Of a DNA stretch of 26,476 nucleotides, positions 1-26,476 are shown piece after piece (the first letter of the stretch is position 1; every line of letters starts with the position of its first letter). The notes under the pieces were generated by a model that searched no databases, was not told the DNA's origin, and saw nothing but the letters and a program-made list of their open reading frames with translations. The position numbers and the translations under genes were made by a program. The stretch comes from a virus, in the IMG/VR virus record IMGVR_UViG_3300007516_000119, positions 1-26,476 of that record; one strand, 5' to 3'.

Positions 1-36
1 ATCTCGCAGGCCGCGCAGCTCGCCTTAATGGCCTGA
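1..36 (+). CDS. 3' end of an upstream gene (partial)
   Basis: The first reading frame is open from the window edge to a TGA at 34-36 and encodes the last eleven residues of a protein ending in ALMA. It lies in the same direction as the small genes that follow, so it could be the tail of another member of that cluster. Eleven codons are too few to identify it, and an open stretch this short can occur by chance. Confidence 0.25.
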   Translation: MSQAAQLALMA

Positions 37-126
37 GTCGCGACGCCTGCCCATTCAGAAAATTAACGATGTGCAGCTACACCCTATGGCTGGCGGGGTG
101 GGGTGATGCAGATATGGAGAAGCACC

Positions 127-507
127 ATGAGTGACAAACTGAATGCGCCGCAGGGCTGGCAATTGGTGCCGGTTGCGCCTGTGCACTGGGCTAGCTTTGA
201 TCCGTCTTTTGTGGCTCAGGTTTTGCGGCAATCAACCTGTTTTGATGCTGACCTGATCGGCGAGATGCTGCAGTACTCAATCTCCGCCGCAGCGCCCAAG
301 CCGGAAGCGGTAGACCATAGCGAGGATGTGCGCGGGATTAATGGCGATTGGTCGGTTTTTGTTGGCTACCTGATCGACAAGTGCGAGGGCGAGATTATCC
401 GAGAGGAGCAGTTTCAATTGCGGCTAGCCGACATGATTGCCGATGACAAATATGGGCCGCTATTTCGGCGCGAAACAGCACCAAAGGAGCAAAGCAATGA
501 CCAGTAA
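127..507 (+). CDS. Small phage accessory protein with N-terminal GWQLVPV motif
   Basis: This encodes a soluble protein of 126 residues of unknown function. The start is set at the ATG at 127 because GGAG lies about eight bases upstream; an in-frame ATG at 103 has no such site. The N-terminus (GWQLVPVAPV, about residues 9-18) resembles a short motif I remember from many small accessory proteins of Pseudomonas and enteric phages. The rest is acidic, with the helical-looking stretch EGEIIREEQFQLRLADMI near the C-terminus. There is no signal peptide or membrane segment. The stop overlaps the start of the next gene, so the two are probably translated together. It is the first complete gene of a five-gene rightward cluster pointing at the lysis genes. 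Being a gene is well supported; the function is unknown. Confidence 0.75.
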   Translation: MSDKLNAPQGWQLVPVAPVHWASFDPSFVAQVLRQSTCFDADLIGEMLQYSISAAAPKPEAVDHSEDVRGINGDWSVFVGYLIDKCEGEIIREEQFQLRLADMIADDKYGPLFRRETAPKEQSNDQ

Positions 508-1039
508 GCGATATACAGAACAGCAATTGCAGGATCTGCTAGTGCTTGGCATTGCAGCGGCAAATGCTGAGCTGGCAGCGCTCAAAGCAAAGCAAGGAAC
601 CGGCACAACCTCCGACAATTATCGGGCTGAGCTGTATGACTTGCTTTTGCAAGTAGGTCGGGATATGGGCTACCCGAACGTGACCATGGCACTGACCGAA
701 CTCGCCACTCTCAAGGCGCGCGCTGGCGAGCCGATTGCTATTCTGGACTTTGACGATCTATTCCCAAACTCTCACTGGAGCCAGCCTGAGCACCGCTTCA
801 TGTGGCAGATAGAGCTGGATGAGATACGGGCGCTGCCGAAGCGTGATATTCGGCTTTACACCACACCCCAGCCCACCCAAGAAGTTAGCGCGCTGGTCGC
901 TGCGCTTTATGCGACAAACCTTATGCTTCGAACCAGGCGTCGAGAATGTGAAAGCGCCGAGGTCTGTCACATTCTCGACGCTTGTATCAAGCGCAACCGT
1001 GACGCCCTCGCCCAGTACGCGCAGGGAGGCGGCAAATGA
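497..1039 (+). CDS. Phage accessory protein with LYTTPQP motif (Ea22-like flavour)
   Basis: This encodes a soluble protein of 180 residues. The ATG at 497 follows AAAGGAG at a spacing of eight bases and overlaps the end of the preceding gene. The N-terminal half is helical with ELAALKAK and ELATLKAR, probably a coiled coil. The middle contains GEPIAILDFDDLF and then LPKRDIRLYTTPQP at about residues 113-126. That combination (GEP, then LP, then LYT-P-P) recurs in my memory in lambda Ea22-like and many Pseudomonas phage accessory proteins whose role is unclear. The C-terminal part is encoded over a perfect 15-bp inverted repeat, annotated separately. The last codons overlap the next ATG as ATGA. 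The gene is well supported; function is unknown. Confidence 0.8.
   Translation: MTSKRYTEQQLQDLLVLGIAAANAELAALKAKQGTGTTSDNYRAELYDLLLQVGRDMGYPNVTMALTELATLKARAGEPIAILDFDDLFPNSHWSQPEHRFMWQIELDEIRALPKRDIRLYTTPQPTQEVSALVAALYATNLMLRTRRRECESAEVCHILDACIKRNRDALAQYAQGGGK
935..983. repeat. Perfect 15-bp inverted repeat (strong hairpin) inside a coding gene
   Basis: The arms GCGTCGAGAATGTGA (937-951) and TCACATTCTCGACGC (967-981) are exact reverse complements separated by 15 bases. In RNA the stem can extend to 17 pairs (935-951 with 967-983), including one G-U pair. It lies near the 3' end of the 497-1039 gene and encodes the protein stretch around RECESAEVCHILDAC. No T-run follows, so it is not a classical terminator. 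It may be an RNA structure, a protein-binding site on DNA, or the trace of a small inverted duplication. The structure is certain; its role is not known. Confidence 0.85.
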
Positions 1040-1368
1040 CTGACAAACTGCTGATTGACCGGGCGCTGCTGGAAGAGTTGCGCGACGCTGCGAATGAGTG
1101 CCGCAACCTGTCAAGCAGTAAGGCGCGCGACGTCTACTTTATGAATTTAACGCAGCAGGCGGACGAAATCCTTGAACGTCAAGAGCCAGGGGTTGAGGTG
1201 GTGGAAGTGGTGGCGCATTGCGCATTTGCTGATAACGGAAATATCCGGATGTGGGGACGGTCAGCCTCGACCCATTGTGAGCTGGTCGACTCGGAGGGAA
1301 GCAAGGCCGTTCCACTTATGACCGTCGCCCAGCACAATCGCATCGTCAAGCAGCTCGCCTCAAAGTAA
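1036..1368 (+). CDS. Small phage accessory protein with VVEVVAHCAF...GNIRMW motif
   Basis: This encodes a soluble protein of 110 residues. The ATG overlaps the preceding stop as ATGA and follows GGGAGGCGGCAA, a good ribosome binding site. The N-terminal half is helical (LLIDRALLEELRDAANECRNL). The C-terminal half holds EVVEVVAHCAFADNGNIRMWG and then AVPLMTVAQHNRIVKQL. The order of a V-rich strand, GNI-MW and then a VPL(M/Y)T segment resembles small accessory proteins of the Ea22-like type, as does its neighbour at 497-1039. The two could be diverged members of one superfamily sharing a strand-turn-LYT module. No enzyme motif or membrane segment is visible. Function is unknown. Confidence 0.78.
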   Translation: MTDKLLIDRALLEELRDAANECRNLSSSKARDVYFMNLTQQADEILERQEPGVEVVEVVAHCAFADNGNIRMWGRSASTHCELVDSEGSKAVPLMTVAQHNRIVKQLASK

Positions 1369-1418
1369 CCCCAACCCAATCAAACAACTGCCGGCCTAGT
1401 CGGTTGAGAGGAATTGTC

Positions 1419-1805
1419 ATGCCCGAAATTAAAGATGCCGTGCTGAGCTGGCTTGCAGCTGGCCGCGTTGGTTCAAGCAGCAAGACAATGGCGCTTGCCG
1501 CGTGCGGGCTGCCCAACGATGGCGACTATCCGCACGACCCTGATGACCTTAATCGCTGCCTGCTAATGCTAAAGGCCGTGCCAGATGTTCGACAGCACTT
1601 CGACAAGATCGAGGCGCTGGGCGCGGTGTGGGCGCGGCTTATCAAGCGCTGGCCAGAGATTGAGGCGTCATTTCTTGATGAAGTCGGGCTGAACTGGAGT
1701 AAGGCGAAAGCCTCGCCAGCCACTTACAAGCTGATGCGTGAAGTGATCTGCAAAGAACCTGGCGTTGTTCACCTTGGCGGCGGAATGAGTTTCCGCACCC
1801 GCTAA
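1419..1805 (+). CDS. Conserved hypothetical phage protein
   Basis: This encodes a protein of 128 residues beginning MPEIKDAVLSWLAAGRVGSS. The ATG at 1419 is chosen because GAGGAATTGTC gives a good ribosome binding site; the upstream start at 1404 adds five residues and lacks one. The N-terminus is helical and is followed by SSKTMALAACGLPNDGDYPHDPDDLNRCLLML, in which a proline- and aspartate-rich loop (GDYPHDPDDLNRC) precedes a leucine-rich helix. I recall similar proteins in Pseudomonas temperate phages, always without a function. It has no transmembrane or signal segment. It stands in the same direction as the other small genes after a 50-base gap. The gene is well supported; the role is unknown. 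Confidence 0.78.
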   Translation: MPEIKDAVLSWLAAGRVGSSSKTMALAACGLPNDGDYPHDPDDLNRCLLMLKAVPDVRQHFDKIEALGAVWARLIKRWPEIEASFLDEVGLNWSKAKASPATYKLMREVICKEPGVVHLGGGMSFRTR

Positions 1806-1837
1806 CCCCCACTCCCCATCTACTGGAGGGCAAAGCT

Positions 1838-2038
1838 ATGTCGCACATCTACGAATCGCATACCGCGCACGGTTATGGGCGGTGGCATACATGCCAGCGG
1901 TGCGGGACAGCTAAGCATGGCGGCAACTACTGGCTTGCTGGATTTAAGAGCAGGACAGAACCGCCGTGCGAATACTTTCCAATCAACGCTGAGTGGAAGG
2001 CTAAAGCCACCACCGTTCCGCTTGAAGAGATTCCCTAA
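1838..2038 (+). CDS. Small zinc-knuckle-like protein
   Basis: This encodes a 66-residue protein. The ATG at 1838 follows CTGGAGGGCAAAGCT, a clear ribosome binding site. It contains HTCQRCGTAKHGGNYW at about residues 17-32, a CxxC followed by histidines and one further cysteine at about residue 44 (EPPCEYFP). This could bind one zinc ion, although only three cysteines are present, so histidine would have to complete the site. It is the last gene of the plus-strand cluster, ending just before the stem-loop shared with the opposing operon. I do not recognise a named family. Confidence 0.7.
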   Translation: MSHIYESHTAHGYGRWHTCQRCGTAKHGGNYWLAGFKSRTEPPCEYFPINAEWKAKATTVPLEEIP

Positions 2039-2041
2039 CCC

Positions 2042-2072
2042 GCACTCCCCAGCCGCGCTGGGCGGGGAGTGC
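2042..2072. terminator. Stem-loop between convergent operons, probable bidirectional terminator
   Basis: GCACTCCCC at 2042-2050 pairs with GGGGAGTGC at 2064-2072. The loop is GC-rich and can itself fold (CCCAGC with GCTGGG), giving a very stable structure. It sits between the last plus-strand stop (2038) and the last minus-strand stop (2081), where a shared terminator is expected. On the plus side only TTAAGTTG follows and there is no long T-run on either side, so termination may be partial or factor-assisted. Confidence 0.6.
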
Positions 2073-2080
2073 TTAAGTTG

Positions 2081-2512
2081 TCAATTCTGCCCAGCGGCAA
2101 TACACACCTTTAGGGCTTGCTCGGTTCGGATGATGCCGGCCCGTAAGGCTCGATAATCCTGTCGAGCGGCTGGATCAAGCTCGGCCGTTTGCTCAACTCC
2201 AGCACCCACGCCGGCAGCTTCACCGGTGAACACAGCGGCAATGGTTCTGGTTTTGACGCGCAGCCCGCAACCAGCACCAGTATCAATACAGCGCTCAAAC
2301 GCAGCAGATTTTGTTTCAGCATCAGACATCTCCTGTTGTGCGTGCTTGTCAGCAACCCACAGCGCCAACGCGGCGTTGTCTGCCGTGGCTTTCTCGGTCG
2401 CTTGGTAGGCCAGCTCAGCTTCGGCTATTTGGAGGCCGTAGCGCACGCCGTTGGCCTGCCAGCCGGCAATCACGCCGATGGCAAGCGCCCCCGCGATGAC
2501 GTACAGGTTCAA
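2081..2512 (-). CDS. Inner-membrane spanin, Rz-like
   Basis: This encodes a protein of 143 residues starting at a TTG whose bases overlap the endolysin stop. Residues 1-19 (from MNLYVIAGALAIGVIAGW) form one N-terminal membrane anchor. The remainder is an alanine- and glutamate-rich periplasmic helix (about residues 25-75) typical of Rz coiled coils. Two or three cysteines near residues 75-82 (CIDTGAGCG) could stabilise dimers. Together with the lipoprotein embedded in another frame, it would bridge and fuse the two membranes at the final step of lysis. The position directly after the endolysin and the nested Rz1 strongly support the call. It lacks an obvious Rz Pfam signature, so the assignment rests on topology and context. 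Confidence 0.82.
   Translation of the reverse strand: MNLYVIAGALAIGVIAGWQANGVRYGLQIAEAELAYQATEKATADNAALALWVADKHAQQEMSDAETKSAAFERCIDTGAGCGLRVKTRTIAAVFTGEAAGVGAGVEQTAELDPAARQDYRALRAGIIRTEQALKVCIAAGQN
2110..2322 (-). CDS. Outer-membrane lipoprotein spanin, Rz1-like, nested in Rz
   Basis: This encodes a lipoprotein of 70 residues lying wholly inside the Rz gene in another frame. The ATG at 2322 is preceded by CAGGAGATGTCTG, a strong ribosome binding site, which decides this start over an upstream one that would add eleven residues. The signal sequence (SAVLILVLVAG, residues 10-20) ends in a lipobox, LVAG followed by Cys21. The mature part is short and proline-rich (KPEPLPLCSPVKLPAW), as in other Rz1 proteins. 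The lipid-modified cysteine would anchor it to the outer membrane facing Rz. The fully embedded Rz/Rz1 arrangement is the classical lambda-type architecture. Confidence 0.88.
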   Translation of the reverse strand: MLKQNLLRLSAVLILVLVAGCASKPEPLPLCSPVKLPAWVLELSKRPSLIQPLDRIIEPYGPASSEPSKP

Positions 2513-2991
2513 GATTCACGGCCAGACAGTTGCGCGCTGGTTAAGGTCGGCAGCGGCTCGGTCGGTACCATCACATCAGCAGGCCAACGGTAGCCGGTAA
2601 CGCGCGTCAGTGGGAACGCCTTGATGTTAACCGCGTCCCCTTGGTTGCCGCCCAGCACCAGCAGATTACCTGAGCTGTCGCGCCCAACCACAAACCCGAC
2701 GTGCCCGCCGCCTGCCCGCGTGAACACCACGACGCAACCAACAACAGGCTGCGCAAGCATCACGCCCCACTGTAGGTATGATTTGGCGCTTTCAAACCGA
2801 GTCGACCGGATTCCGGCGCGCTCAAGCATTGCGCCGACGAATGCCGCGCACCAAGGGGTAGCGTCATCTTTTATGCCGCCGCGCTTGATATCCCGCCACA
2901 TCTGCACAATGGCGGGATTGTTAGCCGTCCCCGGCAACTCTTGCATGCCGATCAACTTGCGCGAGTTTTGCAGCCACACAGGCTCAGTCAT
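2509..2991 (-). CDS. Endolysin, CHAP/NlpC-P60-like peptidoglycan hydrolase (TIGR02594 type)
   Basis: This encodes a protein of 160 residues that should cut the peptide part of peptidoglycan during lysis. The catalytic pattern is clear: Cys48 in TPWCAAFVGAML, His97 in GGGHVGFVVG and Asn116 in LGGNQGDAVNI, the Cys-His-Asn arrangement of small CHAP-like phage lysins. The N-terminus (WLQNSRKLIGMQELPG) matches the usual lead-in of the TIGR02594 family as I remember it. The start at 2991 overlaps the holin stop; the longer reading frame upstream is only holin sequence in another frame. There is no signal peptide, so release through the holin is expected. The stop overlaps the TTG start of Rz. Confidence 0.9.
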   Translation of the reverse strand: MTEPVWLQNSRKLIGMQELPGTANNPAIVQMWRDIKRGGIKDDATPWCAAFVGAMLERAGIRSTRFESAKSYLQWGVMLAQPVVGCVVVFTRAGGGHVGFVVGRDSSGNLLVLGGNQGDAVNIKAFPLTRVTGYRWPADVMVPTEPLPTLTSAQLSGRES

Positions 2992-3193
2992 TGGATGCCA
3001 CCTCTTGCTTGATGACGCGAGCCACGGCAGCGGCAGCAATCGTGATCGTTGATAGCGCGGCAAACACATGGGTCGGCACTAAGCCTTGCCACAGCGGAAG
3101 GGCTAGTTCCAGCGCGCCAAGTAGCACAGACAGAACAGCCAGGCGCACGGACCAAAGCCGGTGCGCCTGCTTTGCGTCGTCAATCAGTTTCAT
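2984..3193 (-). CDS. Holin (class II-like, two membrane segments)
   Basis: Read from the ATG at 3193, this gives a 69-residue protein beginning MKLIDDAKQAHRLWSVRLAV. I recognise this as a common Pseudomonas phage protein placed just before the endolysin. It has two hydrophobic segments, about residues 17-36 (RLAVLSVLLGALELALPLW) and 43-60 (VFAALSTITIAAAAVARVI), separated by a short loop, and a charged C-terminus. It would form the membrane lesion that lets the endolysin reach the wall. In this sequence the same frame continues upstream without a stop into another membrane protein (see 2984-3490). Independent translation from 3193 is therefore an inference from family size and from the ATGA layout that would exist with one G fewer. 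Confidence 0.75.
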   Translation of the reverse strand: MKLIDDAKQAHRLWSVRLAVLSVLLGALELALPLWQGLVPTHVFAALSTITIAAAAVARVIKQEVASND

Positions 3194-3490
3194 CGTGCCC
3201 CCCCCCAAAAACTGCATGATCTGCGGCCTCAATTGGTACAGCGCCCATAACGCAGCAGCACCAAAAAGCATGCCCTGCACCCGGAAGAACCCCAACTTAA
3301 TCATGTCGCCCTGCTCGGCCAGCCGCGCCTCGATCTGCGGCAGCCGCTCAACGGCAATTTCGACTTTAGTCAGCCGGTGCGGCGTCTCCTTGTGGGTGTC
3401 CTCCAGCACGGAAACCTGGTGGGATAGCGTGTGCACTCCCTGCTCAAGCGCGTTCAGTCTTGGCGGTATGCTGGTCATTTCTTCAGTCAT
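2984..3490 (-). CDS. Coiled-coil membrane protein read through into the holin (fused frame)
   Basis: The open frame of 168 residues contains two units that are usually separate. Residues 1-98 have an N-terminal coiled coil (PPRLNALEQGVHTLSHQVS and RLTKVEIAVERLPQIEARL) and one membrane segment near 73-90 (QGMLFGAAALWALYQL). Residues 100-168 are the complete holin. The join falls in FLGGGT, encoded by nine consecutive G bases. With eight Gs the upstream frame would end in TGA overlapping the holin ATG as ATGA, exactly like its neighbours. The start at 3490 has GAGG and AAGGA upstream. The upstream part may be a holin partner or antiholin; this is inferred from position and topology only. Whether the fusion is real or an indel is discussed as a finding. 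Confidence 0.6.
   Translation of the reverse strand: MTEEMTSIPPRLNALEQGVHTLSHQVSVLEDTHKETPHRLTKVEIAVERLPQIEARLAEQGDMIKLGFFRVQGMLFGAAALWALYQLRPQIMQFLGGGTMKLIDDAKQAHRLWSVRLAVLSVLLGALELALPLWQGLVPTHVFAALSTITIAAAAVARVIKQEVASND
3198..3206. repeat. Nine-base C/G homopolymer at the holin junction
   Basis: Nine C bases on the plus strand (nine G on the coding strand), followed by five A bases. The tract sits five bases upstream of the holin ATG on the coding strand and decides whether the upstream frame ends or reads through. Tracts like this are prone to slippage in replication, transcription and sequencing. Confidence 0.9.
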
Positions 3491-3506
3491 CCTCGGTCCT
3501 TAGCGT

Positions 3507-4994
3507 TTACTGTGGCAAAACTTCGTAACAGCCGCTCACCAAGAACTGAGCATCAGTAACGGCGGGGTAAGCCCCGTCATACTTCTTAACTCTGATGTAT
3601 GCCGTTCCCGGAACAGTTCTGCAAAAAAGCACAAAATCGTTGACTGTCTGCATCCCATTAACCGCCGCGCCAGCGCCAACAGGATTGCCCTGATTAACTG
3701 GCAGACCTACGCGAAGCTCTCCACTCCCTGAGCCGCTGTTTGTAATTTTAGCGTAAGCCGAAAACCAAACAGTGTTACCTATGCGCATAAACCGACCGGA
3801 TGAGTTAAACCCGCTGATAGAGCCAACGCTTGACGATATATTGGGCGTGTATGCTTGCCACTGGCCTGCCGGCGCTGCTGCGTTTGACATAACGTCCCCC
3901 CTCTGTAAGTGGTTTTTAAATATCAACCCCCAAGCGGTGAGGCTGCCGTCATTTCTTCTCATGCTGTTGTCATCATGCACACCCATACCGGGGATGTATG
4001 CAAACCACATGTGCCCGGTTATGCCGTTTAACTTCTCAAAGTTTGATACTTGCCAGCACCAGTCAACAAAATCGGCCATAAACGATTTCATGCGCTCGAA
4101 CTCTGCTGGGTTTACGGATGAAATCCCTGCATCAAGGTTCGCGTCGTATCTTCCTGCGTAGTTGTCAATCCCGCTTTCGTCAATAAATATACAAAACTGG
4201 CTTTTGTATTGCCACCACCACTGTGTTTCCTCGGCTAACCGCTGATTACGAAAGTTCGATTGCCCAAGCTGCGCGTAAAGATGCACGCCGATAATCATGC
4301 AAGGGTCAGCGGAGAATCGTGTGTCAGATGTGAGGGCACCAACAGCCCCGTTAAGGTTTTGGCCGAAAAATGGCGGGTTTACAACGATAGGTCCGGCAAA
4401 TCCTGCGCTACGCAGCGCCGACATATACGCCCCCATCGTTGATTGCCAGACAGCTACGTTGTTGACGTTGCCGCTGCCGTTCATGCCGTTAAGCTCGTTT
4501 GCTGGATTAATCCACACATAGGGATTTGATCCGTAGCGCGCAACAAGCTCTGACATAAAGGTCAAGGAAACAGATGCAGGAACAAAATCATTGCTGTTCT
4601 GTAGCTGCACCACCATGCCACGGCCTGTGGCGTCTGTAATGATCGCGTCAAGCATTTCAAGGTCTGAGGGGTACGATTGGCCATTTGTAGTGTCGAGGTA
4701 TGCTGCGGCTTTCATAATTGCCGGCTCTACACCCACACGGATTAGATTGGCCCCTTGCGTTTTGGCGATTGCGATTTGGGTTAAGTCGTAGCACCATCGA
4801 GCGAAATAAGTCGGTTCGGAAACACCAGACGCTTGACGCTTTGAGTTGTCACGGCCTATTTCTCGGTATAACCAATTAGCCCTGTTCTGCTCAAAACTTA
4901 CAAACAGGTAGTCAAACATCTGCACACCTTTAACGATAAATCTCTTACCGTCTGGGGCAATTATCTGCTTGCTTGGGCTGATCGTGAAGTTCAT
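3507..4994 (-). CDS. Tail-associated GH5-like glycoside hydrolase (probable depolymerase)
   Basis: This encodes a protein of 495 residues. Residues 1-360 look like a (beta/alpha)8 glycosidase of the GH5/cellulase type. The opening strand is IIAPDGKRFIVKGVQMFDY (11-29). Asn166-Glu167 in WINPANELNG would be the acid/base glutamate, and His238/Tyr240 in GVHLYAQ lie on strand 6. Glu273 in CIFIDESG would be the nucleophile, and Trp330 in GHMWFAY lies on strand 8. Residues 365-495 are a strand-rich, Gly/Ser-rich module ending in CYEVLPQ, plausibly a carbohydrate-binding or trimerising tail domain. The gene lies between the tail fibre and the lysis genes. With no secretion signal, it most likely rides on the virion and degrades a host surface polysaccharide, though an accessory non-virion role is possible. 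It looks AT-richer than the baseplate genes. The substrate cannot be told from sequence. Confidence 0.78.
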   Translation of the reverse strand: MNFTISPSKQIIAPDGKRFIVKGVQMFDYLFVSFEQNRANWLYREIGRDNSKRQASGVSEPTYFARWCYDLTQIAIAKTQGANLIRVGVEPAIMKAAAYLDTTNGQSYPSDLEMLDAIITDATGRGMVVQLQNSNDFVPASVSLTFMSELVARYGSNPYVWINPANELNGMNGSGNVNNVAVWQSTMGAYMSALRSAGFAGPIVVNPPFFGQNLNGAVGALTSDTRFSADPCMIIGVHLYAQLGQSNFRNQRLAEETQWWWQYKSQFCIFIDESGIDNYAGRYDANLDAGISSVNPAEFERMKSFMADFVDWCWQVSNFEKLNGITGHMWFAYIPGMGVHDDNSMRRNDGSLTAWGLIFKNHLQRGDVMSNAAAPAGQWQAYTPNISSSVGSISGFNSSGRFMRIGNTVWFSAYAKITNSGSGSGELRVGLPVNQGNPVGAGAAVNGMQTVNDFVLFCRTVPGTAYIRVKKYDGAYPAVTDAQFLVSGCYEVLPQ

Positions 4995-5152
4995 ACGATC
5001 ATCGGCGCTTGTTCGCCAACGACGAACTCAACACCTTCTGGAACTTCGACTAATATGTAGTTTTCTGGTGGTGTGAAGTCAGTCACACCGTCCCACATAA
5101 TTAAGTTATCCACGCACCCGGTGCTGCTCACTATGGCATATACCTTTTCCAT
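4991..5152 (-). CDS. Small protein between tail fibre and glycosidase (53 aa)
   Basis: This short gene encodes 53 residues beginning MEKVYAIVSS and ending EQAPMIV. The ATG at 5152 is preceded by AGGGG at a spacing of about eight bases, and its TGA overlaps the glycosidase start as ATGA. Both are strong signs of a real, coupled gene. The stretch NLIMWDGVTDFTPPENY resembles short proteins or domains found beside phage tail fibres that I remember with the pattern N-(I/V)-WDG----PP. It may help fibre assembly or be a small virion component. There is no membrane segment and one cysteine (Cys13). The identity is inferred from position and motif only. Confidence 0.78.
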   Translation of the reverse strand: MEKVYAIVSSTGCVDNLIMWDGVTDFTPPENYILVEVPEGVEFVVGEQAPMIV

Positions 5153-5162
5153 TTCTGCGCCC

Positions 5163-6110
5163 CTAGTATTTTATGATTGCTATGCCGGGTCCACCCACGG
5201 CACCCGCGCCAACTGTTGACGATCCGCGGCCTGCGCCACCGCTGCCGATCCGCCCATTATCCCCCGGCCCCATCGCACCATTGCCGCCAGCAGCACCAAA
5301 GGAAGTGCCGCCACCACTACCGCCAGTGGCACCGCCGACGCCGGACCCACCCCCACCGCCAGACGGATTCAGCGTGCCGCCCGAAGCAGTGCCGCCAGTC
5401 CCGCCGGCCCCAGTGGGGTTTGGCTGGCCTCCGCTGCCACCTAAGCAAGACATTCCGCTCATTGTGGACGTTCCGCCATTACCACCAGCGGCTCCAGCGG
5501 CTCCAGCGGCTCCAGCGGCACCAATAGTTACTGGGATTATTTGGTCTGGGGTAACTGCAACAACTAGGCGCGAATGCCCGCCGCCGCCGCCGCCGCCAGC
5601 TGTTTGCCCCGCAACACCATTGCCGCCACCACCACCACCACCGCCCCAAAGCTGAATGTCAAGGGAGTAAACGCCTGCCGGAACTGTAAAGTTTCCCGAT
5701 GAAGTAATTGAGGCGACGCCGCTGGCCCTGATGCTTGACGAAGGCCGCCAAGAAGCGGGACTGATGTCTGGCTGATTGCCGATATTGGCCGCGCCAAGGG
5801 ACAGATAAAGCGCCCCGCTGTACTGGGTTGCGCTGCCGATAAAGTATTCTTGCGCGGCGTTGTACTCGGGCACCCCCGCTTGGTGCAGGTATGCAAGAAG
5901 CTGGCCGTGCGCGTACATAGCGCCGTTGAAGTCCTGCAGCGTCGGCTGATCGGCGGGGCCGACAATCTGCCAACCGAGTTTGTAGTCGGGCGTGATCTGC
6001 GAAGTCAAATCGTCGGCCTGCGTTACTTCCCCGAAAAGAGTCCGGTTAGCGCCAGTCGCTTCGGACGCAAAAGCCTTTAAGTTGCCATTGAAGCGGTTGA
6101 TTTTTGCCAT
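5163..6110 (-). CDS. Tail fibre with glycine-rich (polyglycine-type) receptor-binding domain
   Basis: This encodes a protein of 315 residues. Residues 1-125 form the virion-attachment part (MAKINRFNGNLKAFASEA, then ALYLSLGAANIGNQPDISPASWRP, a motif common in fibres). Residues 130-155 are a strand-rich lead-in ending DIQLW. Residues 156-315 are very rich in glycine, with runs of eight (156-163) and seven (172-178) glycines, AAGAAGAAGG, and many GGxGG motifs, ending GGPGIAIIKY. This matches the glycine-rich fibre domain family and recalls the polyglycine-II sandwich of S16-type adhesins, where loops between glycine strands recognise the receptor. The gene follows the last baseplate gene directly. 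Receptor binding is inferred from family knowledge. Confidence 0.85.
   Translation of the reverse strand: MAKINRFNGNLKAFASEATGANRTLFGEVTQADDLTSQITPDYKLGWQIVGPADQPTLQDFNGAMYAHGQLLAYLHQAGVPEYNAAQEYFIGSATQYSGALYLSLGAANIGNQPDISPASWRPSSSIRASGVASITSSGNFTVPAGVYSLDIQLWGGGGGGGGNGVAGQTAGGGGGGGHSRLVVAVTPDQIIPVTIGAAGAAGAAGAAGGNGGTSTMSGMSCLGGSGGQPNPTGAGGTGGTASGGTLNPSGGGGGSGVGGATGGSGGGTSFGAAGGNGAMGPGDNGRIGSGGAGRGSSTVGAGAVGGPGIAIIKY
5485..5520. repeat. Nine-base tandem repeat in the tail fibre gene
   Basis: Four copies of CCAGCGGCT (the last ending CCAGCGGCA) lie head to tail and encode the AAGAAGAAGG segment near residues 198-210 of the fibre. The unit is three codons, so copy-number change would lengthen or shorten the glycine-rich domain without breaking the frame. 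Confidence 0.85.
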
Positions 6111-6111
6111 G

Positions 6112-6828
6112 TCAGATCACCTTTCTTGCCAAGAAGCCGCCTTGGCGTGCCGGATTGAATTTGTCCGCGAAGCCGCGCGAAGCCGGGTTATTGCTGAGCC
6201 CGAACGTAGCACCAGGCTCGGCTTGTATTACGATTTTATAACGGACGCCTTGCGGTTTTGGCAGCAAGTTCAGAGCCCTGATCAGTCGCAGCCGGTCAAG
6301 GCTAACTGTCAGCGAGACGTACAGCGTAAGCGTCATGTCGAGATTATCGACGACGTAAGCCCGCCCGTCGAACGCCGCCAGGACCACGTCCTGGATTCCA
6401 ATGTAGGAGTCGCTCGACAGGTAAGCCGATGCGCGATTTAGCGACGCCTTGACTCGGATAAAGAACCTGTAGTCGGGATCGCCAAGTTGCAGGTCGGTGA
6501 ACGGAATTGAGAACTTATCGAAAAAGGGCGCGCCTACCCGCAGTGGGTTGAACTTGTCTGAAAAGCCTTTGCTATCAGGGTTGATGCTGAACCCGAAATA
6601 AACCTTTGGGACAACCGCAGGAACGTTACGGCTGATGCCGACGATGCGGCCCAGCACGTCAAGCTGCGCGCCGACGGCGTTGTCTAAGTCGAATGCCGGG
6701 TCAAGCGCGGCAAGAAACGCCCGCGTCTTCTCGTTGGCGGACGCGAGCAGCTCAATTTCGGCCTTGGCCTTGGGCATCTCCCAATACTGCTTGATCAGAA
6801 GGTTTGTGGTCTCTGTCAGCAGCGACAT
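6112..6828 (-). CDS. Baseplate wedge protein, DUF2612 family
   Basis: This encodes a protein of 238 residues. The ATG at 6828 overlaps the gp47-like stop as TGATG; a TTG one codon earlier is less likely. The N-terminus (LLIKQYWEMPKAKAEIELL and NAVGAQLDVLGRIVGISR) matches the DUF2612 family, which functions like P2 gpI in joining the baseplate to the fibre. Two similar segments occur: residues 78-104 (YFGFSINPDSKGFSDKFNP...) and 208-237 (TFGLSNNPASRGFADKFNP...), suggesting an internal duplication. Position between the gp47-like protein and the tail fibre agrees with the role. Confidence in the family is good; the meaning of the duplication is open. Confidence 0.85.
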   Translation of the reverse strand: MSLLTETTNLLIKQYWEMPKAKAEIELLASANEKTRAFLAALDPAFDLDNAVGAQLDVLGRIVGISRNVPAVVPKVYFGFSINPDSKGFSDKFNPLRVGAPFFDKFSIPFTDLQLGDPDYRFFIRVKASLNRASAYLSSDSYIGIQDVVLAAFDGRAYVVDNLDMTLTLYVSLTVSLDRLRLIRALNLLPKPQGVRYKIVIQAEPGATFGLSNNPASRGFADKFNPARQGGFLARKVI

Positions 6829-8006
6829 CAAATCACCTCGGTGACAGTGATGTTAGCGACGACAATCGTGAACTTAGCGCCGGGGGCAGGAGCTATCCGC
6901 CCGGCCACAAATGTGACGTTGTTGGCGCTCACTAAAAGATTGGTCAGCACGAACGAGTCGCCCGCCAGATATGCCGGGGCGTACAAGAACCCGGCTTGCA
7001 GCGGCGTGCCGATGTAAAATTTATAAGCAGCGATCTGCTGCTTGATCAGCGCAAGATCGACAGGGACAAGCGGGTCTTTTCGGGTTGCGGTGACGGTGAC
7101 GTAGACGGGCGTGTATACCGGGCGCGCGAAACGGCGCACTTGCGTAACGATGAACGTGCTGCCGTCCGGGCGAGTCAGCGTCTCCGGAAGAAGAACCTCT
7201 ATATCACCCTTGATGCCGGTGCCACCTGTTTTTTGGAACAGCAGCGCTTGCCCTATGTTGCTGACGGTACCGCCCTCGACCACAGGCCAAATGCTGTGTG
7301 CGTTCAAATCCTCCACAGGATCGTAGATGTCAGAATCGTTGTCGTAAACAAAGGCGTCAGTGACGCCAGGCAGGTTTAGCAGTCGGGCAGCCAGCGCGGC
7401 AGTCGTCGAGAATGCGGGATTTTCGAGCGACAGATTGCGTTTCTGGACAAATTCCTCGTCGGTTTCTTCGTCTACCCCAACAACGGCATTTCCCAGCGCG
7501 GCGAAAGAAGCCACGCCCAGCACCACCGTGACCTGCGTGAAAGCCGCGCCCGTTAGGCCGACCACTGCGCCGAATGCGGACGCCGTAAACGTGATGACGG
7601 TAACGCCAAGCGGCAGCGTCACAGCCACGGTTAGTTGCCAGAGCTGGCCAAGGTCGTCACTGATCTGATAGCCGATTGGCAGCGTCAAGATTCGGGTGGT
7701 GGTTATCTGCAAATCCCAAGTTGACCGGGTAGTCGGGCGCGGGAACACACCAGAAAGTTTGGCGATTTTCGCTTGGAAAAGACCGCGGGCAAAATCAGGG
7801 TCAAAGTTGTTGGCCATCGCAAGCCCGAACGCCTGCATGTCATGTCGGCCCTTGGCCTCAATGGCGATACGCTGGCCGTCTGGGCTTTCCTGAGTAACGA
7901 TGATATCCGCGCCGTAGATCGCTTTGTAGCCATCAACCAGCTCGCCGAATATCTCGTCAAAGGACTGGATCGTTATCCCGCTGGCATCAATCGTTGGCCC
8001 TGGCAT
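6828..8006 (-). CDS. Baseplate J/gp47-like wedge protein
   Basis: This encodes a protein of 392 residues that forms the baseplate wedge with the W/gp25-like protein. The N-terminus (ITIQSFDEIFGELVDGYKAIYG, then QESPDGQRIAIEAKG) is the usual start of the Mu gp47/P2 J family. The central part includes GVDEETDEEFVQKRNLSL and LLNLPGVTDAFVYDN, hallmark segments of the family in which the E-rich loop precedes a helix and a strand. The ATG overlaps the upstream stop as TAATG and its own stop overlaps the DUF2612 gene. The length is usual for the family. It sits in the expected order spike, W, J, I-like, fibre. Confidence 0.92.
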   Translation of the reverse strand: MPGPTIDASGITIQSFDEIFGELVDGYKAIYGADIIVTQESPDGQRIAIEAKGRHDMQAFGLAMANNFDPDFARGLFQAKIAKLSGVFPRPTTRSTWDLQITTTRILTLPIGYQISDDLGQLWQLTVAVTLPLGVTVITFTASAFGAVVGLTGAAFTQVTVVLGVASFAALGNAVVGVDEETDEEFVQKRNLSLENPAFSTTAALAARLLNLPGVTDAFVYDNDSDIYDPVEDLNAHSIWPVVEGGTVSNIGQALLFQKTGGTGIKGDIEVLLPETLTRPDGSTFIVTQVRRFARPVYTPVYVTVTATRKDPLVPVDLALIKQQIAAYKFYIGTPLQAGFLYAPAYLAGDSFVLTNLLVSANNVTFVAGRIAPAPGAKFTIVVANITVTEVI

Positions 8007-8359
8007 TACAAGCTCACCACTTCGGAAAATGAATCATCAAAAATCGTGCCAAACGTGAGCATTATAGTGGCGGCGCGGGTGCTTGTCTTGGTCTCGATTG
8101 ACAGTGACGCGATCGTGGTCACTCCCTCGGTCGCGAGCGTGACGCGCTCAACCGCCCGTAATATATCCGCCTTGGTGTCGCGCCGACCCAGCAGGTCAAT
8201 CCAGTCAATATGCGCGTCAGTGTCAAGGAAAAAGTCGGAGGCAAAGGACCGCAGGCGCGTAACCACGGACTGGCGCACAGCGTCGCCGCGAGAAATATAG
8301 GCCGCCCGACCGCGCCCAAAGCGCCAGTCCCCATCCTGATCTAATCCTGAAACGCGCAT
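8006..8359 (-). CDS. Baseplate wedge protein, gp25/W-like
   Basis: This encodes a protein of 117 residues. It contains GRAAYISRGDAVRQSVVTRLRSF, then DFFLDTDAHIDWIDLLGR and ILRAVERVTLATEGVTTI, which match the pattern of small phage wedge proteins that share the gp25/W fold. It lies immediately before the gp47/J-like gene, with which this family always pairs to form the inner baseplate. The start at 8359 has only a weak AGGCGGT site, and the 40-base gap to the spike gene is one of the few in this operon. Family assignment rests on these motifs and strongly on gene order. Confidence 0.82.
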   Translation of the reverse strand: MRVSGLDQDGDWRFGRGRAAYISRGDAVRQSVVTRLRSFASDFFLDTDAHIDWIDLLGRRDTKADILRAVERVTLATEGVTTIASLSIETKTSTRAATIMLTFGTIFDDSFSEVVSL

Positions 8360-8399
8360 AATTACCGCCTAGCAATTGCCGTGCCATGAGTTTACACCA

Positions 8400-9005
8400 T
8401 CACGCCACGTTTGTGATAAGGCCCGCGACCACTGTGCACGTCCTGCTGTCGCCAGTTGCAAACGACCCAGACCAGCCCGGCTGACCCGCGACCGTGTACG
8501 TCATGGAATTGGTATCGCCGATGACTGTCAGGCCTCCAGTCAAATCGTAATTCCCGACGTGCACCCAGTCGCCGGTCACGGTCGAGTCGCCGAAGCGGGT
8601 GATGGTAGCCGGGATGGTCTTTGCCATTGATGCGGGATTTACGCCAACCAAGGCAAAGCAGTCGCTGTAGTCGTGCATGCGCTGCTCAAGTGGAGGCACG
8701 TTGTCTGCCCCGGCATACCAACGGTCAAAGCAGCGCTCAGCCACCAACAGCAAACAGTAGTCGCCGACGGCTATCGGGTGCGCGTCGTAGCTTGATCCGC
8801 CCTGCAGGAATACGGGCGGCACAGCCGGGAACACACACAGCGTCACGGGCACCCCATCAACGACGCGCTGAATCACCGGCTGCACGTCGATGGTTGTCGC
8901 GTTGACCGCCGTTATACGCCCGATGGTGATGGTGTGCGTGTTGGCAAGCGCCGTTATTAGGGCGTCACTGAGAACGTCCGGCAGCTCTGTTTTTTTATCG
9001 GTCAT
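8400..9005 (-). CDS. Membrane-puncturing spike, Gp138 family
   Basis: This encodes a protein of 201 residues. The start at 9005 overlaps the hub stop as ATGA. Residues 25-60 (TITIGRITAVNATTIDVQPVIQRV) form the OB-fold strand pattern of Gp138-type spikes, and PIAVGDYCLLLVAERCFDRW is the typical following segment. The C-terminal third has short repeating strands (TGDWVHVGNYDLTGGLTVIGD) consistent with a trimeric beta-helix tip. I see no HxH metal-binding motif at the end. It would sit at the centre of the baseplate and pierce the outer membrane when the sheath contracts. Position next to the hub gene supports the call. Confidence 0.87.
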   Translation of the reverse strand: MTDKKTELPDVLSDALITALANTHTITIGRITAVNATTIDVQPVIQRVVDGVPVTLCVFPAVPPVFLQGGSSYDAHPIAVGDYCLLLVAERCFDRWYAGADNVPPLEQRMHDYSDCFALVGVNPASMAKTIPATITRFGDSTVTGDWVHVGNYDLTGGLTVIGDTNSMTYTVAGQPGWSGSFATGDSRTCTVVAGLITNVA

Positions 9006-9832
9006 GTCGGCACCGTATAATTTTCGGCAATAGCGGCTGTCACGGTCTGGCTCCAATCGTTGCCGTCCGTGTCGCCGCTGTAGCTGATAAGGCTGGTTTT
9101 GTAGATGGCGTTAAGGTGCGGCGCGGTGACGCTGATTAGGCGGAACAGCCCGCCAACCTTAAGCGACGGGTTCATCCACGTTACCAAAGTCAGCTCTTTG
9201 CCCCGAGATTCCGGCGTGTTCTTCAGGCCAGTCTCGGCACTGATCACCGGCACGAACGAGCTGACAATTTCGTTGCCGCCCAGGATGTTCAGCCGCTCGT
9301 CATCAATGAACCATCGCTGATCCGCGTCAAGCATTTCGCCGACCACTGCCACCGAGCTTCCCACCAGAATCTTCGGTCGGATCAGTTCGCTCATTGCGCC
9401 GATCTTGCCCTTTGCGGTGTTTGGCATAGTGCCGATGATAGCGTCGATGGCAGCGGCCTTGCTTGTCACGGCCGCCGAAACAAACGCCCGCAAGAAGTCG
9501 TTGCCACCATCAAGGGCGCTGATCGTCGTCACAAATACCGCACCCTCGCGCCCGCTCGAAGCGGTGTCGATTGAGCCGCGGAAGATGGTTTCGATGCCCG
9601 CCACATAGCCCACATCAAGCTGAATCGGGAAGTGGTCGCCCTGGTCGTCGTCGCGTATCAGCTGCAGGCGTTTGTCAGGCCCAAGGCCGTAAGCCTTGAG
9701 CGTCATTTTGTTAAGGTCGGACTGATCCGACTTATCGACGCTGAACGTGATCCGAAACGGCGGCAGCACGACAACAGCCCTCGCGCCAATGCCGATCGTT
9801 AAGCGGTAGTCGCGCAGAAATCGCTCGGTCAT
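9002..9832 (-). CDS. Baseplate hub protein (gp27/gpD-like)
   Basis: This encodes a protein of 276 residues with the strand-rich composition of baseplate hubs. Features include LPPFRITFSVDKSDQSDLNKMTLKAYGL at the N-terminus, then VGYVAGIETIFRGSIDTASSGR, a pattern (YxxGxxxxFxGxI) repeated across hub proteins of myoviruses and Mu-like phages. A GEMLDADQRWFIDDERLNIL segment follows. It should form the trimeric hub linking the tail tube to the spike encoded next. The ATG overlaps the preceding stop, and its stop overlaps the spike start. No enzymatic lysozyme domain is fused to it. Confidence is high for a hub role by position, moderate by motif. Confidence 0.82.
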   Translation of the reverse strand: MTERFLRDYRLTIGIGARAVVVLPPFRITFSVDKSDQSDLNKMTLKAYGLGPDKRLQLIRDDDQGDHFPIQLDVGYVAGIETIFRGSIDTASSGREGAVFVTTISALDGGNDFLRAFVSAAVTSKAAAIDAIIGTMPNTAKGKIGAMSELIRPKILVGSSVAVVGEMLDADQRWFIDDERLNILGGNEIVSSFVPVISAETGLKNTPESRGKELTLVTWMNPSLKVGGLFRLISVTAPHLNAIYKTSLISYSGDTDGNDWSQTVTAAIAENYTVPT

Positions 9833-10170
9833 GCTGGCACCTCAGCGCCACGAACACCCAGTATTTCTTCTGCCGTGACGAAATACAGCCCGCATCGGCC
9901 CTCCGAGAAGTCGCCCAGCCGGAACGGAGATAGCCCGCTTGCGTCGGTCGTGCTGACAATAAAATCGAACGGCCAGTTTAGCGAGCGGATATGCAGGCAG
10001 CCCAGCGACAGCATAAAGCCGTTGTAAGTCTGGCCGCGCCACGACACCGACAGCGCCCACATTTCGGTCACTTGGTAGAACTCCAGCGTGACGGTTATTT
10101 CTTCGTCCTCGACAAGCAGTAGATGGCGCTGTCGAGGCTCGTCCGTGATGTTGATTATCTGGAACGCCAT
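9829..10170 (-). CDS. Small baseplate protein, plug-like
   Basis: This encodes a protein of 113 residues with alternating strands (RHLLLVEDEEITVTLEFYQVTEMWALSVSW, then YNGFMLSLGCLHIRSLNWPFDFIVS). Small proteins of this size and pattern, lying between the Dit-like protein and the hub, resemble the baseplate plug of cyanophage Pam3 as I remember the family. It would seal or connect the hub to the tube. The ATG at 10170 follows GGGGAGATAGCT, a good ribosome binding site, and its stop overlaps the hub start as ATGA. The call depends on context more than on a diagnostic motif. Confidence 0.62.
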   Translation of the reverse strand: MAFQIINITDEPRQRHLLLVEDEEITVTLEFYQVTEMWALSVSWRGQTYNGFMLSLGCLHIRSLNWPFDFIVSTTDASGLSPFRLGDFSEGRCGLYFVTAEEILGVRGAEVPA

Positions 10171-10172
10171 AG

Positions 10173-10964
10173 CTATCTCCCCGTGAGCGCGGTAAGCAAA
10201 GATTTTTGCTTTTTAGCGCCTGCAGCAGCACCAGAAGTCGCGCCCGATGTCGGTGACTGCACGCCCTTGTCGGACACGCCCCCGACTTGAGAGGCCACGG
10301 CAGGGGCTGGTTTTTGGTAGAACTCAGACACATCGCTGAACAGCGTTTTGCCGATGCGGAATTTTTGGGCCGTCAGCGTGAACGACAGTGCGTTTCGTTG
10401 ATTGTCGCGCGTGATGGTGACCGAGTTGATGGCCATGCTTTCGTGCGTGCGGAATGGCATGCTGATGGTGACAAGCTGTTTGCCGTAGTGGATAGACTCG
10501 ATAAAGTCAACGAACTGCTCGCGGACCGATTTGCCGCCGCCCCCGCCGCTGGTTAGCCGGGCAGAGTTAGCGCGCCCAGCCTGGAAGGCAGCACTGATTG
10601 CGCGGAAGCGGTCAGCGGCTGAGTTAACGACAGCGGCAACCCGGCGCGCCTGCGATGGCGTGCGGCGCGGCAGAAACGCCGTTACGACGCCGACGGCCGG
10701 CAATCGAGACTGTGAAGCGCTGACCGGTGCCGGAGGGATGAACACATCCGCAACGTCGCCGCTGATGCTGATTTTGATCGGACCGTTAATCAGGCTGTCG
10801 CCGATATAACTGCCGTCTTCAACCGTCTCCGTAGGTGACTGCGTTTCGTAGGCCGTCGAGTCATTGATGCGAGCAAACAACGTAAAGCCGCCAATGCCAA
10901 CTTCTTGCGCGCTACTACTGTCTAGCGCTTCACTCTGGCCGCTCTTATATGCCTGATAGCTCAT
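10173..10964 (-). CDS. Dit-like distal tail/baseplate protein
   Basis: This encodes a protein of 263 residues following the tape measure, the normal place for the distal tail protein. The C-terminal half has SVREQFVDFIESIHYGKQLVTI and then MAINSVTITRDNQRNALSFTLTAQKFRI, which I associate with Dit-like baseplate proteins of myoviruses (a clustering of strands carrying IT-D). The middle is Ala/Arg-rich and the C-terminus low in complexity (SPTSGATSGAAAGAKK). It would connect the end of the tube to the hub and wedges. The start overlaps the tape-measure stop as TAATG. The family call is plausible but not certain; structural prediction would settle it. Confidence 0.68.
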   Translation of the reverse strand: MSYQAYKSGQSEALDSSSAQEVGIGGFTLFARINDSTAYETQSPTETVEDGSYIGDSLINGPIKISISGDVADVFIPPAPVSASQSRLPAVGVVTAFLPRRTPSQARRVAAVVNSAADRFRAISAAFQAGRANSARLTSGGGGGKSVREQFVDFIESIHYGKQLVTISMPFRTHESMAINSVTITRDNQRNALSFTLTAQKFRIGKTLFSDVSEFYQKPAPAVASQVGGVSDKGVQSPTSGATSGAAAGAKKQKSLLTALTGR

Positions 10965-12577
10965 TATCGACCGCCTCGGTTAACTTGCGTCTTGGCCGTT
11001 TTCAATTGGTCCTGCAGCGCATTATTCACTGCGGCCCCTGCCGCCTGCGGGTCATTGCTGCTAACGTTGATCTGCACCTGTTGCTCTATGCTGCTGTTGC
11101 TTGTGCTGTTGCTGTTGTTGGTAGCACCCATCGCAATCGCACCGTTTGGCGTTATTGGCGCGGCAGCACCGTCCAGCCCAGGAGAGCCGGCTAAGCCATC
11201 CGCGCCAGAAGCGCCAGAAGTGCCAGAAGTGCCAGAAGTGCCAGAAGTGCCACCCCTAACAAAACTCAGCGCCCAGTCGGGCAAAATGGAGCTGATACCG
11301 CCCGCAATCGCGGAAAGAATGCCAGCCCATGCCGACGACAGAAAATCGAACAGCCCGCCGAAAACGCCTTTGATGCCATCAATCCAGGACGAAAACGCCG
11401 ACGAAAGCGAACTCAAAGCGCCGGAAAAGTCACCACTGAACAACTGCACGGCGGCGTCAAAAAGCAGGCCGATCGCTTGGAAGAATGGCCCTATGATATC
11501 CATCACGGCAACCACCATCCCGTTGAAAGCATCGACGATGCCGTGCATGACCGGAACAATATCAATGCCAAAGAACTCTTGGAAGAAATCGGCGATTACC
11601 GACTGGCCTCCGGTGAACGCCGTTATCAGGTCATCCACCACAAGGAGGAGCGCAACGATCCCCAGGGTGATCAGGACAACCGGCGATAGGAGAATGCCCA
11701 TCACAGTGGCCAGCCCGCCAGTCGCCAACCACGCCACCCCGAAGGCCGCCGCAACTGCCAAAGCGATGGGGGCCATTCGCTCCATAAAGCCCATCGTGGA
11801 CATGAGCACTTCGCCCAGCACGACAAGGCCGCTTTCGATCAGCTTGTGATTGGTTTCGAGGAACCCTACAAACTTGTCAGTGAGCGCGGTCATCGCGGGC
11901 GCGAAGCCTACAGCCACAGTGTTCTGAATGCCCTGCATGCCGAAGTTGAGCGTTGTCAGCGAGTCGTTGAACGCGGCAGCGGCATTGGCCTGCTCGGTCG
12001 ATACAACGCCAAGCCCGCGCGCTTTGGCGGTCAGCTTGCCCAGCTCTTCCGACGACAGCGAAAGGGTCTGTAGCATCGACTGATTGATACCCATCTTGTC
12101 GAGGATGTTGGTTTTCTGGGCAAGGCTCATGCCTTGCATTTTGTCGGCAAGCTCCAGCATCACCGCGTCCGCGCCTTTGATCTGGCCAGTTGCGTCGGTC
12201 ATGCTCAAGCCTAAAGCTTCGATGGTGTTCTTGGCTGGGCCTCCGCCTTCGCTGACGAACTCGCCCATGCGCTTATTCAGCTCAAGCATTGACGACGACA
12301 CGGCGTCCAAACTGGAGCCGTTGACCGATGCCGCAAAACCCAATTCTTGGATGCGCTCAACCGCCACGCCTGTCTCGCGGTTGAGCTGCGCCAGGGGGTC
12401 GATGGTGTTAAGGACGCCAGCAGTCCACGCGAAGAAACCACCTGCAGCGACGGCAAGCGCGGTACTTGCCCCCGCCAGCAGGCCGACGGACATTTTCAGG
12501 TTGGAGTTGAAACTCTCCTGCGGCGTCAGCGACCCGATAAAGCTGAATCTCGTAACCAGTTCGCTAACGACCGCCAT
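10964..12577 (-). CDS. Tail tape measure protein with collagen-like segment
   Basis: This encodes a protein of 537 residues, short for a tape measure, that sets tail length and may enter the host membrane. The N-terminal 230 residues are helical (MSVGLLAGASTALAVAAGGFFAW, RIQELGFAASVNGSSLDAVSSSM), like the TP901-type core. A hydrophobic stretch near 270-325 (APIALAVAAAFGVAWL, MGILLSPVVLITLG) has several potential membrane segments. Around residues 443-472 is a run of about ten uninterrupted Gly-X-Y triplets (GTSGTSGTSGTSGASGADG, then LAGSPGLDG), followed by an Asn/Ser-rich linker and a helical C-terminus. Order after the frameshifted chaperone genes and before the Dit-like gene is diagnostic. 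At about 0.15 nm per residue the tail would be near 80 nm. Confidence 0.9.
   Translation of the reverse strand: MAVVSELVTRFSFIGSLTPQESFNSNLKMSVGLLAGASTALAVAAGGFFAWTAGVLNTIDPLAQLNRETGVAVERIQELGFAASVNGSSLDAVSSSMLELNKRMGEFVSEGGGPAKNTIEALGLSMTDATGQIKGADAVMLELADKMQGMSLAQKTNILDKMGINQSMLQTLSLSSEELGKLTAKARGLGVVSTEQANAAAAFNDSLTTLNFGMQGIQNTVAVGFAPAMTALTDKFVGFLETNHKLIESGLVVLGEVLMSTMGFMERMAPIALAVAAAFGVAWLATGGLATVMGILLSPVVLITLGIVALLLVVDDLITAFTGGQSVIADFFQEFFGIDIVPVMHGIVDAFNGMVVAVMDIIGPFFQAIGLLFDAAVQLFSGDFSGALSSLSSAFSSWIDGIKGVFGGLFDFLSSAWAGILSAIAGGISSILPDWALSFVRGGTSGTSGTSGTSGASGADGLAGSPGLDGAAAPITPNGAIAMGATNNSNSTSNSSIEQQVQINVSSNDPQAAGAAVNNALQDQLKTAKTQVNRGGR
11202..11246. repeat. Nine-base tandem repeat in the tape measure gene
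   Basis: Five copies of a nine-base unit (two GCGCCAGAA, three GTGCCAGAA on the plus strand), then a partial copy. On the coding strand they encode the collagen-like Gly-Thr/Ala-Ser triplets of the tape measure. Copy-number change would keep the frame. Confidence 0.9.
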
Positions 12578-13147
12578 TTTGAGCCTCTCTTATATGATGC
12601 GCCTGGATGTCTGCGCTGATGTGCTCGAACTCAATCGCGTCAAGGAACTCGTCTGTGTCCCAGGCCTGAATCTCAGCCAGGCTTCCATACCCGGCCTTGA
12701 CTAGCGCGAACATCGCCATGCGTTCGCCGTCTACATTGGTTTCGCGGATGTAGTCGTCTTCTCTGTCGCGACCCCGGATGCTGAGGCGATACCGACGGCG
12801 CGCATAAAAGGATATGACATAACCCCCATAGCCGTGCTAACGAGCATCATGTAGTCCTCTGGGAACTCTTCCCAATGATCAGGCAGCTTGCCGATAAGGC
12901 TTCCGTCGATGCTGATGTTTTTCCACATCAACTCTTCGACAGAGGCGTAGGCCGGGGTGTCAAGGAAAGAGAAGTTGCCTTCTGACATTTGCCGCTGGAC
13001 CGACGATTGATAGGCGAAAACCTTGCGGCGCTCGACGTGCTGCATTTTGTGGAACTTATATTTGCGCCCGTTGATTTCGGCCTCGCCGCCTTCGTAAGCG
13101 GCCCGGATTTGCGCCATCGCGGCTTCTTGCTTCTCTTTGTTAGTCAT
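12564..13147 (-). CDS. Tail assembly chaperone, GT-like -1 frameshift product
   Basis: Beyond the frame-0 stop at 12731-12733, the -1 frame is open from a TAG near 12840 to a TAG at 12564-12566. It encodes a good protein sequence: REDDYIRETNVDGERMAMFA, then VKAGYGSLAEIQAWDTDEFL and EFEHISADIQAH. One -1 slip gives a product of about 194 residues (584 bases plus one re-read base is exactly 195 codons). The extension overlaps the tape measure start by fourteen bases. Frameshifting between the two chaperone genes is conserved in tailed phages. Candidate slip sites in the overlap are GGGGG (12823-12827) in ATG GGG GTT, and TTTT (12806-12809); neither is the ideal X-XXY-YYZ heptamer. Confidence 0.7.
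12731..13147 (-). CDS. Tail assembly chaperone, G-like (frame 0)
   Basis: This encodes a protein of 138 residues between tube and tape measure genes, the usual place of the lambda G-type chaperone that coats the tape measure during tail assembly. It begins MTNKEKQEAAMAQI and contains GRKYKFHKMQHVERRKVFAY, then LPDHWEEFPEDYMMLVSTAMGVM, resembling short myovirus proteins of this type. The C-terminus after about residue 110 is low in complexity (GVATEKTTTSAKPM), as expected when it is the region of overlap with a -1 frame. It lies directly before the -1 open frame described separately. The start at 13147 has GGAG ten bases upstream. Confidence 0.8.
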   Translation of the reverse strand: MTNKEKQEAAMAQIRAAYEGGEAEINGRKYKFHKMQHVERRKVFAYQSSVQRQMSEGNFSFLDTPAYASVEELMWKNISIDGSLIGKLPDHWEEFPEDYMMLVSTAMGVMSYPFMRAVGIASASGVATEKTTTSAKPM

Positions 13148-13150
13148 GGC

Positions 13151-13582
13151 TTACAGGCTCCGTTTAGCGGTGCGGAAGCGGATGGTGTACTCCATCATTG
13201 CGTCGCCGTCTTGGTTGTTTTTGGTTTGCGTTGGTTGAGTGGTGAGGCTGCCGGCTTCCATCAGCCAACTCTCAATGCCCGTGCTGCCGTTGCTGGTGTA
13301 GGACTCTTTCAGCGAGCCGTCGAACACCACCAGCGATGGCGCGTTAAGTGCGGCCAGCATAGCCACGTCATCGGCGCTGTATCTCTGCAAGCGAAACGCG
13401 AGAACGCGCACATCCTTATCCATGCGCTCGCTGATAGTCACGCCGCCCGAGGCGCTGTTAACGTGCGACGATGCGTCATTCTCCGGGGTTAGCGTCAGGT
13501 AGTCGCCTTTTCCGAATGCGGTCACGGCCCGGTCGTTGAGGATCAGGGTCGCGCTGTTGGCTTGGATTACGATAACGGTCAT
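13151..13582 (-). CDS. Tail tube protein
   Basis: This encodes a protein of 143 residues directly after the sheath gene. It is strand-rich: MTVIVIQANSATLILNDRAV, a tube-like N-terminus, then DYLTLTPENDASSHVNSASGG, RVLAFRLQRYSADDVAMLAAL and MEYTIRFRTAKRSL. Sheath followed by a 140-150 residue tube is the standard order in contractile tails, and similar proteins follow DUF3383 sheaths in other myoviruses I remember. Rings of this protein form the rigid channel inside the sheath. The start at 13582 is preceded by a GGGG-containing stretch. Confidence 0.82.
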   Translation of the reverse strand: MTVIVIQANSATLILNDRAVTAFGKGDYLTLTPENDASSHVNSASGGVTISERMDKDVRVLAFRLQRYSADDVAMLAALNAPSLVVFDGSLKESYTSNGSTGIESWLMEAGSLTTQPTQTKNNQDGDAMMEYTIRFRTAKRSL

Positions 13583-13594
13583 GGTTCGCGCCCC

Positions 13595-15097
13595 TTACAA
13601 GCCGAAGTTGATGATGATGTCAACGCTGTGGATCGCGCCGGCATTCTTGATTGCAATCTGAATGACAGGCGACTTGCGGTCTTGGCGATCAGCCGGCGGC
13701 TGGTCTTTCAGCAGGCCGGCCAGAACGTAAAAGCCAAACTGCTCGATGTTGCGGTTGAACGTGTCGATCTGGCCAAAGGAGTCTGTGCTTGACCAGGAAC
13801 CCGGCGCAAGCATGCCGGCGCGCACGAATTGGCGACAGACTTTCTCATTAGCCGCGACCAGCTTGCCCACATCCTGCACAGTCTGGGCCAGTTTGGTGCC
13901 GGTCTGCTTTAGGGTGTTGAAGTTGCCCGTCTGGATCGCGTCGATGAACGCGATGACGTTGTACACGTTATCGACAAAATCGTTTGCGCTGCTGGTCAAT
14001 ACGGCAGGGGTGTCCTTGATGGTGGCGTACAGGTCAAGGCCGACGCGCTTAGCCGCATCAATCTCGGTCTGGGTGTACACCTCGGCAGGCACAGCCAACT
14101 CTTTCAGGTTCATCGTGATGGCGCTGTTCTCAGCGCTAAAGTTCACGGTGTGCGTGCGCGCCATGTAGCTCGCAGCCATTAGGCGATTGCCGGACTTGCT
14201 GAGCAAGCAGCGGAAAGAGGTCTGGCGCGCCAACTTGACGACCCAAACGGGGTTGGCTGCGGACACCACAGAATAGGACGCGCCGCTAAACACCGTGTAC
14301 ATGATGACTTGGTTCGCCATTGCCCAGGCGGCGATGGCCGGAACTTCTGCGTTTAGCGTCAAGTCAATGAAGCAGCCGCCCTTGAAGTTCACCTTGGCCT
14401 TGAGCGCTGACAGCGATTCGACCTTGGTTTCGATTGGCAGCACAGCCGATGCCGCGCCCTGAGTGAGCGTGCCGCCAGTGCCGGACGCCAGAGTGAGCAA
14501 GCCGCCGACAAACGTACCGCTTGCACCCGCCACTGCGTTGGTTAGCAAGCTGGCGATGCCGGTGGTTGCGCTGGTAACGGTGAAGAAGCCATTCAGGTGC
14601 GCGACTGTTGCGCCTGCGATGGCGGAATCAAGAAGCGCAGCAACGCCGTCCAGCGAGGTGATCACGCCGAAGTCGAGCGCACTGGCCACGACCGTCACAC
14701 CGTCTACGTCAATGTCAAAGCTGCCGTCGGTGATCCCCTGCAGCTGGCTGATCAGTGTGGCCTCAACGAACTGGGTGGTGATCAGCGTCGCAGCGCTCGC
14801 CGGGACAGTTTCAGCCGTTGCGCGGTGCAGGCCGATGATCAGCGAGCCGCCGAAGTTGATGGCATTTGGCCTGGTGCCAAAAACAGCCTGAGCGTATTGA
14901 GTGGCGGCAGCGGCGGTGCCGAAGTCAGCTTCAACCGCTGCGGCGTTGCGGTAGCTGCGGAAGCGCTCAGCGCTGTTGATAACGCCCTCTTCGCTGGTCA
15001 GCACGGCGATGATGTTCATGTTGTCCGTCTGGGCAAGCTGGCCCTCGGGGATCAGCGCCACATTGACGACGTTCGTGATGCTTGCGTTATTGCTCAT
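13595..15097 (-). CDS. Contractile tail sheath protein, DUF3383 family
   Basis: This encodes a protein of 500 residues. The N-terminus MSNNASITNVVNVALIPEG and the segment AERFRSYRNAAAVEADFGTA, then QAVFGTRPNAINFGGSLIIG, are hallmark features of DUF3383, the sheath family of many myoviruses. The middle has repeating Gly/Thr/Ala-rich strands (about 150-210), likely an outer domain. The C-terminal part (DRQDRKSPVIQIAIKNAGAIHSVDIIINFGL) carries the conserved strands by which neighbouring subunits interlock. It overlaps the preceding stop and is followed by the tube. This gene is the clearest sign that the tail is contractile. Confidence 0.93.
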   Translation of the reverse strand: MSNNASITNVVNVALIPEGQLAQTDNMNIIAVLTSEEGVINSAERFRSYRNAAAVEADFGTAAAATQYAQAVFGTRPNAINFGGSLIIGLHRATAETVPASAATLITTQFVEATLISQLQGITDGSFDIDVDGVTVVASALDFGVITSLDGVAALLDSAIAGATVAHLNGFFTVTSATTGIASLLTNAVAGASGTFVGGLLTLASGTGGTLTQGAASAVLPIETKVESLSALKAKVNFKGGCFIDLTLNAEVPAIAAWAMANQVIMYTVFSGASYSVVSAANPVWVVKLARQTSFRCLLSKSGNRLMAASYMARTHTVNFSAENSAITMNLKELAVPAEVYTQTEIDAAKRVGLDLYATIKDTPAVLTSSANDFVDNVYNVIAFIDAIQTGNFNTLKQTGTKLAQTVQDVGKLVAANEKVCRQFVRAGMLAPGSWSSTDSFGQIDTFNRNIEQFGFYVLAGLLKDQPPADRQDRKSPVIQIAIKNAGAIHSVDIIINFGL

Positions 15098-15593
15098 AAA
15101 TCAATCCTCGTTCGCCGATGATGCGAAGCTGTGCGGTGTCTATTCGGAGTATATCAACAACAACAGTTGGAGAATAATGCACTTGGCATTCCAGTTGCAT
15201 GCGCTCGCCATATTGCTGGCCGGTCAGCGACTTTACGTCAGTGGCCGGGCCCGGGTGCCAGAGGGTCAAGCCAAGCGCATCTTGCAGCTCAAGCGACTTC
15301 TGCGAGCGCGCCAACAGGCGGAAATTACGGCAAAGGGTGTGCGCCGTCGGGCCGTAGAAGTCGAACGTAACTGCGCGAGAAACAAGCTCTGCATAGGTCA
15401 TTTCCTCGGCCACGTCGTCGTACTGCGAAGAGCTTGCCAGGGGCGCGTCACCTGACAGCGCGTCGACGACAATGAAAGGCTGCTCGAAGTCTTTGCGGTC
15501 GAAATTTTGGCGACCAATCTTGATCATGGCCTCCGGGTGCGGCAGCAGGTCGCGCACTAGCCGCCCCAACTGGATCAGTATCGGGTCGCTCAT
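15087..15593 (-). CDS. Neck/tail terminator-like protein
   Basis: This encodes a protein of 168 residues immediately upstream of the sheath. The motif EMTYAELVSRAVTFDFYGPTAHTLCRNFRLLARSQ (about 85-115) recalls the phage neck terminator family (LIC_12616 type), where AVTFDFYG-A is the core. GLTLWHPGPATDVKSLTGQQYGERMQLECQV follows. A terminator caps the tube and sheath before joining to the head. The start overlaps the preceding stop as ATGA. Position among connector genes and before the sheath agrees. Family call moderately sure. Confidence 0.7.
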   Translation of the reverse strand: MSDPILIQLGRLVRDLLPHPEAMIKIGRQNFDRKDFEQPFIVVDALSGDAPLASSSQYDDVAEEMTYAELVSRAVTFDFYGPTAHTLCRNFRLLARSQKSLELQDALGLTLWHPGPATDVKSLTGQQYGERMQLECQVHYSPTVVVDILRIDTAQLRIIGERGLIYEQ

Positions 15594-15937
15594 AACGTGG
15601 CCACCAACAACGGCAGCTTCGTTTCTTCACCGACCACTTCGCTAAAACCATACTGCTGATAGCCCTTACGGAATAGCACAAGCTTGAAGTCACGCCCCTG
15701 CCACTCGATATATTGTCCGATGGCCATCGGCGTGACGCTGTGGATTTGGATGTACTCAAGCGAGTAATCGATCTGGCCGACTTGGAGCTTTTCGGGATCG
15801 GCAGGCTGAACCACGGCGGCGATAGGCATAGCCGAAACCGTCACGGTCGGCACAAAATCAACAGTCGTTTCGCTGACTGTCTTGAGAGTCACGCCCTGCG
15901 CCCAGTCGTCAAGCACGTCGCTCATGTCGATAAGCAT
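15590..15937 (-). CDS. Head-tail connector protein, unrecognised family
   Basis: This encodes a protein of 115 residues. The ATG at 15937 overlaps the previous stop as TAATG. It is predominantly beta: VTLKTVSETTVDFVPTVTVSAM, then PEKLQVGQIDYSLEYIQIHSVTP and YIEWQGRDFKLVLFRKGYQQYGF. The last segment (Y-W-GR-(F/Y)-L) is reminiscent of head-tail stopper or completion proteins that need a plug of strands. Lying between the HK97-gp10-like and terminator-like genes, it most likely completes the head-tail joint. I do not know a named family for it. Confidence 0.62.
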   Translation of the reverse strand: MLIDMSDVLDDWAQGVTLKTVSETTVDFVPTVTVSAMPIAAVVQPADPEKLQVGQIDYSLEYIQIHSVTPMAIGQYIEWQGRDFKLVLFRKGYQQYGFSEVVGEETKLPLLVATL

Positions 15938-16416
15938 TATTCAACCACCCAGGTGATGGCGTTGCGCAGAATGCCGGTGTCGATCAGCACGCCGCTCGAT
16001 CCTTTGGCGTCTTTGGTGGACCGCTCAATATCAGGCCACGCGCCGTAGCCCTTGGAGCGGAATGCGCCGACGCTGATATTGCGCGCGGCCAGGCCTACGC
16101 GGCCCAGCGCCTTATCAACCGCCATGCCAGCCTCAAGCACCAAGTTAAACTGCGTCTGTATGGCAAGGGCCAACTCGGCCCTTTTCATCTGCAGCGGGCC
16201 GCGCAAGAACGAGCGCATAGGCACGCGAGCTGTACCGTACTCATGCCAGATGCCGACCTCGAGGACTGTCGGTGCCGGGCCTGCCCCGTCATTGGTGTAG
16301 GCCTTGCTTGTCGCAGTCTCGCCAGCTGGCAACCCGACCTTGACGCTGCTGGTCTTGGCCTGTTGCATCGCGGCCAACTGGTGCTGAACCAGCTTTAGGG
16401 TCTGCTCAGGCGTCAT
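15937..16416 (-). CDS. HK97 gp10-like neck/tail completion protein
   Basis: This encodes a protein of 159 residues. The start at 16416 overlaps the previous stop as ATGA; a longer start upstream lies inside the preceding gene. It contains VLEVGIWHEYGTARVPMRSFLRGPLQ (about 65-90), the pattern (xWHEYGT--(I/V)P-R-F-R) of HK97-gp10/Mu-gpG-type completion proteins. The last third has helical SVGAFRSKGYGAWPDIERST and GVLIDTGILRNAITWVV, where the LIDTG-LR-SI segment is also typical. These proteins finish the neck or the tail end. Family call is fairly sure. Confidence 0.8.
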   Translation of the reverse strand: MTPEQTLKLVQHQLAAMQQAKTSSVKVGLPAGETATSKAYTNDGAGPAPTVLEVGIWHEYGTARVPMRSFLRGPLQMKRAELALAIQTQFNLVLEAGMAVDKALGRVGLAARNISVGAFRSKGYGAWPDIERSTKDAKGSSGVLIDTGILRNAITWVVE

Positions 16417-16742
16417 ACGAACACCGCCCCGATTGCCCGACCGGTCAACAGCCAATAGCGCTGACCGTAGCGGGTCGAGCTGAAGAACGTGGCAAGGCCG
16501 CTGCCTGTCGATGCTGTGCCGTAGCTGGCCGACACGCTGCCTACCGACTTGCTTTCTGCGGTGCGCGCGGCGCCAGCGCCCGACAACGATTCCAGCACCA
16601 ACAAATGAGCGATCAGATTAAGGACCGCCTCTTTGGTGCCGTCGGCGTAGGTCAGGCAGGAATAGGATGGCCAAGAATCGGCGACGCCAGCCACCCACGG
16701 GAGTGTCGGAAACCTCGCTTCGAAATCGGCCTGGACAGTCAT
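16413..16742 (-). CDS. Head-tail connector (adaptor), DUF4054 family
   Basis: This encodes a protein of 109 residues. It starts MTVQADFEARFPTLPW and contains helices (NLIAHLLVLESLSG), then ARTAESKSVGSVSASYGTAST and FFSSTRYGQRYWLLTG. DUF4054 proteins have this order of an F--RFP start, a SKSVGS-S-SYG loop and a TRYGQRY ending. They bind below the portal as the first connector ring. It is directly adjacent to the small gene upstream, with TAA immediately followed by its ATG. Placement after the major capsid gene matches the family. Confidence 0.86.
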   Translation of the reverse strand: MTVQADFEARFPTLPWVAGVADSWPSYSCLTYADGTKEAVLNLIAHLLVLESLSGAGAARTAESKSVGSVSASYGTASTGSGLATFFSSTRYGQRYWLLTGRAIGAVFV

Positions 16743-16970
16743 TTAAACGAACTCAACCAAGCCGAGAGCGATTGCGCGCTTGACCTTGCCGATGATGCGC
16801 TCGTCTTGCTGCATAGCCTCGGTAAACTCAGCAGTGCCGAAGCCCGCCAAACCAAGAACCGACATAGGGTTAGCCGACAGGTTGCGGATGAGCACGCGGT
16901 CTTCAAGCTCTTCAAGCTCTTCGACTACTTCGACTACTTCGACCAGCTCTTCAGCTTTTGCCTTCGTCAT
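16743..16970 (-). CDS. Small protein with VEVVEVVEELEELE repeat after the capsid gene
   Basis: This encodes a protein of 75 residues with two parts. Residues 9-22 (LVEVVEVVEELEELE) are an acidic repetitive stretch encoded by nine-base tandem repeats. Residues 25-75 (RVLIRNLSANPMSVLGLAGF, then TAEFTEAMQQDERIIGKVKRA) look like a compact conserved domain. It sits between the major capsid and DUF4054 genes, where short head proteins or unknowns are common. It may be a minor head or connector-associated protein; I do not recognise it. A hairpin separates it from the capsid gene, so it may be expressed at a lower level. Confidence 0.7.
   Translation of the reverse strand: MTKAKAEELVEVVEVVEELEELEDRVLIRNLSANPMSVLGLAGFGTAEFTEAMQQDERIIGKVKRAIALGLVEFV
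16902..16946. repeat. Nine-base tandem repeat in the post-capsid small gene
   Basis: Five nine-base units in a row (two TTCAAGCTC, two TTCGACTAC, one TTCGACCAG on the plus strand). They encode the acidic VEVVEVVEELEELE stretch. The unit keeps the frame, so copy number can drift freely. Confidence 0.85.
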
Positions 16971-16990
16971 TACAAGCGCTCCAAATAAAT

Positions 16991-17006
16991 GGCCCGTCCT
17001 TGGGCC
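16991..17006 (-). terminator. Hairpin after the major capsid gene (possible attenuator)
   Basis: On the coding strand GGCCC and GGGCC pair around the six-base loop AAGGAC, followed by ATTTATTTGG, eight bases after the capsid stop. The T-run is imperfect, so this looks like a partial terminator that would lower transcription past the highly expressed capsid gene, or an mRNA-stabilising structure. Confidence 0.5.
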
Positions 17007-17014
17007 TGGGGAAA

Positions 17015-17998
17015 TTACAGACCGGTGAGGGTGGCGGCTGCGCCGTCCTCAATCACGTCCAAGCCAGCGATGGCAAAGTACGACTCAACGTAGTACTTGA
17101 AGCCGCGCTGATCGATGCTCGACACGTTCAGCGGCACCGGCAAACGGAACTGCATACCGCGACGGTTCTGCGACAGAGCAACAGTCACGGAAGCAACGGC
17201 AGCTTGACCGGCCTCAGCCTTGTTGGTCATGCCGAAAGAGATCTCCGGGAAGTTCATTTGCAGGGCGCGCAGCACGCTCATGTCAGTGCCTGCAGTGTTC
17301 AGGAACTTCGACATTGCCTGGTTGTACACGCTGTTAGGCATGACGACGTGGGTGGCTTTGTATGCCGGCACGTTGAACACGTTGGCGTGTTGGCGCAGGA
17401 TCAAATCAGCAATTTCCTGATAAAGCTCCAAGCCGGTAGCAGCCGCCGCGGTTACCGCTGCTGTATCGGTGTCCCAGCCGGTGTAGTTCAGCAGACCAAG
17501 GGTCTTCTGAGTGCCGTCGCTGCGCTTCTGGCCGATGTAGCCGATGGCGTCAATCTTGCGATTGTAGACCTCGGCGTGCGCTTCCAAGAATCGGGCAGGC
17601 AGATTGATGTTCTGCAGCTCTGCCTTTTTAAGCTCCACCTCAGACCAATCAGACTCGGCTTCCATGGAGAACACTGGAATATTGTCGTCTTCGCCGTTCA
17701 GCGTGATTTTGCCGGTGGTGTTGGTGTTGGTGCCGGACTCGCGGTAGTCACCTTCAATGGCCAGCTTGAGCTTCTTGATGCTGTCGCTGTAGCCGCCTTC
17801 GTTGTTGACCGTGATGCCCTGCAGCAAGAAAGTCAGCTCAGCGTATTCCTGAGTGAAAATCTCGGTCGACAAGTGCTCAAGGTTGCGAGCAAGGATGATG
17901 CCGCCTGCGTCGGTGAAGCTGCGCTTGGCGAAAGCCGCTTTGTCTTCGAACGACTTGATGTCGTACAGCTTGAACGGGTCACGCTTGGTGATAGGCAT
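17015..17998 (-). CDS. Major capsid protein, DUF2184 family
   Basis: This encodes a protein of 327 residues. The start MPITKRDPFKLYDIKSFE and AFAKRSFTDAGGIILARNLEHLS, then FTQEYAELTFL, fit the DUF2184 family, an HK97-fold major capsid protein. KKAELQNINLPARFLEAHAEVYN and GLELYQEIADLILRQHANVF are also family-like. The C-terminus runs RRGMQFRLPVPLNVSSIDQRG and then KYYVESYFAIAGLDVI. Ribosome site CTGGAG lies nine bases upstream of the ATG. It follows the decoration protein, as in related phages. A hairpin after the stop and a candidate promoter upstream of the protease fit a need for high expression. Confidence 0.92.
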   Translation of the reverse strand: MPITKRDPFKLYDIKSFEDKAAFAKRSFTDAGGIILARNLEHLSTEIFTQEYAELTFLLQGITVNNEGGYSDSIKKLKLAIEGDYRESGTNTNTTGKITLNGEDDNIPVFSMEAESDWSEVELKKAELQNINLPARFLEAHAEVYNRKIDAIGYIGQKRSDGTQKTLGLLNYTGWDTDTAAVTAAAATGLELYQEIADLILRQHANVFNVPAYKATHVVMPNSVYNQAMSKFLNTAGTDMSVLRALQMNFPEISFGMTNKAEAGQAAVASVTVALSQNRRGMQFRLPVPLNVSSIDQRGFKYYVESYFAIAGLDVIEDGAAATLTGL

Positions 17999-18001
17999 GA
18001 C

Positions 18002-18487
18002 TTAAACTCCAGTCAGATATTGAGGAACGAGAACGAGCCAAACGTTGGCTGCCTTCGATTCCCAGAACACACAGCCGGGAACGATGACGTTCGAGGCCGA
18101 AACGGTTGTGGCCTTGCCGCTGTTAGCGCCAGCGGCGTTGACCGCGTACACCTGGCCGAATTTGGCCGGGGTTACGCCGGTCGGTACATCGACCGTGACG
18201 AAGCCGAAGTTGATCACTTCCGCGACCTGATCCGGCGCAATGCCAAGCTTGGTGTAGGTCAAGTTTTCCAAAGCGCTGGCGATCTTGCGGCGGGCAACGC
18301 CGGCAATGACCGGAGTGGCTGAAGCGTCGAGCAGGTCAATGCTGCCGGATGCGTATTTGACGAAGCGGCCCGGAACTAAGGCCTCTTCGAAAACTTCGAA
18401 AGCCGACACGTTGTAGGGGGATGCGGCGATAGCGTGACCGCTACCGAGGTCTGGCACGGCGGCCAGTACAGTATTATCAAAAGCCAT
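18002..18487 (-). CDS. Head decoration/cement protein, DUF2190/gp24-like
   Basis: This encodes a protein of 161 residues rich in strands, Ala and Val. It includes EEALVPGRFVKYASGSIDLLDA, ATPVIAGVARRKIAS and VTVDVPTGVTPAKFGQVYAVNAAG. The pattern of a V-GRFV start and then V---VPTGV-P--G-VY is like that of small structural cement proteins between the protease and capsid in phages with a DUF2184 capsid. It would trim or stabilise the shell. Context (protease, decoration, capsid) is a standard triad. It ends three bases before the capsid ATG region. Confidence 0.78.
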   Translation of the reverse strand: MAFDNTVLAAVPDLGSGHAIAASPYNVSAFEVFEEALVPGRFVKYASGSIDLLDASATPVIAGVARRKIASALENLTYTKLGIAPDQVAEVINFGFVTVDVPTGVTPAKFGQVYAVNAAGANSGKATTVSASNVIVPGCVFWESKAANVWLVLVPQYLTGV

Positions 18488-18490
18488 GGG

Positions 18491-19576
18491 TTAGGCCTCC
18501 ATTTCTTTTTTGAGTCGGGCGGTCAAGCTGCTTTCAGCAACGTGGTCCGCGAAGTTTGCATACTGACCGGCTTGCTTTTTCAGCAGCTTGAACGCCACCG
18601 GCAACTCGGAGTCAGCAAAAACAGTCGAGCCGTGCTCAGTGGCAAGGGCGTCGCGCATGATCTGCACAGTGCTCTTATCGCCGAAGTTGTAGGTGTCGGG
18701 AACGAACGCGCGCGCCTTGTCGATGGCGATGGCATGATTCTTGACGGCTACACCGACGGCTGACTTCACGGCGTCTTTGAACGCGGCGGAGTCAGTCACG
18801 GCAACCACAGGCTCTTCGTCCGTGTCCACGGCTTCGTCTTCGGCAGGCTCTTCGTCTTCGACCGGCGCTACTTCTTCGGTTTTGATGCCGACAGCACTGG
18901 CAATGTCCATGATTTCCTGCAGCGCTGGCATCAGCTCTTGCAGCTTGTCGACGGGCACGTTTTTGATCGCTTCCGGCAATGCGGCGGCGACCTCGACAAT
19001 TTGGGATAGGCTAGCCACCCCGTCGGCGTCGGTGAACGCCTTGTGCACTTTCTTCGGCATGATAGCCTCCGGGTTGGGTTTACGATCAATAAAGCGGCAG
19101 CCTGAACCGCAGCGGCCCTGGTCTACTACCGCTAGGTGAGTCGGGATAATGTCGCGCTGTTCAAAGTCGTATTTGTCGTGCGCAACGAGTTTTCCGGTGT
19201 AGCCAAGCGACAACTCCCGCTTGCCGCTTTCGATGGCTTCAAGCATCAGCGGGTCAAGCGTGAGAAGGTTTTGAATGGCGAGGGTCGATGCCAGAGATTC
19301 GTCAAAGGCGTCAATAAGCGCAGATGACGCGACTTTGCTGGGGTTGTCTGCGTCTTCGGTGCCGGGCTCAATATGATCACCCAGAACCGGGATGCCCGGC
19401 ATAAGTGCGGCGGCGCTGGCGATGGTGGCAGGCGAGCGGTAAACGTAGAAAATCCGCTCTGCAGGCTCCATGCCAAGCTCGCTGCCCAGGTACTCAAGCA
19501 CGCCATCACGCACACTGATGGCTGATTTCATCTTGCCGTCGTATGCCGCAACGTCTGAAAAGCTAAGTGTTGTCAC
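18491..19576 (-). CDS. Prohead protease with fused scaffold, DUF2213
   Basis: This encodes a protein of 361 residues starting at a GTG preceded by AAGGG. The N-terminal part (VRDGVLEYLGSELG, then RIFYVYRSPATIAS) is the DUF2213 signature. His68 (VLGDHIEPG) and Ser123 (ELSLGYTG) are arranged like the His and Ser of HK97-type prohead proteases; this is inferred from pattern. THLAVVDQGRCGSGC follows. Residues 227-255 are a strongly acidic linker (EEVAPVEDEEPAEDEAVDTD), and the rest is helical, as expected for a scaffold that is cleaved away when the head matures. Followed by decoration and capsid genes. Confidence 0.86.
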   Translation of the reverse strand: MTTLSFSDVAAYDGKMKSAISVRDGVLEYLGSELGMEPAERIFYVYRSPATIASAAALMPGIPVLGDHIEPGTEDADNPSKVASSALIDAFDESLASTLAIQNLLTLDPLMLEAIESGKRELSLGYTGKLVAHDKYDFEQRDIIPTHLAVVDQGRCGSGCRFIDRKPNPEAIMPKKVHKAFTDADGVASLSQIVEVAAALPEAIKNVPVDKLQELMPALQEIMDIASAVGIKTEEVAPVEDEEPAEDEAVDTDEEPVVAVTDSAAFKDAVKSAVGVAVKNHAIAIDKARAFVPDTYNFGDKSTVQIMRDALATEHGSTVFADSELPVAFKLLKKQAGQYANFADHVAESSLTARLKKEMEA

Positions 19577-19605
19577 TTCTGCGCCCTTGGCATGGTTCTT
19601 GGCAG

Positions 19606-19633
19606 ATTGTACTCCACGTTATAAATAATGCAA
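19606..19633 (-). promoter_or_regulatory. Candidate sigma-70-like promoter before the head protein genes
   Basis: On the minus strand TTGCAT (19628-19633) and TACAAT (19606-19611) are separated by 16 bases within the 74-base gap ahead of the prohead protease gene. The -10 box matches five of six consensus bases and the -35 box only three of six. This is one of the few non-coding gaps in the operon and its spacer is AT-rich. A start point near 19598 would give a transcript beginning with protease, decoration and capsid. Chance matches like this are common, so support is modest. Confidence 0.4.
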
Positions 19634-19650
19634 ACGGCGGGCCAGTTCTA

Positions 19651-20472
19651 TCAATCTGCTGTTTCAGGAATTACAAGTCGGTATCCGCACCGGCAATTGT
19701 AATCTGCGCCAGGCAGCAGGCTGACGCCATCCGTGGAAGAATAAAGCCCCTCCGCTAAGTCAAATTCCTTGCCGTCGCGCGCTGCGTGCGAAGGCCTGAC
19801 GCGCTCGTCTCCCGCCGTCTCCCACACAGCCTTGGTTATGCCTAAGTTTTGCGCTCTCACCTTGGTGGTGATTGAGTTGTAATTCTGCACCTGATTGCGA
19901 GCAAGAAACTTGGCATGGTTTTTGCGGTTCTTAACTATGTCGTCAAACTGGTCGACAACGCTGCTCAACGAATCGCCTTGGCTCATCGCGAACAGAGTGT
20001 TGTTGGTGAAGGTCTGAAACGTCTCGTCGCGCAGGGTCTTGATCCATTGGGCAGTTTCAAGCATCAGCGCATTGGTGGTCGACTTAAGGCCTTCTTTTGC
20101 AATGAGCGCGGTCACGTCGATGCCGGTTGCCTTAGCCACGCGCGCATAGAACTCTTGCTTAGACCTTGAGTCGAGCTTACCCAGCATCTTGCTGGTCATG
20201 GCCTCAATGCGTTTATCGGGGAATTGCTTCAGCAGCTTTTTTTGCACCTGCCTCGAAAGCCTGAGCAGGATCGCGGCGAAGTTGCCGGCCTGGGCGTCCG
20301 CAAACTTATCAGCGGTGCTGGCCTGCAACTCGCCAAGAACTTGGTTTTTAAACCGTTCACCCATCTGCGCGACCATAAATTCAATCATGTCGCCAAGTTC
20401 GTTTTCAATCGCGCGCGGCGACTTGGGCGACTTTATCAGGGTCTCTTTTTCCGCGCTGACGTCGCGTTTCAT
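19651..20472 (-). CDS. Head morphogenesis protein, Mu F/SPP1 gp7-like
   Basis: This encodes a protein of 273 residues. The C-terminal domain contains ITKAVWETAGDERVRPSHAARDGKEF and PGADYNCRCGYRLVIPE, the conserved W-(T/S)--DERVR--H and (P)-NCRC motifs of the Mu F-like minor head family. The N-terminal part is helical (EFMVAQMGERFKNQVLGELQ), and the centre also carries SLSSVVDQFDDIVKNRKNHAKFLARNQVQNYN, with the family's R-E-Q--N segment. The protein binds the portal and is carried in the head, possibly injected. It overlaps the portal gene as ATGA. Confidence 0.92.
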   Translation of the reverse strand: MKRDVSAEKETLIKSPKSPRAIENELGDMIEFMVAQMGERFKNQVLGELQASTADKFADAQAGNFAAILLRLSRQVQKKLLKQFPDKRIEAMTSKMLGKLDSRSKQEFYARVAKATGIDVTALIAKEGLKSTTNALMLETAQWIKTLRDETFQTFTNNTLFAMSQGDSLSSVVDQFDDIVKNRKNHAKFLARNQVQNYNSITTKVRAQNLGITKAVWETAGDERVRPSHAARDGKEFDLAEGLYSSTDGVSLLPGADYNCRCGYRLVIPETAD

Positions 20473-21686
20473 TCGTCACCTTCCGCGCCGAACACCGCTG
20501 ACCACGGGTCATCCTTCACAATATCGTGTTCCTTGAGGTAAAGCCGATAGTCCTCTCCCAGCCCGGCCAACTTGACCGCGTTGTCAATGGCCTTGGTCTC
20601 GAAGTCCAGCCGCTCAAGCGCGGTGCCACCTTGGTTTTCCTTAAAGGCCGCACCCTCGATACCGAACACGCGGCACAGCTGGTCAATCGGCTCGGCCAGG
20701 TGGTCGAACTGCAAAGCCTCGGTCATGTCTTGGAACGACTGACGCTCTTGCGACCCTGTGCTGTTCAAGCCGCCGACGGACTCACCAACGAGGATCGGCA
20801 GCGGAATAGAGGTGACCATGGCCAAGCGGCGCAGAGTGATGTTGTCCACGTCTGCAAGGTTGGTCAGCGCCTGGGTCACCGCGAGCACATCGTCCTCAGC
20901 GTCAATGATGCCGTCGCCGTAGATGCTGCGCAGGTCGGCCAGCTTGCTGTAGTACTCGACTAGCGCGTCGTCATCACCACAAGCTATACGGTCCTTAAAC
21001 CCTTTGACCTTGTGAAACATCACCGCGTTTTTTTCGACGATAGTGGCCGACGCACGCTCTACCACGCCGTCATTGATAAGCTGGTTATGGATCAGCTCAA
21101 ACTCGCTGACGCCGCCGTATTGGTACAGCGGCAAGTCCTGCTCGGCAGGCATGTGATAAACGAAGTCGATGACGCGCGAGTGGTGCAAGAGCGCGCCGTT
21201 CACAACGTAGGATGCAGGGCGCTGGTAACGCTCGTCGCTCAGGTCACGACCAGCGCCAACAGCGGTGACCATATCGCCGCTGAACACGTCAAGCTTCACG
21301 CGGCTCAGGTCGAAGCCTTTCGCGGGTGCTGAGTGGTTAGCGCCGCGCTCATTAATCAGGATGATGCCGCGACCAAACCCGAGCATGAACTTGGCGGCCT
21401 TTTTGACCGCGCGCTGCAGCTTCTGGTTATACAGAGCCTCGCCTTGGCCCTCAAATTGCAGAGTGCCATTCAGCGCATACGCCGCTTTGATGCGGATGAT
21501 TTTCGAGCCTAGGCCGCTACGATATATGGCGCGCAGCTGCTCAGGATGAATTTGGCGGGCCGTGATGATGTTTGCGGCCTCAGCGCTGCGGCGGTTTGCC
21601 AGCTTGTTGACGATGTTGGTCAAGCCATCAGTGTGACTAGTCCGCCCTTTAGCTGCTCTCGGCTGGGGTTTCGCTCTGCGGCTCAT
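20469..21686 (-). CDS. Portal protein, DUF1073 family
   Basis: This encodes a protein of 405 residues located between large terminase and the Mu F-like gene, the portal position. It contains ARQIHPEQLRAIYRSGLGSKII, ALYNQKLQRAVKKAAKFMLGFGRG, the family segment SYVVNGALLHHSRVIDFVYHMP, and RRLAMVTSIPLPILVGESVGGLNSTG, typical of DUF1073 portals. Twelve copies would form the ring through which DNA enters and leaves. Databases sometimes label this family after Acb1, the anti-CBASS nuclease; I see none of the two HxT motifs that Acb1 requires. Overlaps terminase by an ATGA. Confidence 0.88.
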   Translation of the reverse strand: MSRRAKPQPRAAKGRTSHTDGLTNIVNKLANRRSAEAANIITARQIHPEQLRAIYRSGLGSKIIRIKAAYALNGTLQFEGQGEALYNQKLQRAVKKAAKFMLGFGRGIILINERGANHSAPAKGFDLSRVKLDVFSGDMVTAVGAGRDLSDERYQRPASYVVNGALLHHSRVIDFVYHMPAEQDLPLYQYGGVSEFELIHNQLINDGVVERASATIVEKNAVMFHKVKGFKDRIACGDDDALVEYYSKLADLRSIYGDGIIDAEDDVLAVTQALTNLADVDNITLRRLAMVTSIPLPILVGESVGGLNSTGSQERQSFQDMTEALQFDHLAEPIDQLCRVFGIEGAAFKENQGGTALERLDFETKAIDNAVKLAGLGEDYRLYLKEHDIVKDDPWSAVFGAEGDE

Positions 21687-23110
21687 AGCAATGCCTTGTA
21701 GTCAATAGTTCGTTTTGAAAGTATATCTTGTATTGCGTCCATTGTCGGGTCGACCTGATCATCGTGTGCGCCGTTCGGAAACGCGGCAAACTCAGACAGG
21801 TAATCCGACAGCCAAGGCGCGGACGCCGGCAGCAAGACATTTCCCGATTGCATTAAAGGCGAGGCGTCATTTGCCCTGGTGATCTTGTCGACACTGCGCG
21901 GTATGCCAATAATCGGCACGCCCTCGCGCTTGAGCGTCTGTATCAGGCCGGTGCCGCTGGCCTTATCCTCAACCTTGAATGCACGAAGCGTGCCATTATT
22001 ATCAGCCTTGTGCTTGGCCCAGAAAGCGCGCGCCTGAATCTGCAGCTCAGGAGCCTCCCACTTGCCGCGAATTTGGTCGATCATAACGGCCTGCCCATCA
22101 TACGACTCGCCCCAGCACTGGAAAACACTGTAGTCGTTCTGCTCCTTGGTTTTCATGGCGGTGTCGCCGTAGATTGCCCGCCACTTGAGGCGCGGCATTA
22201 CGGTGTAATAGCGCCACCACTCAGCCTTGAAAAGGTTGCCGCCAGCCGCCACAGGCATTTGCTGATAGAGTGCTTCCCAGTTGTCCGAGGACATAATGCT
22301 TTTTCTTTCTAGCAGAAATTCAATAGATTTATGCTCTGGAAATAAAGCCTCGCCTGCCTTTCTGTGTTTTTCGTCGACTATGGCTATAGCTGGATAGGTA
22401 AGCACTTTAAGGCCTGGGTATTTTTGTATCAGTCGACCAATTGGGTCATCCAAGTGCCATCGCGTCAATATGCAAAGCAGCGCGCCTGTTTCGCTAAATC
22501 GCGTAAAGAAGTCGTCAGTTAGCCAGTCCCATGCGCCGTTTCGAATTGCCTCGCTGTTTGCGTCCTTGCGACCGCGTATAGGGTCATCAATCACGCCCAG
22601 GTCAAGAGACTCGCCAGTGATTGACCCGCGAACTGTCGTATTACGGAAAAAGCCAGTAGTCCCCGCATACTCAAGGATTTCTCGGTTTCTCATCACTTGG
22701 CCCGATACCGTTACAGAGTTTGACTCGTTAATGCGCGTGCCCGGGAATATCTCTTTGTAAATATCGGAGTCGTAAAGCCGTTGTAATTTTAGATTTGCGC
22801 GAATGCCGAGCCGCTCAGAAAAAGACGTGTAGATCGTTCTCAGATCAGGGTTTTGCCCTGCTACCCACGAAATAAAGTCAACAATCTGTACCGATTTGCC
22901 GTGCTGGGGGGCTGCCTGGATTACAAGTTTTGGGCGGCTTCCTGCGACCATTTCTTTGTAAAATGATTGAAGCTCAGCGCCAACTTCTTCCTGCCACCAG
23001 CCCCACTTATCTTTCGGGTTAATTGTTTTTCTGTAAGTGATAAAGCAAGCGCGGGCTTTTCTTATCCGCTGTTCTTTTAGCAGGGCAAAAATTTCATCGT
23101 TTGATGCCAT
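21683..23110 (-). CDS. terL: Terminase large subunit
   Basis: This encodes a protein of 475 residues, the DNA-packaging motor with ATPase and nuclease. The Walker A loop is AAPQHGKSV (66-74), Walker B is LGVIDDP (171-177) and the coupling motif is ILTRW (214-218). The nuclease has Asp316 in YGDTAM, Glu381-Asp382 in KVEDKASG and the aspartate pair 450-451 in GAHDDQVD, which fits an RNase H-like fold. Arrangement and length fit the psiM2-type/Terminase_6 large subunits. It overlaps the small subunit by 17 bases and the portal by four. The DNA for the ATPase half (22280-23110) looks AT-richer than the portal and head genes, hinting at mosaic exchange. Confidence 0.95.
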   Translation of the reverse strand: MASNDEIFALLKEQRIRKARACFITYRKTINPKDKWGWWQEEVGAELQSFYKEMVAGSRPKLVIQAAPQHGKSVQIVDFISWVAGQNPDLRTIYTSFSERLGIRANLKLQRLYDSDIYKEIFPGTRINESNSVTVSGQVMRNREILEYAGTTGFFRNTTVRGSITGESLDLGVIDDPIRGRKDANSEAIRNGAWDWLTDDFFTRFSETGALLCILTRWHLDDPIGRLIQKYPGLKVLTYPAIAIVDEKHRKAGEALFPEHKSIEFLLERKSIMSSDNWEALYQQMPVAAGGNLFKAEWWRYYTVMPRLKWRAIYGDTAMKTKEQNDYSVFQCWGESYDGQAVMIDQIRGKWEAPELQIQARAFWAKHKADNNGTLRAFKVEDKASGTGLIQTLKREGVPIIGIPRSVDKITRANDASPLMQSGNVLLPASAPWLSDYLSEFAAFPNGAHDDQVDPTMDAIQDILSKRTIDYKALL

Positions 23111-23534
23111 ATTTTGCCAGCTCCACTTCTAGCTCTTCGTCACTCATTGCCGCTGCTTTAGGGCTCATGCTGCCGTCTGAGCTGGTGTGGTCAATGACCT
23201 GCTTATCAAGCCCGCAAAGCTTGGCCTTACCCATCGTGGCACTGACTGCTGCGGCTGACTGCGGGGTGTCTGCGGTCAACGCGGCTTGGCGAGCCTCTTC
23301 AAGCTCCAGCATCAGGCTATCCACCGTCACGCTGTGGCGAGCCATTACCGGGACTCGCAGCTCAGCAATTCGCGCCGTAATCTTGACGTTTTCCAAAACC
23401 TCAAACGCTTTCCGGTTGACGCTTGCTGGCGGCATGGCTCCAACGTTGTAGGTAGCCCTATAAGCCGCCGTAGCGTTACCCGTTTCAAGGTACGCCAGGC
23501 AAAAGCTTTCTTGCTTTAGCGTTAGCTTTCCCAT
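23094..23534 (-). CDS. terS: Terminase small subunit
   Basis: This encodes a protein of 146 residues. The start at 23534 has AGGATTAAAGCA upstream; a further in-frame ATG at 23570 lacks a ribosome site. The N-terminal segment MGKLTLKQESFCLAYLETGNATAAYRATY is the typical opening of Terminase_2 (LT-KQ--F---Y---GNA--A-R-AG). A helical segment (VENVKITARIAELR) follows, and the C-terminus is acidic with AAMSDEELEVELAKYG. It recognises the pac or cos site and activates the large subunit encoded next. The pac/cos site is usually in or near this gene but I cannot identify it by eye. Confidence 0.93.
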   Translation of the reverse strand: MGKLTLKQESFCLAYLETGNATAAYRATYNVGAMPPASVNRKAFEVLENVKITARIAELRVPVMARHSVTVDSLMLELEEARQAALTADTPQSAAAVSATMGKAKLCGLDKQVIDHTSSDGSMSPKAAAMSDEELEVELAKYGIKR

Positions 23535-23596
23535 TGCTTTAATCCTGCCATCGTGTTGAGCGTTGATCATATCAGCGTTTTAACTTCTCGCGCGAT

Positions 23597-23995
23597 TTAG
23601 CGCTTAGGCTTTGGTGGGGCGCGCTTGCCGCTGGAGTCAATTCGCAAATCATCGGTGGGACGCTGAATAGGCTCAGGCTCAGGCGTGAAATCGTCGTAGT
23701 GCTCACCGGTGTTTCCGTTCTGGCCTATTGCGTCGATACGCGAGTCGTCGACGGGCCACTCAACGGACGGGGCTTTCTTGCCCGCCATAGCCTTGCGCTC
23801 AAACTCGACCAGCATGTCGATGCAATGTTTAGCCTTCTCCAAGTCCTGAATGCCGCCCTTCTCACGAAAGCGCGATATGTACTTGATGGCCGTGTGCTGG
23901 CAGGCGTCTAAGCCGTTGGCCATGCTGTACTCCATTGGCTGAATGGCCATGCCCTTGTAATGCCCGCCGCCGATCTGCGTATCTAGTGCGTTCAT
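23597..23995 (-). CDS. DUF3310 protein (SaV-like)
   Basis: This encodes a protein of 132 residues. The N-terminal domain (GGGHYKGMAIQPMEYSMANGLD, then ACQHTAIKYISRFREKGGIQDLEKAKHCIDMLVEFE) is a textbook DUF3310, with HYK at 12-14, IQP-EY and KY--R---KGG--DL-KA. The domain occurs in many phages, and its role is not settled. The C-terminal 60 residues are acidic and proline-rich and look disordered (DDFTPEPEPIQRPTDD), with two similar repeats DDSRID and DDLRID. The ATG overlaps the end of the frameshifted gene upstream as ATGA. Confidence 0.9.
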   Translation of the reverse strand: MNALDTQIGGGHYKGMAIQPMEYSMANGLDACQHTAIKYISRFREKGGIQDLEKAKHCIDMLVEFERKAMAGKKAPSVEWPVDDSRIDAIGQNGNTGEHYDDFTPEPEPIQRPTDDLRIDSSGKRAPPKPKR

Positions 23996-24152
23996 TGCTT
24001 CCCCCTGGTGTCTCGGTTGGTCGTTATTAGCGGTGGCTGGCCTTCATCTAGCGGCCACGGGTGCCAGCGTCGGCAGTCGTGGCGCAAAGATCTCGAAAGC
24101 TGCTGAAGCTGGTCGTGACGTGAGCAGGGTCAATCGGGCAAAGCACTCTCAT
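23992..24152 (-). pseudogene. Frameshifted small gene between ninG and the DUF3310 gene
   Basis: The NinG stop overlaps an ATG at 24152 as ATGA. That frame begins MRVLCPIDPAH but runs into a TAG after 34 codons. The -1 frame reads from about residue 9 as PCSRHDQLQQLSRSLRHDCR, RWHPWPLDEGQPPLITTNRD, TRGKQ and ends in a TGA overlapping the next ATG, again as ATGA. The combined 161 bases are one short of 54 codons. This suggests one ancestral 53-residue gene (Cys-rich start, basic middle with HDCRRWHPW) with one base missing near GACCCTG (24116-24122). It could be a mutation, a sequencing error or real frameshifting; no classical slippery site is visible. Confidence 0.6.
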
Positions 24153-24742
24153 GCGCGCGCCCTCTTAAGCTCGCGCAGTCGCGCCCGGTAGTCGGCAATC
24201 AGCGTCTTTAGCTCGTCGATGGTGTAGCGCTTGGCGTCGTGCTTACCCTCCAGCCACTCCACGCGATCCGCTCCAATGCGGCGCACCAGCTCAAGGCGAT
24301 AGTTCACAATGTCGCCGCTCTTGTGGTTGTTGCAGGGCGCGCATTGCTTCCAGCAGTTCAGCGGCTCGAAGCGCAGCGCTGGGTTACCCCCAACAGTGCG
24401 GTAGTGGCCGGCGTGATACTGACCATCGTGGTGACGGCCGCACGATATGCAAGGCAGGCCGGCGTCACGCTCACGCACCCAGGCGTTAAAAGCCTGCTGA
24501 GCATCTTTCAGGTAGTCCGCGCGGGATTTGATGCGCTCTTTTGCGGCCTTGATTGCCCGGCGCTCGATCTTCTCGATTGCGACGCGCTTCTTCGCCTCTT
24601 TCGCTGCCAGAAGCGCCAGCGCACAGTCAGGGCCGCACCACGTCTGGAAACTTTCGCGCGGCACGAAAGGCGTGCGGCATGACTGGACGGCGCACTTCTT
24701 CAGCTTCTCACTGACGGCCTTCAGGGGTTTGCGTGCAATCAT
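24149..24742 (-). CDS. ninG: Recombination protein NinG/Rap
   Basis: This encodes a protein of 197 residues, the lambda NinG/Rap family: a structure-specific endonuclease that cuts branched recombination intermediates. The N-terminus has a zinc-knuckle (Cys17, Cys22 and Cys36, Cys40). A long basic helix follows (42-90: AKEAKKRVAIEKIERRAIKA). The C-terminal domain has LPCISCGRHHDGQYHAGHYR, RTVGGNPALRFEPLNC and QCAPCNNHKSGDIVNYR, an HNH-like arrangement with Cys98, Cys101, His110, His113, Cys134 and Cys137. All the family motifs I know are present. Both ends overlap neighbours as ATGA. Confidence 0.95.
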   Translation of the reverse strand: MIARKPLKAVSEKLKKCAVQSCRTPFVPRESFQTWCGPDCALALLAAKEAKKRVAIEKIERRAIKAAKERIKSRADYLKDAQQAFNAWVRERDAGLPCISCGRHHDGQYHAGHYRTVGGNPALRFEPLNCWKQCAPCNNHKSGDIVNYRLELVRRIGADRVEWLEGKHDAKRYTIDELKTLIADYRARLRELKRARA

Positions 24743-25251
24743 GCCGCCTCCCTAAACACTTCAAATTCGGCCATTTCCGTCAACCTTTCCTCGGTCAGCG
24801 ACGGCCAGTCAGTTGCCACCAGATACGCGCAACATTGACGCCAGAAGTCTTGAAATTCATCCTCGCCCATCGCGTCATAGCTCAGGCTTTTCGGGGTCTG
24901 GCGGGTCAATTTGCCCAACCCCGGAATGTCGAACGCCTCCTGCTCGCAGTACACGCCAGACTCTAATTGCAGCGCCTTAATGGCGTCGTGTGACTGCTTG
25001 CCGGTGAATCGGTCAATGTTCTGCGTCAGCACCTTGCCCAGCCCGTGAACGAGGCTATTAAACCGAGGGTTGCGCGGCTGCTTGAGTTCGGCCCGAATCT
25101 TGGCGTTGAGCTTGTACTCACGCTCGCGCAGGATCGAACGATCAGCATCGGAGGCGGCAACGAATGCAGCCACCTCCTTTCCGGTAGCGGGATCAACCAG
25201 GCGGCGCAGCACCAGATAGACCGGCAGCGGCTTAGGTTTGCGCCTAGTCAT
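24739..25251 (-). CDS. DUF1367-like/NinB-region protein
   Basis: This encodes a protein of 170 residues. The start at 25251 follows GAGGTGGATC and overlaps the previous gene; the frame is open further upstream, but that belongs to another gene. Segments PVYLVLRRLVDPATG, RSILREREYKL, ELKQPRNPRFNSLVHGLGKVL and SGVYCEQEAF, KSLSYDAMGEDEFQDFWRQC give the pattern R-PR-P-F----HG--, KS--(F/Y)--M-E-EF-, known to me from DUF1367 proteins next to NinG in lambda-like phages. Members have been proposed to act in recombination, but I do not know a proven reaction. It ends with ATGA into ninG. Confidence 0.8.
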   Translation of the reverse strand: MTRRKPKPLPVYLVLRRLVDPATGKEVAAFVAASDADRSILREREYKLNAKIRAELKQPRNPRFNSLVHGLGKVLTQNIDRFTGKQSHDAIKALQLESGVYCEQEAFDIPGLGKLTRQTPKSLSYDAMGEDEFQDFWRQCCAYLVATDWPSLTEERLTEMAEFEVFREAA

Positions 25252-25375
25252 GATCCACCTCAGTCCTAAGCCCGCCGCAGCGCACGCACTGATGCTGCAC
25301 AAGCTGCTCGCCGCGACTGATAAACCAGTGCGGCGCGCCCCACTTGCAGCCAAACCAGAAGCATCGAAAATTCAT
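25244..25375 (-). CDS. Tiny cysteine-rich protein (zinc-ribbon-like, 43 aa)
   Basis: Starting at the ATG at 25375, which overlaps the preceding stop as ATGA, this gives 43 residues beginning MNFRCFWFGCKWG. Cys5, Cys10 and the pair in HQCVRCGGLRTEV (about 31-34) can make a four-cysteine zinc site; the sequence resembles short phage proteins with an N-terminal C-FGC-W motif. The frame is open farther upstream but that part lies within the previous gene and lacks a ribosome site. Function is unknown; the four cysteines and coupling at both ends support a real gene. Confidence 0.72.
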   Translation of the reverse strand: MNFRCFWFGCKWGAPHWFISRGEQLVQHQCVRCGGLRTEVDHD

Positions 25376-25566
25376 ACTTTCACCCCCATGATTGCTTGAT
25401 GGTTCTCGCAGACCGTTTGAGCGGCCTTTGCCGTGTCGCACACCTGGCCGATAAACTCCCCGATTACGCTTGCCCGGTAAGTCGCCTGTCCGGCGCTGAT
25501 GTACTTGGCGACCTTGTAGCCAGAGTCACTGATCAGCAGGTACGCGGATTGCTTGCGCCACTTCAT
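25372..25566 (-). CDS. Small hypothetical phage protein (64 aa)
   Basis: This encodes 64 residues beginning MKWRKQSAYLLISDSGYKVA and containing YISAGQATYRASVIGEFIGQ, then AKAAQTVCENH. The alternation (SAYLLISDSGYKVAKY, then a helix) resembles short phage proteins that carry a strand-strand-helix unit, but I cannot name a family. The ATG overlaps the methyltransferase stop as ATGA and its stop overlaps the next start the same way, so it is translated as part of the coupled cluster. No membrane segment or signal is visible. Confidence 0.72.
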   Translation of the reverse strand: MKWRKQSAYLLISDSGYKVAKYISAGQATYRASVIGEFIGQVCDTAKAAQTVCENHQAIMGVKV

Positions 25567-26354
25567 TGGGCGGCCTCTGCGAACATTTTAAAATTCGGTA
25601 CTGGGGAGTTAATTAGGCAAATCGCTTGCTTAATCCGGTCGGTTGCAATCTTAAAATACTTAGCGTCTAGCTCGATACCAATGTATGACCGGCCAGTATT
25701 TACGCAGGCGACGCCGGTCGTGCCACTACCCATAGTAAAGTCCAGCACTGTCTCATCTTCGTTTGTGTAGGTGCGGATCAGGTACTCCATTAGGGCGACG
25801 GGCTTTTGGGTTGGGTGATCTCTGCCGCTGTCTGGCTGTACTTTAATAATAGACTTAGGGTAGTTTTCAACGGTTTGTAAATATGGTTTTTGTTGCACGC
25901 CGCTTGGCCTATGGTCGCTGTGCCCTTTACCTTTTACAATTCGGTGGCATGGCGTAGTGCCTTGCGGGTTATATGGCATCCGTAATTTCGCATTTTTACT
26001 TGTACCTCCCACCGAAAAAATCAAAATATCTTCATGCTCAGTTAAAAACCTATAAGGAGCTTGTGCAAAGTGCTGGATTTTTGATTTTTGCCAGACAAGC
26101 TGGTACTTAAACATCTGCACATTGCTCATCACCAGTGCGCTAGTAAACGGCTGCGATGCCGTCATAACTATGGCCCCGTTAGGCTTAATGACCCGCTTCA
26201 ACTGCACCCACATAGCTTCCATGGGGATCACAGAATCCCACTTGCATGCTGTCGTGCCATACGGCGGATCAGCTAGCACCATGTCAACCGATCCGTCTGG
26301 AATTTCACGCATGCGCTCCAGGCCGTCACCAAGCATCAGCGTAAAATTATCCAC
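25563..26354 (-). CDS. Beta-class DNA methyltransferase (N4-C or N6-A)
   Basis: This encodes 263 residues. The GTG at 26354 follows AAGGGG and overlaps the zinc-finger stop; the longer GTG upstream at 26390 lies inside the preceding gene. Motif IV DPPY is at residues 29-32, motif I FTMGSGTTG at 206-214 and HPTQKP at 180-185. Motif IV before motif I makes it a beta-class amino-methyltransferase. It transfers methyl from S-adenosylmethionine to adenine N6 or cytosine N4; the target is unknown. No restriction enzyme is adjacent, so it looks like an orphan phage methylase that protects phage DNA or alters regulation. It is AT-richer than the nearby genes, suggesting separate acquisition. Confidence 0.9.
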   Translation of the reverse strand: MDNFTLMLGDGLERMREIPDGSVDMVLADPPYGTTACKWDSVIPMEAMWVQLKRVIKPNGAIVMTASQPFTSALVMSNVQMFKYQLVWQKSKIQHFAQAPYRFLTEHEDILIFSVGGTSKNAKLRMPYNPQGTTPCHRIVKGKGHSDHRPSGVQQKPYLQTVENYPKSIIKVQPDSGRDHPTQKPVALMEYLIRTYTNEDETVLDFTMGSGTTGVACVNTGRSYIGIELDAKYFKIATDRIKQAICLINSPVPNFKMFAEAAQ

Positions 26355-26476
26355 GGCGATACCCCTTTTCCCGCTGTTCGGCAGCCTCACGGCAAGCCAC
26401 GCAGTATTGCACCCCTTTAACGGCCCGCTGGCGTGCCTCGCTGAGGCGTTCGCCGCATTCCCTGCACTCGGTCAAG
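26347..26476 (-). CDS. TraR/DksA-type zinc-finger protein (partial)
   Basis: The C-terminal 42 residues are visible; the start lies beyond the window edge. They contain ECRECGERLSEARQRAVKGV and QYCVACREAAEQREKG, the pattern (C--CG--I---R--A-P----C--C) of TraR/DksA zinc fingers with four cysteines. The phage forms of this family are short and may bind RNA polymerase in the secondary channel as TraR does; whether this one does cannot be shown from the fragment. Its stop overlaps the GTG of the methyltransferase, so the two are coupled. Confidence 0.85.
   Translation of the reverse strand, partial: LTECRECGERLSEARQRAVKGVQYCVACREAAEQREKGYRRG

Follow-up and report, generated by a model that had tools for sequence, protein, structure and literature searches.

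The stretch of DNA analysed here (the window) is the 26,476-bp virus record IMGVR_UViG_3300007516_000119, a myovirus contig from an uncultivated contractile-tailed phage. Its minus strand encodes a terminase, portal, head proteins, sheath, tape measure, hub, baseplate J, a DUF2612 protein, a Gly-rich fibre, a GH5 glycosidase, a holin, a CHAP endolysin and Rz; the portal, the tape measure and some head genes were named by position or by eye. Within this minus-strand set, the DUF2612 baseplate protein and baseplate J (6112-8006; PF11041, PF04865 and comparison with relatives) are followed by the Gly-rich tail fibre P0002 (5163-6110; phrog_863, E 1.6e-33; PF21722), whose N-terminus is conserved in relatives, by the GH5 glycosidase gene P0001 (3507-4994; 495 aa) and by the lysis genes, a DUF7940 holin (2984-3490; phrog_1356 holin, PF25612), a CHAP-domain endolysin (2509-3069; PF05257) and an Rz-like spanin (2081-2512; phrog_2466). 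Searches with PADLOC and NCBIfam gave no match.

The first-pass annotation had placed the GH5 gene beside the tail fibre, and the tail region is indeed its setting, but the two genes are separated by a mini-ORF of 53 aa (4991-5152, minus strand) that is absent from an ORF list confined to products of at least 80 aa. The product resembles the N-terminus of tail-fibre-assembly proteins: phmmer matched it (E 7e-6) to a Caudo_TAP protein of a relative (L003, 10888-11406; PF02413, 36.6 bits), and fibre-assembly-like proteins of this kind come after the fibre in relatives. The TGA of the mini-ORF overlaps the ATG of the GH5 gene as ATGA, an arrangement usual in translational coupling. Such a fibre-assembly-like mini-ORF, placed before a GH5 gene and overlapping its start codon, is new here. 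Reading from the fibre stop codon, 10 bp precede the mini-ORF, the ATGA overlap leads into the GH5 gene and 16 bp separate the latter from the holin. The genes for the fibre, the enzyme and lysis have the look of a single operon, and the enzyme gene is located in the tail/late structural unit, between fibre and holin, as looked for in a virion depolymerase. GC3 is 0.52 in the mini-ORF, 0.54 in the GH5 gene and 0.59 in the fibre gene, compared with 0.66-0.77 in most other structural and lysis genes. Because GC3 is low in both, the mini-ORF and the GH5 gene appear to have been acquired together, and the pair looks like a swapped-in accessory module. The terminase gene (window positions 21683-23110) has a GC3 of 0.56, low for the contig and similar to that of the GH5 module.

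P0001 is a GH5 glycosidase of the cellulase/mannanase family, as had been proposed for positions 3507-4994. In a Pfam profile search it scored 46.1 bits against PF00150 (cut-off 23.5, E 5.9e-12), and a six-frame search of the window gave 47.6 bits. By phmmer against the PDB it matched the Thermomonospora beta-mannanase 1bqc (E 5.7e-6), with N166-E167 aligned to N127-E128. Profile A4, built from P0001, the viral relative L099 (IMGVR_UViG_3300031450_000204) and the Rhodococcus relative L002, matched 4fk9 and 1bqc at 2.7e-14 and placed E273 on E225 of 1bqc; E128 and E225 are the residues we take to be the catalytic pair of that enzyme. The predicted acid/base E167 (codon 4494-4496, minus strand) and the predicted nucleophile E273 (codon 4176-4178, minus strand) are both kept in L099, L002 and L023. 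The best solved relatives of P0001 are beta-mannanases; at below 25% identity, these PDB matches make the GH5_8-type mannanase subfamily no more than a candidate placement. P0001 is divergent, with 22-27% identity to its relatives. A tblastn search of 50,697 phage records with the whole protein found nothing at thresholds up to E 10, and an IMG/VR pattern search likewise gave no match.

The predicted structure agrees with this assignment. The AlphaFold model, based on an alignment of only three sequences, has a mean pLDDT of 48 and a pTM of 0.52 and is poor beyond residue 276, but the beta/alpha order is visible. Its top Foldseek matches are GH5 enzymes (E 8.9e-10), and VIA-align superimposed it on the GH5 mannanase 3wsu with a Z score of 20.2 (rmsd 3.3, 246 residues aligned), so that on this pLDDT 48 model both methods recover the (beta/alpha)8 barrel of GH5. 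The barrel domain spans residues ~1-365 (3900-4994, minus strand). E167 comes after strand 4 and E273 is part of strand 7, the arrangement of GH5 enzymes; that the two glutamates face each other in the pocket is predicted by homology. P0001 further keeps R86, N166, H238, Y240 and the strand-8 tryptophan W330; every residue named in the first-pass annotation is where it had been claimed, and the structural and catalytic-site comparisons it had called for both point to a GH5 barrel.

Two departures from the common pattern bear on whether this barrel is still an enzyme. P0001 has NEL in place of the common NEP, and the strand-3 histidine is absent (GMVVQLQNSND). Both departures, together with the divergence of the sequence, would fit a GH5 fold retained for glycan binding only, as a receptor-binding barrel without catalysis. 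We regard this as very unlikely, given that both glutamates and the five further residues listed above are kept, and that the histidine is likewise missing from L002 and from L099, which itself scores about 100 bits against PF00150. It is kept in L023 and in the GH5 protein of Klebsiella phage SopranoGao. A strand-3 histidine is conserved in many GH5 members, not in all, and is not decisive for membership.

To place the gene in its wider context we used relatives of the phage found through baseplate J: 20 IMG/VR contigs that share 49-75% identity, together with more distant ones down to about 42%. PF00150 was found in none of the records of 69 relatives, many of them fragmentary; since the closest phages are without the gene, infection does not generally require GH5. 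The CHAP lysin of one relative (L018, 12886-13365) is 70.6% identical to that of the window and the gene order is equal, which indicates that the flanks on both sides of the GH5 gene belong to one kind of phage. An integrase was searched for in 14 relatives and found in none.

Among the near relatives, the contents of the fibre-to-lysis slot vary, and most members have only assembly-like proteins there. In L013 (about 11282-12184) the slot encodes an SGNH/GDSL esterase (PF13472, 37.6 bits), and in L009 a beta-propeller. The L018 slot protein (about 11268-12128) looked by eye like a TIM-barrel glycosidase, but has a weak model that reached at best a VIA Z score of 8.6 against mixed barrel proteins; it gave no Pfam or PDB sequence match and no phage or viral relative, and no solved relatives were found for the L018 and L013 slot proteins. 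Other features of these loci were recorded in passing. The L013 esterase begins directly at its catalytic domain, as the GH5 protein does, and a second SGNH-like protein is encoded beyond the lysis genes of the same contig (14138-15505). The L018 protein has an alternating beta/alpha pattern and no more than weak matches to barrel hydrolases; the L005 slot protein (11299-12030) is transglutaminase/papain-like by eye and has no family match; and the L015 slot protein (11154-11666) differs from the others in having an evident signal peptide (MNKFIFLASLLLASFGANA). Among distant relatives, L061 encodes an acyltransferase shortly after the fibre genes (10408-11436; PF01757, 105 bits) that could modify host surface sugars, and L055 (8894-11002) and L051 (8893-10909) have at the fibre position a larger protein with weak CBM_5_12-like matches and, in L055, also a weak pectate-lyase-like match; this protein is perhaps a conventional tailspike.

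One reading of these loci, which we think improbable, would be an exchangeable cargo slot of this phage group whose free-standing, surface-active enzymes are tied to the tail not through fusion but through an adaptor resembling fibre-assembly proteins. It would cover the GH5 enzyme of the window, the L013 esterase, the possible L018 barrel and the transglutaminase-like L005 protein. If true, adaptor-docked slot enzymes would be a new way of arming a contractile tail. Whichever proteins it carries, the variable slot is a place to look for more surface-active phage enzymes.

How P0001 might reach its substrate depends on its two ends. The GH5 domain starts at residue 1, with the alignment to L099 and L002 running from residues 2-3, and an N-terminal virion anchor domain was looked for and not found. 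No signal peptide is evident by hydropathy, which over windows of 12 aa does not exceed 1.08 in the first 40 residues, compared with 2.51 in a slot protein with an evident signal. At the other end, the candidate attachment or binding module (residues ~376-495; 3510-3869, minus strand) is the beta-rich C-terminal module of the first-pass annotation: the last ~120 residues are beta-rich by sequence, but the model, with a pLDDT of about 25-40 there, does not confirm it. Searched alone, the module matched nothing among phages, IMG/VR viral contigs, PHROGs, Pfam and the proteins of the relatives. A motif scan for a tail-fibre-like pattern also gave nothing, and a resemblance of the module to tail fibres was dropped.

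The safest reading of P0001 is a late-expressed GH5 glycosidase whose target is a beta-glycan located outside the host. We consider it somewhat probable that it is, more specifically, a late-made GH5 endo-beta-glycosidase, probably tail-borne, that clears a host beta-linked polysaccharide. To judge from its operon, P0001 would be a late product, like the proteins of the fibre and of lysis; it would cut beta-linked chains, similar to mannan, glucomannan or cellulose, in the exopolysaccharide, capsule or biofilm matrix of the host; it would most likely be carried on the tail, through its C-terminal module or a fibre or assembly partner; and, carried there, it may clear the way to the receptor. 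The degradation of beta-linked host polysaccharide put forward in the first-pass annotation is thus kept in a qualified form, as a GH5 enzyme in a late tail/lysis operon that most likely acts on a beta-linked surface glycan. In favour of this reading are the GH5 matches, the operon, the absence of a signal-like hydrophobic start, the other surface-type cargo, such as the L013 esterase, that the fibre-lysis slot carries in relatives, and the precedents of L099, Erwinia phage S6 gp095 and SopranoGao gp18. Against tail attachment stand the N-terminus of P0001, which, unlike those of these three proteins, has no anchor, and the C-terminal module, which has no detectable relative and a low-confidence model.

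The same missing anchor, the 16 bp that join the gene to the holin in one unit with the lysis genes, and a C-terminal module that matches no virion module would all fit a soluble depolymerase, released with the progeny at lysis, that thins the matrix around neighbouring cells and aids spread. We think this rather unlikely: the gene also lies directly behind the fibre, overlapped by the fibre-assembly-like mini-ORF, and in other phages the GH5 domains, whether related or analogous, form part of structural proteins. Gene position favours a link to the tail over release at lysis, but a missing anchor speaks less for it.

A tail-borne enzyme has also to be weighed against a role away from the virion, which is possible because the best sequence relatives of P0001 are bacterial mannanases. 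P0001 could be the product of an auxiliary metabolic gene that helps the infected host to digest plant polymers such as glucomannan, a role consistent with beta-mannanases as its nearest solved structures and with two active viral enzymes, a soil-virus GH5 (Emerson et al. 2018) that, when expressed, acted as an endomannanase towards both glucomannan and galactomannan (PMC6786970) and a rumen viral GH5 active on CMC (PMC10465536). The soil enzyme, likened to P0001 by description, also comes from an uncultivated virus, but it was read as a metabolic gene, as was the rumen enzyme. For P0001 we judge such a role improbable, as the protein has no signal peptide-like segment, which makes the usual exit from a living host unlikely, and its gene belongs to the unit of late structural and lysis genes; a review moreover cautions that GH domains in viruses are often components of the virion which have wrongly been labelled metabolic (PMC12713726). 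Should P0001 prove to be a virion protein, it would point to a beta-glycan matrix as the barrier or first receptor of the uncultivated host, and it would be a viral carbohydrate enzyme not to be taken for a metabolic one.

The cellular enzymes nearest to P0001 are the Thermobifida/Streptomyces GH5 beta-mannanases (1bqc, 4fk9 and 3wsu), which give its best sequence and fold matches and whose catalytic glutamates align with its own. They are without the phage C-terminal module and are 17-20% identical to P0001 over the fold, a distance at which their substrate is not transferable.

Among phages, a TIM-barrel glycosidase is as unusual as the first-pass annotation had stated, TIM barrels making up 10 of the 984 phage depolymerase folds (1.0%) in DepoScope (PMC11326577). 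A GH5 enzyme in a phage tail region is, however, no novelty, and other phages are already known to clear polysaccharide with a differently built, only distantly related GH5 enzyme. The gp095 of Erwinia phage S6 (Schitoviridae) degrades carboxymethylcellulose and so acts on a beta-glucan found in the matrix of its host; S6 itself depends on cellulose of the bacterium (PMC9544554). Like P0001, it is a GH5 protein of the structural region, encoded behind structural genes and just upstream of holin, endolysin and Rz; S6, however, is a podophage, and gp095 has 782 aa, with anchor-type domains at the N-terminus and GH5 at the C-terminus, is paired with a GH48 enzyme and belongs to the E1-like GH5 lineage. 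For Klebsiella phage SopranoGao gp18 and the Lastavirus endoglucanases, also encoded in the tail gene region, degradation of host EPS has been proposed (PMC10052179). Gp18 scores 159 bits against PF00150 and has tblastn relatives in Klebsiella, Serratia, Erwinia and Pseudomonas phages; it differs from P0001 in its N-terminal Gp77 fibre-tail adaptor domain, its Ig-like domain and a C-terminus common to other tail fibres. P0001 gave no BLASTP match to gp095 or gp18 and is not placed in their family.

Closer to P0001 is L099, whose 995-aa protein (5015-8002) has its GH5 domain (100 bits) at the C-terminus, preceded by three FN3 domains, matches a minor-tail family in parts, adjoins the major head protein and lacks close relatives among phage records and in IMG/VR. 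Its GH5 domain is related to that of P0001 (27% identity, pairwise E 8e-9) and likewise has its PDB relatives on the mannanase side, but it follows a long N-terminal part, lies in a head-gene neighbourhood and is without the C-terminal module. P0001 extends the small number of TIM-barrel phage glycosidases by a second GH5 lineage, which is mannanase-like; its phage has a contractile tail, and the usual fused anchor is missing. Since the nearest PDB entries of gp18 are GH5 endoglucanases of the E1/CelE2 type, not mannanases, whereas P0001 and L099 side with the mannanases, the GH5 barrels of phages probably derive from two or more branches of the family.
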